Below, piece by piece: positions 1 to 64,000 of a stretch of DNA of 64,000 bases. The notes under the pieces are model-generated. The model was not told where the DNA came from. It saw only the letters and a program-made list of their open reading frames with translations, and made no database searches. Numbering within the stretch: position 1 is the stretch's first letter; each line of letters starts with the position of its first letter. The position numbers were made by a program, and so were the translations under genes. Origin of the DNA: Methylacidiphilum infernorum V4 (GTDB lineage Bacteria; Verrucomicrobiota; Verrucomicrobiia; Methylacidiphilales; Methylacidiphilaceae); the NCBI RefSeq assembly GCF_000019665.1, contig NC_010794.1:1178001-1242000 (forward strand), written 5' to 3'.

Positions 1-47
1 TTATGATTTTTCTTTATTCTTTAAAAGGTTTGTGACATATTCACATT

Positions 48-434
48 GTGAAAAGAGGATTGGGAACTGTTTGTTTCATTCTCGTTGTTGCCGGTTCCTT
101 ATTAGCTTTATCCGCTGCCGAACCCCAGAAGAATGATCCAGAAGTAGCCCAAGCCAAAAAGATTGAAAAACATCCTAAAGCGGTTCCCTTAAAACCTGTT
201 CCTGAAAAAGCTCGAAAGCCCCCCATGGCTCTTCCTCCAAGGGCAACAGGAATTATTCCTGAAGGGATCAGGCAAGGGCCTCAACTGATCAATCCTCTAG
301 CTCCTAAGGAACTGGGATATGGACAGAAGTTTATGGCCAAAGATCCAAGACAGCCCCATCCCACATGGACAATCAACAGTACTGAGGTCATGACTCCTGG
401 AGGTGGCCTTGAACTTTTTAGCTGGGAATGGTAA
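48..434 (+). CDS. Secreted proline/lysine-rich protein of unknown function
   Basis: I do not recognise a family for this 128-residue protein. Residues 1-24 form a typical signal peptide: a Lys/Arg start, a hydrophobic core and an Ala-rich cleavage region. The mature chain is therefore expected outside the inner membrane. Residues 25-75 are rich in Lys, Pro and Ala and are probably disordered. The C-terminal half has aromatic residues and a WEW ending. The stop overlaps the start of the following DUF488 gene by 7 nt, which suggests translational coupling. The reading frame is well supported, but nothing in it indicates a catalytic role. Confidence 0.65.
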   Translation: MKRGLGTVCFILVVAGSLLALSAAEPQKNDPEVAQAKKIEKHPKAVPLKPVPEKARKPPMALPPRATGIIPEGIRQGPQLINPLAPKELGYGQKFMAKDPRQPHPTWTINSTEVMTPGGGLELFSWEW

Positions 435-796
435 AACATATTTTTATCAAGCGGGTCTACGATGAGCCTGCTCCCCAGGATGGATACAGGGTTCTAGTCG
501 ATAGGTTATGGCCTAGAGGAATTTCCAAAGATAAATTAAAGATTGATACTTGGGCTAAAAATTGGGCGCCTTCTTCGGCATTAAGAAAATGGTTTTCTCA
601 TGATCCCCAAAAATGGGAAGATTTTAGAGAAAAATACCAAGAAGAACTTTTGTCCAAAGAAAAGGAAATCGGAGAGTTTCTTAAAAATTGCCCTTCAACG
701 ACAATTACCTTCCTCTACAGTGCCAAAGACAGCATCCATAACCAAGCGGTTGTTTTAAAATCTTTTATAGAAAATAGGATAAAAGATAAAACCTAA
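428..796 (+). CDS. DUF488 family protein
   Basis: This 122-residue protein matches the compact DUF488 (YeaO-like) family. It has the N-terminal IKRVYDEP segment, the VDRLWPRGISK signature around residues 25-35 and the WFSHDPQKWEDFREKY block around residues 55-70. The biochemical role of the family is not established. The length is normal for the family and the ATG start overlaps the preceding gene. The 3' end overlaps the convergent HAD phosphatase gene by 4 nt, so no intergenic terminator separates the two transcripts. Confidence 0.85.
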   Translation: MVKHIFIKRVYDEPAPQDGYRVLVDRLWPRGISKDKLKIDTWAKNWAPSSALRKWFSHDPQKWEDFREKYQEELLSKEKEIGEFLKNCPSTTITFLYSAKDSIHNQAVVLKSFIENRIKDKT

Positions 797-1500
797 TCCT
801 CAAGCAGGCTTTCGAGGAGGGCAATATTAAGCTTGGATAAATCGGGGATAACTAAAGAGGCCCCTGTAAAATCCTGCTTGTTTGTATACTCATTAGGGGC
901 GGCGATACACTTGATAGCTGCTTTGAGTGCGGCATGCAACCCCACCCTTGAATCTTCTATTGCAATAATCTCTTTATTCTTCAGGTTGAGAATCTTCAGG
1001 CAGTTGTTATAAAGGGGAGAATCAGGGGCGGTCTTTTTCCCCGCGTTTTTACCCAAAATAGGATGAATATAAGCCTTTGCTTCGGGAATATGCTTATCCA
1101 AAAAAGCCTCGATTTGTGCTTCAATGGAAGTCGACACTATAGCCACAGCTATATTTTGAGCAAGGGCTTGCTTGATCAACTCGGCTATCCCTTCTCTGAG
1201 ACGGGCCTGGTGCACGTACTTTTTGATATAAAGCTCCTTTTTTATTTCTATCCATTTTCCAGACAGTTCTTTTATCGTTTTTTCCTCAACAAAAGGATAA
1301 AGTTTTTGATAAGCCCATTCCATTCTCGCTTGATTGCCGGGCAACTCCAAAAGGGAGACAAATTCTTCCCAAGACCACTCAATAGGGATGTGCATTTTTC
1401 GAAAAGCCTCATTACAGGCGGGCAAATGAGCTTCTTTTTCGGTATAGGCGATCGTTCCGTCAAAATCCAAAATGATCGCCTTTAGCAACCCTCTTGCCAT
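793..1500 (-). CDS. HAD-superfamily phosphatase, CbbY/phosphoglycolate phosphatase-like
   Basis: The protein is a haloacid dehalogenase hydrolase of about 235 residues. Motif I is DFDGTIAYTE near the N-terminus, with the Asp nucleophile. A helical cap follows, motif II is a VSTS segment, and the C-terminal acidic motif is IAIEDSRVG. It is the last gene of the minus-strand CBB block. By analogy with cbbY and cbbZ it could remove 2-phosphoglycolate, or xylulose-1,5-bisphosphate as CbbY does. The ATG at 1500 is preferred over the GTG at 1503 because a CGGAG ribosome-binding site precedes it. The exact substrate is inferred from context only. Confidence 0.8.
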   Translation of the reverse strand: MARGLLKAIILDFDGTIAYTEKEAHLPACNEAFRKMHIPIEWSWEEFVSLLELPGNQARMEWAYQKLYPFVEEKTIKELSGKWIEIKKELYIKKYVHQARLREGIAELIKQALAQNIAVAIVSTSIEAQIEAFLDKHIPEAKAYIHPILGKNAGKKTAPDSPLYNNCLKILNLKNKEIIAIEDSRVGLHAALKAAIKCIAAPNEYTNKQDFTGASLVIPDLSKLNIALLESLLED

Positions 1501-1562
1501 CACTTTATTCTCCGGAGAACTGAGGGAATAATCCTTTTTGTCAACCGCTCATTAAATCTATC

Positions 1563-2168
1563 TTATTTCTTTGGAAAGACAAAAGCTTGGAAAAATTCTG
1601 GACTACTGACAGCTAGATCCTGGGGTAAGGTCGATTCGATGATTTCATTCTTAAAATGACTCAGTTCGAAATTTTGCAAGGCACAACGTAAGAGTGAGCA
1701 GATGTATTTATGGAGGATAATTAAAACATTAAAAAGCCTGGCTTCTTTAAAATAAATTTCCTTAACCGCCTCGACGATTCTTCTCTGTGCACTGTACACA
1801 TCTTCTTTACTACCCGGGACCAGGGGAACGAGTCGAGGATCTTGAATCCATTTTAAATACAGTGAAGGGCTAAAAAGGGAAAGCTCTTGAGCTGTTTTCC
1901 CTTCCCACTCTCCCATGTCCATTTCTATAAGATCTTTTCGAATTTCCTGGGGAACACCCAAGTATTGGGCGTAAATTTCAGCCGTCTGTCTTCCCCGAGC
2001 AAGAGGACTGGAATAGATTTTAGTAATGTTCAGGTTTTTAATAATGGGCACATTGTTTTTGGCTTCCTTGATCCCCGCCTCACAAAGGGGAATATCCGTA
2101 TGACCCTGAATCCGATGTTCCAGGTTCCAAGCGGTTTTGCAATGCCGGGCAAAGTAGAGAACTCCCAT
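1563..2168 (-). CDS. Histidine phosphatase (phosphoglycerate mutase-like) family protein in the CBB operon
   Basis: The protein shows the histidine phosphatase fold. The N-terminal catalytic box reads YFARHCKTAWN, so the usual RHG is RHC. It is followed by the substrate loop RIQGHTDIPL and a conserved acidic segment EMDMGEWEGK. The second catalytic His is in IILHKYICSLL. I chose the ATG at 2168 because it places the RH motif eight residues in, as is usual. A TTG at 2201 overlapping the tkt stop is an alternative. Its place between tkt and the HAD gene suggests a sugar-phosphate phosphatase in the Calvin cycle. Yeast Shb17, a sedoheptulose bisphosphatase, belongs to this superfamily. The substrate is not shown by the sequence. 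Confidence 0.75.
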   Translation of the reverse strand: MGVLYFARHCKTAWNLEHRIQGHTDIPLCEAGIKEAKNNVPIIKNLNITKIYSSPLARGRQTAEIYAQYLGVPQEIRKDLIEMDMGEWEGKTAQELSLFSPSLYLKWIQDPRLVPLVPGSKEDVYSAQRRIVEAVKEIYFKEARLFNVLIILHKYICSLLRCALQNFELSHFKNEIIESTLPQDLAVSSPEFFQAFVFPKK

Positions 2169-2197
2169 CTGTATTTGACAATAAAGCCGCCGATATA

Positions 2198-4246
2198 TCA
2201 AGAGAGGCTTTTCTGGCGCTCCAGGGATCGGATGGCCGCTTCGACTACTTTTTCAGCCGTAATTCCAAATTTTTGATAGATCGTCTTGTAGGGAGCCGAA
2301 GCCCCGAAATGATCAAGCCCTACGACTTCACCTTCAAGTCCAACCCACTTAGCCCATGCCAATGTTGCTGCCGCTTCCACGGCGACCCTTGCTCGGATAG
2401 GTGAAGGAAGAACCTCCTCTTGGTACTCCGGGGATTGTTCAGCAAAGAGGTCCCAGGAAGGCATTGAAACCACCCGGGCAGGAATATTTCTCTGGGCTAG
2501 CAGTTCTTGGGCTTCAAGGGCTATATGGACTTCTGATCCGCTCCCGATTAAAATGACTTGAAAGCCAGGGGCATCAGAAATCACGTAAGCTCCCCGTAAA
2601 GCTCCAACGCTGGAAGCATACTTAGACCGGTCAAGCACGGGCAATGCCTGTCGGGTAAGAATTAAGCAAGTTGGTCTTTCTTTTTTGCTCAATGCTACTT
2701 TCCAGCCCTCAACCGTTTCCATTGCATCGCATGGCCTAAAAACCGTCATGTTCGGTATAGCCCGTAGAGCTGTGAGTTGTTCTACAGGTTGATGGGTGGG
2801 TCCATCCTCCCCTAAGCCGATGCTATCATGGGTAAAAATATAAATCACAGGCAACTTCATCATTGCGGCCAGCCTCATGGATGGTCTCATGTAATCCGAA
2901 AAGATGAGAAAAGTCCCTCCATAGGGTCTTATTCCTTTATGTAAAGACATGCCACTCATTATCGCCGCCATGGCATGTTCTCTAACTCCATAATGAATAT
3001 ACCTTCCCGAAAAATTTCCTTTGGATATATCTACAACTTCCTTCGGCCTCGTGTTATTCGAAGGCGTTAGATCTGCTGATCCGCCTACAAGAGAATCGAT
3101 TTTTGAAAAAATAGAATTTATAACCGCTCCAGAAGCTGCCCGCGTAGCGATAGGCTTATCTAAAGGGAAGGTAGGCAACTGTTTATCCCAATCCTCAGGC
3201 AGTTCGTTTCTTAAGGCCTTATGCAAGCTCTCCGCTTCCCGGGGATAAATATGGGCATACTTCTTGTAAAGTTCCATCCACTGCTGTCGCTTATGTTTTC
3301 CTCTCTGGGCGAATGCATGAAAATATTGAACAACTTCTTCCGGAACATAAAAGAGAATGTCGGCAGGCAATCCCAGTTTTTCTTTGGCCAACCTTACTTC
3401 TTCAACCCCAAGAGGTTCCCCATGAGCTTTTTCTGTATCTTGTTTATGAGGACTGCCATAGCCGATATGGGTTTTAGCAATGATCATATGAGGCCTGTCT
3501 GTGCTCAATTTTGCTTTTGAAAAGGCCTCTTCAACCTGTTTGCGGTCGTTTCCGTAAATTTGTTGCACTTCCCATCCATACGAAAGGAATCTCTCTTTAA
3601 CATTGTCACTGTAAGCTAAAGAAGTATGGCCATCGATCGTTATACCGTTGTCGTCATACAATACGATTAATTTTCCTAAGCCCAAGTGACCCGCCAGTGA
3701 GCAGCACTCGTGGGAAATCCCTTCCATCAGATCCCCGTCGCTGGCAAAAACATAAGTCCAATGGTCAAAAAGTTCAAAACCGGGCTTATTGTAGCGGCTA
3801 GCCAAAATTCTTTCAGCTAAAGCCATGCCCACCGCATTCGCGATTCCCTGTCCTAGCGGTCCGGTCGTTGTTTCTATTCCAGGAGCATGCCCATACTCGG
3901 GATGACCCGCTGTTTTAGACCCAAACTGTCTGAAATTTTTAAGATCTTCCAAAGAAATATCATACCCGCTCAAAAAAAGTAGGCTATAGAGCAGCATGGA
4001 GGCATGACCACAAGAAAGAACAAACCTATCCCGATCAGGCCAATCGGGATCCTCGGGGTCAAAATTCAAAAACCTCGTCCAGAGAACTACAGCCGCATCC
4101 GCAAGGCCCATAGGTGTACCCGGGTGTCCCGAATTGGCCTTCTGGACAGCGTCCATAGCTAGCCCTCGAATGACATTGACCGCCAGTTGTTCTAATTTCG
4201 AATCCTGAAGCAAATCTTTTTCTAAGCTTTCCCTATTCTTAGTCAT
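2198..4246 (-). CDS. tkt: Transketolase
   Basis: This 682-residue protein is a full-length transketolase. It transfers two-carbon ketol units between sugar phosphates in the pentose phosphate and Calvin cycles using thiamine diphosphate. Visible signatures are the SGHPGTPMG start of the pyrophosphate domain, the thiamine-binding SDGDLMEGISHE box, the DGHTSLAYSD segment and the C-terminal EDGPTHQP motif of the pyrimidine domain. Its start overlaps the end of the phosphoribulokinase gene by 8 nt, which implies coupling. It lies in the RuBisCO operon, so it probably serves as cbbT in ribulose-1,5-bisphosphate regeneration. Confidence 0.96.
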   Translation of the reverse strand: MTKNRESLEKDLLQDSKLEQLAVNVIRGLAMDAVQKANSGHPGTPMGLADAAVVLWTRFLNFDPEDPDWPDRDRFVLSCGHASMLLYSLLFLSGYDISLEDLKNFRQFGSKTAGHPEYGHAPGIETTTGPLGQGIANAVGMALAERILASRYNKPGFELFDHWTYVFASDGDLMEGISHECCSLAGHLGLGKLIVLYDDNGITIDGHTSLAYSDNVKERFLSYGWEVQQIYGNDRKQVEEAFSKAKLSTDRPHMIIAKTHIGYGSPHKQDTEKAHGEPLGVEEVRLAKEKLGLPADILFYVPEEVVQYFHAFAQRGKHKRQQWMELYKKYAHIYPREAESLHKALRNELPEDWDKQLPTFPLDKPIATRAASGAVINSIFSKIDSLVGGSADLTPSNNTRPKEVVDISKGNFSGRYIHYGVREHAMAAIMSGMSLHKGIRPYGGTFLIFSDYMRPSMRLAAMMKLPVIYIFTHDSIGLGEDGPTHQPVEQLTALRAIPNMTVFRPCDAMETVEGWKVALSKKERPTCLILTRQALPVLDRSKYASSVGALRGAYVISDAPGFQVILIGSGSEVHIALEAQELLAQRNIPARVVSMPSWDLFAEQSPEYQEEVLPSPIRARVAVEAAATLAWAKWVGLEGEVVGLDHFGASAPYKTIYQKFGITAEKVVEAAIRSLERQKSLS

Positions 4247-5261
4247 TGCGCTTGATCTCCATGTTAATTTCCTTTAGGCTTAATTCTCTTTGCCTCCTGA
4301 TTCGTGAAAGAGCATCGACAGGAGGAGCAAAAGGAATCGTCGCATTCTCGTCGTATGCTCTCAAAAGATGGTAGGCTAAAAGGAGTTGGGTCAAAGCCAA
4401 AGGATGACTGTGTTTAATTTCATTTCTATCCAGATACCTTCCCAGCCTATCCAGGTTTAAAGGAGGTACCCCACGAGGAAGGTGACTCCAGATCGTTTTT
4501 TCTAGTCTAAGAGCCTCTTCCTCGGGAACATTACCGTCGATTTCTAAAATATCTACCGGTTTACCCATATCCCTGCCTAGTTCTAGGCGTATGCCATGAT
4601 TTTCTGCACGATTATCGATAAGATAAGAAAAATCGGGATGAGGGATGGTAGGCCGCAAAACAAGCCTCGTGTTTAAATGACCATCAATTTTTTCGGGATC
4701 TACTCCTTTGGGGGGATAAAAAGTAACAATAATGTCGGCAAATTCCCGCTGGGGCCGTATATAGGCTTCAGAGTCAGGTTCCCTTTTGATGAGTTCTTCT
4801 AAAACTTGCTCACGGGTATACCCCCTCTTAGTCGTGTCTCTCTTGATCTTCCAAACCCTTCTCAATTCTTCGGGAGGATTTAAATAAACCTTGACATCGT
4901 AAAATTGACGCATGACCCGGGTATAAAACCCAAGAAGGCCTTCAACGATGATAAATTCCTTGGGCATGATATATTCGGGACGAACAAGTGAACCGTTGGA
5001 ATGATCGTAGACGGGCTTTAAAATCGGCAAGCCATAATGAAGCCGCTCAAGGTGCTGTTCCATGATATCCAGGTAATTGCACTCCGGATGGAGAGCGGTT
5101 ATACCTATCTGCGCCCTTTCCTTGCGATCGTACTTATGATAATCATCGGTACAAATGTGGGTGACGCGATCAGCCCCTAATAAATTTACCAGTCCTCCTG
5201 TTAAAGTAGACTTACCCGCAGCACTATCTCCAACGATTCCAAGCATTATAGGACGCCGCAT
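4239..5261 (-). CDS. prk: Phosphoribulokinase
   Basis: The enzyme phosphorylates ribulose-5-phosphate to ribulose-1,5-bisphosphate, the substrate of RuBisCO. The P-loop GDSAAGKST is at residues 11-19, followed by a CTDDYHKYD segment with the conserved acidic residues. Downstream are the HPECNYLD and PVYDHSNG segments and the glycine-rich EGLLGFYT stretch. The length of 340 residues and the P-loop style resemble the cyanobacterial/plant type more than the short proteobacterial CbbP. It is 19 bp downstream of cbbX and overlaps tkt, in keeping with one CBB transcript. Confidence 0.95.
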   Translation of the reverse strand: MRRPIMLGIVGDSAAGKSTLTGGLVNLLGADRVTHICTDDYHKYDRKERAQIGITALHPECNYLDIMEQHLERLHYGLPILKPVYDHSNGSLVRPEYIMPKEFIIVEGLLGFYTRVMRQFYDVKVYLNPPEELRRVWKIKRDTTKRGYTREQVLEELIKREPDSEAYIRPQREFADIIVTFYPPKGVDPEKIDGHLNTRLVLRPTIPHPDFSYLIDNRAENHGIRLELGRDMGKPVDILEIDGNVPEEEALRLEKTIWSHLPRGVPPLNLDRLGRYLDRNEIKHSHPLALTQLLLAYHLLRAYDENATIPFAPPVDALSRIRRQRELSLKEINMEIKRND

Positions 5262-5279
5262 AGCTTCAAAACCTTCAAC

Positions 5280-6221
5280 TTATTCTTCTTTTTCGGTTTT
5301 AAGTTGCGCTTCTTTAAAGACCCGACTCTGTCTAATATCGCTTTGATCAATCCTCATTAATTCAGTTGGAGGCATCCTTCCTCCTTGTTGAATAAGTCGA
5401 GCCGCCTGCCGCAGTTTAAATCGATCGATCGCATTTCTTACACTTCGGGCATTCGCAAAAAGGGGTTGCTGCATACGCAGTTTTAGGTATTCCTCAAAAG
5501 CCTTTCGAGATTCCTCGTCAAAAAAATACATCTGTTGTTTTAGCATAAGGTCAGCGATGGCTATAAGCTCTTCATAGGTATAGCTTGGAAACTGGATATG
5601 GTGAGTTATTCTTGATCTCAAGCCAGGATTCATCTGGAAAAACAATTCCATCCTGTCCTGGTAACCTGCAAATATCACAACAAGATCTTTCCTGTTGTTT
5701 TCCATGGCTTGCAAAAGAATTTCAATCGCTTCCTGGCCATAATCTCTTTCACTTTCGGGTCGGTATAAAGAATAAGCCTCGTCAATAAAAAGAACGCCAC
5801 CCATTGCCCTTTTTATTACTTCTTTGGTTTTTGGCGCGGTATGCCCTACATACTGCCCAACGAGATCCTCCCTTGATGCGGTGATAAGATGGCCTTTCCT
5901 GACATAACCAAGCCTGTGCAAAATTTTTCCCATCTTCATCGCCACCGTCGTTTTTCCCGTGCCGGGTGGACCCGTAAAAGACATATGGAGAGATGGAGGT
6001 TCGGTCACTACTCCCGCTATTTCTCTTAGTCTTTGGACCATGAGAAATGAAGCGATCTCTTTGACTCTCTGTTTTACCGGTTTAAGACCGATCAATTCCC
6101 TTTCAAGGTCTTCCAATACTTCCTCGATTCGAAACTGGTTTAATTGCTCACCGATATCGATAAGCGAAATTCCTTCTTCTGACCCCTTGGATAAAACAAT
6201 CTCTTTTTGCTGAACCTCCAT
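5280..6221 (-). CDS. cbbX: CbbX, red-type RuBisCO activase (AAA+ ATPase)
   Basis: CbbX is a hexameric AAA+ ATPase that removes inhibitory sugar phosphates from red-type form I RuBisCO by pulling on the C-terminal tail of the large subunit. The protein has 313 residues. Walker A GPPGTGKT lies at residues 84-91 and Walker [10 protein letters not shown] at about 141-149. Sensor and arginine-finger regions follow, including NPGLRSRI. The [11 protein letters not shown] pore-loop segment follows Walker A. It lies directly downstream of cbbL-cbbS, as in proteobacteria and red-lineage plastids, so the RuBisCO here is expected to need this activase. Confidence 0.95.
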
Positions 6222-6258
6222 CTCTTTTTCCGTTGGTTTAATTTATTGATAAAAGCAG

Positions 6259-6681
6259 TCAGCTTTTATAGCGCTGACCTTTAGGTTTATCAATGGCATA
6301 AGGCTTTAGCTGGTATTTCTGCTGCCTGTCTGCCCACTCCGTTCTAACCAGCTCAAAACCCGGTTCTTCCTTGGGACGGTTACAAATAAAACTGATCATC
6401 GTGGTCTGATATCCTTGCTGGCGATTGTAACCGCTAATGCGGATGTAATGGTTGGGGTAAGCCTTTCGGCATTCGTTTAACTCCTGCATGACCGCAGCCG
6501 GATCCTTTATATCAAAAAGGGGAAGCCCCCACATATCCCAATAGGTATGCCGCGGATGAGGATTGTCGGTATATTCGATCATTATCGACCAACCTTGATC
6601 AATGATATATTGAACTTGGGCCGCTATCTCTTCATCGGTCAAATCCGGAAGATAGGAAAAAGTACCCTGTGTTATTCTCAT
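6259..6681 (-). CDS. cbbS: RuBisCO small subunit
   Basis: This 140-residue protein is the form I RuBisCO small subunit. It opens with the TQGTFSYLPDLTDEEI segment typical of red-type small subunits. The YTDNPHPRHTYWDMWGLPLF block, with its aromatic residues, contacts the large subunit. The C-terminal extension after residue 110 is characteristic of red-type enzymes, where it forms a beta-hairpin in the central solvent channel. It sits 40 bp downstream of cbbL and 38 bp upstream of cbbX, in the same transcript. Confidence 0.96.
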   Translation of the reverse strand: MRITQGTFSYLPDLTDEEIAAQVQYIIDQGWSIMIEYTDNPHPRHTYWDMWGLPLFDIKDPAAVMQELNECRKAYPNHYIRISGYNRQQGYQTTMISFICNRPKEEPGFELVRTEWADRQQKYQLKPYAIDKPKGQRYKS

Positions 6682-6721
6682 AATCGTTATCCTTAAGTTT
6701 TACCGGTTTTATATAATTCTT

Positions 6722-8197
<1,476 letters not shown>

Positions 8198-8254
8198 TTA
8201 CTTCTTTTTATACTTTAAGAATATTCAACCAAAAGAAAAAGCCAAAACAACATT

Positions 8255-9613
8255 TTACAAAGATTTTTCTATTTTTTTGATGACTTCTGCGTCCATCTTA
8301 TGCTGGAAATTAGAAAAATCACCTATAGCCAAAAGGCTATAAAGCGTATCCAAGGCTATTTTTTTTGTCAACTCTGAATTTAAATCGGGCAATTTCCCTT
8401 TTTTCAATTCCGCCCATTCCTGCACGGTCGGTGCATAAAAGAAATCCCCAAATCCGGCTTTTTCAAAACTCTTTTGTAACCCTTCTCCATCCATTTCTTC
8501 AAATTCAGCAGAATTTCTCAAAGTAATTAGAAATTCGATAAATTCCGGTTCGACCACAAAAAGGGACCGGAGCCGGTTCTCCCCTATCTTGCTCACCACC
8601 TCTTCTTTTAAATGCAGTTGATCAACATAACTCTGTTCCAATTTTGAAGCGATTTCTCCAGCAGGAACTTCTTTCTGCATCAAAAAATCTTTTAGTACCG
8701 GGTAAGGAGAAGTATAAACGTCGCAACCTGCAGTCAATAAAAAAGTCTGCCACTTGCGCATGCTGGCCACGATATTGAGGGTTTTCAGGCCATACTTCAT
8801 TCTCAATTTGCTGAGCTGCCTTTGGGCTTCCAACACCACCTGTTCGCCAAGTAATTCCGATTGCAAGCCTTGGCTTAATCGTCCAATAAAGACATTGCTG
8901 CGGTGCGGGTTGGCAAGAAGGGCTGCGGCAACAACTTGCCTGGCTGAAAATGTAGCGGTAAAGTTTACAGCTATCCCCGCTTTTTCCAGTTCCCTCGCTA
9001 TGATGAAACAGTGGGGAAAATGAGGAGTAAAGGGAACTTTCACAAAGGCATTAGGATTAGTCTTAGAAAGGCACCATGCTGCTCTAAAAGAATTTTCAAT
9101 ACTTGGAGCAAGCTCCGTATGAAGTTCCAAGCTTATTTCCCATCTCCTCCCCATTCCGTATCTTTCGGTTGTTTCTATACCTATTCTCCCATTGATAATC
9201 GTATAAAGAACGACAACCAAATCCCCTAAACTCAATCCCGGATTTTTTTCTTTTAAACACTTAATCCAATCCCCTACTTTATCTTCGGTATCCTGCTCAA
9301 AATACCGGTTAAAAATTTTAGCTACCAGGGGTTGATTGGTAGTATTTCCATCTATTTCCTCGTTGTAAATAAGCTTATCCCTGTCTTCTGAGCGGATAAT
9401 TAAATCGTCCAGCTCTTGGAAATCGGCACTATCGACATAAATATGGCTGGTCCCGGCCCTTTTGAGTGCCCCTAACATGGGATGGGATAAAAAGTAGGCT
9501 TCCTGTAAAGGCTTGCTTTTTCCCCTTACCCGTTCAATGGCATCCAGGATCGATTCTTCCAGGGATCCAATTAAATCATCAAGGTTGATTTTCATAAGCT
9601 TGTTTTTCATCAT
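8255..9613 (-). CDS. tal: Transaldolase superfamily protein, long form
   Basis: Transaldolase moves a dihydroxyacetone unit between sugar phosphates. Visible features are YVDSADFQELDDL near the N-terminus, the EIDGNTTNQPL segment and the Schiff-base Lys in AFVKVPFT. The GIAVNFTATFSARQ block typical of the family comes next. The protein has about 453 residues, longer than the classical 220-390 residue forms, with an extra C-terminal helical part of about 120 residues. The start is uncertain: in-frame ATGs lie at 9613, 9610 and 9595 without a clear Shine-Dalgarno site. Residues upstream of 9613 are Cys/aromatic-rich and look non-coding. It is 72 bp upstream of cbbL on the same strand and probably joins sugar rearrangements to the CBB block. 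Confidence 0.87.
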   Translation of the reverse strand: MMKNKLMKINLDDLIGSLEESILDAIERVRGKSKPLQEAYFLSHPMLGALKRAGTSHIYVDSADFQELDDLIIRSEDRDKLIYNEEIDGNTTNQPLVAKIFNRYFEQDTEDKVGDWIKCLKEKNPGLSLGDLVVVLYTIINGRIGIETTERYGMGRRWEISLELHTELAPSIENSFRAAWCLSKTNPNAFVKVPFTPHFPHCFIIARELEKAGIAVNFTATFSARQVVAAALLANPHRSNVFIGRLSQGLQSELLGEQVVLEAQRQLSKLRMKYGLKTLNIVASMRKWQTFLLTAGCDVYTSPYPVLKDFLMQKEVPAGEIASKLEQSYVDQLHLKEEVVSKIGENRLRSLFVVEPEFIEFLITLRNSAEFEEMDGEGLQKSFEKAGFGDFFYAPTVQEWAELKKGKLPDLNSELTKKIALDTLYSLLAIGDFSNFQHKMDAEVIKKIEKSL

Positions 9614-9812
9614 AGAAGATGGATAAGAAAAATACTTATAGCAACAACAATAAAAACCCCATTGAAAACATAAACCACTCAGCTCACAAAGGAAAACCGC
9701 ATAAATTTTATTTTTGATAATCCTTTCCAATCCATGCTATTTTTATATTCCAGTTTTTTTATTTGATTTTACAACGAATCTCATTTTAATTAAAACCTTC
9801 TGGATTTTAAAC

Positions 9813-10139
9813 ATGAAAGCCATCATACAGACAGGAGGAAAACAATACTGGATAAGCGAAGGAGAGGAGTTAAACATTGAACTGCCTGCGCACCAACCGA
9901 ATACGAAAGATACACTCCTTCAAATCAACGAGGTCCTTTACGTCGGGGAAGGACAAATGAAGCAGGTAGGGCAACCTTTTGTCGCTGGTGCTTCGGTCGA
10001 GCTGGAGTGTCTTTCTGAAATAAAAACTCCAAAGGTTATCGCCTTTAAGTTTAAACGCAGAAAGGGTTACCACAGGACTGTTGGGCATAGGCAAAAACTG
10101 CTGCGGGTAAAAGTTAAAAAAATTCATCTTCCTGTATAA
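9813..10139 (+). CDS. rplU: 50S ribosomal protein L21
   Basis: L21 binds 23S rRNA in the large subunit. The protein has 108 residues and begins MKAIIQTGGKQYWISEGE, the family signature. The basic C-terminal block KFKRRKGYHRTVGHRQ contacts rRNA. The frame stays open upstream, but the ATG at 9813 gives the standard N-terminus. The gene order rplU-rpmA-obgE is widely conserved and continues here. Confidence 0.97.
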   Translation: MKAIIQTGGKQYWISEGEELNIELPAHQPNTKDTLLQINEVLYVGEGQMKQVGQPFVAGASVELECLSEIKTPKVIAFKFKRRKGYHRTVGHRQKLLRVKVKKIHLPV

Positions 10140-10184
10140 ACTAAAGCGAAGATATATCTAACCCATAGAGAGGAGGGTTCTTGT

Positions 10185-10439
10185 ATGGCACATAAAAAAG
10201 GACAAGGCAGTACGAGAAACGGTAGGGATAGCCACAGCAAAAGATTGGGCATAAAGGAATTCAGTGGAGAAGTCGTAAAAGCGGGTCATATTCTCTTACG
10301 ACAAAGGGGGACGAAATTTAAACCCGGTAAAAACGTAGGAATGGGAAGAGATTTTACTCTCTATTCTCTTGTCCATGGCCAAGTGGAATGGGACGGTTCA
10401 AGACGTCTTGTCCATGTCAAACCCTTCAATACCGCTTAA
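10185..10439 (+). CDS. rpmA: 50S ribosomal protein L27
   Basis: L27 reaches toward the peptidyl-transferase centre with its N-terminal tail. The 84-residue protein starts [20 protein letters not shown], the standard bacterial N-terminus without the cleavable extension of Firmicutes. It also has the GVKxxGG-like region and the [14 protein letters not shown] block. An AGAGGAGG ribosome-binding site precedes the ATG. It lies 45 bp after rplU. Confidence 0.97.
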
Positions 10440-10496
10440 TTCCAAAACGCTTCCCCTTGTTTCCCTTTGTTCTTTTCTTGGGTATATTTAACAAGA

Positions 10497-11594
10497 ATGT
10501 TTACCGATTACGTCCGTATATTAGCCAAAGCAGGAAAAGGAGGCAATGGTTGTATTAGTTTTTGCCGGGAAGCCTTTCGTCCTCATGGTGGGCCCGATGG
10601 AGGAGATGGGGGTAAAGGGGGAGATGTGATCCTAGAAGTTAATCCTCAGCTTTCCGATCTTTCTCATTTTCTTTTTTCTCCCCATCAGTTTGCCGAGGAT
10701 GGTCAACCGGGAAAGGGTCAAAAAAGAAAAGGACGTGATGGGAAAAACCTCAAATTGGAAGTTCCTCCCGGGGTAGTCGTCTATCAGCTTGATCCCAACC
10801 GAATTTTTCATTCATCTCGGGATCTTCTCCCTATCCCCAAGCCGGGTGAACCGCTGAAAAAGATAGGAGAACTGATTGAACCGGGTATGCGTTTTATTCT
10901 TTGCAAAGGCGGTAAAGGAGGAAGAGGTAATTTTCAATTCCGTAGCCCGATCAATCAATCTCCACGCTATTGTGAAGAAGGAGAAGAAGGACAATCTGGG
11001 CAGTTCCTTTTGGAATTAAAAACGATAGCTGACGTTGGGTTTGTTGGGCTACCTAACTCGGGTAAGTCAACGCTACTTAGGCAGGTGACAGATGCAAAAC
11101 CCAAAACAGCCCCTTACCCATTCACAACCTTAAAACCCCATGTGGGCATCGTGAACTTTGACGACGGTTATAGAATGTCATGTGCCGATATTCCTGGACT
11201 TATCGAGGGAGCTCACCAAGGTAAAGGACTTGGTTTTTACTTCCTAAGACACATAGAGAGGTCCCATCTTCTCGTTTATGTTCTTGACCTTGCCGACCCC
11301 TTTCTTGATCCCGTCCAAGTATTCTATACCCTTCGTAATGAACTTGAAAAATACAATAAAGAACTCTTAAAAAAACCGTTTCTTATTGTAGGCAACAAAG
11401 TGGATCTGGTTGCAGCGGATAGCTTAAATCACAAGTCCTTGGATTTCAATAAAAGAACGGGTTTAAGTTTTTTGCCCATATCTGCCCTGAAAGCTCAAGG
11501 AATTGAGCTGTTTTTGAATTCTTGTCGAAAAAGCTTTGAATCCACCAAGAAATTAATTCCCTCTTCTCCAAAAGTCCTTTCCCCATTAACATAG
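10497..11594 (+). CDS. obgE: GTPase Obg, ribosome assembly
   Basis: Obg is a GTPase for late 50S assembly and stress control. The glycine-rich N-terminal Obg domain covers residues 1-175 and includes GGPDGGDGGKGGD. The G domain has G1 GLPNSGKS at residues 184-191, G3 DIPGLIEGAHQGKGLG and G4 NKVD. Compared with most Obg proteins there is an insertion of roughly 20-25 residues between the first and second glycine-rich loops, at about residues 98-122. The C-terminus lacks the extra OCT domain of Firmicutes. The ATG at 10497 gives the canonical start, and upstream in-frame codons are non-coding. Confidence 0.95.
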   Translation: MFTDYVRILAKAGKGGNGCISFCREAFRPHGGPDGGDGGKGGDVILEVNPQLSDLSHFLFSPHQFAEDGQPGKGQKRKGRDGKNLKLEVPPGVVVYQLDPNRIFHSSRDLLPIPKPGEPLKKIGELIEPGMRFILCKGGKGGRGNFQFRSPINQSPRYCEEGEEGQSGQFLLELKTIADVGFVGLPNSGKSTLLRQVTDAKPKTAPYPFTTLKPHVGIVNFDDGYRMSCADIPGLIEGAHQGKGLGFYFLRHIERSHLLVYVLDLADPFLDPVQVFYTLRNELEKYNKELLKKPFLIVGNKVDLVAADSLNHKSLDFNKRTGLSFLPISALKAQGIELFLNSCRKSFESTKKLIPSSPKVLSPLT

Positions 11595-11611
11595 CTTAAA
11601 AGCTCATTCTT

Positions 11612-11956
11612 ATGGAAAAGTCCTCACTTTGTTTGATTTTCTACGGTATTGCCCTTATCTTGCTTGGGCTCGTGGGATATTTATCCAATCCCAAGAAAGC
11701 CAAGACTTCTCTCTTTAGTGGGAGCGGTATGGGTATAATAGCGATCATTCTTGGTTTTTTTTCGAAACTCGCATTAGCCCTAGTCCTTTCTCTGGTTCTT
11801 ATTTCGCTTTTCAGTCTCATGCTTCTGTGGAGGGCGGTCGTCTCATGGAGGCTTGTTGCAGCGGGTAACAAGAGCAAATTATTTGTTGCTTCCCTGCTTT
11901 CTTTAATGCTCCTTTTGTCTTTGTTTGTCCTGGGTTACCTCTACTCGGTCCGTTAG
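11612..11956 (+). CDS. Small membrane protein, possibly TMEM14/UPF0136-like
   Basis: This 114-residue protein has four predicted membrane segments, at about residues 7-24, 38-58, 59-78 and 88-112. They are separated by short basic loops. The YLSNPKKAKTSLFSGSGMG loop between helices 1 and 2 recalls the GYxxxxSxxSLxxG pattern of the TMEM14/UPF0136 family, but the match is weak. It follows obgE by 17 bp and may be co-transcribed. Function unknown. Confidence 0.6.
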   Translation: MEKSSLCLIFYGIALILLGLVGYLSNPKKAKTSLFSGSGMGIIAIILGFFSKLALALVLSLVLISLFSLMLLWRAVVSWRLVAAGNKSKLFVASLLSLMLLLSLFVLGYLYSVR

Positions 11957-12465
11957 CATGAGAAGGGATCTAGGGATAAGTGGCAACTGTCCAATCAAAA
12001 GAAAAGAACAAGCTCTTCATTTTGGGACGATTGTCTAAAAACTGCACTTCATCTGTCGATGCCAAAAAACCGATCTGCTCTTTGACCATGCAAGCCTTTA
12101 TAGGGACGATCCCCGACCATCCTCCTTCCAGCTTCTTTTGGACCTACCAGGGAAATCTTATCCGTGGCCGCTTTTTACCGATCCACGGGCCAAACTGCTT
12201 CTTAGAATAGGTATTCAGAATCTTTACAAGCCCATTTCAACATGAAATTCAATAATGGGCATTCAGCCCTTGATCCTTTTCTGTTGGAAAATTACAACAA
12301 AGCCGCTAACTTAATAGGTAGTCTGCCCTGATACAAAACCGCGAGATTTTTCCTGGGCGTATATCCCCTTAATCGGAAGCTTTCCTCAAACCAAAAATGT
12401 TCCTGTCAGCATAAAGCTTGAATGATCTTCTGTTGCTTTATAAGCTTTTGATAATAAGCATCAAG
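11957..12465. other. Intergenic stretch, 509 bp, possible decayed gene
   Basis: No convincing gene was found. A 76-codon + strand frame from 11980 starts with GTG and has no family resemblance. The opposite strand at roughly 11965-12190 has an open frame with a plausible protein-like composition that is broken by a stop. This may be a decayed coding sequence. The rest, 12210-12465, shows nothing recognisable. Confidence 0.3.
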
Positions 12466-12897
12466 TTAAAACCCGCTCCCCATGCCGAAGGCATTAGGAT
12501 AATGGGTGATTTTGGGTCGAGTTCCCTTAAAAAATAAAACTTCAACAACGTCAAACCGATAAGCGACAACCGGATTTTTAAGAAGCTTCAGGTAAGCATG
12601 GGCGGCAGCAATCAGGTTTCTTTTCTTTTGAGCATCAACGGCCTCGTAAGGGAAACCGTATTGAATGGAGCTGCGAGTTTTAACTTCAACAAAAACAAGC
12701 ACTTCTTTATCCCTACATACAAGATCGAGCTCGTAACCCTCGATTTTTACATTTTTGAGTAATATCTTATACCCTAAGTTGTGAAGGAAAAAAGCCGCCT
12801 CTTTTTCTCCCCTCTGTCCGACAAGACTGTTTACCTTGCGGGGATTCTTAAAAAAATTTTTTTTCTTTATCCAATTCCGAATAGAGATCCATTTCAT
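12466..12897 (-). CDS. YraN family (UPF0102) endonuclease-fold protein
   Basis: This 143-residue protein belongs to the UPF0102/YraN family with a PD-(D/E)XK-like fold. The core signatures are GQRGEKEAAFFL, the NVKIEGYELDLVCRD segment and VFVEVKTRSS, which hold the predicted metal-binding Asp, Glu and Lys. The family role in bacteria is not firmly known. The N-terminus overlaps the 3' end of rnhB by 50 nt. yraN follows rnhB in many genomes, as here. A start further inside, near residue 22, is possible. Confidence 0.85.
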   Translation of the reverse strand: MKWISIRNWIKKKNFFKNPRKVNSLVGQRGEKEAAFFLHNLGYKILLKNVKIEGYELDLVCRDKEVLVFVEVKTRSSIQYGFPYEAVDAQKKRNLIAAAHAYLKLLKNPVVAYRFDVVEVLFFKGTRPKITHYPNAFGMGSGF

Positions 12898-13528
12898 AAT
12901 TCAAGGACTTCGCAAGGTGCAACCTCTTAACCAAAAAGGATTTCCGGTGATAAGGACTAAGGCCTTTGGTTCTCAAGGATTCAAAATGATTGGCTGTGCC
13001 ATATCCTTTATTTTTTTCCCAGCCATATTCCGGATAAAGGGAACTGAGTTTAACCATCCAGCCGTCCCTGCTGACTTTCGCCACCAAGGAAGCTGCAGCA
13101 ATAGAAGCTACTTTAGCGTCTCCTCCCACTATCGTTAAGGAAGGGATAGATAGATGAGGGGGACTAAAAATTCCATCAACAAGGAGAATATCCGGTCTTT
13201 CTTCAAGACAAGATATAGCTCTTCTCATCGCTAAAAGACAAGAGCCGTGGATGTTTATTCTTTCAATCTCTTCAACAAATGAAAAACCTAGGCCAAAGCT
13301 TATCCTTCCCTCTTTGAGCAACCACTGTACAACTTGCTTCCTTTTTTTTTCCTCGACAGCCTTGGAGTCTTTTAAATACTTGTGAAAAGGTAAATCCTGA
13401 GGCAAGATTACGGCAGCGGCAACCACTGGTCCTGCTATGGCCCCCCTGCCCACCTCATCAATTCCCGCGATAACCCGATAACCCTTTGTAAGAAGTCTTT
13501 TCTCGTAGGAAAGATCAAGGGGATTCAT
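12848..13528 (-). CDS. rnhB: Ribonuclease HII
   Basis: RNase HII cuts RNA in RNA-DNA hybrids and at single ribonucleotides in DNA. The protein has 226 residues with the catalytic signature AGIDEVGRGAIAGP near residues 22-35. The DGIF segment carries the second acidic residue and VAKVSRDGWM the next conserved block. The C-terminal part with HRKSF is typical. It belongs to the conserved trmD-rplS-rnhB cluster and is 52 bp downstream of rplS. Confidence 0.95.
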   Translation of the reverse strand: MNPLDLSYEKRLLTKGYRVIAGIDEVGRGAIAGPVVAAAVILPQDLPFHKYLKDSKAVEEKKRKQVVQWLLKEGRISFGLGFSFVEEIERINIHGSCLLAMRRAISCLEERPDILLVDGIFSPPHLSIPSLTIVGGDAKVASIAAASLVAKVSRDGWMVKLSSLYPEYGWEKNKGYGTANHFESLRTKGLSPYHRKSFLVKRLHLAKSLNYEMDLYSELDKEKKFF

Positions 13529-13580
13529 TAATCATCCCGCCGTCAAAGATCGGGCCAAGCTTTTGATCCATTTTCCTTGT

Positions 13581-13925
13581 CTATTTTATACCGAGCATCG
13601 CCTCTTTGCCTTTTTGCTTGCGCAGATAATAAAGCTTGGCTCTTCTTATTTTCGGGGCTTTTCTTTCTACGATGATTTTTTCAATCGCCGGGGAATGAAG
13701 TTTAAAATTCCTTTCAATTCCTTCCCCATAACTTATTTTTCTTACAATGAAAGATTCATTAATTCCCCTGCCTTTCCTGCTGATCACTATTCCTGAAAAC
13801 GATTGGACTCTTTCCTTTTCACCCTCGATAACTTTCGACATAACCGTCACGTAATCCCCCTGGGCAAAAAACGGAATATCCTTTTTGAGTTGCGTCGATT
13901 CAATTTTTTCAATAAGGTTCATCAT
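13581..13925 (-). CDS. rplS: 50S ribosomal protein L19
   Basis: L19 sits at the 30S-50S interface. The core signatures are FAQGDYVTVMSKVIEG, FSGIVISRKGRGINESFIVRK and the basic AKLYYLRKQKGKEA C-terminus. Two consecutive ATG codons (13925 and 13922) overlap the trmD stop. AAAGGAGAACG precedes them and supports this start over the upstream TTG at 13955. The overlap implies coupled translation with trmD. Confidence 0.96.
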   Translation of the reverse strand: MMNLIEKIESTQLKKDIPFFAQGDYVTVMSKVIEGEKERVQSFSGIVISRKGRGINESFIVRKISYGEGIERNFKLHSPAIEKIIVERKAPKIRRAKLYYLRKQKGKEAMLGIK

Positions 13926-14620
13926 ATTCGTTCTCCTTTCTTTCTGGCTTCCCAAAGGTCTTTGCGCATTTTTTCTGTTTTCTCTTCAGAAAGCCGCTTC
14001 CTCCATAAGAGTATCCGCCTATGGTCTCCAGACAACAAGACAGCCGGAACTTCCCAATCCCTGAATTTTCTCGGTCGAGTATACTGGGGCCCTTCAAGTA
14101 AAAAATCCTCGAAGGATTCATCAAGGATTGAATCCTGATTGCCCAATACGCCCGGAATCAATCTTACCACGCTATCTATAATAACGAGTGCGGCGATCGT
14201 CCCGCTACTTAATATATAATCTCCAATGCAAATTTCCAGGTCAACAAGTTGATCAATAACACGCTGATCTATTCCCTCATATTGGCCACAAATAAAGATC
14301 AATCGATTTCTCTTGGACAAATCTTTAGCGAGCTGTTGGTCAAACTTTATTCCCGAAGGCGAAGGGCATACCACCGTATCTTTATCCTTACACCAGCCAA
14401 TCGCTTCTACGGCTTCGAAAATCGGCTCACATTTTAAAACCATCCCAGGCCCTCCCCCATAAGGTCTATCATCCACCGTCTTATGTTTGTCCCGTGCATA
14501 ATCCCTGAGCTGATGAACAAAAAGCTCCAATAGCCCCTTTTTTAAAGCTTGCTTAAGAATACCTTCTTCCGAAGCCGATTCGATAATTCGGGGATTGAGG
14601 GTTACAACATCGATTCTCAC
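13922..14620 (-). CDS. trmD: tRNA (guanine-N1)-methyltransferase TrmD
   Basis: TrmD makes m1G37 in tRNAs and prevents frameshifting. The 232-residue SPOUT enzyme shows DRPYGGGPGMVLKCEP, ICGQYEGIDQR and the knot region CIGDYILSSGTIAALVIID. The start codon is GTG at 14620, giving the usual RIDVVTLNP beginning. It is the third member of rpsP-(gap)-trmD-rplS; the rimM gene usually found between rpsP and trmD is absent here. Confidence 0.96.
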   Translation of the reverse strand: MRIDVVTLNPRIIESASEEGILKQALKKGLLELFVHQLRDYARDKHKTVDDRPYGGGPGMVLKCEPIFEAVEAIGWCKDKDTVVCPSPSGIKFDQQLAKDLSKRNRLIFICGQYEGIDQRVIDQLVDLEICIGDYILSSGTIAALVIIDSVVRLIPGVLGNQDSILDESFEDFLLEGPQYTRPRKFRDWEVPAVLLSGDHRRILLWRKRLSEEKTEKMRKDLWEARKKGERI

Positions 14621-14946
14621 TTTAATTAAGAAAGGGGATCAGTAGGTGTCCTTTTTTTTGCGATCCATCCATTCTGCTATCAAAAACGTGCACAAATATT
14701 CGCCCCGTTTTCTTCCTGCCCAGAGGGGTCTTGCCGACCCCATTCGCATCCAAGAGGCCTGACTTTGCCGGCTAGGGCAGAGAACCTCTCCGTAGCAGTG
14801 AAGCCATTGCTGGATGGACTCGCCACGGGTAGGGCAGTTGTGGTTGCCAGCCGCTTTGTGCTCATCGCAATTTCCATAATCAGCATTATGCATTAATGCG
14901 AATGCAATCCTGGAGTCTAGCCCCTTGGAAGGACAAAGGCCCCTTG
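14621..14946 (-). other. GC-rich gap in place of rimM, possible TnpB-tail remnant
   Basis: This 326-bp stretch lies where rimM normally sits between rpsP and trmD. It is more GC-rich than its surroundings. It holds two overlapping minus-strand frames (14639-14893 and 14680-14886), neither like RimM. The Ser/Gly-rich sequence ending in GANICARF resembles the low-complexity tails of IS200/IS605 TnpB proteins, but there is no zinc ribbon or RuvC motif. A perfect 6-bp stem (GGGGTC/GACCCC) lies at about 14725-14741. I read it as possible mobile-element debris at low certainty. Confidence 0.3.
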
Positions 14947-15207
14947 TCAGTTGTCTTTAGTTTCTAATTTTGAAACCTTTTTGATAATTTGATCCACTGT
15001 TTCGGTGGGCTTTGCTCCCTGCTTAAGCCAGTAACTCACTCTTTGAAGTTTTAAACGGTAGCCCTGCGGAGCCTCAACCATGGGATCATAAAACCCCACT
15101 TCTTCGATATACTTTCCGTTGGTAGGGCACCGTTTATCCGCCACAACGATCCTATATTGAGGTCTACCTTTCTTTCCCTCTCGTCTTAATCTTATTACAA
15201 CAGCCAT
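14947..15207 (-). CDS. rpsP: 30S ribosomal protein S16
   Basis: S16 is needed for 30S assembly. The 86-residue protein starts MAVVIRLRREGKKGRPQYR and has the VADKRCPTNGKYIEEVGFYDP block typical of the family. The Lys-rich C-terminus is short. It follows ffh by 118 bp, a frequent gene order. Confidence 0.97.
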   Translation of the reverse strand: MAVVIRLRREGKKGRPQYRIVVADKRCPTNGKYIEEVGFYDPMVEAPQGYRLKLQRVSYWLKQGAKPTETVDQIIKKVSKLETKDN

Positions 15208-15325
15208 AGGCCTTCTTCCTTGTATACCAATAAAAAGTTAAAAAATTTTATTCTTTTACAATATTAAAATGGCTTTAAACCACGTAAAAGAAAGACTCTA
15301 CAATCTAAAGGATAAAACTCAAGCG

Positions 15326-16636
15326 TTAGTTTTTAAAAAAAGGAAGTTTAAAACCCTCCTTGGAAGAAAACTTTTTGATCATTTTACGAACGGCGTCAAA
15401 TCTTTTTAAGAATTCATTGATCTCGGTCACCGTTGTCCCGCTGCCCTTGGATATCCTCAGTTTTCTTTTGCCATTAATGATATCGGGGTTTTTTCTTTCC
15501 TCAGGAGTCATAGAAAGAACAATGGCTTCTATCCTCTTCAATTTTTTATCATCGATTGTGAGTTGCCCTTTGCCCGGAAAAGCAGGAAGATAGGAAAGGA
15601 CCTGTTCTAAGGGACCAAGTTTTTTGAGCATACGCATCTGGACCAGAAAATCATCCAAACCAAACTGCTTAGAACGAATCTTTTTTTCGATTTCAGCAAT
15701 CGATTCTTCTTTGACTTGAGCTTCTACCTTTTCAACAAGAGAAACGATATCTCCAAACCCAAAGAGCCTATCCACCAATCTGTCCGGTCGGAACACTTCC
15801 AAAGACTCTATCTTTTCTCCCGTTCCCATGAAAAGAATGGGAACACCGGTTACCTTTTTTACTGAAAAAGCAGCTCCTCCACGAGCATCACCGTCGAACT
15901 TGGAAAGAATCAAGCCCGTTAGGGGAATCTTTTGCCTAAAGGCCGCGACGACATCAACTCCTTTTTGTCCCGTAGCTGAATCGATAACAATCAAAACTTC
16001 CTGGGGAGAAACAAGCTCATAGATGTGATGCAATTCTTCAAGCAGCTCATCATCCAGGTCCAGTCTTCCCGCAGTATCATATATGACCACAGAAAGCCTA
16101 TCTTGCACAGACTCCGTGGCAACCCTCAGTAGAAAATCATCGAGTTTTTCAGCTTCTTGAGGAGAATAAACGGGAGCTCCTACTTGCGAAGCAAGCTTCG
16201 AAAGTTGTGCGATAGCCGCCGGCCTGGTCAGGTCTGCAGCCACCAATCCAACCCTTTCACGATTTTTTTTACACCATAAGGCTAGCTTGGCTGCTGTAGT
16301 TGTTTTCCCCGATCCATTTAAACCGCACAGCAATATCCTCAAAGGACGATCAGTAGAGAGCCCATTTTTATCGGCCTCAAGATACTGGATAAGCTCGTCA
16401 TGAAAAATCTTTATGAACTGATCTCCAGGTCGAATAGTCTCCAAGACTTTCTTTCCCAAAGACTTCTGCTTGACTTCTTCGCAAATTTCTTTGACAACCT
16501 GGACATGGACATCGGAAGCTAAAAGGGCAAGCCTAATTTCCCTGATCGCTCCCGAGATATTTTCTTCACTAAGCTTCCCATAGCCCCTAAGATTTTTAAA
16601 TAGGGACTGCAATTTTTGTTGTAACAGCTCTAACAT
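15326..16636 (-). CDS. ffh: Signal recognition particle protein Ffh
   Basis: Ffh binds signal sequences of nascent membrane proteins and delivers ribosomes to FtsY. The N-domain covers roughly residues 1-90. The G-domain has P-loop GLNGSGKT at 105-112, DTAGR, and the SKFDGDARGGAA motif. The Met-rich M-domain with KRIEAIVLSMTPEER is C-terminal. The ATG at 16636 is chosen over 16648 because MLELLQQKLQ matches the usual start. It begins 5 nt after the pafA stop, so the SRP gene and the pupylation gene are probably co-transcribed. Confidence 0.96.
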   Translation of the reverse strand: MLELLQQKLQSLFKNLRGYGKLSEENISGAIREIRLALLASDVHVQVVKEICEEVKQKSLGKKVLETIRPGDQFIKIFHDELIQYLEADKNGLSTDRPLRILLCGLNGSGKTTTAAKLALWCKKNRERVGLVAADLTRPAAIAQLSKLASQVGAPVYSPQEAEKLDDFLLRVATESVQDRLSVVIYDTAGRLDLDDELLEELHHIYELVSPQEVLIVIDSATGQKGVDVVAAFRQKIPLTGLILSKFDGDARGGAAFSVKKVTGVPILFMGTGEKIESLEVFRPDRLVDRLFGFGDIVSLVEKVEAQVKEESIAEIEKKIRSKQFGLDDFLVQMRMLKKLGPLEQVLSYLPAFPGKGQLTIDDKKLKRIEAIVLSMTPEERKNPDIINGKRKLRISKGSGTTVTEINEFLKRFDAVRKMIKKFSSKEGFKLPFFKN

Positions 16637-16641
16637 AACCC

Positions 16642-18033
16642 CTACCAATTTATTGTATCAAAACAAGGCCGTTTTGAAGTCTTGGGCAAAACCGATATAA
16701 AAGGATCATCCAAGGAATAAAACTTAGAATTCCCTATTTGAACATAATCCCAGTCTATAACATAGGAAACCTTCTCTTTAGCAAGCTGTTTCATAAGGAG
16801 GCTGCGTACGTAGGCGCGGGTGTTTCGAGGAGGATCCGCTATAAAATTGGTTTGAGGCCAACTGGGTAGGTTGAGATCTTCATAACGGGTATTGGGAAGA
16901 AGCCACACAAAATTCTTTTTCCTGTCGATCTGATGGTACTCTAAATCAAGGCTATCAAGCCAAGGATCATCCCATGCTATGTTTTCTTTCATACAAAAGG
17001 ACTCCAAAAGATATTTTTTCGTGATCCAATCTACTTTACCTATCAGTTTTTCCTGATTGCCGGAAAGCCCTTCAAGGACTTCCTCCCAAGCTTCCAAGAT
17101 CCAATAGGCATCTTCGTCTTTTTCTTCCAACTTCTGAGCTTGAAGATAATACTCGGATAAGACTTCCACCGGGGTCCATTTTCGTCCATCGGCAAGTTCG
17201 ATCAGTAAGTCCGCTGACGCAACATGGGAAACTTGTCTCATGGTTTTTACTGGATCAGTAAAAGCGATCGGGGGCAGCTTTCGACATTCGAGTAGATCCA
17301 AGACAAGGGCTGTTGAACCCACTTTGAGAGCCTGTGAAAAAGGCAAAATGTTCGAATCTCCGAGAAGAAGATGCAGCCTACGGAATCGACAGGGATCGCT
17401 AAGGGGTTCATCCCTGGCATTAATCAAGGCCCGGTTAAATTGGACCCACTCATAAATCTCGGTCTGGATATAATCCGCGCGCTGCATGACCTGGAAATTT
17501 ACCGTTTTGCCCTCTTTCTTGTTATATTTCCTTGAAGATAGCACGCTGCCCACGCGTCCGCTTCCTACCATCAACCCTCTTATGGCCAAGAAAGCAAGAA
17601 GAGAATCCACGTTTTCCTGGGTTAAAGGAGCATTGCGATGGATCAAGTAATTCTCATGGCATCCAAAAGTTGCTCCCGTATAGTGATCTATGTTGTTCTT
17701 TATAAATGAAACCTTGCTGCTCAGACCAAGTTCATCAAGAGCTGTTTGAAGCAATTTTTCCCCGGCATAATCGGAGGCGACAAGATCGGCCAAGTTCTTG
17801 CATTCTGAAGTACAGTACTCAACATGCCCCATGTCGATATAAAGCCTGCCCCCGTTAAATAAAAAACCTCCATTACCCGCCGGCTCGTCGTAATCCCTGT
17901 CATGGACATCGATAAGCCCCATTTTTTTTTCAAGGATGAGATAATCTTTAACTTGTTCAGGGACAGACAATAGATCTGTTCCCTGGTTAAAAAGACATCC
18001 ATACTCCGTTTCTAATCCAACAATGCGTCTCAT
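16642..18033 (-). CDS. pafA: Pup-protein ligase PafA
   Basis: PafA joins the C-terminal Glu of Pup to lysines of target proteins using ATP. The carboxylate-amine ligase fold is shown by RIVGLETEYG at the start, the NGGRLYIDMG strand, KNNIDHYTGATFGCHENYLI, and NARDEPLSDPCRFRRLH. LLLGDSN and KVGSTALVLDLLE follow. It lacks the Dop-loop, which tells it from the paralogue at 20200. The motif usually written HPEY is HVEY here and the preceding loop is one residue shorter, an unusual change near the catalytic Asp. The ATG at 18033 gives the standard start; a TTG lies 24 nt upstream. Confidence 0.93.
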   Translation of the reverse strand: MRRIVGLETEYGCLFNQGTDLLSVPEQVKDYLILEKKMGLIDVHDRDYDEPAGNGGFLFNGGRLYIDMGHVEYCTSECKNLADLVASDYAGEKLLQTALDELGLSSKVSFIKNNIDHYTGATFGCHENYLIHRNAPLTQENVDSLLAFLAIRGLMVGSGRVGSVLSSRKYNKKEGKTVNFQVMQRADYIQTEIYEWVQFNRALINARDEPLSDPCRFRRLHLLLGDSNILPFSQALKVGSTALVLDLLECRKLPPIAFTDPVKTMRQVSHVASADLLIELADGRKWTPVEVLSEYYLQAQKLEEKDEDAYWILEAWEEVLEGLSGNQEKLIGKVDWITKKYLLESFCMKENIAWDDPWLDSLDLEYHQIDRKKNFVWLLPNTRYEDLNLPSWPQTNFIADPPRNTRAYVRSLLMKQLAKEKVSYVIDWDYVQIGNSKFYSLDDPFISVLPKTSKRPCFDTINW

Positions 18034-18088
18034 CGAAATGTCGATCCTCCAACCCAAAAATTCAACTTTGCCCTTCTCCGTCGGAACT

Positions 18089-18853
18089 TTACTTGTTCAG
18101 CCCCCACGTTCCACGATCAAGAGGCTTGAAACTTTGCTGTTCATAAAGAGCCCGGTCCATAAATACCACTTCGAAATCAGAATCGGCTGCCCATGATAAA
18201 ACTTCTTCCGCCGGTTTTTTTATTACCTCTTCTAGAGTTATTTTCGAATCTAAGCTCTCAGATGCCCATAATATCAGTTTTATGGCATAACCCGCCATGG
18301 TCTCGACGGTTTTGAACTCTTGGAAACTTAAACCTTGCCTTTCTTTAAGAAATCCCTCCATAACTTCTTTTTTACCGCTAATGACCAGTCCCTTGGAGAT
18401 CTCTCTGCCGAAAGTGGTGGCATAGCTCCCGTCATAATCAACTGTCCAACCTTCATCTTTTTCGATCTTCTCCCCCAATTCAACAAACAAGCATCTAAAA
18501 AGAAAAGGGGCTGAAAAAATTTGCTCGAACGCATTTTTGAGGGCAACAGCCAAGCTATAGGCAACGATTCTTCGAGCCGAAACATCTTGCCTAGATCGGG
18601 TAAAGCCTTCCAGGTGAGCAACCTCAATTGCAGATTGCCTGATCTTTTCCATGTCCGCAGGATGACCAAGGCAACCCATGGCCAGATGGTCGTAAATTTC
18701 GTAAATTTTAGGGGTTCCCGCCTTTTTTGTCGCTAGAATAATCCCCGGTTCTCCATTAACCATAACAACGGGGGCAGCCCCATCGAGCTGGTCTTCTATG
18801 TACTCTCTTCTATTCGCAATGGCTTCAAGCCAACGGTATGGCTCTTCGATCAC
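18089..18853 (-). CDS. prcA: Proteasome alpha subunit
   Basis: PrcA forms the outer rings of the 20S proteasome and gates entry. It has 254 residues. The N-terminal helix region EPYRWLEAIANRREYIEDQL corresponds to the start of actinobacterial PrcA. It is followed by a beta-sandwich with GIILATKK, KIYEIYDHLAMGCLGHPAD, and SRQDVSARRIVAYSLAVAL. No catalytic N-terminal Thr is present, as expected for alpha. A GTG start is preceded by a good AAGGAG site. It is 299 bp downstream of prcB, an unusual gap because prcB and prcA are normally adjacent, and 55 bp upstream of pafA. Confidence 0.9.
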   Translation of the reverse strand: MIEEPYRWLEAIANRREYIEDQLDGAAPVVMVNGEPGIILATKKAGTPKIYEIYDHLAMGCLGHPADMEKIRQSAIEVAHLEGFTRSRQDVSARRIVAYSLAVALKNAFEQIFSAPFLFRCLFVELGEKIEKDEGWTVDYDGSYATTFGREISKGLVISGKKEVMEGFLKERQGLSFQEFKTVETMAGYAIKLILWASESLDSKITLEEVIKKPAEEVLSWAADSDFEVVFMDRALYEQQSFKPLDRGTWGLNK

Positions 18854-19152
18854 CGTTCTTTCTCCTTTTCCTTGTTAATCTATCATCGGTTAATGAACAA
18901 AACAGTTTAAAATTGCCTATAAAAAATACAAAAGAGAACAGGAGAGTGCTATCAAATTCCTTGATCTTGATACCGAGAAAAAAAAGAAAAATTTTTCTCT
19001 TTTTCTATATAAGCCCGAAAAAAAAATTCAATGCAACCGCAACTACTCGCCCATCTAGAAAAAAAACCCCGGTCAATTCTTTTTTTGTCTTATCTCCTTA
19101 TAAAAAAAAGATTTTTTAATGATTAAGAAAGTCAAAGGCGGCTCTTGTCTCT
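18854..19152. other. 299-bp AT-rich gap between prcB and prcA
   Basis: This gap interrupts an otherwise tightly packed operon. It is AT-rich, with many A and T homopolymer runs on both strands. The open frame on the + strand covering much of it is Lys/Phe/Ser-rich and looks like a composition artefact. The stretch could hold an internal promoter or 3' processing site for prcA-pafA-ffh. I see no clear hairpin terminator. Confidence 0.45.
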
Positions 19153-19986
19153 TTAGGCATTCTTAAATAACTCTTCTAACCTTTCTTCTGGAACGGAAAC
19201 AACACCACTTTCCTTCAAAATTTTTACCTGGGGATATATTTTAGCCCTCCGATTAACTCCCCCGGTCGCCGTGTCGGACTCTGCAGCGATATCAAGAAGC
19301 TGAAGGGCCAAGCTAATAGACTCTTCCTCGCCTCTTTCATTCGTCGGTTTTCCGCTCCATCTATTGATATATTGTAAAATGCTCCGAACAGCCGCAGAAC
19401 CCGATCCGGAAACGGCAAAATCTACCGTTTGAAATTGAGCTCCCAAGGCATCATAAAAATAAATTGCCGGTTTTTCCTTTCCAAAGGGATCCCCCAATGC
19501 AAGAAGGGGGACGACAATACCGATGCCCTGCAGGGACATAGGCATGTTGTCTTTCAAGAGCTTGCTTACCATTCTCACCTTTGCGGCAACGCTCAGAGGC
19601 TGAAGCTGGCTTCTTCTGTAAAATTCAAAGGAATGCTGAAGTACGCGGGCAATTTCAAAAGCCGTTGCCGGTGTTCCTGCCACGGCTAAAATGGTGTTTC
19701 GGTCTATAGAGATGACTTTTTCAGCTCTTTCATGAATAACCAAGTTTCCGGCCGTAGCCCTCCTATCTCCTGCAACAATGACTCCTTCTTTATAATAAAA
19801 AGCAAGGATCGTTGTCGATTCTATGCTGAAACCTGTTAAAAGGGATTGCTGTGAGTTATTCCCCACTACGGGAATAGAAGAGGCTAATCCCTTCTCCTTC
19901 AGCAGTGAGACAAAATCCCCCTTTAAACTTTCTATGCCTGCGGTTGAGACAACCGAATCAAAACCCGCTTGCAATGATCGATTCAC
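19153..19986 (-). CDS. prcB: Proteasome beta subunit (catalytic, with propeptide)
   Basis: PrcB carries the proteolytic sites of the 20S core. It has 277 residues. A propeptide of about 57 residues precedes the processing site SIES/TTILAF, so Thr58 would become the N-terminal nucleophile. The conserved Asp and Lys lie in GVIVAGDRRATAGNL and ERAEKVISID. Also visible is AVAGTPATAFEIARVL. The residue before the catalytic Thr is Ser instead of the usual Gly. The GTG start overlaps the pup stop (GTGA), indicating coupled translation. The C-terminal part with AESDTATGGVNRR resembles actinobacterial PrcB. Confidence 0.95.
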   Translation of the reverse strand: MNRSLQAGFDSVVSTAGIESLKGDFVSLLKEKGLASSIPVVGNNSQQSLLTGFSIESTTILAFYYKEGVIVAGDRRATAGNLVIHERAEKVISIDRNTILAVAGTPATAFEIARVLQHSFEFYRRSQLQPLSVAAKVRMVSKLLKDNMPMSLQGIGIVVPLLALGDPFGKEKPAIYFYDALGAQFQTVDFAVSGSGSAAVRSILQYINRWSGKPTNERGEEESISLALQLLDIAAESDTATGGVNRRAKIYPQVKILKESGVVSVPEERLEELFKNA

Positions 19987-20168
19987 TCTCCAGTCCTCTG
20001 CCTGTACCGACGTGCCTGGTCAGGGTCAACTTTACGCATGCGTTTCAGTATTTCCTCGGTATTGGGCTTTTCCACCTTTGGAGCCTGAGGGCCCGGTCCA
20101 CTTCCTCCGCCGGGGCCTGGAGAAGGAATCATCTGCTTGTTTTTTTGTCCTTGTTCAGTTGTGGGCAT
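19983..20168 (-). CDS. pup: Pup, prokaryotic ubiquitin-like protein ending in Gly-Glu
   Basis: Pup is the small tag that marks proteins for the proteasome. The N-terminal half is Gly/Pro/Gln-rich and disordered. The C-terminal half, from EEILKRMRK, forms the helix that binds the ATPase coiled coil, and the chain ends RTGE. Because it already ends in Glu, Dop need not deamidate it before conjugation. I choose the second ATG (20168), giving 61 residues. The codons after the first ATG (20180) contain a GGAGGT ribosome-binding site spaced correctly for the second. It lies between dop and prcB in the operon. Confidence 0.95.
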   Translation of the reverse strand: MPTTEQGQKNKQMIPSPGPGGGSGPGPQAPKVEKPNTEEILKRMRKVDPDQARRYRQRTGE

Positions 20169-20199
20169 ATTTACCTCCATTTTAGGTTAAACAAAATAA

Positions 20200-21747
20200 T
20201 CAATTCCCCATCGGCCTCAAATTCAAGTTCCTTACAACATCGCCTACATTTTTGGCATTATCTACCACCTCGCAATAAGTCTCAAGATCGACTCCAGGAA
20301 AAGCCGATGCAAGATCCAGTCTATAGGTCTGACCATTGAACCTAAAGGCGATGTAATCCCACTGGACATTAATGAGATCCTTCGAAAACCGCTGAATGAA
20401 TTTTCCTCGAATAAAAGCACGTGAAGAGGAAGGAGGTTGTTGTATCGCTTGGCATATGTCTTCATCAGTGGTTATACGGATAATATCGCCCGCTAATTCA
20501 AGCGCATAGAAAAGTCCACGGTTCCTATCGACAAGGTGATATTCCAAGTCTAAACTTTGAAGCCAGGGATCTTCCCAGGAAAGATTTTGATCTTCTTTAA
20601 AGGTCTGAAGCAACCAGAACTTGGCCATCCAGTCCAACCTATCCTTCAATGCATAGGGATTTTTCAGCAGGGTGTCAAGCGTCTCTTTCCAGGACTTCCA
20701 AACCTTTTCCTTTTCGGGATGATCCAAGTCTACGTACCGAGCCACCCAATCCGCGTATTCATTCTGCAGTTCAATAGCGGTGGTTCTTCCTCCCTGGGCA
20801 AGTTCTATTTCCCAGCGAAATTTCGGATCACGCGATATACTCCGGTGGGCAAACAAGGGATCGGCTAAAAAGAATTTTTTGGGGATTCTTTCATATTGCA
20901 AGGCTTCTAACACCAGGGCTGTAGAACCCACTTTAAGCCATGTCGAAAACTCAGAAAGATTGGCATCTCCAAGAATAACGTGAAATCGCCTATATAGCTT
21001 GGGATTAGCATGGGGCTCGTCTCGAGTATTAATAATGGGCCTACGATTCATCGTATCGATCCCAACAAGTTCTGTAAAAAAATCAGCCCTTTGAGATATC
21101 TGGTAGCCACCCGGCATCCCATGATCTTCCCTTTCCCACCCCAGCTTTCCTGCTCCCGCATAAATCTGCCGAGTAATTAAAAACGGAAGCATTCCTTCAA
21201 CAAGCCTATCCCATGGGATGAGCCTTGGAATCAAGTAGTTTTCATGACAGCCGTAACTATGGCCTGCAAAATCCGTGTTATTCTTATACGTACAAACAGT
21301 ATGACGCCTTTTCTTGCTTGCCGCTTTGGCACATTCTTCCAATATCCTCTCCCCAGCCTTATCTTGAGCGACGAGTTCCAGCAGCGTTGAACATTCCGCA
21401 GTCGAATATTCCGGGTGAGTATGGTCGTTGTAGAGCCTGGCCCCGTTGCGAAGTACAAAATCGCTCTTGATCTCTTCAAAGCTATAAGGACGCTGCCTGT
21501 CCTGGGAGAAAAAATTGGCTTCATCCTCGTCTTGCCGCAGCTCCCTGGCCCTAAACCCTCTTGCATCCTGGTGAGGATCCTCCTTTGTATAATCCCAAAG
21601 GTTGGGACTTCCCAACTGGGATGCCGAACGCACAAGATGAATCGATTCTTCAACGACGTCAATATCGGCATTTTCGAGGACAGCTATCCCAAATTCCGTT
21701 TCCAACCCAAAATAGACTGACCAAGGTAAAAGCCTCTTTTTTTCCAT
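20200..21747 (-). CDS. dop: Depupylase/deamidase Dop
   Basis: Dop removes Pup from substrates and, in other species, deamidates Pup. The fold is the same as PafA: GLETEFGIAVL, RNGARLYNDHTHPEYSTAEC, KNNTDFAGHSYGCHENYL, INTRDEPHANPKLYRRFH and GDANLSEFST. It differs from the 16642 gene by a long insertion at about residues 40-85 with LWDYTKEDPHQDARGF, the Dop-loop, which identifies it. The length of 515 residues is normal for Dop. It lies 31 bp downstream of arc and 31 bp upstream of pup. Confidence 0.93.
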   Translation of the reverse strand: MEKKRLLPWSVYFGLETEFGIAVLENADIDVVEESIHLVRSASQLGSPNLWDYTKEDPHQDARGFRARELRQDEDEANFFSQDRQRPYSFEEIKSDFVLRNGARLYNDHTHPEYSTAECSTLLELVAQDKAGERILEECAKAASKKRRHTVCTYKNNTDFAGHSYGCHENYLIPRLIPWDRLVEGMLPFLITRQIYAGAGKLGWEREDHGMPGGYQISQRADFFTELVGIDTMNRRPIINTRDEPHANPKLYRRFHVILGDANLSEFSTWLKVGSTALVLEALQYERIPKKFFLADPLFAHRSISRDPKFRWEIELAQGGRTTAIELQNEYADWVARYVDLDHPEKEKVWKSWKETLDTLLKNPYALKDRLDWMAKFWLLQTFKEDQNLSWEDPWLQSLDLEYHLVDRNRGLFYALELAGDIIRITTDEDICQAIQQPPSSSRAFIRGKFIQRFSKDLINVQWDYIAFRFNGQTYRLDLASAFPGVDLETYCEVVDNAKNVGDVVRNLNLRPMGN

Positions 21748-21778
21748 AAAACTTAACTTCTTTTCAAAACACTCCTTA

Positions 21779-23467
21779 CTATACTACTCCAGAAACCACT
21801 TTTTTGCGAGGCATAATCGGAGAAAGCTTGACGACATTCTGGGGATCGTAATCGACAAGCTTAAGCCAATCCTCGGTAATATCCGAAGGAGGAAAAATAT
21901 CATTTTCGATGTATTCCTCTTCGAGGGCACAAAGCAGATCGTCAAGCTTTATACCTCCTTGGGAAGGATCGGCGATCGTTCTTTTGATCGCCATGCTCTT
22001 GGCTCTTTCCACGACAGAAGCGATAATGGCCCCACTATTGAGATCCCCTCTATAGAGATACTCTCTTCTCCCACTTTTTAAAGTGACTTCAAGAAATTGA
22101 TTCTGCTCTGTACGCGCATACTGTTGTTCAACAACCGTCTCTACGAGAAAATCGATAAGCTTTTTAACATCCCCTTCAAACCTCTCCAGCAGGGTTGGTT
22201 CATAGGGCAGATCTTCGGTTAAATAGATGCGGAAAATTTCCTTGGCTTCTTCTTTACCCGGTCTATTCACTTTTATTTTTCTATCTATTCTTCCAGGCCT
22301 AAGAATAGCCGGATCGATCAAATCCGCCCTATTTGAAGCCAGGATAATGACCGCTTGCCTCATCGATTCGATCCCATCCATTTCCGCGCAAAACATGGGC
22401 ACAAGGGTATTTAAAATACTGTTGAACCTGCCCGCTCTCCGGGTTCCCAAGATCGATTCGGCTTCATCGATAAATATAAAGGGAATGTAATCTTCCTTGG
22501 AGAGTTCCCTTGCCTGTTCAAAAATTTCTCGGACCTGTCTTTCGGATTCACCCACCCACATGTTGAGGATTTCAGGACCTTTTATATGCATGAAATACTC
22601 GCGCCTGTCTTCCCCGGTTTTTTCACGCAACTTCTTGGTCAAGTTGTAAGCCGTGGCTTTTCCGATAAGGGTTTTTCCGCAACCTGGAGGTCCGTAAAGC
22701 AAAAATCCCTTGGGCACGTTATGCTTGTACTTGGCAAAAATATCGGCATAAAGAAAGGGAAGCTCAACGGCATCCTTGATGGCTTCGATCGCTTGTTTCT
22801 GTCCTCCGACTTTTTCCCACGGCAGTTCAGGTACCCGTTCCAGAACTTTTGAAGAAGTCTTTGTCGATTTGACGACTTCTATCGCTACACGATGCGAGGG
22901 ATCCAGCCGTATCTCCAGTCCGGGTTTCAATCGTTCTTTCATCAGGGGAGAAGAACGAATCACGATGAAGTTTCCAAAACTGCCCTCATGGCTTATCCTT
23001 AGCCTGTTGTCGGGTAAAACATCCAATATTTTTACGATGATTCCCGAAGCATCAAAACCAAGATCCCCAACGATAGCATAAGCTTCGTTCAACAAAACCC
23101 TAGTCCCAATGAGAAGCGTCTCTCCCTTGAGCCGGGGATCGATTAAGCAGTAGAATTCTGATCCCCCTTGGGCCACCAATCCGACGTCGCTCTTAGGTAA
23201 ATCCAACAAAGTGCCTACACGATTAGCCGGAGAAGAGAGTTTATCCACCGCCTCATTCAGTTTTTCAATCGCATCTCTTGCTTTCTCGCAAGTCTCTTCA
23301 AGGTCCCCTACCCTTTTTCTCAAGTAAAAAAAGGCTTCCCTGCTGTAAGCATCGTTAACCAACGATTGCCCCAGAAGATCAACAATTTGTAATGTAGACA
23401 GTGAATCAAGTTTATCAAAGCTCATAGCCACATCCCTCGCTGCGTTGCCTTTTGCTTTTTTTGCCAT
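21779..23467 (-). CDS. arc: Proteasome-associated AAA ATPase ARC/Mpa
   Basis: This ATPase recognises pupylated proteins, unfolds them and feeds them to the 20S core. It has 562 residues. A coiled coil is at about residues 45-78. Tandem OB domains lie at about 90-200, and the AAA domain follows with Walker A GPPGCGKT at 259-266 and Walker B FIFIDEAES. Arginine fingers and the NPGRIDRK-like sensor (LRPGRIDRKI) are present. Mycobacterial Mpa ends in QYL, which docks on the alpha ring. Here the C-terminus is basic then SGVV, so docking may differ. It is the first gene of the proteasome operon, 70 bp after pyrF. Confidence 0.93.
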   Translation of the reverse strand: MAKKAKGNAARDVAMSFDKLDSLSTLQIVDLLGQSLVNDAYSREAFFYLRKRVGDLEETCEKARDAIEKLNEAVDKLSSPANRVGTLLDLPKSDVGLVAQGGSEFYCLIDPRLKGETLLIGTRVLLNEAYAIVGDLGFDASGIIVKILDVLPDNRLRISHEGSFGNFIVIRSSPLMKERLKPGLEIRLDPSHRVAIEVVKSTKTSSKVLERVPELPWEKVGGQKQAIEAIKDAVELPFLYADIFAKYKHNVPKGFLLYGPPGCGKTLIGKATAYNLTKKLREKTGEDRREYFMHIKGPEILNMWVGESERQVREIFEQARELSKEDYIPFIFIDEAESILGTRRAGRFNSILNTLVPMFCAEMDGIESMRQAVIILASNRADLIDPAILRPGRIDRKIKVNRPGKEEAKEIFRIYLTEDLPYEPTLLERFEGDVKKLIDFLVETVVEQQYARTEQNQFLEVTLKSGRREYLYRGDLNSGAIIASVVERAKSMAIKRTIADPSQGGIKLDDLLCALEEEYIENDIFPPSDITEDWLKLVDYDPQNVVKLSPIMPRKKVVSGVV

Positions 23468-23536
23468 GTTTCAAACAATACCCATGGTTTTGAGTCCATG
23501 CAAAAAAGTAATTTTTTTCCTCGTTAACTTTTCTCA

Positions 23537-24229
23537 TCAATTTATCGCATTTAATTCACAAAGCAATTTCTGCACCAATCCCACTTTATCATGGGCTTCT
23601 AAAATAGGCCTACCGACGACGACATGGGTAGCTCCTCCTTTTTTTGCTTCGCCGGGTTCTATTATCCGTTTTTGATCATAAGCTGCTGCTCCCCTCCAAC
23701 GGATACCGGGTACAACAAGGATCGACGCTCTTTTTTTTAGTTTACCCAAAAGAGGAAGTTCTTTGCCCGAACAGACTATCCCTCGCAGCCCAACTTCCAG
23801 GGCCATGCTCGCCAGCAATAAGACCTCTTCTTCCACTGCATGGGCAATTCCAATACTTTCCAATCCCCGGTCATCCATGCTCGTAAGAACTGTTACCCCG
23901 AGGATCTCCGTATCGCTTCCCGCTGAAGCTTCAAGGGCTTCTTTAAGCATCTCTCTTCCTCCAAGGATATGCACGGTTGTAAATTTTACTTTAAGCTTGA
24001 CAACTTCAGTGACCGCTCTAAAAACTGTCCGAGGAATATCGTGAAATTTCAGATCAAGAAATACATCCGCCCCACAATCGATGATCCTTCTTATGATGTC
24101 CGTTCCTCCAGCAAGGAAAAGTTGACTGCCCACCTTGAAAAAATCGATATGCGGTCTTAAAAGATGAACGAGTTTAAGAGCTTCGGAGGGGTCGGGGAGA
24201 TCCAGGGCTACTATCGGTTTTAAATCCAT
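23537..24229 (-). CDS. pyrF: Orotidine 5'-phosphate decarboxylase
   Basis: PyrF makes UMP from OMP. The 230-residue barrel shows VALDLPDPSEAL near the start, the catalytic block DVFLDLKFHDIPRTV, VPGIRW and the phosphate-binding ATHVVVGRPI near the end. The start codon overlaps the divergent ispE start: the four bases CATG at 24227-24230 supply both initiation codons. Both N-termini fit their families. The gene precedes arc on the same strand. Confidence 0.95.
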   Translation of the reverse strand: MDLKPIVALDLPDPSEALKLVHLLRPHIDFFKVGSQLFLAGGTDIIRRIIDCGADVFLDLKFHDIPRTVFRAVTEVVKLKVKFTTVHILGGREMLKEALEASAGSDTEILGVTVLTSMDDRGLESIGIAHAVEEEVLLLASMALEVGLRGIVCSGKELPLLGKLKKRASILVVPGIRWRGAAAYDQKRIIEPGEAKKGGATHVVVGRPILEAHDKVGLVQKLLCELNAIN

Positions 24230-25091
24230 GAGTACTTCAAATTATATTAATAGCTTTGCCCCGGCAAAAATCAATCTTGGACTTCGTATTTTTGGGAAAA
24301 GAAAAGACGGCTATCACGAACTTCAAACTCTTATGGCCCCGATATCTATCGGGGATCGGATCGAAATCACCCTTTTATCTAGCGGTATCGAGTTTGAATC
24401 AACGGGAGACTTCGATGTCCCCAAGGATTCCTCTAACTTGGCGCTCAAAGCCGCGCTTTTGTTTTTATCTCATCATGGGCTCAAAACAGGCTTAAGGATA
24501 AAGCTCACAAAGATCGTTCCTCCAGGAGCAGGTCTTGGTGGAGGAAGCAGTGATGCAGCAGCGGTTCTTTTTTCTTTAAATAGAATGCTTGCAATAGATG
24601 AAACGATGGAAAATCTCATCCGGTTAGCCGCTCAGCTCGGAAGCGATGTCCCTTTCTTCCTTTTAAGAAAACCCGCCTTGTGCACGGGCCGTGGAGAAAT
24701 TCTTCACCCTACCTCCTCCTTTCCCTATCCACGTAAAGGTCTCTTAATCTACCCGGGATTCCCTGTAAGCACTCCCTGGGCTTACAAAACTTATGACGAA
24801 CTCTGTAAAAAGGGCTTGATTTTACCCTCTCCATCCCAAGAAAGCGATAAGCCTGTAAATGACCTGGAAGAAGCCGTTTTTTCTAAATACCTTTGGTTGC
24901 CCGCTGTTAAAAAGTGGATTCAAAGCCATTTCAATCCGGAAGTCTGTTTGATGAGCGGCAGCGGCAGTTCAGTTTTTGCCCTTTTCTCCAAGGAAGATCC
25001 CCGATTTTTTAATGACCTTATCCAACAGGCCCAAGCTTACCTCGGGCCTGGTTGCTGGATACGCCTTTTCGAAATTCTCGAACAATTCTGA
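24228..25091 (+). CDS. ispE: 4-diphosphocytidyl-2-C-methyl-D-erythritol kinase IspE
   Basis: IspE is the fourth step of the non-mevalonate isoprenoid pathway. The GHMP-kinase signatures are PAKINLGLRIFGKRKDGYHEL near the start and the glycine-rich PPGAGLGGGSSDAAA at about residues 97-111. The C-terminal MSGSGSSVFALF loop completes the ATP site. The length of 287 residues is standard. Its ATG overlaps that of the divergent pyrF, so it probably lacks a conventional leader; I see no Shine-Dalgarno site outside the pyrF coding strand. Confidence 0.95.
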   Translation: MSTSNYINSFAPAKINLGLRIFGKRKDGYHELQTLMAPISIGDRIEITLLSSGIEFESTGDFDVPKDSSNLALKAALLFLSHHGLKTGLRIKLTKIVPPGAGLGGGSSDAAAVLFSLNRMLAIDETMENLIRLAAQLGSDVPFFLLRKPALCTGRGEILHPTSSFPYPRKGLLIYPGFPVSTPWAYKTYDELCKKGLILPSPSQESDKPVNDLEEAVFSKYLWLPAVKKWIQSHFNPEVCLMSGSGSSVFALFSKEDPRFFNDLIQQAQAYLGPGCWIRLFEILEQF

Positions 25092-25151
25092 AGTTGGCTT
25101 AGCTTAAGAATTGTTTTGATATTTTTTTTTCTTTTTCCACAATAGCTAGCA

Positions 25152-26333
25152 ATGAGCCACTATCCCTATTTAATTATTGGCGGGGGGATGGCAGCGGATG
25201 CCGCCGTTCGTTCCATTCGGAGTGTAGACAGCGAAAAACCCATCGGTATAATCTGCCAAGAATCTTATCCCCCCTATCTTCGTCCTCCGCTTTCAAAGGG
25301 GCTGTGGAAAGGAAGGCCCGTGGATAGAATATGGTGTCGAACCGAAACCAAGAAGGCTGACCTGATTATAGGGGAAAAAGCGGTTTGGCTTGATAGTGCA
25401 CAAAAAATGGTGCGGACGGATAAAGGCCGGAGCTTCAGCTTTGAAAAACTGCTCATCGCCACCGGGGGAAGACCTAGAACACTGCCTTTTAAAGATCAAG
25501 ATATCATCTATTATCGTGACTTGGCCGATTACTACAAGCTCAAGGAAATCGTGGCTTCTGCAGAGAACTTTGGTATTATCGGAGGGGGATTTATTGGAAC
25601 GGAGATCGCTTCATGTTTATCTGGACTAGGAAAGAAAGTCTCAATGATATTTTTAGAAGAGGGCATAGGTCGAAGAATCTTTCCTGCCGAACTTTCGCTG
25701 CGCCTCAATGATTATTTCGAACAAAAAGGGATCAACCTTTTCCCTCGTCAATCGGTTGAAGGTTATTCTAAGGTAAACAACAAGCAGATCATCTATACCT
25801 CAGCCGGCAAAGAACTTGCTTTTGATTGTGTCATTGCCGGTCTAGGTATCATACCCAATGTAGAACTTGCCAAAGAGTCGGGAATAAAAACCGAAAATGG
25901 CATTGTTGTCAATGAACAACTCCAAACCAACGTCGAAGGTATTTACGCGGCAGGCGATGTAGCCTTTTTTTACAATCCGCAGCTTGCTAGATGGATGCGC
26001 GTCGAGCATGAAGATAATGCCAGGAAAATGGGAGAATATGCAGGGAAAGCCATGGCCGGTCATCCCCAAAGTTACACCCACATTCCTTCTTTTTATTCAG
26101 ACTTTTTTTCCTTCTCTTACGAAAGCGTCGGCGTCGTTGATGGCAACCTCCAGGTCATTCCTTTCTGGAACAGGGATCGATCCAAAGGGGTGCTTTATTA
26201 CCATAACTCTTTACAAGTCCTAGGCATACTCCTCTGGAATATACCCGGTAAAATTCCTGAAGCAAGACAGCTCTTAAACGAAGCTCCGAATCCAGACCCC
26301 CAGCTCCTCGCCACCAAGATACCCCTCGGTTAG
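25152..26333 (+). CDS. FAD-dependent NAD(P)H:ferredoxin/rubredoxin reductase-like oxidoreductase
   Basis: The 393-residue flavoprotein has an FAD-binding Rossmann motif IIGGGMAADAAV at the start and a second dinucleotide motif FGIIGGGFIGTEIAS at about residue 140. The FAD-closing segment GIYAAGDVAF is near residue 259. The EHEDNARKMG and C-terminal domain segments are typical of the AIF/ferredoxin reductase group that reduces Rieske-type ferredoxins or rubredoxins. No partner ferredoxin lies nearby, so the electron acceptor is unknown. It stands alone between ispE and queE on the + strand. Confidence 0.85.
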   Translation: MSHYPYLIIGGGMAADAAVRSIRSVDSEKPIGIICQESYPPYLRPPLSKGLWKGRPVDRIWCRTETKKADLIIGEKAVWLDSAQKMVRTDKGRSFSFEKLLIATGGRPRTLPFKDQDIIYYRDLADYYKLKEIVASAENFGIIGGGFIGTEIASCLSGLGKKVSMIFLEEGIGRRIFPAELSLRLNDYFEQKGINLFPRQSVEGYSKVNNKQIIYTSAGKELAFDCVIAGLGIIPNVELAKESGIKTENGIVVNEQLQTNVEGIYAAGDVAFFYNPQLARWMRVEHEDNARKMGEYAGKAMAGHPQSYTHIPSFYSDFFSFSYESVGVVDGNLQVIPFWNRDRSKGVLYYHNSLQVLGILLWNIPGKIPEARQLLNEAPNPDPQLLATKIPLG

Positions 26334-26389
26334 GGACGCTAGGCTAAGCTCTTTGGGTTTGAACAGTTGCTTAATTTATCTATGGATTT

Positions 26390-27091
26390 ATGTTTTTCTT
26401 TGGAATGAACAGAGTATACCTCAGTGCCAGAGAAATTCTTGAGCTTAAGCTCCTCGTCAACGAAATGTTTCTCAGCATCCAAGGAGAAAGTACCTTTGCC
26501 GGCTATCCTTGCGCCTTTATACGTTTAACCGGTTGTAACTTAAGATGCCGCTGGTGCGATACGACTTATGCTTTTTCAGGAGGAAAGCTCATGCCGATCA
26601 GGGCTGTCATAGACCAGGTCAAAGCCTATGACGTTCCTCTTGTGGAAATTACCGGGGGAGAACCCCTCCTCCAAAAAAATAGCCTTTATCTTTTAACCTT
26701 GCTTTGCGATTTAGGTTACGAGGTTCTTCTTGAAACAAGCGGTTCATTGCCTGTAGACCGGGTGGATTCCAGAGTCCATCGCATAGTCGATTTAAAATGC
26801 CCTTCAAGCGGCCAAAGCGAACATAATCTTCTGTCCAACCTCGATTGGCTAGGTAAAAGAGATGAACTGAAATTTGTTATTGCCGACAGAAAAGATTATG
26901 AATGGGCAAAGAACAAGCTTACCCAGGGAAAACACTGGAGAGATAAAGTCAAAGCGATTACCTTTTCTCCCGTCTTTGGGGAAATGGATCCCCAACTCCT
27001 TTCTCAATGGATCTTGGAAGACAAGCTTAAAGTAAGACTTGGGCTTCAGATCCATAAGTACATATGGGGCCCCGATATTAAGGGGGTTTGA
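26390..27091 (+). CDS. queE: 7-carboxy-7-deazaguanine synthase QueE
   Basis: QueE is a radical-SAM enzyme that forms the deazaguanine ring for queuosine. The cluster motif CNLRCRWCDTTYAF has CX3CX2C spacing, preceded by MFLSIQGESTFAGYPCAFIRLTG. The ITGGEPL block binds SAM. About 20 residues precede the usual start near LKLLVNEMF, so the ATG at 26390 may be too early. A start at the internal GTC/CTC-rich region is not obvious. QueD, another queuosine enzyme, is encoded 3.5 kb downstream at 30651. Confidence 0.9.
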   Translation: MFFFGMNRVYLSAREILELKLLVNEMFLSIQGESTFAGYPCAFIRLTGCNLRCRWCDTTYAFSGGKLMPIRAVIDQVKAYDVPLVEITGGEPLLQKNSLYLLTLLCDLGYEVLLETSGSLPVDRVDSRVHRIVDLKCPSSGQSEHNLLSNLDWLGKRDELKFVIADRKDYEWAKNKLTQGKHWRDKVKAITFSPVFGEMDPQLLSQWILEDKLKVRLGLQIHKYIWGPDIKGV

Positions 27092-27113
27092 AAAAAGTCC
27101 CCTTCCTTCAATC

Positions 27114-27365
27114 TTAATACCCCGCCCCGGGCATTCCTCCCATGTAAGAACCCGCCTGCCCATTCTGTTGCCATGAAGGAGGGGTATTCCAAGGCATAGA
27201 GGTTACATTTTCTTGATTATTTTTCTTCTTTTTCTTTGGTTGTGAAGAACTCTGAGAAGTATCAGAGGTAGGCGAACTTGAAGAGGTCGAAGCACAACCC
27301 CCTCCAAAACCCAAGATAGCAAGCAGATAGACCAAACAAAGCAAGGGTATCATTTTTGTTTTCAT
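27114..27365 (-). CDS. Small putative lipoprotein, Ser/Lys-rich
   Basis: This 83-residue protein starts with a Lys-containing n-region and a hydrophobic stretch ending GFGGGCAS. The Cys at residue 24 could be lipidated, although the lipobox lacks the usual Leu at -3. A Ser/Thr/Gln-rich then poly-Lys linker follows and the C-terminus is Gly/Met/Pro-rich. It is 50 bp downstream of the coiled-coil membrane protein on the same strand. No known family. Confidence 0.6.
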   Translation of the reverse strand: MKTKMIPLLCLVYLLAILGFGGGCASTSSSSPTSDTSQSSSQPKKKKKNNQENVTSMPWNTPPSWQQNGQAGSYMGGMPGAGY

Positions 27366-27415
27366 AAAAAACCAATTTTTTCTTTTTTTCTAAATAAAGC
27401 AAAAGTTTTTTTCTT

Positions 27416-28162
27416 TTAATTAATAACATCATCCCCCGGTTGAATGTTTCCTTTAAGAGAATCCATAACAATGTCCGCTACAGCGGTGGAAGGCTCAGTA
27501 GAAACGATTTTTATCTTTCCTAAAAACTGTTTGTTCCTAAAGACTTCAAGTTCTCCATTTTCAACCAGCCCATCTTTTTCTCCAATATTTAAAACAACGA
27601 AATTCCAATTTCTATTGACCGATACGATTTTTCCCCGAATTCCCGTCCTCATGGATACAGCTCGCGCAACCGCCGGGGAAGCTTGCTTTAGCCTATTGAG
27701 TTCATTTGTTGCTTTAGCCAAACTCTCCTCCAAGGCTAATTTTTCCTTGACTAAATTTTCTATTTTCTCGGAAGCTTCCTGGTTGGCTTTCTTTTCTTCC
27801 TCAAGCTTTGCTGTAAGAGAATCGAGCTCGGATTTATGCTGATCGACAAGGGAAGAACTGTTGGCCGACTTTTGCTGGAGATCGGCAAGTTGGCTTTGGG
27901 TCTCTTTAAGATCGCTATCCAGTTTTTGGGCTCTTTCTTTTTCTTGGGCAAGTTCAGCTTTAACTTCTTCCAGATGCTTTGTCGTTCTCTCTAATAGGAC
28001 TTTTGATTCTTCCAACTGCTCGCTGGTCTTTTTCAATTCCTCAGCGGTTCGAAAATAATCGGTTTTAAACTGATTTTTTTGTTTTACAATCAGCCATCCA
28101 AAAACCGCTGAAACCGTTACTCCAGCAAACAAAACTAAAGATAATAACCGACCGATAAACAT
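27416..28162 (-). CDS. Membrane-anchored coiled-coil protein with C-terminal beta domain
   Basis: Residues 1-25 form an N-terminal signal anchor. Residues 35-165 are a long Lys/Glu/Leu/Gln-rich coiled coil. Residues 175-248 form a beta-rich domain with GKIVSVNRNWNFVVLNIG and VENGELEVFRNKQFLGKIKI, similar to the barrel-like ends of MreC-type and verrucomicrobial envelope proteins. It probably spans or scaffolds the periplasm. I recognise the architecture but not a named family. It is followed by the small lipoprotein at 27114. Confidence 0.7.
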   Translation of the reverse strand: MFIGRLLSLVLFAGVTVSAVFGWLIVKQKNQFKTDYFRTAEELKKTSEQLEESKVLLERTTKHLEEVKAELAQEKERAQKLDSDLKETQSQLADLQQKSANSSSLVDQHKSELDSLTAKLEEEKKANQEASEKIENLVKEKLALEESLAKATNELNRLKQASPAVARAVSMRTGIRGKIVSVNRNWNFVVLNIGEKDGLVENGELEVFRNKQFLGKIKIVSTEPSTAVADIVMDSLKGNIQPGDDVIN

Positions 28163-28347
28163 GGAAAAGAACCTTACAGGGTTGATTACAAAAAGAAATG
28201 TTCTTTTTTTCTCATGTTTTCTCCTCTTCTAGTCGTGATCGCATTTTATGCCATTAATAGTAATGGCTGTCAATCTTCCAATTTTGAACAAAAATATCTG
28301 GAAATAAAAAAAATTAACCCCTTTTATTTAAAATATTAAAAAAATCT

Positions 28348-29253
28348 TCAGTTTCTCTTTCGAACCGGCTCCGCGATAAAGGGATCATCTAGAATTCCTC
28401 CTTGCAAAGAAGGAGGAAGGGGAAGAGTCACTTCAGTAGGCTTCTCCTCTCCTATTCTGGCAACAAGAAATTTCATCGCATTTCTTGTCCTGCTAATTCC
28501 AAATTTTTCTTTTCTATAGAGCGAAAGAAACTCAGTCAGACTGCCGTTTATACCCACATCATTTATGGCCAAAATCTGATCTCCGGCTTTAAGTCCATAC
28601 CTGTATCCGTTACCCTTTTCCTCTAAGGCGATAATGACAATCTTTGAATCGACCTGGGCTAAAATCATCCCTTCGGGAAAACTAATCGGTTCATCCGAAA
28701 AAGAGTGTTTGTTTTTTTCCTTATAGATTATCCTTAAATCCTCCGCATCGAGAAAATCGAAAGCCTGATAAAAGGCTATCCCAGTAGTCCAAACGGTCTG
28801 TTTGATTATTTTCATCTCTCTTTCTTGGGGAGTATCTTCCCGAAAGGCCCCTTGTTGGGGTTCTGTTTCCATGGCGGGAGTAGATCTTGAAGCCGCTGCA
28901 GAAAGCCCTCCCCGTTTGCCTTCGTCTTCCGCCGGAGTGGGACCGTTCGTTAAAAGCTCCATCTCAGGCTTAACATAGATTACCCTTAGCAAAGCATCGG
29001 GAGGAATAACCGTGTAGGAGTTAATAATGATGGGGTATTTAAAATGAACCCCTTCTGTATCTTCAACAAAAAGCTCAGATTGTTTAAGATCAGGAACAAA
29101 TTTCATTGGAGCGGAAAAAAGAGGAACAGAAAACAACATGAAAAGGGAAAAAAAGAAAAATATCCTAAAGAGGAGGCAAAAAACACAAGAAAACGGTTGC
29201 CTAGAATAGGCCGCAAACCAAAAGTTTAGAGGATAGATTAACAATCCATTCAT
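28348..29253 (-). CDS. Exported protein with C-terminal PDZ-like domain
   Basis: This 301-residue protein has an N-terminal hydrophobic segment of about 45 residues ending FSAPMKF, either an uncleaved anchor or a long signal peptide. The C-terminal region at about 190-270 contains the PDZ pattern GYRYGLKAGDQILAINDVG, as in DegP-type proteins. There is no trypsin-like catalytic domain, so it is not a DegP protease. The middle, residues 95-140, is Ala/Glu/Pro-rich and disordered. It ends just upstream of nothing recognisable and starts 3 nt after the DUF167 stop, so the two are probably coupled. Confidence 0.65.
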   Translation of the reverse strand: MNGLLIYPLNFWFAAYSRQPFSCVFCLLFRIFFFFSLFMLFSVPLFSAPMKFVPDLKQSELFVEDTEGVHFKYPIIINSYTVIPPDALLRVIYVKPEMELLTNGPTPAEDEGKRGGLSAAASRSTPAMETEPQQGAFREDTPQEREMKIIKQTVWTTGIAFYQAFDFLDAEDLRIIYKEKNKHSFSDEPISFPEGMILAQVDSKIVIIALEEKGNGYRYGLKAGDQILAINDVGINGSLTEFLSLYRKEKFGISRTRNAMKFLVARIGEEKPTEVTLPLPPSLQGGILDDPFIAEPVRKRN

Positions 29254-29255
29254 CG

Positions 29256-29549
29256 CTACGGTTTTTTTGAGTCACCGGCTTCTTTAAGAAGCCAATCGAG
29301 GGGACTTTCCTTTCTTGTCCATCCTTCAATGACAACCGTTTTTTTGCTGTTTTTTTCCCCTTTTTCTATACGGATAAGCCGCTTAGGAACACAGAGACGT
29401 AAAGAAAGAAAGGAAAGCAAAGCATCGTTGGCTTTTCCTTCTACAGGAGGTGCTGATAATCTGATTTTAAGGGCATCGGCGTAACTGCCGCAAATCTCGG
29501 TCTTTTTGGCGTTAGCTTGCACCTTTACGAATAGCCTAGCCTCGTTCAT
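29256..29549 (-). CDS. DUF167 (YggU) family protein
   Basis: The 97-residue protein matches the YggU/DUF167 fold: VKVQANAKKTEICG, LKIRLSAPPVEGKANDALLSFL and the basic IEKGEKNSKKTVVIEG. The role is unknown, possibly RNA- or stress-related. It sits between the aldo/keto reductase gene (37 bp upstream) and the PDZ protein (3 bp downstream). Confidence 0.88.
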   Translation of the reverse strand: MNEARLFVKVQANAKKTEICGSYADALKIRLSAPPVEGKANDALLSFLSLRLCVPKRLIRIEKGEKNSKKTVVIEGWTRKESPLDWLLKEAGDSKKP

Positions 29550-29586
29550 AGTTTATCTCAGCCCGGTGATCAAGGTTGAGCATAGG

Positions 29587-30516
29587 TTAGCCTTGACCAA
29601 CCCAAAGCTCGTTAGAAGAGCTTTGGGCTTTTTTGAAAGCTTCCCTTACATTATGCACAACGACCTGGGGAAGGGCTCCTTTTTTTAAAGTTTGCAGGTT
29701 TTCAACAAGATGTTCCAACTTGCTCACACCGACTAAAACCACGTGGATCTCTGGAAAAGAAAGAACAAAACGGAGAAAAAACTCCGCCCAAGCTTCTTCT
29801 TCGATCCCCAGATCAGATGCCTTTAACCCCATTTGTTTGAATCTCCTCCGGTATTCTTCTCCATATTCCCGGGCATAGGAAGGTAATGTCAAGGGATCTT
29901 TCCAAGGGCAATTAGCCAAAGGCCTTTTTACTAAAACTCCGACATTTTTTTCCTTGGCCAGCGGCAGCACTTTTTCCAAGTTATACTGATCGGTAACATT
30001 GAAACTGCACTCAAGAACATCGATTGGCGGAAGACTTAAAGCATAGAGACTGTCTTCGTTATCTCCTGAATAACCAATAAAGCGAATTTTGCCTTTTTCC
30101 TTGGCTAACAGTAATGCTTCTAGGGCTTCTCCTTTCTGAAGAACGTCTTTTTCACACGTATGGAGAAGCATCACGTCGATATGGTCGGTACGGAGCTTTT
30201 TTAAAGACTGATCTACCGAAACAGAAATTTTTTTCTTAGACCAGGGAGGCAAAAATTCCATCCCTTCGACTTCCCCATAACCGCACTTGGAAACAATGAT
30301 GAAATCTCTCCTGCGGTGACCAAGAGTTTTACCTATGAGTTCTTCGGCAGAACCGTAGCCGCGCGCCGTATCAATGACATTAATCCCATGATCAAGAGCA
30401 AAAAGAAGAAGCTCAGAGACCGAAGCTACCGACATATGTTGAAAACCTATTTCTGCCGTCCCTATTCCCAACCTAGAAACCCTAAATCCCGTTTTCCCCA
30501 AAATTGTATATTCCAT
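29587..30516 (-). CDS. Aldo/keto reductase
   Basis: The NAD(P)H-dependent reductase has about 309 residues. The start MEYTILGKTGFRVSRLGIGT is the family signature. The catalytic Asp-Tyr pair is in VIDTARGYGSAEELIG, and the Lys and His are in IIVSKCGYGEV and DVMLLHTCE. I use the ATG at 30516 because codons upstream of it are not conserved-looking. The 3' end contains a perfect 10-bp stem hairpin described separately. The substrate cannot be read from the sequence. Confidence 0.9.
   Translation of the reverse strand: MEYTILGKTGFRVSRLGIGTAEIGFQHMSVASVSELLLFALDHGINVIDTARGYGSAEELIGKTLGHRRRDFIIVSKCGYGEVEGMEFLPPWSKKKISVSVDQSLKKLRTDHIDVMLLHTCEKDVLQKGEALEALLLAKEKGKIRFIGYSGDNEDSLYALSLPPIDVLECSFNVTDQYNLEKVLPLAKEKNVGVLVKRPLANCPWKDPLTLPSYAREYGEEYRRRFKQMGLKASDLGIEEEAWAEFFLRFVLSFPEIHVVLVGVSKLEHLVENLQTLKKGALPQVVVHNVREAFKKAQSSSNELWVGQG
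29601..29634 (+). terminator. Perfect 10-bp stem hairpin with T-run inside the aldo/keto reductase 3' end
   Basis: The bases 29601-29610 and 29618-29627 form a perfect inverted repeat (CCCAAAGCTC/GAGCTTTGGG) with a 7-nt loop. It is followed by CTTTTTT on the + strand. This is the form of a Rho-independent terminator for + strand transcription, but no + strand gene ends just before it. It lies in the last coding codons of the minus-strand reductase. It may stop antisense transcripts or be part of an unrecognised transcript. Confidence 0.55.
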
Positions 30517-30650
30517 AGGCTTTTTTATTGATGGGTTTTTTAATTTTTCTTTTTTACAGAAAAGCTTTAAAAGTAATGCCCTATTATTGTATTGTATATT
30601 TTTTCGTTTGTCCAAAATTAACCCTAGGGAATAATCAGGAAAAAGATTCC

Positions 30651-31013
30651 ATGCATGTTATTTTATCTAAAGACTTCGACTTTGAAGCGGCCCAAGCTTT
30701 GCCTTCGTTTCCCGAAGGCCACAAATGCCGAAGGACTCATGGACATAGTTTTAAGCTCACCGTGTCCGTTCGGGGAGAAGTAGATCCTCAAAAAGGGGTT
30801 CTCTATGATCACGGGAAAATTTCTGAAGCTGTCTGCCCTCTCATTGAACAACTCGATCATTATTATTTAAATGACATCGAGGGGCTAAGCAATCCCACCA
30901 TAGAAAACATGGCCGGGTGGTTTTGGAATAAACTTAAAGACAAATTGCCAGGCCTTTACGAAATCACCATTCAAGAAACAGCCCGCACGCGGTGCATATA
31001 CAGGGGAGATTAA
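30651..31013 (+). CDS. queD: 6-carboxytetrahydropterin synthase QueD
   Basis: QueD makes 6-carboxy-tetrahydropterin from dihydroneopterin triphosphate, the substrate for QueE. The zinc-binding histidines are in EGHKCRRTHGHSFKL and the catalytic pattern DHGKISEAV is present, with EQLDHYYLND and a terminal EITIQETARTRCIY. The ATG at 30651 gives the standard 120-residue length. Codons upstream are hydrophobic and non-homologous. It overlaps the upstream frame of lysS, whose own start is at 31052. Confidence 0.93.
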   Translation: MHVILSKDFDFEAAQALPSFPEGHKCRRTHGHSFKLTVSVRGEVDPQKGVLYDHGKISEAVCPLIEQLDHYYLNDIEGLSNPTIENMAGWFWNKLKDKLPGLYEITIQETARTRCIYRGD

Positions 31014-31051
31014 GCTTTATCGTTATAACCACTTATGCAGGAAATCCAATA

Positions 31052-32530
31052 ATGACTATGTCTTCGAACACTGAATCGGAACTACTCAAAATTCGCAGGG
31101 AAAAACTCGATTATTGGAAATCTCAAGGAATCGACCCTTTTGGACACCCCTTTTTCGATACCCAGCCCATAGAATGCGTTCTTGAGCCGTTTAAAGAAAA
31201 CCAATCCGTCCGGATTGCCGGCCGCATCCTTTCGATAAGAGACATGGGGAGGAGTTTTTTTGCGCATATTCAAGATCAAGGCTCTCAGATGCAGATTTAT
31301 GCCAATCCCCAATCTTGTGGGGAGATTGCTTTTAAGCAGCTCAAGCACTTGGACATCGGTGACATCGTTGGGGTTGAAGGGAGTTGTTTTTTTACAAAGA
31401 CAAAGGAAAAGACGGTTAGGGTAAAGAGCTGGCAGCTCCTAGCCAAATCACTTCGCCCGCTCCCTTCTCAATGGTATGGACTGCTGGATGTCGAAGCCCG
31501 GTACAGGCAAAGGTATCTGGATTTAATCATGAATCCTGAAGTCAAAAGAGTGTTTTTGAAACGAAGCCAAATCATCAAGGAAATCCGTGAGTTCTTACAT
31601 AACAAGGGATTCATAGAGGTAGAAACCCCGATGATGCAAACGGTAGCCGGAGGGGCAGCAGCCAATCCTTTCAAAACTTTTCATGAAGCCCTGGGTATTC
31701 CCCTTTACTTAAGGATAGCCCCCGAGCTCTACCTGAAAAGGCTCCTGGTAGGAGGGTTCGAGAAAATTTTTGAACTTAACCGTAATTTTCGTAACGAAGG
31801 AATTTCAAGAAAACATAACCCTGAATTTACGATGCTTGAAGCTTACTGGGCCTACGGGGATTGCCAATCGATGGCTAAGCTCCTCGAAGAAATGATTGTA
31901 GCTGTAGCCCAAAAGGTATTTGGAACCTTGCAATTTCCCGCCTCAAAACAATTCGGGGAAGCCAAAACCATCAACTTGACTCCTCCTTGGCCCAGGCGCC
32001 CTTTCAAAGAGGTCCTTTGTGAGGCTATTGGCGAAGATTGGTTCAGTTTGAGCGGGGAAGAAAAAATAAAGGTAGCAGCCCGCTTCGAAATCGAAATTAA
32101 AGAAGGATTCACAGAAACTGACCTCTGCCGGCACCTTTTCGAAAAACAGGTCGAAGCAAAAACCATGGGCCCCCTATTTGTGACCGAACTGCCGACCGAA
32201 TTCGTCCCTTTGGCCAAGCAGAAAAAAGAGGATCCCCGCTTTGTAGAGGTCTTTGAGCTGATCGTCAACGGCCAGGAACTTGCCCCGGGCTACAGCGAAC
32301 TTAACGATCCCATAGTCCAGAGGGAAAGGCTCGAAAAACAAGCCGGGGAAGAAAAGCAAAAAATCGACGAGGAATTTCTTCTTGCCCTGGAATATGGCAT
32401 GCCGCCTGCCGGAGGGATCGGGTTGGGAATCGATAGGCTGACCATGCTCTTATCCGGGCAGGAATCCATTCGGGATGTCATCCTTTTCCCCATTCTTCGT
32501 CCTAAAAAAGAGCAAAAAGAAACGGATTAA
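31052..32530 (+). CDS. lysS: Lysyl-tRNA synthetase (class II)
   Basis: LysS charges tRNA-Lys. After the N-terminal OB anticodon-binding domain (to about residue 150) come the class II motifs. Motif 1 includes VETPMMQTVAGGAAANPF, motif 2 FRNEGISRKHNPEFTMLEAYW, and motif 3 GIGLGIDRLTMLL near the end. The ATG at 31052 (about 492 residues) is preceded by AGGAAATCC. The frame stays open upstream to 30992, inside queD, but the family start fits the later codon. It lies 38 bp after queD. Confidence 0.96.
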   Translation: MTMSSNTESELLKIRREKLDYWKSQGIDPFGHPFFDTQPIECVLEPFKENQSVRIAGRILSIRDMGRSFFAHIQDQGSQMQIYANPQSCGEIAFKQLKHLDIGDIVGVEGSCFFTKTKEKTVRVKSWQLLAKSLRPLPSQWYGLLDVEARYRQRYLDLIMNPEVKRVFLKRSQIIKEIREFLHNKGFIEVETPMMQTVAGGAAANPFKTFHEALGIPLYLRIAPELYLKRLLVGGFEKIFELNRNFRNEGISRKHNPEFTMLEAYWAYGDCQSMAKLLEEMIVAVAQKVFGTLQFPASKQFGEAKTINLTPPWPRRPFKEVLCEAIGEDWFSLSGEEKIKVAARFEIEIKEGFTETDLCRHLFEKQVEAKTMGPLFVTELPTEFVPLAKQKKEDPRFVEVFELIVNGQELAPGYSELNDPIVQRERLEKQAGEEKQKIDEEFLLALEYGMPPAGGIGLGIDRLTMLLSGQESIRDVILFPILRPKKEQKETD

Positions 32531-32627
32531 TCCCGCTTCCTTTCCGTTGACCAAGAAAACTTTCCCTTTTCTCTTTCATCTTGAACTTTTACAAAAGAAT
32601 AGGAATTTATTGTAGATTGTAGAAGAT

Positions 32628-32700
32628 GGGGGTTTAGCTCAGTTGGTAGAGCGTCTCGTTCGCAATGAGAAGGCCAGGGGTTCGAATCCCCTAACCTCCA
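32628..32700 (+). tRNA. tRNA-Ala(CGC)
   Basis: A full cloverleaf can be folded by eye. The 7-bp acceptor stem GGGGGTT pairs with AACCTCC with one G-U. A D-arm GCTC follows, and the anticodon stem TCTCG pairs with TGAGA. The loop TTCGCAA has anticodon CGC at 32661-32663, which reads GCG (Ala). The T-arm AGGGG pairs with CCCCT around TTCGAAT. Discriminator base A; CCA is not encoded. It is the first feature of the unknown cassette that follows. Confidence 0.95.
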
Positions 32701-32961
32701 CATTTCTTGTAGTCAAAAACTTTATTCTTTTAAGCCTTCAAAAATTCCTTTCTGCTGCAACCTTTTTTTCTTTTAAATTCACCACAAGCCTTGATTTTGG
32801 AAAACCAATCCATCCGACGAAATTTTTTAAATCCTCAATCCAGATCGAAAAATCGAAACAAAATCGAAACAAAACCGTCACAAAAAATTGACAAAGCTTT
32901 CACATGCTTTGCCCGGGATTTCTAGGCTAAAATAAGGCCATCTTCCTTGACCTTGCCGCCT

Positions 32962-34233
32962 ATGGACCGCTCTTCGAGAGATATCGAGGAAAACGGGCAA
33001 CCCCTTTTCCCCTGGCAGAGACCCAAGCTTGGCCCCGTCCTCTTGGTTGGGGAAAGGCATGCTTTAGGTAAGGGGCCTCACGACTACCAGGAACTTCTTC
33101 TCAAGCAGCTTCCCCAGCTCTACGCAAAGAAAATGAGGAGAATAGCCATCGAGCTTCCTCCCGAATTCCAACCCTACGTGGACCGGATCCTTAACCTTTA
33201 CGAAAATTACGCCCGACTTCCTAAAGAAAAACAAGATGGGATAGAGAAAGAAGTCTGCAAAATCCAATGGGAAACCGCAAGCCTGGGAGATTACCATATT
33301 GTAATAACCCCTGAATATAAGGAAATTCTCAAAGCCGTTGGCCGGTGGAATGCTGGAAGGAAAGAAAAGGTAAGCGTTTTTTGCATCGATGCACCCTTGG
33401 CGGACCACTTCAAGGCGATAGATGAGGATCAATGGTATAAAGTAATTAACCTGCCGAAAGAGCTCCAGCCAGAAGTGGACCGCTACCGGCAACGGATAAA
33501 AGACCTTCCTCTTGGAAAAGAAAGATGGGATCTCAGGGACCGATTCAAAAGTTACTTAATGGAATATTGTGAAAAGGAAAACAAGGAACTTTTTGAGAAA
33601 GGGAAAAAAAAGATTTCCCAAAAATTAGAAAAATTTTTGAACATCTTTGATCACGCCCCCCGACTGGATAAGGTTGGCCATAGTCAAGACAAAGAGCCGC
33701 CTCTGCAAGAGGTAGAGATTCATCATCCCCTGCGTATTTTCTGCAGAGATGTACCCTTTAGGTATTGGACACAGGAAGATCTTAACGATTTTTGTGATGA
33801 ATGGGACGAGTCCTTTACCCCTGAATTCATCAGCCAGAGAGACAAGGCAATGGGCTGGAACCTCTACACGATCGCCAAAAACAATCCCCGCTCCCTGACC
33901 CTTTCATACAACGGGGCTTTGCACTTCAGCAAAAATATAGACGGCCTTCCTAGGGAAACGACCCTGGCTGAAGAACTAGAAGGCTGCGGGATAAAATTTA
34001 AGCTTGGAGGAAGGAAAGCTAGCGAACTAAACGAACATTGGAATGTCAAGACTTACGAAGAGAAAGCCAAGGAGATTAGGGAGCAGGCTTCTTTACTGGA
34101 AGAAGGGCTGGAGGCCAGAAACAAGGAAAGCTACCTCAACTTGAACTTGAACCTGTACCAAGACAAGCAACGCTACCTTTCCTTGGACTTGGACCGATAC
34201 CGCCAGAGGGATCGAGGAGGGTATGGCCGATGA
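32962..34233 (+). CDS. TIKI/ChaN/erythromycin-esterase superfamily-like protein, unknown function
   Basis: No direct family match is evident, but the motif pattern fits the TIKI/TraB/ChaN/EreA-type fold. An early GERHA (about residues 30-34) is followed by a helix and a strand with AIELPPEF. The C-terminal part has QRDKAMGWNLYTIAKN (with RDK near 293-295) and SYNGALHFSK (NGALH near 317-321). Members act as metalloproteases, haem-binding proteins or esterases. Here the function is unknown. The chain has about 423 residues from the ATG at 32962. There is no signal peptide. A disordered Asn/Arg-rich C-terminus repeats YLNLNLNLYQ. It is translationally coupled to the next gene by an ATGA overlap. 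Confidence 0.55.
   Translation: MDRSSRDIEENGQPLFPWQRPKLGPVLLVGERHALGKGPHDYQELLLKQLPQLYAKKMRRIAIELPPEFQPYVDRILNLYENYARLPKEKQDGIEKEVCKIQWETASLGDYHIVITPEYKEILKAVGRWNAGRKEKVSVFCIDAPLADHFKAIDEDQWYKVINLPKELQPEVDRYRQRIKDLPLGKERWDLRDRFKSYLMEYCEKENKELFEKGKKKISQKLEKFLNIFDHAPRLDKVGHSQDKEPPLQEVEIHHPLRIFCRDVPFRYWTQEDLNDFCDEWDESFTPEFISQRDKAMGWNLYTIAKNNPRSLTLSYNGALHFSKNIDGLPRETTLAEELEGCGIKFKLGGRKASELNEHWNVKTYEEKAKEIREQASLLEEGLEARNKESYLNLNLNLYQDKQRYLSLDLDRYRQRDRGGYGR
33929..34017 (+). repeat. Direct repeat copy A (89 bp), inside the TIKI-like gene
   Basis: These 89 bases are repeated at 35574-35662 with nine differences by my count. The encoded segment is GLPRETTLAEELEGCGIKFK, which follows the NGALH motif. 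Confidence 0.9.
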
Positions 34234-35528
34234 TCTTTTCCTTTTTGTTTGCTACCTTGCCTTTTAGTTTGCCTTATAACTTTACGGTGACCGAGCGGAT
34301 GGAAGCGGTAAAGAAAACCGATCAGCAAATCCTTTCCCTTCCCTATCCTTTGCGGATGACCTACCTGACCTTGGTAGAAGATGAAGAAGGCAAAGCTGAA
34401 AGGAGGATAGACCGGCTGGGCAAGAACATGAAGTTTACCTATCCCAAGGCTGGGGTCATCGAGTATTACATCTACGGGAAGAAGAGCCGCAGTTACGATA
34501 AGTACACGGCGGTCGATCTCAAGAAAAAGGAAAATCGTGATAAGCTCATATGCAGTCCCAATAATTACTTGGAGGAGCCCTATAACTGGTGGCTTTGCGA
34601 AGTAGACTTTGTCGATTACTCCAAGGAAGACCACGATTCATCCCCGGGGGTGATCTTTTCTTTTCCATTCATGGAATTTCCGGCCGAGGGTTTTGAACCC
34701 TTGCCTTTTTCTTCCCCCGGGCTTTGGGTGTATAGGTTTTTAGGGGAAGAGAGGTGGGGAGAAAAAACGGTCCGGCTTTACCGGGCAAGCCGCTTGGTGA
34801 GTTTTAAGGAAATATATATGAAACCATACAAGAGGGCCTTGGGGTCTGGAGTAGTTATATACGGGAACGAAGTAGAGATCGAGGAAAAGCAGGCGAGACT
34901 AGAAAAGACCCTTTATGTGGATAAGGCCACGGGGTGGCCCTTGAAGGTAGTGGACCTGGGACAGGACGGCAGTCCGGCCATAGAAACTACCTTTAGCGGT
35001 TGGAAAGAAGACGGGGTAGGGAAAACGGACTTTTTCTTCCCTCAAGGTTACAATGAAGGATTTGAAACCCACGGGTTTTTGTATTTTTTGGGGATTAAGG
35101 ATCTAGAAGATCTTAAGGATCTCCAGTTTTCAAGCGAAGGATCCCTAAAGGAAAGCGAAGAAGTAAGTGGAGAAACATTCTTTGAGAAGCTTCGAAACTA
35201 TGTTTTTAACGGCCGGCCGGATGCTCCAAGGCTTTACGGGTGGGATGAAAACGCCTTTTACGGCTGGCATAGGTATATCTATAACCCCGAGTATGTGAAG
35301 CATCCTATATATGTGCCAAATGCCGTACCTTCGGATATTGGTCTTTTTAGACCGGACGATGATTTAACAGAGCATCATCCTCCTTGTTCCCCGCAGTTGG
35401 ATTACTCCTTCATGGTCTTGTTTGGGGATTACGACTACGGGAATTTCCCCTATTACAACAAGGAAAAGATCCGCCGGTACATCCTGGAACAGCATAAAAG
35501 GCTAAACGAGGCTTCGCAAAAGAAATGA
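34230..35528 (+). CDS. Secreted protein, unknown function, partner of TIKI-like gene
   Basis: The 432-residue protein starts with a hydrophobic signal-like segment of about 18 residues. It is rich in aromatic residues and beta-strand-like patches. Segments such as LYVDKATGWPLKVVDL, ETTFSGWKEDGVGKTDFFFP and YGWDENAFYGWHRYIY are visible, but I do not recognise the family. The layout, with a signal peptide and then a strand-rich region ending in a Lys-rich helix, recalls LolA-type or outer-membrane lipoprotein-sorting proteins, at low certainty. The start overlaps the stop of the preceding gene (ATGA), and the end overlaps the next start the same way, so the three genes form one coupled unit. 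Confidence 0.6.
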   Translation: MIFSFLFATLPFSLPYNFTVTERMEAVKKTDQQILSLPYPLRMTYLTLVEDEEGKAERRIDRLGKNMKFTYPKAGVIEYYIYGKKSRSYDKYTAVDLKKKENRDKLICSPNNYLEEPYNWWLCEVDFVDYSKEDHDSSPGVIFSFPFMEFPAEGFEPLPFSSPGLWVYRFLGEERWGEKTVRLYRASRLVSFKEIYMKPYKRALGSGVVIYGNEVEIEEKQARLEKTLYVDKATGWPLKVVDLGQDGSPAIETTFSGWKEDGVGKTDFFFPQGYNEGFETHGFLYFLGIKDLEDLKDLQFSSEGSLKESEEVSGETFFEKLRNYVFNGRPDAPRLYGWDENAFYGWHRYIYNPEYVKHPIYVPNAVPSDIGLFRPDDDLTEHHPPCSPQLDYSFMVLFGDYDYGNFPYYNKEKIRRYILEQHKRLNEASQKK

Positions 35529-35845
35529 TTTTCCCTGTGATCGGCTCCTCTTGCCTAGGCATGGGTTGTTGCAGCAAAAATCTAGGCGGCCTTCCCAGGG
35601 AAACGACCTTGGCTGAAGAACTGGATGGTTACGGGATAAACTTTAAGCTTGGAGGAAGGAAAATAACCGACTATTCTCTGGTAATGGGAAAACTACTCCC
35701 GAATTTTCTGGGTCTTTTGAAACTTCAGGACTTATCCAAAAAGTATTACCTCGCTTACAGGGTTCCCCTCCTTGTGAAGCTACAAGGGGAGGCTCATTTC
35801 AAGCTCGATACAATAAAAAGCAAAGCCCATCATTCCCAAGAATAA
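35525..35845 (+). CDS. Remnant-like protein containing duplicated C-terminal segment of the TIKI-like protein
   Basis: The frame encodes 106 residues. Residues 20-48 repeat the segment around GLPRETTLAEELDGYGINFK of the 423-residue protein. The segments before and after it have no counterpart there. The N-terminal part has Cys-rich GSSCLGMGCCSK. The frame starts on the ATGA overlap with the preceding gene. It is either a truncated paralogue left by duplication and deletion or a small functional protein. I favour a remnant. Confidence 0.5.
   Translation: MIFPVIGSSCLGMGCCSKNLGGLPRETTLAEELDGYGINFKLGGRKITDYSLVMGKLLPNFLGLLKLQDLSKKYYLAYRVPLLVKLQGEAHFKLDTIKSKAHHSQE
35574..35662 (+). repeat. Direct repeat copy B (89 bp)
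   Basis: This is the second copy of the 33929-34017 repeat, with nine differences. Copies A and B are separated by 1.6 kb, which is about the length of the intervening secreted-protein gene. This suggests tandem duplication of the gene pair followed by deletion. Confidence 0.9.
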
Positions 35846-35866
35846 TTTCTAGGGTTCAAAACTTGC

Positions 35867-36436
35867 TTACTTTCTTAAAAGTCCATCCATCCGGAAAAGC
35901 GAAAAACTTAAGACGGTCGCTAAACCCACCGCCCAGAGTAAAATCCCTGTTTGACTAGCCGTAAAATAATAACTCCAGGGCTTGATAGCAACCACGATAG
36001 GAAAATCAAAAGTGAGCTCTTCACCCTTCTTCTTTTGCATGATCACTTCCAACCGATACCTTCCTTTTTCCAAGTAGGCGGGAAATGAAATGGTCCCCCC
36101 AGGATAAGTTTGAAGGGGAAGGGATTTAACCAGTTCATTTTTTTCAGAAAAAAGCTTTACCATAACGGGGGTCGTTCTTGCCTTATCATTGATCAGGTCC
36201 ACCACTATAGTCGCTTGTCCGGGATCGGGAACATTGTCACAAAAGGTGTCCCCTTGGTAGATCGATTTCTGAGTGTAAAGATCCATATGCACAGAATAGC
36301 CATCCTTTTCCATAACAGGACACTTGAACCTGCCGGCATTTTTGTTGCAGACATGACCACAATCGGCAAACGAAGAACAAGGCAAAATAAATAATGTTCC
36401 TACCGTTCCAATCAGGAATAAAACTAGGGATTTCAT
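35867..36436 (-). CDS. Exported protein with C-terminal membrane anchor
   Basis: This 189-residue protein begins with a signal peptide of about 24 residues. The mature region has CGHVCNKNAGRFKCPV, a Cys-rich start, then a beta-rich domain with QATIVVDLINDKARTTPVMVK and YPGGTISFPAYLEKGRYRL. This resembles an immunoglobulin-like or FixH/CcoH-style fold. Residues 160-182 form a C-terminal membrane helix. Family not recognised. It is convergent to the unknown cassette at 34-36 kb. Confidence 0.6.
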   Translation of the reverse strand: MKSLVLFLIGTVGTLFILPCSSFADCGHVCNKNAGRFKCPVMEKDGYSVHMDLYTQKSIYQGDTFCDNVPDPGQATIVVDLINDKARTTPVMVKLFSEKNELVKSLPLQTYPGGTISFPAYLEKGRYRLEVIMQKKKGEELTFDFPIVVAIKPWSYYFTASQTGILLWAVGLATVLSFSLFRMDGLLRK

Positions 36437-36926
36437 GTTAGTATGAGTATTGAATGAGATAACATTACTATAAAAATAATTTTAAAAAAAAGAAAAAAAT
36501 TCAGTTTTGGTAGGATTTTTAATCCCTCCTGTTTTTTTAAATACTTTAACCTTTCTTCCGCTGGGGAGCCCATGCATCCCCGAAAAAAACATGGTTAAAA
36601 CCGGTTTCCTGCTCTTGAGCGAGGTTAGCTTCAGCCAGGGTAAAAGGCCAAGACCTTCCTTTCGCTCCACAGGCATAAGCCCCGGTCACAGTTGCCATAA
36701 TGTGCCCAAAAACATATAAGCATACGCAAAAAAAAAGAGCATCCTCATTCAACGGTAAAAACTGCTTTAGCTTCTAGCCTATATCTTTTTGTTCAGGGCA
36801 ATCTTAAGCCCCATTTTGAGGAAAATGATCTCCTTTCATACAAAATTTTATTTTAAGGCCTTTGGCCTCCTTGCCCATTCAATGACTTGACCGATTTCTC
36901 CCAAGATCGTTTTTACCGTTCAGAAA
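36437..36926 (-). pseudogene. 490-bp gap with possible TnpB-tail remnant
   Basis: This stretch lies between two minus-strand genes. A minus-strand frame at 36546-36752 encodes GAYACGAKGRSW and QETGFNHVFF in a Gly/Cys pattern. That pattern is seen in the variable C-terminal tails of IS200/IS605 TnpB proteins, but no catalytic residues are left. The segment 36570-36590 has a short GGGGA/TCCCC inverted repeat. A similar pattern occurs at 44480-44600. It could be decayed mobile DNA, at low certainty. Confidence 0.3.
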
Positions 36927-38768
36927 TTACCCTCTAGTTCCCAGTGCCTTATCCAGATTATAAGCAGAACTGATCAAGGCGAGATGGGTAAAGGCTTGGG
37001 GAAAATTCCCCAAGGCCTCTCCGCTAAAACCGGTCTGCTCCGCATACAAACCGACATGGTTGGCAAATCCAAGCATCCGTTCAAAAAGCAGGTGAGCCTC
37101 TTCAAGCAGATCGCCCTTGAATTGCCCCGCCCGGGCCAAAGCTTCTACAAGCCAAAAGGTACAAATATTAAAAGTCCCCTCTCTTCCCCTTAACCCATCG
37201 GCGGTTTTGTCCAGGTTATAGCGATAAAGAAGGTTATTGGCTAGAAGACCTCCCTCTTGAGGAGGACGCATGACCGCCTCCAGGGTCCCTAGAATTTTAG
37301 GGTCCGTAGGAGAAACCAAGAACACCATGGGCATCAATAGAGTGGCTGCATCCAAGGCATCCGAACCCGGGTACTGCACGAAGCTCTTTAGCCTTGGATT
37401 CCAGCTTTTTTCCAAGATATAAGTGTAAATCTCGTTGCGCACCTTTCGCCAGCCGCTGACATCGGTAGGAAACGATCTTTTTTCAGCTAACCTTAAGCCA
37501 CGATCCAAGGCTACCCAACACATTAACTTTGAATAGGTAAAGTGCCGCCGTCTTCCCCTCACTTCCCATATTCCCTCATCTTCCTGTTGCCAATGTCGGC
37601 ACACCCAATCAATCAAACGCTTTACTTCCTGCCATTCCTCGTAGGAAATGGGAGCTCCATACTTATTACAAAGATAGATCGCATCAACAAGCTCACCATA
37701 GATATCCAGCTGGAGCTGCTTGTAAGCATTATTACCGATTCTTACTGGCCTAGAGCCTTTATATCCCTCCAAGTGGTGTAGTTCCATTTCTTTCAATTCC
37801 GTTTTTCCATCAATCCCATACATGACTTGCAGTGGAGGTTTATCTCCCGAAAAACCCCGGTAAACCTTGGAAAGGAATTCCATGTATCTTTGCGCTTCTT
37901 CTGTAAAGCCAAGGCGCATGAAAGCATAGATGGTAAAAGCCGAATCCCTAATCCAACTAAAGCGATAATCCCAGTTCCTCTCACCTCCGACTTCCTCGGG
38001 TAAGCTTGTTGTAGGGGCGGCGATAATAGCTCCGGTGGGTTTAAAAGTAAGAAGCTTTAAAGTTAATGCTGAGCGGTAAACCATTTCCCGCCAACGGCCC
38101 GAATATTGGCATTGAGCAATCCAGTCCCTCCAATAGTCTACGGTAACCCTGAAAAGCCTTTCAGCCTCCTTGTTTGAGGTGTGCATCGCCCATTCTGAAC
38201 CCGGGGTCATTTGACTAAGGACAAATACCGTTGTGTCCCCTTCCCTAAGAGTAAATCTTGAAACAACTCCATTTTTAGATATTTCAAAGGGCTTATCCGT
38301 AGAAAGAAGAAGCTTCAACTTTTCCGTAGAAAAAACAGCTCCTGCCGTAATTCGTTCTGTCTGATGGGGATCTAAGGCATAATTAAAGGCGGGACGACAT
38401 TCAAGAATAAAATCTATAGCTCCGCGAACAACCGTTAACCTGCGAATAAGACGAAACCGATGCAAGCCGGTTTCATTGACCGATTCCACAGGCATAAAAT
38501 CGGTAAGCTCGGCCGCTCCCTGGGAAGAAAGAAAACGGGTGACCAGTACGTTTGTCCCCGGCCAATAGAACTGCTTGCAACGAACATCGGTTTCATGGGG
38601 TGTAATTTGAAAACGCCCACCCTTTTCGTCGTCCAGCAAAGCCCCAAATACACTAGGGGAATCAAAAAAAGGGATACATAACCAATCGATTGAACCGTTG
38701 ATGGCGACAAGGGCCACCGTGTGCATGTCTCCTATAATGGCATAGTTCTCGATAGGTTGATAGGCCAT
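36927..38768 (-). CDS. Glycoside hydrolase family 15 (glucoamylase/trehalase-like)
   Basis: This 613-residue enzyme starts [20 protein letters not shown] and continues [20 protein letters not shown], the N-terminal beta-sandwich of GH15. The (alpha/alpha)6 barrel follows with [20 protein letters not shown] (catalytic region I) and [20 protein letters not shown]. The C-terminal segment includes [19 protein letters not shown]. It hydrolyses alpha-glucans or trehalose; the specificity is not clear. No signal peptide is seen, so the enzyme is probably cytoplasmic. The ATG at 38768 is 5 bp past the wrbA stop and is preferred over 38903, which would overlap wrbA. Confidence 0.9.
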
Positions 38769-38773
38769 AGGTC

Positions 38774-39385
38774 TTAACGGACAAGCTTTGCGGTAAGGGT
38801 TGCCACATGCTTTCCCTGGAATCTGGCTCCAGCCAGCTCGTTTTCCGTGGGCATTCTCTCTCCTGCGCCTCCAGCTATTGTCGAAGCTCCATAGGGAGAA
38901 CAACCGCTGACTTCATCCACAACCATTTGCCCAGTAAATGAATAAGGCAGGCCAACGATAACCATCCCTAGGTGAAGCAAGCTCACCATGAAGGTCAAGA
39001 TCGTCGCTTCTTGTCCCCCATGCTGTGTATTAGAACTACAAAAGACACTGCCCACTTTGCCTATTAACTTGCCGCTCAGCCAAAGCTTGCCTGCACTATC
39101 CAGAAATTGCCTCATCTGGCCACACATGTTGCCAAAACGAGTGGGGGTGCCAAAAATGATCGCATCGGCTTCTCCCAGTTCTTCAATAGGACAGACAGGA
39201 ATATGGGCGAAGGCTTTCTGGGGTTCAACCGCTCCCATTTTATGGAGAATTTCGTTACTTAACGTTTCTGGAACTCTTTTCAGGACGACCTGTGCTCCTT
39301 TAACGGATCGGGCTCCTTCAGCAACAGCTTCGGCCATCCTATAGGTATGACCATACATCGAATAAAAAACCACGTAAATTTTCAT
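38774..39385 (-). CDS. wrbA: NAD(P)H:quinone oxidoreductase WrbA
   Basis: WrbA is a flavodoxin-fold NAD(P)H:quinone reductase that keeps quinones in the two-electron reduced state. The protein has 203 residues with the FMN phosphate loop [30 protein letters not shown] and the [10 protein letters not shown] segment. The end has [18 protein letters not shown]. It precedes the GH15 gene by 5 bp, so the two are probably in one transcript. Confidence 0.93.
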
Positions 39386-39997
39386 TATTTTTCAACCCCG
39401 CTTAAGCGCAAAAACCCATATTAACCTGGAAAAGGGAAAAAACGACTTTTTTTTAGTTAATCCAATAGTCGCGGATAGGGTCATAAGGAAAAATTGAAAA
39501 ATGCAATCGATTAAAATTCCTAATCATCTTTGAGGCTAGGGACGGCGTTGGGGACCGATTGACAAGATTATTTTCAATATAAAATCAAGCTGAATGCCTG
39601 CTTTGCTGCTCCTTTTCTACAAAAACCAATCAGGCTTCAAGTAGTTTTAAATTTACATTTAGGACAACCGCAGGCCTTGCGGCCATCACGGCTTAAATGG
39701 AATTGCTTTTTCATCTTCCAGGATCACTTACCTCCTTGCTTCGATATTATTCAGGGTTGTTTTTTCCGCATGATTTTTACATACTCAATTTTCCATCCTA
39801 TACGCTTTCAATAGTAATTACTAAAAAGCTTTTTCAACATCTTTAACAAAATTACTTATTTACAATTGACATGATGATCGATTTTGATTTTTTTGAATAA
39901 CTTGATTTTTATTTTATTGCAATAATAGTTGTCATATAAGAGAAATTATTTTCAATAGATTTATCCCTTTTTTGATTAATTTTAAGAAATATTAATC
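39386..39997. other. 612-bp intergenic stretch
   Basis: AT-rich, with no gene longer than about 30 codons. One small minus-strand frame (39637-39714) with a CGCPKC motif is listed separately. The region 39780-39990 is about 75 percent A+T by eye and contains promoter-like TTGACA at 39864-39869 (+ strand). No + strand gene starts within it. Confidence 0.5.
39637..39714 (-). CDS. Tiny Cys-rich ORF (25 residues) with CxCxxC motif
   Basis: The ATG at 39714 opens a 25-codon frame that ends in CGCPKCKFKTT. Its three Cys in CxCxxC spacing could bind zinc or iron. AAGGAGG lies about 16 nt upstream, too far for a normal site. The surrounding 612 bp is otherwise empty. It is either a microprotein or chance; I cannot tell. 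Confidence 0.25.
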   Translation of the reverse strand: MKKQFHLSRDGRKACGCPKCKFKTT

Positions 39998-41248
39998 TTA
40001 CTTTGTTTCAGAACGAATATTGAGCTTTTGAGAACAATCGATGAGATTTTCAACGTATTGATAGGGTGTATGATACGTTAAAATGTATTCTTTTGCCCGA
40101 ATTCCAATTTCTCTTAATTTTTGTCTTTCTTCAAACGCTTCTAATAAGATTTCTTCCAGTTGTTTTTCTACACAACAAGGATCGATCTTCAAGACACAAT
40201 CATCGGGTAGTTCTTTATACCAACCCGAATTTAATACCACTACCGGCTTGGCCATAAGCATCATGTTGAGGAGTGAACTTGAGGTTTCTCCCATGGTAGG
40301 GGCCCTTAAAGCGATACAGATATCCGCTTGGGAAAGCAGTTCAATAACTTGAGCAGGTTGTTGGTAATCGAAAACTTTAACGATATTCTTTAGTTGGTAT
40401 TTTTTTATGAGACTATGAATATTATACCAAAAGAATGTGCCCCCGATGATCCAATATTCCATGTTTTGTTGTAGAAAAGAAGAATTTTGCAAGACTTTGA
40501 AAATGGACTCGTAAGCCTTGTTGGGCAATACATAACCAAAAGTCGCCGCAACGAGTTTTTCTTTACCCCTGTGAGGGGACAACAAAACATTCTTTTGAGA
40601 GAGGCTAGCTATATTTTCTTCGGACAAGGTAAAGGGAAGGTTAAGTTTGAATGCCGGTTTAGATAAATTATATTTTTTGATTTTTTCTAGGGCAAAAAAG
40701 GAATGGGTTATTACACAAGAAGATTTTGAAATAATTTCTTCATTCATCGGGTACTGAAGAATCGATTGGTCTTCATAAACCTTTTTAAGAAAATTCAGAA
40801 CCGCTGAAGGCCCTTCTTTAAGAGATTGCGCATTAACTAAGTCCAAAGAATAAAGTTCCTTAAACTTTTCCACGTATCCCGAAAAATTTCTCTTTATGAT
40901 CAGATAGTATCCCGCATAAAAAAATTGCAATACATAGTCATGAAGAATGACTATACCCGGAAATCTTAACAGGAGCTCATAAGCATAGGAATGAAAACGA
41001 AAATCATTACTCATGTTGAAAAACACCAGGTCATAATCCTCGAGCTTCTCCATGACTTTCCAATCGATCTTGTCTCTTTCGACGTAGGGAATAACCAAAC
41101 ATCCCTTTGTAAAGGAGTATTGGGGACAATAGTCTTCAACAAAAAGGCTAAGCTCTGAAACTTTTTTTAAATAGGGAATAACATTAGAACTAAAATCAGC
41201 GATCCCCGATTTTTTGGGAGGCAGAGGACTAAACCAAGCAATTTTCAC
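39998..41248 (-). CDS. Glycosyltransferase, GT-B fold (family 4-like)
   Basis: This 416-residue protein has the GT-B layout. The N-terminal domain starts MKIAWFSPLPPKKSGIADFS. In the C-terminal donor domain GKEKLVAATFGYVLPNKAYE and WIIGGTFF are followed by VKVFDYQQPAQVIELLSQADICIALR. The GETSSSLLNMMLMAKPVVV segment resembles the sugar-nucleotide binding site of GT4. It stands alone, with no capsule or LPS genes beside it, so the acceptor is unknown. Confidence 0.8.
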   Translation of the reverse strand: MKIAWFSPLPPKKSGIADFSSNVIPYLKKVSELSLFVEDYCPQYSFTKGCLVIPYVERDKIDWKVMEKLEDYDLVFFNMSNDFRFHSYAYELLLRFPGIVILHDYVLQFFYAGYYLIIKRNFSGYVEKFKELYSLDLVNAQSLKEGPSAVLNFLKKVYEDQSILQYPMNEEIISKSSCVITHSFFALEKIKKYNLSKPAFKLNLPFTLSEENIASLSQKNVLLSPHRGKEKLVAATFGYVLPNKAYESIFKVLQNSSFLQQNMEYWIIGGTFFWYNIHSLIKKYQLKNIVKVFDYQQPAQVIELLSQADICIALRAPTMGETSSSLLNMMLMAKPVVVLNSGWYKELPDDCVLKIDPCCVEKQLEEILLEAFEERQKLREIGIRAKEYILTYHTPYQYVENLIDCSQKLNIRSETK

Positions 41249-41346
41249 CAGTATAAGCTTTTCGACTGCAATTATCTATGCCCTTTAAGCAAGTTGCAAC
41301 AATTAATTACTTTCGATAAACAGAAAATCCACCTGCAATCATCCCT

Positions 41347-41520
41347 TTACCGGTGGAACATCCTTTCATAGGGGCTCGATTGGTTAATCGCTGAAAAGAT
41401 CAAAACACCAAAATAGAGGAGAAAAAGGAGCATGAGAATCAAAAATACGCTGAAAGCTGTTTTTTTAGATTCCTGTTTTTTCGTTTTATCTTTGGGCTCT
41501 TTTCGATCGTTGTCCATCAT
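41347..41520 (-). CDS. Small single-helix membrane protein
   Basis: From the paired ATG at 41520/41517 the protein has 57-58 residues. A charged Asp/Lys/Glu-rich N-terminus is followed by a membrane segment at about residues 24-48 and ends NQSSPYERMFHR. Upstream codons of the longer frame are low-complexity. No known family. Confidence 0.5.
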   Translation of the reverse strand: MMDNDRKEPKDKTKKQESKKTAFSVFLILMLLFLLYFGVLIFSAINQSSPYERMFHR

Positions 41521-41680
41521 TGCTAGCAGATGACAAAACAGGAAAAAGTCAATCCTGAAAAAGGAAAAAATATTGGGAAAATGCGGAGAATATATTGCGG
41601 TATTTCCCTTAGGCAAGTATAAGCATTTATCCGTCCGAATCCAATGGCAACAGTTAGATTTTTTTTGAAAGCTGTTGGCT

Positions 41681-42142
41681 TCAGTAAGTATCTGACCAAA
41701 GATGGATGTGGGAAGCCGAGATTACGGGGTATTTATAAGGTCTTTGACCAATAATTCCCCGTTGAACCCGGCTTAACCTCCCTATAACCGTAACACTTTT
41801 GCCTCTTGTATAGATGGAAGGATCCAAAAATTTTTTGGTTGAAACGATAAACCTTCCATAACTGAGATCGGTGGAGAGAGGGACTTTGAAACTCCGAGAA
41901 AGAGGTTTATGGATGACTTCCATGAGGGTTTTATCCGGCAAATTCTGCACTTGGGCAATGACTCCGCCTAAAAAAAGCCGACTTCCAATAAATTCTTCAG
42001 GATGGGCAATAATGACAGAAAAAGGAGGCTGCGTTTTTAGAATATTCTTCTCCTCCTTGGTAAAGGGACCCGCCTGACAAGCAATGAGAGAATACCAGAA
42101 GATCCAAAAAAGGATAAAAATTTTACAAGGCTTTTTCCTCAT
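41681..42142 (-). CDS. Slp-family outer-membrane lipoprotein
   Basis: The protein has 153 residues. The signal peptide ends with SLIAC, a good lipobox at about residues 18-22. The Slp signatures are HPEEFIGSRLFLGGVIAQVQ, PLSTDLSYGRFIVSTKKFLD and the end YKYPVISASHIHLW. Slp is an acid- and starvation-induced outer-membrane lipoprotein in enterobacteria, which fits an acidophile. It is alone on the minus strand. Confidence 0.85.
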   Translation of the reverse strand: MRKKPCKIFILFWIFWYSLIACQAGPFTKEEKNILKTQPPFSVIIAHPEEFIGSRLFLGGVIAQVQNLPDKTLMEVIHKPLSRSFKVPLSTDLSYGRFIVSTKKFLDPSIYTRGKSVTVIGRLSRVQRGIIGQRPYKYPVISASHIHLWSDTY

Positions 42143-42197
42143 GGAAAATAAGAAAAGGCAAAAACTGACTGGACATTAAAGACCGGTCATCCACTTT

Positions 42198-42983
42198 TTA
42201 TCCCTTCAATAAAAACACGTGTTCTTGAGGATCGTAGTCTATCTTTTCAAGTTGCTTTGCTTTTTTTTGCACAAGATCAGCCCACCAGTCGGAAAGCTGG
42301 CTGTTTGTTTTCCCGAGTTTAAAGGCAAGATCCCGGTTCGTTATTCTTCCTCCCGCTTCGGATAGGATTTTTAAGACTTTCTTGGTCTTAATCGCCTCGG
42401 TTTTTTTATTCCGGGAGTTAACAATCATAAAGTAGGATTTTTCAAATTTTACGTTTTTAAGCTCTTTCTTGTGCCGGCTTAAAAAGACCCTCAAAGAAGC
42501 CGGTTTAACTCCAAGTTTAGTGGCTAAAACATCAATAGGGATGGGACCTTCCTTAATGAAACTTAGAAATTTTTCTACCGTAATCTTTCGCCGGCCCGCA
42601 AACTTTGAGGAATCGGTCTCTGTTTGGACATATTTTCTGTGGATCAAGCGTTCTTCTCCGATCTGTTCGATCTCCCGCGGGAAATGGGAAACGAAACGAA
42701 GCAAAAATTCCTTGGGACAGCCCAGTTTCTTGCCGAGCTCGGCAAGATCTATTCCTTGTTGACCGGATTCTTCAACGATCCCGATCAGCTTTTGAAAATC
42801 TATTTCAAACGGTGTTGTTTTTTCATTGCCAATCGGTTGAAACCCCGAAACGACTAAAGAATTATTCTTGGAAAGATGTAACGAAATAACAGACTTAAGA
42901 ATATCGGTAAGAAGATTTATACTCTCCTCAGGCAACTCTTTGAGGTGAACCGCCGTAGCAAGGAAGTTTTCGTAAGCGTTCAT
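42198..42983 (-). CDS. Protein with three helix-turn-helix-like segments, unknown function
   Basis: The 261-residue protein has repeated wHTH-type patterns. One is at about residues 85-125 with IDLAELGKKLGCPKEFLLR. The next is at about 140-175 with IDVLATKLGVKPASLRVFL, and the third at about 210-245 with ITNRDLAFKLGKTNSQLSDW. The repetition suggests a DNA- or RNA-binding or multi-domain adaptor. I do not recognise a family. No neighbour suggests a target. Confidence 0.55.
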   Translation of the reverse strand: MNAYENFLATAVHLKELPEESINLLTDILKSVISLHLSKNNSLVVSGFQPIGNEKTTPFEIDFQKLIGIVEESGQQGIDLAELGKKLGCPKEFLLRFVSHFPREIEQIGEERLIHRKYVQTETDSSKFAGRRKITVEKFLSFIKEGPIPIDVLATKLGVKPASLRVFLSRHKKELKNVKFEKSYFMIVNSRNKKTEAIKTKKVLKILSEAGGRITNRDLAFKLGKTNSQLSDWWADLVQKKAKQLEKIDYDPQEHVFLLKG

Positions 42984-43275
42984 AATAAAATATCATGATA
43001 AATATTTAGAATACAAAATTAAAACAAAGATTGAACATAGACTTTAGACTTCGGCAGAATTTTAACAATATTCTTTAGGGCTTATTCGAAATTGAAATTT
43101 CCCATCCGGTTGGCCCTCTATTTAATCCGGCTCAATATCCTTTTTTTCTTGAAGATGATCTAGCCCAAAACGGGAGGACAGTCTTAAAAAATATAATCTC
43201 TTCCTCTCATTCTTAAAGAAATATAAACAAGGCAATACGGCTCATATCTATAGAGGACAGTAGGATTAAAAGATC

Positions 43276-44379
43276 ATGTTTTCTTCTTTTCTCCCTTTCA
43301 ACCCAAAGAAAAAAAGAATTCCTAAAAACAGCGAAGATTGGAAAAAAAATTTCCCCGAGCTGTTCTTTTTGGAAGAAGATTGTCCAAAAATTGAAGCTTA
43401 TTTAAAAGCGATCCATTTTCTTCAACCTGGAGAGAGAGTTCTCTCCTCTCAAAGCTCTAAAGGCTCGACGATCGATAAAATGGTCAAGGTGCAGACAAGC
43501 AATAGGACAGTGATCTTAAAACAAGCTAGACCCTGGATTGAAGCTTTTCCTTTAAGCCGTGCCCCGATGAGCAGGATATCCAGAGAAGTCGAATTTTACA
43601 ATATGGCTTTCAATGATCCTTTCCTCAGAAGCTTTATCAGTCAACCCCTCCTGGTGGACAAAGTCAACTATCTGCTGATTCTGCCAGATGACACAACTAA
43701 AGATTTTTCTGAAATCTACTCCAAAGAATCCTTTTCAATGCATGACTTAGCGGCAATCGTGGAATTTCTCTCCTATCTCCATAACCGTTTTTTTAATACA
43801 AGACCAATCCTCAGGTTCGAAAATCAAGCGATGCGAAAATACCACTGGAGAAGTCTTTTTGTTATGCCTTTTAAGCTCAAGAAAAATCGTGCTTTCTCGG
43901 AAAGCGAAAAACAGCTTGAAGTTCTCGTTCGGCGTTTCATGTCAGACTGGAAATTCTATGCTGCAATGAAACAGGCCGGTTATCGCTATTTGGATCAAGG
44001 TCCCACCCTTATTCACGGGAACTTCCAGCCGGGATGTTGGTTCCAAAGAAAAAACGGCCCTGAAATCAGGGGCTTTGAATCCATGATTTGTGGAAGACCG
44101 GAAATAGACCTGGGATTTCTTTTAGCCCACCTTCTCCTATCGAACTTGCCCGAACACATTCTTTACGTCTTAAACCATTATAAACCTGTAAAAGGTTTTG
44201 ACAGGGATTTTGCCTTTAAAATTGCAGGAGCCGAAATTTTTCGTAACATCGTTCGACCCCTCTCTTCTTCTAAACTGCCAATAAGTTCCCTAGCCAAGAA
44301 AAAGCTTTTATGGACAAGCTATAAAATGCTTATCGAGAATCGGGATATTATCAATCAAATAGCTTTATCAATCAAATAG
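43276..44379 (+). CDS. Methylthioribose-kinase-like protein with altered catalytic residues
   Basis: The 367-residue protein has the fold of methylthioribose kinase and aminoglycoside phosphotransferases. VILKQARPWIE (Lys82) matches the MtnK N-lobe. The usual HGD of the catalytic loop is HGN at 247-249 in LIHGNFQPGCW. The expected DPE metal-binding motif reads GFE near 266-268, and IDLG follows. Losing both Asp residues makes catalysis unlikely, so it may be a pseudokinase or bind a ligand. It is alone on the + strand. Confidence 0.65.
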   Translation: MFSSFLPFNPKKKRIPKNSEDWKKNFPELFFLEEDCPKIEAYLKAIHFLQPGERVLSSQSSKGSTIDKMVKVQTSNRTVILKQARPWIEAFPLSRAPMSRISREVEFYNMAFNDPFLRSFISQPLLVDKVNYLLILPDDTTKDFSEIYSKESFSMHDLAAIVEFLSYLHNRFFNTRPILRFENQAMRKYHWRSLFVMPFKLKKNRAFSESEKQLEVLVRRFMSDWKFYAAMKQAGYRYLDQGPTLIHGNFQPGCWFQRKNGPEIRGFESMICGRPEIDLGFLLAHLLLSNLPEHILYVLNHYKPVKGFDRDFAFKIAGAEIFRNIVRPLSSSKLPISSLAKKKLLWTSYKMLIENRDIINQIALSIK

Positions 44380-44611
44380 CTCTCTTGCTCTTTGCCGTAT
44401 CGCCCGTTCTACAGGCTTCCTCATTCTAGCGTTAGCAGGAAAAGAGGATTCTTTGGTTTACCAAGGCCCGGTTCATTCTTTTCTTTCGACAAGAGTCCAC
44501 CCCCTTCTCTCCATAGCTGCAATTGCCAGCAGAAGCGACCGCAATGAGCCCAAAAATATCCATGAACAAGCAAAAGAGGAGCTCTTCCCATTTATCGGTT
44601 CAAGCCGCTTT
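44380..44611 (-). pseudogene. Short gap with remnant-like frame
   Basis: This 232-bp gap lies before the sixA stop. On the minus strand a segment encodes IFGLIAVASAGNCSYGEKG. It resembles the tail-like frame at 36546-36752 (VFGHIMATVTGAYACGAKG) in spacing of Gly, Cys/Tyr and Lys. The two may be remnants of one mobile element family. Low certainty. Confidence 0.25.
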
Positions 44612-45097
44612 TTACAATTTACGGATCTGGGCCTGGCGCAAAAGAAAACGCAGTTCATAGGCGCCTAACCGAAGAGGATCATCCGACCGAATCGCTCCTA
44701 TTCCCCCTTTATCTAGGGGAAAAGCTTGAGGTCGTCCTACACCGAGGAATTCCGCTAGATGCTCGGCAAGGCTAGGCATGTGACCGACAAGAAAAAGGGA
44801 GGATTGCTTATCGTATTTCTTAATGACTTCGAGGAGTTCGGAGGAAGAATGCCCGTTTTCAAGTTGCGGAACAACGACCGGTTTTTTTTCCATTTTCATC
44901 ACCTGCGCTATAATTTCAGCCGTTTGAACCGCCCGATTTAAAGGACTGGTTAAAATTTCATCGGGTTTGATACCCAGTTTTTTTAACCCTTTTCCTAATA
45001 ATTTGGCTTCTTCTTTACCTTCAGCGGTCAAGTTTCTCTGGGCATCGCTATCTGCTTTAGGTTCGGCTGTGGCATGACGGATAAAGTAGAGGTTCAT
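44612..45097 (-). CDS. sixA: Phosphohistidine phosphatase SixA
   Basis: SixA removes phosphate from histidine in phosphotransfer proteins. The 161-residue protein has the shortened catalytic box RHATAEPKA typical of SixA. It is followed by LTAEGKEEAKLLGKGLKKL, TSPLNRAVQTAEI, and the second catalytic His in FLVGHMPSLAEHLAEFL. It lacks the insertion of larger histidine phosphatases. No histidine kinase or PTS gene is nearby. Confidence 0.9.
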   Translation of the reverse strand: MNLYFIRHATAEPKADSDAQRNLTAEGKEEAKLLGKGLKKLGIKPDEILTSPLNRAVQTAEIIAQVMKMEKKPVVVPQLENGHSSSELLEVIKKYDKQSSLFLVGHMPSLAEHLAEFLGVGRPQAFPLDKGGIGAIRSDDPLRLGAYELRFLLRQAQIRKL

Positions 45098-45686
45098 AGC
45101 TCAATATAATTCATTAAGGAGTTTGCTACGAAAAGGATGTCGCTTTTATCCCTTTTTTTATCCCTATATCCCTATAATATGTCCTTTTTTATCCTTGCAA
45201 AGTCTTAGCTTTGAAGATGAACCGGTTGTATATGATACCCAACTCGGTCTTCCTTTTCCTCAAATTTAAGGGATTCCATCGAACTTTAAAAAAAAAAAAC
45301 ATCCCTTGCTCAAGCTATGTTCATGATCATTGGCCTTATTCTATAAAATCTTTTAAAATTTAACCTCATACTTTACCCCTTTTATTATCCCTACTCCTCA
45401 CCGCCTCTTCACCGGATAGTTACGAAAGGCTTGCTAGCGAGGGCAACCCGCTTTAGACCTTTTGTCCACGGTGCAAAATCCCAATGAGTTTTCGGTTATC
45501 GTTTCCGAAATCCTGCCCCAAGAAACAAATCCAATAAAACCAAAAGGGGAAAAGGCCGCCTTCTTTTCTCCTTTATTGGCTATTTAATTTTTTAAAAATA
45601 GGTCTTATGCCAGGAAATTCTCTTCTGTTTTTTATCGAAACAAGGAATAATTAAAGGGATAAATTTGAACAAAGAAAAGAAAAACA
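45098..45686. other. 589-bp intergenic stretch
   Basis: No gene is supported. It contains a run of twelve A at about 45288-45299 and several ATTTT/CCCTT patches. The repeated phrase ATCCCTATATCCCTATAATATG at 45159-45181 has short direct repeats, and TATAAT within it could be a -10 element. I see no hairpin or RNA gene. Confidence 0.45.
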
Positions 45687-45971
45687 ATGCACATCCTTTT
45701 TGATACCTTGAAACTTTCCAAGAAACTCGAAGAAGCGGGAATGCCCGCCAAGCAGGCTGAAATTCTTTCATCGGTTCTTGCTGAAAGCCTTCTAAAAGAA
45801 AGTATAAATTCGAACATGGACCTGGAAAGCCAATTCAAGCTTAAATTAGAAGCTCGGCTCGAAAAGCTTGAAGCAAAAATTGAAGAACTGGGCAAAACTC
45901 TAAACCAATATTTTGCCTTGGTTATGGGTGGGATTGTCCTTTTAGGGATTATCTTGAAGATCCATCTCTAG
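45687..45971 (+). CDS. DUF1640/CCDC90-like coiled-coil membrane protein
   Basis: This 94-residue protein starts FDTLKLSKKLEEAGMPAKQAEIL, matching the head of the DUF1640 family (CCDC90/MCUR1-like). A coiled coil of LEARLEKLEAKIEELGKTL follows, and the C-terminal segment (residues 73-92) is a membrane helix. Bacterial members have no assigned function. An AAAGAAAAGAAA stretch lies before the ATG. Confidence 0.75.
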   Translation: MHILFDTLKLSKKLEEAGMPAKQAEILSSVLAESLLKESINSNMDLESQFKLKLEARLEKLEAKIEELGKTLNQYFALVMGGIVLLGIILKIHL

Positions 45972-45994
45972 GCATCTCTACCTTAGTAACGTTC

Positions 45995-46195
45995 TTAAGA
46001 CTTCAAGCAATGCCACCCTCTCATGTCCTTTCCCTCGTCGTTTTGTGCCGAAAGACTCCAGGATTGCCATAGCCTTTTTGTTCTCTTCTTAAGTTGCAGG
46101 TATAATGATCGTTCTTTCCGGAAGGTATTCGTTACCGCCCTTTGCCGTTGCAAAAAAGGGTCCAAGCATGCGACCCTTAACAGCACAGATTCCAT
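45995..46195 (-). CDS. Small Arg/Leu-rich ORF, uncertain
   Basis: This 66-codon frame is preceded by AAAAGGATG at good distance from its ATG, a plausible ribosome-binding site. The protein is basic and has RLWQSWSL, but there is no recognised family. It is the only coding candidate in the 351-bp gap 45972-46322; the rest of that gap shows nothing. Confidence 0.3.
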   Translation of the reverse strand: MESVLLRVACLDPFLQRQRAVTNTFRKERSLYLQLKKRTKRLWQSWSLSAQNDEGKDMRGWHCLKS

Positions 46196-46322
46196 ATTTT
46201 CATCCTTTTAATAATAACCTAGTTATCCTGCTTTAATCTTCCCCATAATCTGTCCCTCTTTCTCAAGTTAAAGCAAAGGAAGAAAGAAAAAGCCCTTAAA
46301 AGAGGGGAAGTTCATTTTAAAA

Positions 46323-48230
46323 TTAAAAATCTTTCAACACGCGGGGAGGAAACGCTGCCCGCAGAGCGTTAAGAATCGATAAAACATCGATTATTTCTTG
46401 AATAACAGCTCCTTCTACAGGTGTTAACTTGCCGGTTGCGGCTACAGCCATTCCAGCCAAACTCAAAAGAATACCGATAAGGGCACTTTGCAGGGCTATT
46501 TTCCTCAATCTCTTGCCTATATGCATAAATTCATCCACCTTTATCAAGCTGTTTTCCATAGCTACGACTTGTGCGGCCTGGGCTGTTACATCTGTGTTTA
46601 TCCCCATTGCTATCCCCACCGTTGCAGCCATCATCGCGGGGGCATCATTTATACCGTCTCCAACAAATAGTGTTTTTGCCTTCTTTGTTTCTTTCTTAAC
46701 TATTTCGAGTTTCATTTCGGGGCTACATTGAGCATAAACAGAAGAAACTCCGACCTGTTCAGCCAGATAACGCACTTCAGATTCTCTATCCCCTGAAACG
46801 ATCAGCACGTTTTTAATCCCATGTTTTGAAGCTAGGTGAGAAATAAATGGTCTACTCTCCTTTCGAGGGGAGTCTCGGAAACGGAAAGTTGCTGCATATT
46901 TCCCTTCTAAAATTACGACGCACTCCAGTCCCCCTGAAGTTTTGGGCATCTGGTCCCTTCCCTCGATATGATCGGGCAACTTTGAGCTGGCGGTTATCCA
47001 TAGATCCCTCTTGCCCACCTTTCCCCAAAGACCGTTTCCCGGAGGTTCATGAACCTCGCTCACTTCAATGAACTTCGATTTTCTCTTTTTTGCTTCCTCT
47101 AAAAAGGCTACCGCAAGGGGATGTTTAGAATAGCGTTCAAGGCTAGCAACGCTATCGAATACAAGAGTAGGTGGAAAGAAAGAAGAGTAAAATTCTTCTT
47201 GGAGTCTTGGTTTGCCGTAAGTTAAAGTGCCCGTCTTATCAAAAATGGCGGTCCTGCACTTTTCAACCTGTTCTAAGGCTCGACCATCCTTGACAATAAT
47301 AGCCCTGCGTGCACATAAAGAAATAGAACCGATGATGGCCACGGGAACCGCTAAAAGCAGCGGACAGGGGGTAGCAATGATGATGACCGAAAGAAAACGT
47401 AAAGGCAAACCCGAAATTATCCCCGCTAACGTAGCAACGGCTATTGCAAAAGGGGTAAAATAGGCACCGATCTGTTCCGCCAGCCTTCGCATCCGGGGTT
47501 TTTCTTCTTCACATTTTTTAATCACGGCCATAATTTTCGCATACCGTGAATCTTCAGGCTTGTTTACTACGCGGATGGTTAGTGCATCCTCCCCATTGAT
47601 CGCTCCAGAAATGACCGGGGAGCCAATCGTCTTTGGAATCAGGAAAGGCTCTCCGGTTAAGTAACTTTCGTCCATGACCGATTTCCCTCCGATCACTACA
47701 CCGTCCGCTGGACAGATCTCATGAGGAAAAACGACAAGGGGCATTCCCACTTCAACCGCGCCTAAGTCGATGTCTTCTACGGAAGAATGCAGCTTGAGAT
47801 GGGCTACCCTAGGTATTCTCCCGGCTAAAACTTTCAATACGCCCGATGCCCGGTCCACGGCAAACTGCTCTAGGAATCGGCCTCCACTCAGCATTAAGAT
47901 CACTATCACTCCAGCCAAGTATTCACCCAAAAGAAATGACCCTACGATAGACAGGGCCGCTAGTTGATCTGAACCAAATTCGAAACGAAGCAATTTAACT
48001 CCCAAACCGACGACTAAAGGTATTCCACAGATCACATAGCAAACAAGAAGAGGAATCCGGGCATAAGAAGAACCCCCTCGAATACCATAGGAAAGGACAA
48101 GATAGAGAAAAATCGCCAAAAGAGTGATCAAGGCTATAAACCCATTTTTTATGGATAAATGAGCTTCAAGTTTTGTATTTTTCTTTCCCTTCTCTTTTTC
48201 CCCTAGGCTTCGATGCGGTTTTTTCATCAA
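46323..48230 (-). CDS. Heavy-metal P-type ATPase (P1B-like), no N-terminal metal domain
   Basis: The 635-residue pump has TGEP (192-195) and the phosphorylation motif DKTGT with Asp331. The conserved P-domain GDGINDAPAM and a C-terminal membrane part are present. The transmembrane metal-site motif is TPCP at 287-290 instead of CPC, and the N-terminus has no HMA domain or CXXC. The N-terminal tail is Lys/His-poor. Substrate could be Zn, Co, Ni or Mn. It stands alone on the minus strand without a regulator beside it. Confidence 0.85.
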   Translation of the reverse strand: MMKKPHRSLGEKEKGKKNTKLEAHLSIKNGFIALITLLAIFLYLVLSYGIRGGSSYARIPLLVCYVICGIPLVVGLGVKLLRFEFGSDQLAALSIVGSFLLGEYLAGVIVILMLSGGRFLEQFAVDRASGVLKVLAGRIPRVAHLKLHSSVEDIDLGAVEVGMPLVVFPHEICPADGVVIGGKSVMDESYLTGEPFLIPKTIGSPVISGAINGEDALTIRVVNKPEDSRYAKIMAVIKKCEEEKPRMRRLAEQIGAYFTPFAIAVATLAGIISGLPLRFLSVIIIATPCPLLLAVPVAIIGSISLCARRAIIVKDGRALEQVEKCRTAIFDKTGTLTYGKPRLQEEFYSSFFPPTLVFDSVASLERYSKHPLAVAFLEEAKKRKSKFIEVSEVHEPPGNGLWGKVGKRDLWITASSKLPDHIEGRDQMPKTSGGLECVVILEGKYAATFRFRDSPRKESRPFISHLASKHGIKNVLIVSGDRESEVRYLAEQVGVSSVYAQCSPEMKLEIVKKETKKAKTLFVGDGINDAPAMMAATVGIAMGINTDVTAQAAQVVAMENSLIKVDEFMHIGKRLRKIALQSALIGILLSLAGMAVAATGKLTPVEGAVIQEIIDVLSILNALRAAFPPRVLKDF

Positions 48231-48331
48231 TGCAAAAAATTAAACTTCTCTTTACAATAGGTAAGTAACTTCAGATTAAAGACTAAATGAAACCTCTCAT
48301 AAACCATAGCACCGTGTATCGAGGTTAAAAA

Positions 48332-49363
48332 ATGGGCTTTCAAAAAAACAAAGATTTAATAAAAAGCCATCCCCGGAAGATTAACTTTCTTTGCCTGTAC
48401 CTCCTGGGAATAGTCTCTCTTTTTACCCTTAACTCCGTCCCTAGGCTTTATGCACATGAGGTAGTTATCCCCTTTTCTGAACTGCACAAAAAATTGTCTG
48501 CTTTGGGTACTAAACCTCGCAATGTCTGGACTTATGGCAAATTTACCGCATGGGAAGAGGTTCAGGATGGGGTGTTTGCTGCCAGTTTCCCCAAGCTGCT
48601 GAGCTATGGTATTTTTCAAAAACTATCCGCCTTTACCGTCTCGCCAACAGAAGTTATCGTTCAGATAGCTGTTTGCGAGACCGATATTCCCATTCCCGCA
48701 ATTAAACAAGGAACGCGGTTTGAAATTACAAGGACTGAACCTGCAGAAGTGCTTGAAATGATTCAATCCAATTCTTTTTATGCCCGGCTAAGGCTTTCAG
48801 CATCACCCCTCATTTTATCTATTCCCAAGGCCGAAAAGGTAAAAAACAAAAAAGGAAAACCGCAAGAGCAGAGAACCTTAGCCCACGAGCAACAGTTCGA
48901 AGAAAGCTCTGGTTCCGGGCAGGCCAACGATGAACCTCTTGTCGTCCACTTTTCTGACATCGAAAAAGCATTGAAAAAAAGAGGCCCGCATCCGCAGAAT
49001 ACATGGACCTATGGACGATTTTCAGTGGATAGCCCTCTACAAGAAGGTTTATTTATCGCTCATGAAGCAGGGCTTGCCACCCGGAGAATTGTCGAAGGGG
49101 TAATCAGCGCCGGAATCATTTTTCCCTTTGGGGAGAGATACGATAGCGCGATTTTTATCTCCGAGATCCCTAGGCTTAAGATTCCCAAAAAATCCGTGAT
49201 TGAAATTTCTAAAAATCAACCCGCCGCTGTGGTAGAAATCGTTCAGGCCAGCGGGCTCATCGTGCGTATCGAGCTTGACCATAAACCTAAAATCGAAAAA
49301 GAAGGCTCTTCGGATGGGGCTAAAGACTTTTTTTCTCCACTCATCCGAGCCTTCAGTCCCTAA
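48332..49363 (+). CDS. Secreted protein with two tandem repeats, unknown function
   Basis: The 343-residue protein has a signal-like N-terminus (residues 17-41) ending LYAHE. The mature part consists of two similar domains. Residues 44-155 have IPFSELHKKLSALGTKPRNV and WTYGKF; residues 203-315 have HFSDIEKALKKRGPHPQN and WTYGRF. Both continue with similar strand-rich tails ending EVLEMIQ and AVVEIVQ. A basic linker of about 45 residues joins them. No family is recognised. It is convergent to hupH with a 4-bp gap. Confidence 0.65.
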   Translation: MGFQKNKDLIKSHPRKINFLCLYLLGIVSLFTLNSVPRLYAHEVVIPFSELHKKLSALGTKPRNVWTYGKFTAWEEVQDGVFAASFPKLLSYGIFQKLSAFTVSPTEVIVQIAVCETDIPIPAIKQGTRFEITRTEPAEVLEMIQSNSFYARLRLSASPLILSIPKAEKVKNKKGKPQEQRTLAHEQQFEESSGSGQANDEPLVVHFSDIEKALKKRGPHPQNTWTYGRFSVDSPLQEGLFIAHEAGLATRRIVEGVISAGIIFPFGERYDSAIFISEIPRLKIPKKSVIEISKNQPAAVVEIVQASGLIVRIELDHKPKIEKEGSSDGAKDFFSPLIRAFSP

Positions 49364-49367
49364 TGTC

Positions 49368-50069
49368 TCAAATAGGAATTTCATGGTCCATTTTTTCCAT
49401 GAGTTTCTCTATTTTTGAAAGTCCTCTTTCCATGTCTTCCCTTGCCGTTCTAATCAGGGAAGGAATAGAAGTAATCTCGATGGATTTGAAAATGCTTTTT
49501 CCCTCTACGTTGAGGTGTTCAACCCACCAGATATTTCTATAAGGGGTATTTTTAATCCAACATTGTCCATATCCCTTTATGCAAATAGTTAACTCTCCAT
49601 GGCCCAACTTCTCATCCAAGAGCTTTTGATCAGCTAAAGATAGGGGTAAAAAGTTTAACGGGATAACCCTTGGATGTGTGGTGAAATCATGCTCCCGGGC
49701 AATCCGACTGATTTCTACAAGGATATAGGGGCCGTTCATTAATCCGGGACGAATAGTTGACAGTTCTCCGAGGTTAAAGGAAGGAATTAGGGGAAGATCA
49801 CCTTGAACTTCTAATAAAAGAGTAGGAAGTTCTCCTACTTCAAGACACTTAAGCTCTCCACTCTGCCATGTCGCCCACAGACCGGGAATTTTACTTTCAA
49901 AGACCACCCGCCCTGAATTCCTGCCGAAATGCATTTCTACTTCTCCTCCCTCAAGAAGATAGGATAAGAGCTCCGAGCCTCGATTCCCACAAAAAGGAAC
50001 CTGGACTACCCTCTTCCCATCTCTTTCTTCAAGGAAAGACAAATAGATTTTTTCAAGGAGATCACGCAT
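49368..50069 (-). CDS. hupH: Hydrogenase accessory protein HupH/HyaF-like
   Basis: The protein has 233 residues. The C-terminal domain carries the HupH signatures: LPLSLADQKLLDEKLGHGEL, GYGQCWIKNTPYRNIWWVEH and KSIEITSIPSLI. HyaF/HupH help protect and assemble the small subunit of uptake hydrogenases under oxygen. It follows hupC by 11 bp on the minus strand, which supports the role. The N-terminal half is less conserved. Confidence 0.85.
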   Translation of the reverse strand: MRDLLEKIYLSFLEERDGKRVVQVPFCGNRGSELLSYLLEGGEVEMHFGRNSGRVVFESKIPGLWATWQSGELKCLEVGELPTLLLEVQGDLPLIPSFNLGELSTIRPGLMNGPYILVEISRIAREHDFTTHPRVIPLNFLPLSLADQKLLDEKLGHGELTICIKGYGQCWIKNTPYRNIWWVEHLNVEGKSIFKSIEITSIPSLIRTAREDMERGLSKIEKLMEKMDHEIPI

Positions 50070-50080
50070 GGGTTTACTTC

Positions 50081-50776
50081 TTAAAGTCGGCCATTGCGTA
50101 TCGTTCTCCAGCCATTGATCATCGTTTCAATAACCGTTACTCTACCCAGGATATCCTCCCTAATCACGACGTAAACATGGACAACGATAAAAGCGGCAAA
50201 AAGCCACATCCCGAGATGGTGAAAGGTATGGAGAGTCTGGCTGCTGCCAAAAAGAGGAATGATCCAAATTGTAAACAGGTAATAAGCCCAGCTTCCCATC
50301 CCTTCCATTTCACCAAACAGGGCTAATCCCGTCAGGAGCATAAACCAGTCAAGAAGAAAGACTAAAAAAGTAGTGAGCCGGTTTAAGGGATCCGCTTCGA
50401 CATAGATTTGGGGTTCTTTATCAAGAAAAAGATACCACCTCATCTTCTTTATTACTTCTTGCCAAAAGCACTTATCAAAAAGAGGCAAAAGAAGAAAATC
50501 CCTTCCAAACCTATTCCCTACCAAGGCCCAGTATATTCTCACTATTAGGCCAACATCAAAGACCAGGGCAGCAACAAAATGGGTATACCTAATGTAAGCA
50601 AAATTGAAATGACCAAAAGCTTCTCCCCCGATGCTTGGGGGAGGATGGGCAATAAAATACCCACTCAGGGCTAAAACAAAAACCGAAATTGCGTTAATCC
50701 AATGCCACAACCTGAGTGGAGCTTCATAAACATAAACAGCTTTTGTAACACACTTTTTTTCTTTAGTTGTTGACAT
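50081..50776 (-). CDS. hupC: Ni/Fe-hydrogenase b-type cytochrome subunit
   Basis: The 231-residue protein is the membrane cytochrome b that accepts electrons from the hydrogenase small subunit and passes them to quinones. Four membrane helices are visible. Haem-ligand histidines are seen in LRLWHWINAISVFVL, IRYTHFVAAL, and HTFHHLGMWLFAAFIVVHVY. It lies 9 bp downstream of hupL, the standard HupSLC order. Confidence 0.93.
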   Translation of the reverse strand: MSTTKEKKCVTKAVYVYEAPLRLWHWINAISVFVLALSGYFIAHPPPSIGGEAFGHFNFAYIRYTHFVAALVFDVGLIVRIYWALVGNRFGRDFLLLPLFDKCFWQEVIKKMRWYLFLDKEPQIYVEADPLNRLTTFLVFLLDWFMLLTGLALFGEMEGMGSWAYYLFTIWIIPLFGSSQTLHTFHHLGMWLFAAFIVVHVYVVIREDILGRVTVIETMINGWRTIRNGRL

Positions 50777-50785
50777 GGCTCTTTT

Positions 50786-52588
50786 TTAGACCACTCTTAG
50801 CTTTGCCAGCTTCCTTCCCTCAAGGTTGATTACATGAGTAGAGCAAGCCAGACAAGGATCAAAGCTATGCAGTGTCCGCAGGATTTCAAGGGGTTCTTCA
50901 GGCTTAGCTAATGGAGTACCAAGAAGGGAGGCCTCAAAAGCGCCTATATTTCCTTGGGGATCGCGGGGTGATCCATTCCAAGTCGTAGGAACGACTGCCT
51001 GGTAATTTTCTATCTTTCCATTTTTAATGCGGATCCAATGGCCTAATGATCCTCTTGGGGCCTCCACAAAACCTACTCCTTTGGCTTCTAGAGGCCAACT
51101 TTGGGGATCCCATTTAGTGGTATCCGCCGTAGACAACTGTCCCGAATAGATATTGCGGATAAGCCTTTGGAAAAACCGCTTCAACATCTTTGCACACCAT
51201 TCTGCCTCTAAGGCCCTAGCCAGGGTGCGACCTAAAGTCGAGAACATGGCTTCAAAAGGAAGTTCTAATCGACTCAAAGCCCTTTGGATAGGTTCTTTGA
51301 AATCCTCTTTGCCTGAAGCATAGCCGATAATAAACCGAGCTAAAGGACCCACTTCCATGGCCCGGCCTTTGAAACGTGGAGCTTTGATCCAGGAATATTT
51401 TCCTTCTTCATCCAACTGTTCGATGTTTGTTTTGCTCCCCTTTGCATTTGGTCCTAAAACAAAGTGCGGTTCGGTAATTCCATCCCACGGATGCCGGCTT
51501 TGAGTGGGATCGGGATATTCATACCAGGAATGATAAACATATTCTTGAATTTGGGCGATATCTCTGAGATCCACCTCATGAATATTTTTTAAATCTCCAT
51601 TGATAATTGCTCCACGAGGAATCAAAAGGTTAGCGGCTGAATAGTCGTTTGCCTTGTCAGGGACTTCTCCATAAGAAAGAACATTTTTAGAAGACAGCCC
51701 CCCACCATAAAGCCAATTTTTGTAGTAAGAACCAATAGCTAAAATGTCGGGCAAGTAGACCTGCTCAACGAACTCAACAGTTCTATCAATGATCGAAGAG
51801 ACCAAGTTGAGCTGGCTGATATTTACGGGAGCCCCTGATCCCATGGTTTCATCAATGTTAATCGCACAGGGCACCCCCCCCACTAGCCAGTTTGGATGAG
51901 GATTTTTACCACCAAAAACGGCATGAATTTTTACAATCTTTCTCTGGAAATCGAGGGCTTCAAGGTAATGGGCAACGGCCAAGAGATCGACTTCAGGAGG
52001 CAATTGATAAGCGGGATGACCCCAATACCCATTTTTGAATAACCCCAGCTGGCCGCTTTCTACAAACTGCTTCAGTCGATTTTGCACATCGGAAAAATAA
52101 CCGGGTGAAGAAAGAGGATAATCGGAAATTTTTTGGGCAATTTCAGCCGTATTTTTGGGATCGGCCTTTAAGGCACCCACGATATCTACCCAGTCCAAGG
52201 CATGCAGATGGTAAAAATGCACGAGATGATCATGAACCATTTGTGTCAGGTGCATGATCGTGCGGATAAAGTGGGCATTTTCGGGAATGGTTATGCCCAA
52301 TGCATTTTCTACAGCCCTTACAGAAGCCAGAGCATGAACGCCCGTGCAGACTCCACATATCCTCTGGGTGAAGGCCCAGACATCCCTTGGATCCCTCCCT
52401 TTTACAATGAGTTCAATGCCCCGCCACATTGTACCACTGGAAACCGCATTGCGAATTACGTTGGCTGAATCGACATTGACTTCACATCGCAGGTGCCCTT
52501 CGATCCTCGTTACCGGGTCGACTATAATTCTTCTTCCCGATTTATCTAATGTAAATCCCTCAGGAGTTTTCTTCAGATTGGTCTCCAT
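50786..52588 (-). CDS. hupL: NiFe hydrogenase large subunit
   Basis: This is the catalytic subunit with the NiFe(CN)2CO centre. The N-terminal L1 motif RICGVC has Cys78 and Cys81. The C-terminal L2 motif DPCLACSTH has Cys579 and Cys582. A 15-residue tail after His585 is removed by the maturation endopeptidase, which is not encoded in this window. The length of 600 residues and the motif context fit membrane-bound group 1 uptake hydrogenases. It overlaps the end of hupS by 29 nt. Confidence 0.96.
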
Positions 52589-53708
52589 TTTTTCCTTGCT
52601 GTTTTTTTAAAGATTCACTTTCCGGAGATTGAGAAACCGCTTTTTCTTTTTTCTTTTTAAATACCCCGCTGGCTAGGGCATGCACCGCCATAGCTGCTGC
52701 TGCTCCCCCGAGAAGACTAAATCCAATCTTATCGGCATCGGTCTCTACCCCAAGGAGCTTGATTTGGGACAGCCGGCTGTAAAAAGGGCCATTATCCCAA
52801 AATCCGTCTTCTGAACAGCCAATACATCCATGTCCAGCTTGAATAGGAAAGGATACCCCACCATTCCACCGGGTCGTAGAACAAGCATTATAAGTCGTAG
52901 GACCACGGCAGCCTACCTTGTACAAGCAATAGCCTTTTTTTGCTCCTTCGTCGTCCCAGCGCTCCACAAATTGGCCTGCATCATAATGTCCACGCCTGTA
53001 GCACTTATCATGGATCCTCTGGCTATAAAACATTTTTGGCCTATTGCGATAATCCAGCTCGGGCAAACGATCAAAGGTGACCATATAGGTAATAATTCCA
53101 GTCATGACTTCGGCGATGGGAGGACAACCGGGAACGCGGATAACCGGTTTATCCTTTATAATTTCATGGATAGGGGTGGCTCCCGTAGGATTGGGTTTTG
53201 CTGCTTGAACACAGCCTGAAGAAGCACAACTGCCCCAAGCGATAATCGCCTTTGCGTCTTTTGCAGCCCATTTCAACTGTTCAATGAAAGGTTTTCCTCC
53301 AACAATACAAAACATTCCCTCTTCCTTGGTAGGAGGATTCCCTTCAACAGCCAGGAGGTATTGACCCTTATAATTTTCGACCGTCTGGCGTAAAGACTTT
53401 TCGGCCTGCTCACCCGCAGCGGCCATGAGTGTATCATCATAATCCAAGGAAATCATGGAAAGGAGGACGTCTTTGACCAAGGGATGTCCAGAACGAATAA
53501 ACGATTCGGAACAACAGGTACATTCAAGGCCATGCAACCATAGGACAGGAATCCGCGGCTTGGTTTCAAAGGCATGGACAATCTCCGGAATCACCTCTAC
53601 TCCCAAGCCCAAGCTAAATGCTGAAAGGGTACAAAACTTGATAAAACTTCTTCTGCTTATCCCCTGCTGTTGGAGCAAAGAATAAAAAGTTTGCCGGTCC
53701 TGTTCCAT
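52560..53708 (-). CDS. hupS: NiFe hydrogenase small subunit, O2-tolerant type
   Basis: The small subunit passes electrons through FeS clusters. A Tat signal is present with SRRSFIKF (Arg19-Arg20) and cleavage near residue 47. The proximal cluster region [10 protein letters not shown] has Cys63, Cys65 and Cys66. Cys161 and Cys166 lie in [14 protein letters not shown]. Cys65 and Cys166 match the two extra cysteines (Cys19 and Cys120 in Escherichia coli HyaA) that make the [4Fe-3S] cluster of O2-tolerant enzymes. A C-terminal membrane anchor lies at about residues 337-358. The gene starts the hupSLCH set. Confidence 0.95.
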
Positions 53709-53710
53709 GA

Positions 53711-53754
53711 CTCCTCGTTTTTATCCATTATAGGCCGCCCAAGGAATTCAACAA
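53711..53754 (-). promoter_or_regulatory. Candidate sigma70-type promoter of hupS
   Basis: On the minus strand TTGTTG (53749-53754) and TATAAT (53727-53732) are separated by 16 bp. A GAGGAG ribosome-binding site lies at 53711-53716 just before the hupS ATG. The predicted leader is short. The -35 has one or two mismatches from TTGACA. Confidence 0.5.
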
Positions 53755-53897
53755 TAGAGATGCTTTCTCCCAAAAGGGTTCAGGGAAACAGTTCCTTGAT
53801 CTCCTCTAATCCCTTACAATTACCATAGGGTTTTCCACGGTTACATCCTTTAATGAAACATCCGAAAAAGCTGAATTAATAGGCTTTTAGCAATTAT

Positions 53898-53973
53898 AAA
53901 ATATTTTATCATATAATTAATATGTTTGATGAATTTTAAATATTATTAAAAATAAAATATTTTAAAATATTTT
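53898..53973. repeat. Three copies of the palindrome AAAATATTTT upstream of fdh
   Basis: The 10-bp palindrome occurs at 53898-53907 and then as two adjacent copies at 53954-53963 and 53964-53973. In such AT-rich DNA it may be chance, but exact tandem copies just before a promoter could be a protein-binding or bending site. Confidence 0.4.
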
Positions 53974-54032
53974 GTTTACTTATAGCCTGATCAAGTCTAT
54001 AAATTTTATTAATCAAACCAAAGGAGAAAAAT

Positions 54033-55229
54033 ATGGCAAAAGTTCTTTGTGTTCTTTATCCCGATCCTGTCGATGGCTATCCGAAGTCTTATATCCGTGA
54101 TTCGATTCCTAAAATCGAATCGTATCCTGGAGGACAAACCGTTCCCAATCCCAAGGGAATAGACTTTGTTCCCGGCGAACTTTTAGGTTCAGTCTCCGGG
54201 GGTTTAGGCCTAAGAAAGTACCTTGAAAGCCTTGGTCATGAGTTCATCGTCACCTCGGACAAAGATGGGCCAAACTCCGTTTTTGAAAAAGAACTTCCCG
54301 ACGCTGATGTCGTTATATCCCAGCCCTTTTGGCCCGCCTACCTTACCCCGGAAAGAATCAAGAAAGCTAAAAACTTAAAGTTGGCTATAACAGCGGGCAT
54401 AGGGTCAGATCACGTGGATATCCAAGCTGCAATTGAAGCGGGAATAACCGTAGCCGAGATTACCTATTCGAATAGCATCAGTGTAGCCGAACATGTGGTA
54501 ATGATGATTCTATCCCTTGTGAGAAATTATCTCCCTTCTCATGAATGGGCGGTTAAAGGGGGATGGAATATTGCCGATTGTGCTGTCAGAGCCTATGATC
54601 TAGAGGGAATGCATGTTGGAACAGTGGCTGCAGGAAGAATCGGTCTTGCGGTGCTAAGAAGGTTAAAACCTTTTGATGTTCATCTTCATTATACCGATAC
54701 GCACCGGCTGCCCGCCGAAATTGAAAGGGAGCTTGGAGTGACCTATCATCCCGATGTTTATGACATGGTTCCCCACTGTGATGTCATTACCATTAATTGT
54801 CCTTTGCATCCTTCTACTGAACATCTTTTTAACGACCGGCTTTTCGAGAAGTGCAAACGGGGAACCTTCCTTGTGAATACGGCCAGGGGAAAGATCTGCG
54901 ATCGTGACGCTCTGGTAAGGGCCGTGCAAAGTGGAAAAATTGCTGCCTATGCCGGAGATGTTTGGTTTCCTCAACCTCCTCCTGCCGACCATCCTTGGAG
55001 GACCATGCCCTACAACGGGATGACCCCTCACTATTCTGGAACAACGCTTTCGGCTCAAGCCCGATATGCCGCGGGGACCAGAGAAATCCTCGAATGCTTT
55101 TTCGAAGGCCGTCCCATTCGCGAGGAATATCTCATCGTCAAAGGGGGAAAACTGGCCGGAACAGGAGCCCACTCTTATACCGTGGGAAGCACCACTAAGG
55201 GAGTCGAAGAAGCATTGAAAAGTGCCTAG
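54033..55229 (+). CDS. fdh: NAD-dependent formate dehydrogenase
   Basis: The enzyme oxidises formate to CO2 with NAD+, the last step of methane or methanol oxidation. The protein has 398 residues of the metal-free D-2-hydroxyacid dehydrogenase type. The Rossmann motif is GTVAAGRIGLAVLRRL with Asp in HYTDTHRLP that favours NAD over NADP. Catalytic Arg is in LVNTARGKICD, and catalytic His in MTPHYSGTT. The N-terminal MAKVLCVLYPDPVDGYP and the EITYSNSISVAEH segment match methylotroph FDH. A clear AAAGGAG precedes the ATG, and a strong terminator follows. Confidence 0.97.
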   Translation: MAKVLCVLYPDPVDGYPKSYIRDSIPKIESYPGGQTVPNPKGIDFVPGELLGSVSGGLGLRKYLESLGHEFIVTSDKDGPNSVFEKELPDADVVISQPFWPAYLTPERIKKAKNLKLAITAGIGSDHVDIQAAIEAGITVAEITYSNSISVAEHVVMMILSLVRNYLPSHEWAVKGGWNIADCAVRAYDLEGMHVGTVAAGRIGLAVLRRLKPFDVHLHYTDTHRLPAEIERELGVTYHPDVYDMVPHCDVITINCPLHPSTEHLFNDRLFEKCKRGTFLVNTARGKICDRDALVRAVQSGKIAAYAGDVWFPQPPPADHPWRTMPYNGMTPHYSGTTLSAQARYAAGTREILECFFEGRPIREEYLIVKGGKLAGTGAHSYTVGSTTKGVEEALKSA

Positions 55230-55247
55230 TCTTTAAGTTTGTCTACG

Positions 55248-55288
55248 GCGGCTTCTTTCTTAAAAAGAGAGAAAGCCGCTTTTTTTTT
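55248..55288 (+). terminator. Rho-independent terminator of fdh
   Basis: The + strand hairpin starts GCGGCTTCTTTCTT and closes with AAGAGAGAAAGCCGC around a short A-rich loop. It has about 13 paired bases with one bulge, and a run of nine T follows. It starts 18 nt after the fdh stop. The + strand direction fits fdh and not the convergent rhomboid gene. Confidence 0.85.
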
Positions 55289-55316
55289 GAGCTTTTAAAA
55301 AGCTCACTCCGGTTAT

Positions 55317-56009
55317 TTACTCCTCGACTGGGAAAGACTTCTTTATCAGCCAACCTATTAAAGCGCCTACCCCAAAGCCCCCAGCGTGAGCCCACCAGGC
55401 GACTCCTCCAGATGAGAAGCTCTCAGGACTCATCGACAAAAACGTTCCACTGAATATCTGCATTAAAAACCAAAATCCAAGATAGAAAAGAGCGGGAATT
55501 TCAACGAAGGTATACCAACCGAAAACAGGAAGAAGAGTAATGACTCTACTGTAAGGATAAAACACAAAATAAGCGCCTAAAATTGAGGCAATTGCCCCCG
55601 AGGCGCCTATAATAGGCAAGGTTGAATGGGGATCTGAAAGGATCTGAACGATTTCAGAGACAATCCCTCCCAGGATATAAAAAAATAAGTAACCCAAATG
55701 CCCCAAGCGATCTTCCACGTTGTCTCCAAAGATCCAAAGATAAACCATGTTCCCAGCTATATGCAAAAATCCTCCATGGAGAAACATCGAACTTAAAAGG
55801 GGAAAAAAGCGTTTAAAATCCCAAAATTGCCCTCCAAAATCAGTCCAGTAAACAAAGCGCACAGGAACATTCCCATAATCCAAGAAAAAATTGTTTAAAC
55901 TTTTCCCCAAGCTCAGTTCGTAAAGAAAAACGATGACGTTGACCAAAATCAAGCAAAGATTCACAAAAGGAATCTTTCTACTGGTAATGGTATCCGCTAC
56001 GGGAATCAT
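55317..56009 (-). CDS. Rhomboid-family intramembrane serine protease
   Basis: The protein has 230 residues and at least six membrane helices. The catalytic Ser is in GASGAIASILGAYF and the His in HAGGFGVGALIG. The conserved HGGFLHIAGNMVYLWIFG after helix 1 contains the HxxxN motif. The substrate is unknown. It is convergent with fdh. Confidence 0.93.
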   Translation of the reverse strand: MIPVADTITSRKIPFVNLCLILVNVIVFLYELSLGKSLNNFFLDYGNVPVRFVYWTDFGGQFWDFKRFFPLLSSMFLHGGFLHIAGNMVYLWIFGDNVEDRLGHLGYLFFYILGGIVSEIVQILSDPHSTLPIIGASGAIASILGAYFVFYPYSRVITLLPVFGWYTFVEIPALFYLGFWFLMQIFSGTFLSMSPESFSSGGVAWWAHAGGFGVGALIGWLIKKSFPVEE

Positions 56010-56213
56010 AAATACTAAAAATCTTGATCGGCTACGATTCCTATAATCCTTTATTTCCCATAAATAAAAAAAATCAAAAATTTACTCTCTCTCAGAGGAT
56101 TATTTCCCAAGCTATAAGGACAGGTGTAAAAATTCTTGTATGCCTGGCTTTTAGCTTGCTAACATAACTGCAAGTTTTTTTGATTTCTTTTTCAACCGAC
56201 TCGTTCTTCTCCT

Positions 56214-57473
56214 ATGAATATCAGCTCTTCTGCTCTTGTCAAAACCGGGCTGGCTTATGGTCAAACTCCTTATGAAGTCGTTGAATCTTTGTACCGCCAG
56301 GGAATTAGACAGCCGGAGTTTTCCATCTGTTTCGTCTCAAGTTCACTGGACCAAAAGCAATGTGTCCGAGCTATAAAGCAATCTTTACAGGGTCATCTCT
56401 GGGGGCTCTCCAGCGCAGGTGAATTCAACGGTATTCAAGAGACGATGACTTGTGGAGGTATTTTTCTCCTCGCCGTTGAACCCCTGGGAGATGTCCTCCT
56501 CTCTAACGTGGCCATGGGAAAGATGGACGATGAATACCCGGAAAAATCGGCCAAAGAAGTCGTAGATTGCGCTTTTGAAGGGTTAAAGTTTAATCCGGAA
56601 CTCCTTTACCTAGGCCTATCGGGAAGAAAGCCTTCAGAAATGCTTAAAGCAACCCCTTTTTCTCTTCTCATAGCCCATTCTCATATCGGATCTGAAGAGA
56701 AATGTTTAAAAGGCGTCTGTGAATTTGTTGGTCGAGGAGTCAGGATAGTCGGCGGTAGCGGTGCCGATGCTCTTTACCTGGAGCGAGTTACAGAAACCTA
56801 CTGTTATGCCGAAGAAAGAGCTGAAAAAAATGCCTTGTCCGTTCTTGCTCTCGCCTCAACCCTGAAAAACGGAGTAGGTATAGCTAACGCTTTTCAGCCC
56901 ATCGCCGGCAAGGGGGCCTTCGTTACGGAAAGTTCGGGAAGAGTTGTCTATTCGTTAAACAACAGGATCGCAGCCGATGTGTACACGGAACTGACGCAAT
57001 CTGCCGGCTGGCAAGAAGCCTCAAAAGCTTTTAACAGTCATCCCTTTGGGATAGTCGAACCGGTAAGTGGCTATTGGCATGTCCATAGTCCAGCCGCAAT
57101 TCAAAAGGACGGCTCTATAGTTTTCTTCTCTGAAATTCCTCAAGGCTCCGGAGTCTCACTTCTTGAAGCTAACCCGCAGAGCCGTATAGAGTCCGTTCGA
57201 ATAGCTGTGCAAAGAGCCATAGCTGACGCGGGATATCCCCGCAAAATTGCCGCTTTGGTCTTTTTTAACTGCATTCTTTGCCATCAACAGTCTGAAAGAT
57301 TGCAAACGGCAAGCGCGGAAGTCAAAGCCGTCAAGGAACTCGTTGGGGAAACTGTTCCTCTGATTGGAGCTTCAACTTACGGGGAGACCGGCTATACCCT
57401 TTCGGGAACGGTAGGCCACCATAACCAAACTACCACGGTATGGGTTTTGGGGGATGAACCGATAACCCGTTAG
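56214..57473 (+). CDS. FIST domain sensor protein
   Basis: This 419-residue protein contains a FIST_N domain with FVSSSLDQKQC and WGLSSAGEFNG, followed by FIST_C with LVFFNCILCHQQSERL and YGETGYTL. FIST domains bind small ligands, often amino acids, in signalling proteins. There is no attached histidine kinase or GGDEF domain and no kinase gene beside it, so the output is unknown. It is cytoplasmic by sequence. Confidence 0.85.
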   Translation: MNISSSALVKTGLAYGQTPYEVVESLYRQGIRQPEFSICFVSSSLDQKQCVRAIKQSLQGHLWGLSSAGEFNGIQETMTCGGIFLLAVEPLGDVLLSNVAMGKMDDEYPEKSAKEVVDCAFEGLKFNPELLYLGLSGRKPSEMLKATPFSLLIAHSHIGSEEKCLKGVCEFVGRGVRIVGGSGADALYLERVTETYCYAEERAEKNALSVLALASTLKNGVGIANAFQPIAGKGAFVTESSGRVVYSLNNRIAADVYTELTQSAGWQEASKAFNSHPFGIVEPVSGYWHVHSPAAIQKDGSIVFFSEIPQGSGVSLLEANPQSRIESVRIAVQRAIADAGYPRKIAALVFFNCILCHQQSERLQTASAEVKAVKELVGETVPLIGASTYGETGYTLSGTVGHHNQTTTVWVLGDEPITR

Positions 57474-57539
57474 ATTATTGGCAATATTTTCTTTCCTCTC
57501 CGTTCTTTCGAAGATATTTTGAGCCTATCGTTTTTTCAT

Positions 57540-57932
57540 ATGCAAAAGAATGGAGGACGCTGGGTTTTTTGTTTTTTCTATTGCTACCTGATCCTTATGC
57601 TTTCTTCCCTTCCCGGGACAACGGTTGCTCAAATTACATTCAATCTTTCCGATAAACTCCTTCATGTTGTCGCCTATACGGGTCTTGGATTTCTCTTTAG
57701 CTGGGCTTCAACTCGAACTATCCAAGGGGTAATTTTAACAGCCCTTTTTGGTGCCCTCGACGAAAACTACCAGAGAATGGTTCCTGGAAGGGAATGCGAC
57801 CTTTACGACTGGTTTGCCGACTGCCTTGGAGCGGCCGTCGGATCAACTGTTTACTTGGGGTTATTCCGGTTTTTTTATTCTAGGAAAAAAAGATTACCCC
57901 AGGCCGATGGCATAAACATAAAAAACAGATAA
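57540..57932 (+). CDS. VanZ family membrane protein
   Basis: Starting from the ATG at 57540 the protein has 130 residues. It has four membrane helices and the VanZ patterns LSDKLLHVVAYTGLG and DENYQRMVPGRECDLYDWFADCLGA. VanZ proteins are linked to glycopeptide resistance in some bacteria but are widespread and often of unknown role. A TTG at 57519 is the longer alternative start. Confidence 0.85.
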   Translation: MQKNGGRWVFCFFYCYLILMLSSLPGTTVAQITFNLSDKLLHVVAYTGLGFLFSWASTRTIQGVILTALFGALDENYQRMVPGRECDLYDWFADCLGAAVGSTVYLGLFRFFYSRKKRLPQADGINIKNR

Positions 57933-57938
57933 AGAAAC

Positions 57939-58352
57939 TCAATCCCCTTTATCTTCAGCATTGATTTCAAGGAGATGGCCATCGGGATCGAACAAGAAAA
58001 TTTGGGGAAAACCGGCTCGACTCTCTAAGTTGACCAATAACCTTTGAGTAGGATCGGGGTGATCTTCTTTGTATCCGTTTGTCCTCAACCATTGCAATGC
58101 CTTTTGAATGTTTTTTACTCGAAAAGCAACATGCTGTTGCTGGGGGTTTATGACCAGGCTTGATGTTCGTTGTTTTTCTTCCCTCTCGATTAAGTGCAGT
58201 TGCTGGGTTCCCACTTTAAACCAAGCTCCTTTAAAAGGAAAGGAAGGTCTTTCAATCGGTTGAAGTCCAAGCAGCTGAGTATAAAACCGGATAGATATAT
58301 CCAGATCATTTACGGTCAAAGTGACATGATGGATAGAACCTATTGCAATCAT
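57939..58352 (-). CDS. Glyoxalase/VOC-fold protein
   Basis: This 137-residue single-domain VOC protein starts IGSIHHVTLTVNDLDISIRF with the first metal-site His. It continues QQHVAFRVKNIQKALQWL (second His) and FLFDPDGHLLEI (Glu at the end). The fold could be a lactoylglutathione lyase, fosfomycin-resistance type or dioxygenase. The metal residues are conserved but the substrate is open. Confidence 0.85.
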   Translation of the reverse strand: MIAIGSIHHVTLTVNDLDISIRFYTQLLGLQPIERPSFPFKGAWFKVGTQQLHLIEREEKQRTSSLVINPQQQHVAFRVKNIQKALQWLRTNGYKEDHPDPTQRLLVNLESRAGFPQIFLFDPDGHLLEINAEDKGD

Positions 58353-58432
58353 AGAAAAAAATCTTGTTTTTAATCCCTATTAACTATAGGCTAAAACCAT
58401 CCACGTAAAGTTTTAACCCTCTATAAAAAACT

Positions 58433-58642
58433 ATGAAATGCTGGTTTTGTGAAGAAGAAGCAAGAGGGACATGCGCCGCCTGCGGGCGAGCCCTTTGCCA
58501 CAGCCATGCCCATATTCACGATGAAATGACCCTAGCTAAATCCGATACCAGTACGGGTTACAGTAGTTACTACAATGTTTATGGAGCTCTAAAGTGTTCT
58601 GAATGTAGACTGGAATGGCGCTCCTTTAAGCCCGGTGGATGA
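58433..58642 (+). CDS. Small zinc-ribbon protein (DUF2180-like)
   Basis: This 69-residue protein has CWFCEEEARGTCAACGRALC, a double CXXC pair in the first 22 residues. HSHAHIHDE and a third pair CSEC at about residues 55-58 follow. It likely binds one or two zinc ions. No activity can be predicted. The next gene on the minus strand is convergent. Confidence 0.65.
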   Translation: MKCWFCEEEARGTCAACGRALCHSHAHIHDEMTLAKSDTSTGYSSYYNVYGALKCSECRLEWRSFKPGG

Positions 58643-58654
58643 GAGAATAAAAGC

Positions 58655-59632
58655 TTAACCCAAGGCTAATTGTCTTATTTTTAAAGACAAGTTCCACCTT
58701 CCCGGCATTTCTTCATACCACCATTGAGGGATCGTTTTCACCACGTCGAGTTTTCTACGAAAACCAAATTCGAATCCGGCGGGAATCAATATGCCTTCAC
58801 TCTGTTCATAAGCCCGTTGCAATTTTAATAACGCTTCTTCATAGGATGCACACCTTTGGGTATCATGACTTTCAGGAAAACCTACAAGCTTAATGGATTC
58901 TTTCTCAAAAAGAGCCCTCTGCTCCGGCCACCAGGGCTGCTGTCCATCCCACCAAAAAATGGAACTCGCCATAAAATCAAAACCGCTTTTAGCTACCTTA
59001 ACGACCTCTTCAGGAGGGCAACCTAGGGCTTCACCAAAGAATTGAACATCGGGATTGACCGAATGGGCGTGAGCAATAAGTTCTTTCCAGATCTCTTGAG
59101 GAACCCCGTAAGCATAATCAGCTCGAAATCCATCTACGCCTATCCATAGCCAATATTCGATCACCGATTTTAAATAATCGATAAGGTGGGGATTGGAAAA
59201 GTTAAATTGGGCTAGATCTTTCCAACTAATCCACTGGCCGTTGTCTATACAGCCCGGATTCTTGGGATGATCTCCCTCCCAAATGAACCAATCTGGATGT
59301 TCATTGACCAAGGGAGAATCGATGGCAACATGATTAGCTACGAGATCAAGCCAGACCAGGATGCCCTCGCCATGACAGCGGTTTAAAAATTCTTTAAACT
59401 GTTCTATCGATCCGTATTCGGGAGAAATAGCCTTGGGATTTAAAATCGAATAAAGGCTGTGAGAGGCTCCAGAAGGACTGATCGGGTTAATGAATAGGAC
59501 TTTAAAACCCATCCAGATGATTCGATCAAGATGATTTTGCCAATTTTCAATTTTGCCCAGGAGCCGAGGGAAGATGTTATAAATCCATACCTTCTTCTTT
59601 TTTTTATCAATCGGTGTTCGTTCTTTTTCCAT
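58655..59632 (-). CDS. Alpha-amylase family (GH13) protein, short form
   Basis: This GH13 enzyme has 325 residues. The four conserved regions are DLVANH (region I), GVDGFRADYAY (region II with the nucleophile Asp), FFGEA (region III with the acid/base Glu) and FPESHDTQR (region IV). The C-terminal beta domain of most amylases is missing, since the chain ends about 60 residues after region IV. It could be a maltosyl- or glucan-modifying enzyme. It precedes GH57 and GT4 genes in the same direction. Confidence 0.85.
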   Translation of the reverse strand: MEKERTPIDKKKKKVWIYNIFPRLLGKIENWQNHLDRIIWMGFKVLFINPISPSGASHSLYSILNPKAISPEYGSIEQFKEFLNRCHGEGILVWLDLVANHVAIDSPLVNEHPDWFIWEGDHPKNPGCIDNGQWISWKDLAQFNFSNPHLIDYLKSVIEYWLWIGVDGFRADYAYGVPQEIWKELIAHAHSVNPDVQFFGEALGCPPEEVVKVAKSGFDFMASSIFWWDGQQPWWPEQRALFEKESIKLVGFPESHDTQRCASYEEALLKLQRAYEQSEGILIPAGFEFGFRRKLDVVKTIPQWWYEEMPGRWNLSLKIRQLALG

Positions 59633-59715
59633 AGAACAATCCCATCCTGGATTTACCTTTATAAAGGAAAGTTTCCGCCTTGTTCAATCCCGTTTTAAAA
59701 GCTTTCTGTCGGGCT

Positions 59716-60861
59716 TTAAGGCATTATCCTGTAAGCACGTTCTATAAGCTCGTAAAGCTGCGGGAGCCAGGAATCCCCCCAAAAGAGATAACAGCTTGTT
59801 TCCGCCTGGAGAACTAATTTTCGGACTTCACCGAGTTTTCTTTTAAACTCAAGATCGCTCGTTGCCTTTTGGCTTTTAGATCTTTCCCAATACCGTGCAG
59901 CGAGTTTGTATATCTGCTCCAAAGCTTTTTTCTGAGCCGAAGTGCCTGTCCATTGAGAAAAATCGTATCCGGAAGTCGAACCGACGTTCCAAGCCCCCGT
60001 GCGCACCTCTACCTTTTCAACGGGTGGATACTCTGCAATAAACTGGCTTAACAAAACCGGCTCAATTTCCTCCCCTAACCGGATCTTCTCCATGTACGGA
60101 GCAAAGAAATAGCCCCAGAAGTTTGCTCCATCACTCAGATTTCTAAACCACCCGCCATTCTCTCCATCCGTCCATGTGGTAATCAACTTGGGGGGAGGAG
60201 CCGATTTCGTCTTGTTTTTGATTTCCGCTGTAAACCATGCCGGATCCATCCCACTTTGTTGGGCATTACTGAGATCCCTTTCCCTGGGAACGATAGCTAT
60301 CCCCTTACCTTGCCATTCCGCTCTGTAAACCTTGCAAGGGGATACAGGCTGTCCATTTTCCCTGCGTACATGAACGCTGTCAACGATCGCATAGCTATAT
60401 CCCGCTTCCACCAGGTAGGGAATCATTTCCATGGTAAATCCCATCTCGGGAGGGAAAAAACCGGCGGGTTTTTTACCAAAAACCTTTTCAACCATGTCGC
60501 GATGAAGCCAAAGCTGTTCTTCCCAATCTTCTTTGGGGATAATCGGGAAAACGGGATGATAATAGCCCATACCCACAAGTTCAATGTTAGGAAGCCCTTT
60601 GTAGCCTTCAAGCATGGCGCTTAGATCTACTCTATCCCTGCTTTTCTGCTGAATTTGGGGATCGGTAAGCTGTTCAAGCAAAGTCCCAGAAAAACCAAAA
60701 TGGACTTTTGCCCTTTGTTCAAAACGCTTCAGAAAGCGTAGCGGTCTTTCGTAAGCCAAAAGAATTTGTTCGGCTTCCCAGCGGTTGGTATCCAACAAAA
60801 GAGTTAAGTTGCCCAGGGGCTGGTGCATGTGAAGCCCAAGAGCATGAAAAATCTCCGGCAT
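59716..60861 (-). CDS. Glycoside hydrolase family 57 enzyme
   Basis: The 381-residue protein carries GH57 motifs. HMHQP is near residues 11-15, followed by GMGYYHPVFPIIP. FFPPEMGF bears the likely nucleophile Glu and TWTDGENGGWF the acid/base Asp. GH57 includes amylopullulanases, 4-alpha-glucanotransferases and branching enzymes. The exact activity is not clear. It is 43 bp downstream of the GT4 gene, and the pair suggests glycogen-like glucan metabolism. Confidence 0.88.
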   Translation of the reverse strand: MPEIFHALGLHMHQPLGNLTLLLDTNRWEAEQILLAYERPLRFLKRFEQRAKVHFGFSGTLLEQLTDPQIQQKSRDRVDLSAMLEGYKGLPNIELVGMGYYHPVFPIIPKEDWEEQLWLHRDMVEKVFGKKPAGFFPPEMGFTMEMIPYLVEAGYSYAIVDSVHVRRENGQPVSPCKVYRAEWQGKGIAIVPRERDLSNAQQSGMDPAWFTAEIKNKTKSAPPPKLITTWTDGENGGWFRNLSDGANFWGYFFAPYMEKIRLGEEIEPVLLSQFIAEYPPVEKVEVRTGAWNVGSTSGYDFSQWTGTSAQKKALEQIYKLAARYWERSKSQKATSDLEFKRKLGEVRKLVLQAETSCYLFWGDSWLPQLYELIERAYRIMP

Positions 60862-60904
60862 ATCCTCCTCTTCTTTGGATCAGTTTTTTATCTCTCAAGA
60901 AGCT

Positions 60905-62062
60905 TCAAAACAAAGAATTATAGCAGCGCTCCGTAAGCTCTGCAACCGAATCCCAACTGAAAGATTCTTCTGCGGCCCTTCTCCCATTCCGCCCCATCCA
61001 ACGGCTGTGTTCAAAATTTTTCATAATTTCACAGCATCCCCAAGCTATGGACTCGGCCGCAGGATAAACCTTGTATCCATTTACTCCATGCCAGATAAAT
61101 TCTGCCCCATTATGGGTAGCTATCACCGGCTTACCCGCCGCCCATCCCTCAAGAGCAGCTATCCCAAAGGGTTCGTTGCGGGAGGGCAACACCACGGCAT
61201 CAACCGCTCTAAAAATATCGTGCAGATCTGAACCAAACCTATGCCCGATAAATCGAACGGCATGTCTTATTCCAAGTTGCCAAGACCTTGATTCCAAATG
61301 AGGTCTTAGATAGCCATCCCCTGCAAATATAAACTTACTTCTTCCGTCAAATTTAAGAATCCAGGGAATGGCCTCAAGAAGCAAATCCGGTCCTTTTTGA
61401 TGGGTCAACCGCCCACAAAAAAGAAATGTAGGATCCAGAGGACCTATGCCATACCTGGCTTTAACAGCTCCCGGATCAATGAATCCATTAAAGGGACTAA
61501 CACTGATCCCATTGGGAATAACCCAAATTTTGCCTTCCCATTGGTGATAAATCGAGACAATTTCCCATTTCAGATGATTGGAAACGGCGATGATCCTATC
61601 GGAAAAATGCGCCCCTTCCCCTTCGAGATGACGTATTCTTGAAGAATTCCCTCCATAATGGCAATTACCACACCGACCATATTCAGTCGAATGAAGGGTA
61701 AAAACAAAGCGTCTGCCCCTCCCCCATTTCGCCCATTTGCCGGCCATCGAGGTTAACCAGTCATGGCTATGAATAATATCGAATCTTCCCGCATAGTCCT
61801 CTTCTTTCCAGAGATGTTCAACAAATGATCTGCACAAGTTATGCATCTCGGTTATAAAATCGGGATGAAAAGCGAAATCGCACCGGTGGTAATGTACTCC
61901 ATCAATATAGTCATAGTGACTCATCCAGCTTTGTCTTCGAGTAAAAACATGAACTTGATGGCCCCGGCGCGTCAATGCCGCAGCCAATTCACTGACATGA
62001 ACAGCTAATCCTCCAACGGCTATGGAATGAAGAGTTTCCCACGATAACATGGCAATTTTCAT
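60905..62062 (-). CDS. Glycosyltransferase family 4 protein, glycogen-synthase-like
   Basis: The 385-residue GT-B protein starts MKIAMLSWETLHSIAVGGLA, typical of GT4 enzymes that open with a glycine-rich acceptor loop. The donor site has FCGRLTHQKGPDLLLEAIP and PSRNEPFGIAALEGWAAGKP with the conserved Glu pair. Several GT4 members elongate alpha-glucans from ADP- or UDP-glucose; the HSHDWLTSMAGKWAKW block fits this group. It is upstream of the GH57 gene and likely in one operon with it. Confidence 0.88.
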   Translation of the reverse strand: MKIAMLSWETLHSIAVGGLAVHVSELAAALTRRGHQVHVFTRRQSWMSHYDYIDGVHYHRCDFAFHPDFITEMHNLCRSFVEHLWKEEDYAGRFDIIHSHDWLTSMAGKWAKWGRGRRFVFTLHSTEYGRCGNCHYGGNSSRIRHLEGEGAHFSDRIIAVSNHLKWEIVSIYHQWEGKIWVIPNGISVSPFNGFIDPGAVKARYGIGPLDPTFLFCGRLTHQKGPDLLLEAIPWILKFDGRSKFIFAGDGYLRPHLESRSWQLGIRHAVRFIGHRFGSDLHDIFRAVDAVVLPSRNEPFGIAALEGWAAGKPVIATHNGAEFIWHGVNGYKVYPAAESIAWGCCEIMKNFEHSRWMGRNGRRAAEESFSWDSVAELTERCYNSLF

Positions 62063-62514
62063 AAGATAATAAAAAACCTAAGAGATTAATACGGTTAGAC
62101 ATAATATAAACCCGGGACCCAGAGATAACACTACCTTAGGGTTAAATAAGAGTTTTGTTGCTTTTTTGATAGGTGTTTCTCTGTAACGATCAAAACCGCT
62201 CCGCCAGGCTACTTCTGCTTAAAGAGGAACAATTCCAGTTCCTGCTTTGCTCAAGACGAATTCGCCCGGGCCGGGGAACCCGGAGCTGGGCCTTCTTCCC
62301 CCCAGGGGAAGACCGTGATTCTGAAGGCCGATACTCGCCGAACATTCATGAAAGAGCATAAGGGCAAAAACTTGCTTTTGAACTGCCTACACCCCTTTCC
62401 CTACCGGTGATTCCTTAACAAAATCTTTAAAAAACCCTTTGTTTTTTTACTCCTCTACTTATAAAACAATCCTATCGATAAATCAACTTGGTTTTCGCCT
62501 ACAACTTGAACGAT
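62063..62514. other. 452-bp gap with GC-rich remnant-like ORF
   Basis: The central part 62240-62360 is clearly GC-richer than its flanks, with CCCGGGCCGGGG. A + strand frame at 62173-62361 ends SPNIHERA. It is Arg/Gly/Ser-rich and resembles the tail-like frames in the other GC-rich remnants (14639-14893). No family match is evident. I list it as possible element debris, not a gene. The downstream part to 62514 holds the aminotransferase leader. Confidence 0.3.
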
Positions 62515-63636
62515 ATGAGCAGTTCGAAAATTTCTTCCCTTCAAATTCCCAAGCGGCTCTTGATGGGACCTGGCCCAAGCATTGTAGCCGACTCGATCCT
62601 GGAAAAAATGGGCAAGGCTCCCGTAGGACATCTCGATCCCTATTTTCTCTCCTTGATGGATGAAATAAAAGTCATGCTAAGAGAAGTATTCCAAACGACA
62701 AATGAATTTACCTTCCCGATCAGTGGAACGGGAAGCGCAGGCATGGAGTTTTGTCTCGTCAACCTTGTAGAACCGCAAGACACGATCTTGGTAGGGATAA
62801 ACGGTCTATTTGGAAGGCGCATCGCTGATCTCGCCCTAAAGTTAGGAGCCCATGTTCATACCCTTGAAGTAGGATGGGGAGAAGCCATCGAAGCCGAACA
62901 GCTCGAACAAGCCCTTAAAAAAGTAAAACCCAATCTTGTGGCCTTGGTCCATGCCGAAACTTCTACGGGAATCTGCAACCCCTTAGAAGAGCTTGCTCCA
63001 ATAATATCCAAAAGTGGCGCCCTTTTTATCCTTGATACCGTTACTTCCTTGGGGGGATGCCCGGTCTTTATCGACCGTTGGTCCGTTGACGCCACCTTCA
63101 GCGCTACACAAAAGTGCATTGGGGCTCCTCCAGGACTTTCCCCCGTTTCTTTTAGTCCCAAAGCCATGGAAAAGGTAGCGCAAAGGAAAACAAAAATTCC
63201 CAGTTGGTATTTTGATTGTTCTCTACTCTATGGTTATTGGGGATCTGAACGCTCTTACCACCATACCGCACCGATCAATAATAATTATGGTTTACATGAA
63301 GCCTTGAGGTTAATCCTCGAAGAGGGATTGCAAAAAAGGTGGGAACGGCACAAAAACGCCCATCTCCAACTCAAAAAAGCTCTTTCTGAACTTGGGCTTG
63401 AATTTTTTACCCCTGAAAATCGCAGGCTGTGGCAACTCAATGCCGTTAGGGTTCCCCAAGACAAGGACGAAGCCCTTTTGCGTAAGAAACTCCTTGATCA
63501 ATACGGTATCGAAATAGGTCCGGGGTTGGGACCTTTAAAAGGAAAAATATGGCGTATTGGACTGATGGCCGAGGGGGCTAATCAAGAAAATATCGCTAAA
63601 TTACTTGAAAGCTTAAAGCAGGTTTTAAAAAGTTAA
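62515..63636 (+). CDS. Class V aminotransferase, serine/alanine-glyoxylate type
   Basis: This PLP enzyme transfers amino groups to glyoxylate or pyruvate. It begins KRLLMGPGPSIVADSILEKM and has the HAETSTGICNPLEELAPII segment. The Schiff-base Lys lies in TFSATQKCIGAPPGLSP. The ATG at 62515 gives about 373 residues and the family start; a TTG at 62488 is the longer option. In autotrophs it can recycle glyoxylate made from phosphoglycolate by RuBisCO oxygenation, which would link it to the HAD phosphatase at 793-1500. Confidence 0.9.
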   Translation: MSSSKISSLQIPKRLLMGPGPSIVADSILEKMGKAPVGHLDPYFLSLMDEIKVMLREVFQTTNEFTFPISGTGSAGMEFCLVNLVEPQDTILVGINGLFGRRIADLALKLGAHVHTLEVGWGEAIEAEQLEQALKKVKPNLVALVHAETSTGICNPLEELAPIISKSGALFILDTVTSLGGCPVFIDRWSVDATFSATQKCIGAPPGLSPVSFSPKAMEKVAQRKTKIPSWYFDCSLLYGYWGSERSYHHTAPINNNYGLHEALRLILEEGLQKRWERHKNAHLQLKKALSELGLEFFTPENRRLWQLNAVRVPQDKDEALLRKKLLDQYGIEIGPGLGPLKGKIWRIGLMAEGANQENIAKLLESLKQVLKS

Positions 63637-63644
63637 AAAAGATA

Positions 63645-64000
63645 TTAACGGAGGGAATGGAGAAATTCTTTAATTTTTTCAGGAGGCCTCCCAAGAATGG
63701 CTCTCGTTCCATATTCAACAATGGGCCTTTGAATGAGCTCAGGATGTTTTAAGATGAGCTCCACAAGCTCTCCTTGCCGGAGTTGCCTTTTCCCCAGCCC
63801 GAGTTCGGAAAAAACTTCCTCTTTTGTCCTTAGGATTTCAGGAAATCCTACATCCAGTTTTTTTAAAAGTTCCGCCCATTTTTCCTTGCTTAGAGGATGG
63901 ATAAAATAATCTCTTTTTTCGTAATCCACCTTTAGTTCTTCAAGCAGGGCTACCGCTCTACGGCAAGTAGAGCAACTCGATTTTACATAGATAAAAAGTT
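63645..64000 (-). CDS. ArsC/Spx-family reductase-like protein, partial
   Basis: The gene runs beyond the window at 64000, so its start is not seen. The visible minus-strand part encodes YVKSSCSTCRRAVALLEELK, with a thioredoxin-like CXXC. It continues DYFIHPLSKEKWAELLKKL and RPIVEYGTRAILGRP, typical of the ArsC/YfgD arsenate reductase-related family. Substrate could be arsenate or another oxidised thiol. It is convergent with the aminotransferase gene. Confidence 0.85.
   Translation of the reverse strand, partial: LFIYVKSSCSTCRRAVALLEELKVDYEKRDYFIHPLSKEKWAELLKKLDVGFPEILRTKEEVFSELGLGKRQLRQGELVELILKHPELIQRPIVEYGTRAILGRPPEKIKEFLHSLR

What the first reader, a model, noticed from the sequence alone, without database searches (positions are those of the whole stretch)
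32628..35845. Unknown three-gene cassette next to tRNA-Ala: possible small genomic islet
Immediately after tRNA-Ala(CGC) come three + strand genes coupled by ATGA overlaps: a TIKI/ChaN-like protein, a secreted protein of unknown fold and a short protein. tRNA genes are common integration sites. The cassette looks GC-richer than its flanks and none of its proteins belongs to a family I recognise. This is the strongest candidate here for an undescribed system.
Basis: partly seen in the sequence, partly recalled or inferred. Interest (0 to 1): 0.7.

Follow-up and report, generated by a model that had tools for sequence, protein, structure and literature searches.

The report
Duplicated Tiki-like enzyme and partner gene
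Next to a tRNA gene of the volcanic methane-eating bacterium Methylacidiphilum infernorum sits an inserted duplicate of an undescribed two-gene unit (a probable Tiki-type hydrolase and an unrelated partner protein); its copies trade DNA with each other, but nothing shows that the tRNA was used as an integration site.

Summary
The tRNA-Ala(CGC), the three ORFs and both ATGA overlaps are real. The genome is the size of Methylacidiphilum infernorum V4. Four congeners carry the same tRNA and downstream gene without the cassette: about 10 bp separate them in three, and 456 bp of different sequence in the fourth. So the 3.1 kb is best read as an insertion. It is not a tRNA-integrated island: there is no integrase, no repeat of the tRNA 3' end, no tRNA at the other copies, and G+C (46.5%) is close to the genome's 45.5%.

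The cassette is one of several copies: a two-gene copy 1 Mb away (89% identical, its first gene stopped by a TGA) and a decayed first-gene copy. "Gene 3" carries a fragment of gene 1, so it is a relic. ORF1 founds a family found only in Methylacidiphilaceae, with the Tiki-superfamily 2His/2Glu residues invariant; the structural top ranks are EreC, ChaN, RRSP, BcR135 and HopBA1. Relatives usually pair with an exported-looking partner. ORF2 is found only in this genome; fold unknown. Copies are mosaics: near-identical tracts around old diverged islands, the mark of gene conversion. Substrate and biological role are inferred, not shown.

The parts
32628..32701 (+). tRNA-Ala (CGC); intact; neighbour of the insertion, not shown to be its integration site
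   Evidence: same tRNA in four congeners; no second copy of its 3' end in the window
32702..35866 (.). stretch between tRNA and downstream gene that is absent (about 10 bp instead) in G009, G010 and G011 and replaced by 456 bp of largely unrelated sequence in G008
32869..35487 (+). duplicated unit (copy A): 89% identical to copy B at G000:C1:2200220-2202837; includes the leader and both ORFs except the C-terminal tail of ORF2
32962..34233 (+). ORF1, 423 aa (alternative start TTG 32947, 428 aa): Tiki-superfamily protein, no signal peptide apparent
33049..33060 (+). GERH motif (G30 E31 H33), first half of the 2His/2Glu motif; invariant in 9 relatives
   Evidence: motif as described in PMC6254334
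33151..33153 (+). E64, second Glu of the motif; invariant
33838..33843 (+). R293-D294, invariant
33913..33924 (+). GALH (G318, H321), second GxxH motif; invariant
34230..35528 (+). ORF2, 432 aa, ATGA-coupled to ORF1; only relative found is copy B (84-85%); hydrophobic N-terminus; fold unknown
35525..35845 (+). ORF3, 106 aa, probably not a gene: relic carrying an ORF1 fragment
35572..35662 (+). 91-bp fragment of an ORF1 copy (90% identical to window 33927-34017, 96% to copy B over 78 bp)
35867..36436 (-). downstream gene, 189 aa, conserved next to the tRNA in all five congeners; outer boundary of the insertion

Best explanation
The cassette is an inserted duplicate of a two-gene unit. ORF1 is a Tiki-superfamily 2His/2Glu protein, predicted to be a cytosolic hydrolase (peptidase or esterase). 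ORF2 is a co-translated partner that probably works at or beyond the membrane. The unit lies between tRNA-Ala and the next gene by duplication, not by tRNA-directed integration. Its copies in this genome evolve by birth, decay and short-tract gene conversion, which overwrites most of the sequence and leaves islands of old divergence. Shown here: duplication, absence from the site in congeners, mosaicism, motif conservation. Well supported: membership of ORF1 in the Tiki superfamily. Inferred: hydrolase activity, cooperation of ORF1 and ORF2, location of ORF2. The most likely role is hydrolysis of a peptide or ester by ORF1 in a pathway with ORF2; the substrate is unknown.
For: Copies: B 89% over 2.6 kb, C 81% over 1.1 kb. 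Absent at the site in four congeners. Tiki: G30, E31, H33, E64, R293, G318 and H321 are invariant in 9 aligned members, the other eight 20-27% identical to ORF1, matching the 2His/2Glu set described for RRSP and Ere enzymes (PMC6254334); the eight best VIA-align rows are all from five Tiki-superfamily proteins, EreC, ChaN, RRSP, BcR135 and HopBA1, Z 5.8-7.4; ChaN (PF04187) is a weak hit of homologue L072 over the same motif. Unit: in most relatives' loci an exported-looking protein gene lies just upstream of the ORF1 homologue, several overlapping. Conversion: of 238 informative sites in ORF1 of A, B and C the three groupings cluster (91 runs, permutation mean 144, 0 of 10,000 reach it); B and C share one patch and the same in-frame TGA; islands have pS 0.32-0.42 against 0.04-0.08 outside, so they are old, not freshly mutated.
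Against: The ORF1 model is only moderate (pLDDT 61); Foldseek E-values exceed 0.2, and Z 6-7 is the range the tool warns may be unspecific. No Pfam hit above cut-off for any member. ORF1 is a very long branch. No expression, activity or interaction data. ORF2 lies downstream of ORF1, whereas the relatives' partner lies upstream and is not detectably homologous.
Confidence: 0.68

Rival explanations
1. A small genomic islet inserted site-specifically at the 3' end of tRNA-Ala by an integrase.
For: It lies next to a tRNA and is absent from the site in congeners.
Against: No repeat of the tRNA 3' end with up to 3 mismatches in 64 kb, no integrase among the ORFs, no tRNA in the 19 kb stretches around copies B and C, no shared 10-mers at the two edges, average G+C for the genome. 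In G009-G011 a normal gene follows the same tRNA directly.
Confidence: 0.05
2. A biological-conflict module (defence or competition with kin or phage): ORF1 hydrolyses a peptide, cofactor or signal inside the cell and ORF2 or the exported partner senses or delivers; diversity in loops is kept by selection.
For: Confined to one family of bacteria, multi-copy, high turnover with pseudogenes; mosaic copies with diverged islands where pN/pS is about 0.8 against about 0.3-0.4 outside; in G003 and G005 homologues lie next to type I-G-like CRISPR-Cas loci; in G000 and G008-G011 several lie near a VirB6/TrbL-like membrane protein with duplicated neighbours.
Against: No PADLOC hit for ORF1-3. Synonymous divergence is equally high in the islands, so conversion history explains them without selection. 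The two CRISPR neighbours may be one inherited arrangement or chance.
Confidence: 0.2
3. A decaying selfish or ORFan family without current function: duplicates are by-products of segmental duplication.
For: Copy B ORF1 has a TGA, copy C has several stops, and a further fragment sits in ORF3; copy A is a long branch.
Against: In copy A both ORFs are intact with invariant catalytic residues; A/B indels in ORF2 keep the frame, and outside the islands pN is below pS (0.012 against 0.042).
Confidence: 0.15
4. ORF1 is a ChaN-like haem or iron handling protein and not a hydrolase.
For: ChaN is one of the three best fold matches and the only recurring Pfam name of plausible relevance among homologues.
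Against: All four 2His/2Glu residues are kept, as in hydrolytic members; no lipoprotein signal.
Confidence: 0.1

Closest known systems
Tiki superfamily (EreC and BcR135 erythromycin esterase group, ChaN, RRSP, HopBA1; TraB and Tiki proteases from memory)
   Same: GxxH near the N-terminus with Glu in the motif, a second Glu about 30 residues on, an Arg, and a second GxxH; the predicted core ranks these structures first.
   Different: Sequence below every profile's cut-off; an insert of roughly 200 residues, largely helical, between strands; low-confidence C-terminal part ending in DRGGYGR; co-translated with an unrelated ORF; no signal peptide apparent.
ChaN, Pfam PF04187 Cofac_haem_bdg
   Same: Weak profile match of homologues over the GExH region, fold rank 3.
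   Different: Matches are below the gathering score; no lipoprotein signal; ORF1 itself does not match.
Partner genes of ORF1 homologues (IDLAALV-type exported proteins, alignment A4)
   Same: Sit beside the Tiki-like gene, often overlapping, with a clear signal-like N-terminus.
   Different: Upstream rather than downstream, 210-330 aa, no detectable homology to ORF2.
tRNA-borne genomic islets
   Same: Neighbour of a tRNA gene and absent from the site in congeners.
   Different: No integrase, no att repeat, other copies are not at tRNAs.

Membership tests
Tiki superfamily (ORF1) | 2His/2Glu residues (ExH, second Glu, second His) conserved | tested here: met
   E31, H33, E64, H321 invariant in 9 sequences; motif definition from PMC6254334
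Tiki superfamily (ORF1) | parallel beta-sheet core flanked by helices like EreC/ChaN/RRSP | tested here: inconclusive
   All eight top VIA-align rows are Tiki-superfamily structures at Z 5.8-7.4, but model pLDDT is 61 and no Foldseek E-value is below 0.2
Tiki superfamily (ORF1) | sequence profile match (PF04187) above cut-off; a curated score, not a structural feature, so failing it lowers certainty without excluding membership | tested here: not met
   No match for ORF1; homologue L072 E 0.038, 14.4 bits against a 27.7 cut-off
Tiki superfamily (ORF1) | hydrolytic activity | not testable with these tools
   needs biochemistry
tRNA-integrated genomic island | direct repeat of the tRNA 3' end at the far border | tested here: not met
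tRNA-integrated genomic island | integrase gene | tested here: not met
   none among the cassette ORFs
tRNA-integrated genomic island | absent at the same site in relatives | tested here: met
   G008-G011
LolA-like outer-membrane lipoprotein-sorting fold (ORF2) | profile similarity | tested here: inconclusive
   hhalign against LolA-like proteins of the phylum gave nothing above reversed decoys, but the query profile had 2 sequences, so power was low
Known anti-phage defence proteins | PADLOC profile match | tested here: not met
   ORF1-3 without a hit; the only hit of a homologue is a weak Cas6b match, E 0.0024

The most novel reading that the evidence does not exclude
A Methylacidiphilaceae-specific conflict system in which a cytosolic Tiki-fold hydrolase works with an exported, loop-variable partner, and in which ectopic gene conversion among dispersed copies keeps a pool of variant loops; in some species it is a neighbour of type I-G-like CRISPR-Cas loci.
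Probability: 0.12. Interest if true: 0.7.

Novelty: new member of a known kind. Interest (0 to 1): 0.4.

Why it matters
It adds an unlisted, lineage-confined family to the Tiki superfamily, whose members include Wnt proteases, macrolide esterases, haem-binding proteins and bacterial effectors. It also gives a clear case of dispersed bacterial paralogues in concerted evolution with sharply bounded unconverted islands, in an extreme acidophile with a small genome. If the islands are under selection, the family would point to a conflict or recognition function in verrucomicrobial methanotrophs.

Tried and rejected
tRNA 3'-end repeat search: none. Templates for the variable islands elsewhere in the genome: the DNA search of the whole cassette found only copies B and C and tRNAs, so a cassette-library mechanism has no visible donor. 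Fresh hypermutation of the islands (retroelement-like) was rejected because synonymous divergence in them is as high as nonsynonymous, with indels. ORF2 as LolA-like (a lead from memory of the motif pattern): no support by hhalign against LolA-like proteins or decoys. The ORF2 AlphaFold model failed with 2 sequences (pLDDT 33) and was not searched. Relatives in plasmids, phages and viral contigs: none (plasmids searched with ORF1 only, phages with ORF2 only). In the rest of the phylum sample: none for ORF1 or ORF2 as single queries; the ORF1 profile was run by the genome search on the family only, and its one scan of genome contigs found only a family member. Copy C in G009: its flanking genes lie in two differently oriented blocks there, so the site is a rearrangement breakpoint; copy B's site was not located. 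A tree could not place ORF1 securely because of its long branch.

Full report
What is there. The window lies at 1,178,001-1,242,000 of a single 2,287,145-bp contig, the published size of Methylacidiphilum infernorum V4 (PMC2474590). tRNA-Ala(CGC) is at 32628-32701. Three ORFs follow, joined by ATGA overlaps at 34230 and 35525. ORF1 most likely starts at ATG 32962 (423 aa). No protein has a curated family match.

The cassette is a duplicate. A genome search with its DNA found copy B (89% over 2.6 kb, 1 Mb away, both genes) and copy C (81% over 1.1 kb, ORF1 only). Copy B's ORF1 is stopped by a TGA; copy C has several stops and frameshifts. ORF3 contains 91 bp of an ORF1 copy and is probably a relic, not a gene. 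A distant paralogue at 700 kb is the family member shared with other Methylacidiphilum.

It is an insertion, but not a tRNA island. In G009, G010 and G011 the same tRNA is followed after about 10 bp by the same downstream gene; in G008 456 bp of largely unrelated sequence lie between. There is no repeat of the tRNA 3' end, no integrase, and no tRNA in the 19 kb stretches around copies B and C. The GC contrast with the flanks is real (46.5% against about 42.5%) but equals lysS next door and is near the genome mean. Only one genome per species was held, so variation among strains was not tested. Absence from the four congeners could also be loss, though the single-species distribution of ORF2 makes gain the simpler reading.

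What ORF1 is. A profile from five members found relatives in 11 of 13 Methylacidiphilaceae genomes (two of these matches are weak); single-sequence searches found none in the rest of the phylum sample. Nine aligned members keep G30, E31, H33, E64, D143, R293, D294, G318 and H321. The Tiki-superfamily catalytic set is two His and two Glu (PMC6254334). The model (pLDDT 61) aligns best to EreC, ChaN, RRSP, BcR135 and HopBA1; these five proteins fill the first eight rows. Each Z is modest and Foldseek alone is not significant, so the case rests on motif and ranking together.

What ORF2 is. Its only relative is copy B. Its N-terminus is hydrophobic without a basic n-region, so export is possible but not clear. 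Its fold could not be predicted. In relatives a different, clearly signal-bearing protein precedes the ORF1 homologue, often overlapping it. Co-translation suggests, but does not prove, joint function.

How the copies evolve. A and B are near-identical over long runs (up to 168 identical bases) broken by islands of strong divergence. In the ORF1 part of A, B and C, B and C agree against A around 33295-33345, A and C agree against B around 33714-33830, and A and B agree mostly elsewhere; this clustering never arose in 10,000 permutations. B and C share the same TGA within their shared patch. In the islands both pN (0.25-0.33) and pS (0.32-0.42) are high, outside both are low. Old divergence with partial overwriting by gene conversion therefore explains the pattern better than new mutation in the islands. 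The same pattern appears in the tandem partner genes of G009 and in duplicated genes of G003, but not in a single-copy control. Selection on the islands is possible (pN/pS about 0.8) and unproven.

Function. The best-supported statement is a predicted cytosolic Tiki-type hydrolase, co-translated with an orphan partner. A conflict role is a rival: high turnover, variable loops, and proximity to type I-G-like CRISPR-Cas genes in G003 and G005 fit it, but none is decisive.

Novelty. ORF1 founds an unlisted family of a known superfamily; ORF2 is an orphan. I found no publication on the unit; the V4 genome paper describes other expanded families and 731 ORFans.

Noticed in passing
L045:8571-16317 (G000 about 699-707 kb); also L072:2962-6984: VirB6/TrbL-like membrane protein gene followed by tandem repeats of its 3' end, each with a ~220-aa protein ending WYAWYR (alignment A5), next to the Tiki-like paralogue; a recurrent arrangement in Methylacidiphilum.
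   Followed up: partly
L043:1898-11861 (G005) and L076:6198-16916 (G003): Tiki-like gene and exported partner directly beside type I-G-like CRISPR-Cas genes (Cas4-Cas1 fusion, arrays of up to 53 repeats; Cas2 in G003) in two species of the sister genus.
   Followed up: partly
L076:7997-9274 (G003): In-frame fusion of a truncated Tiki-like N-terminus with the exported partner inside a tandem array of partner genes.
   Followed up: no
window 34195-34230; ends of homologues in L019, L020, L071, L076: Many ORF1 homologues end in DRGGR or a close variant (DRGGYGR, DRGGRA, EREREGR) although the preceding region is hardly conserved; a possible C-terminal signal.
   Followed up: no
L078:6079-7488 and L079:6121-7488 (G003): Two ChaN/Tiki-like proteins (GELHDD/GEVHHD motif, PF04187 E 0.003-0.007) with the same near-identical-plus-island pattern, flanked by duplicated 333-aa genes.
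   Followed up: partly
L007 against L130 and L131 (G009): The site of copy C in M. infernorum coincides with an inversion breakpoint relative to G009.
   Followed up: partly
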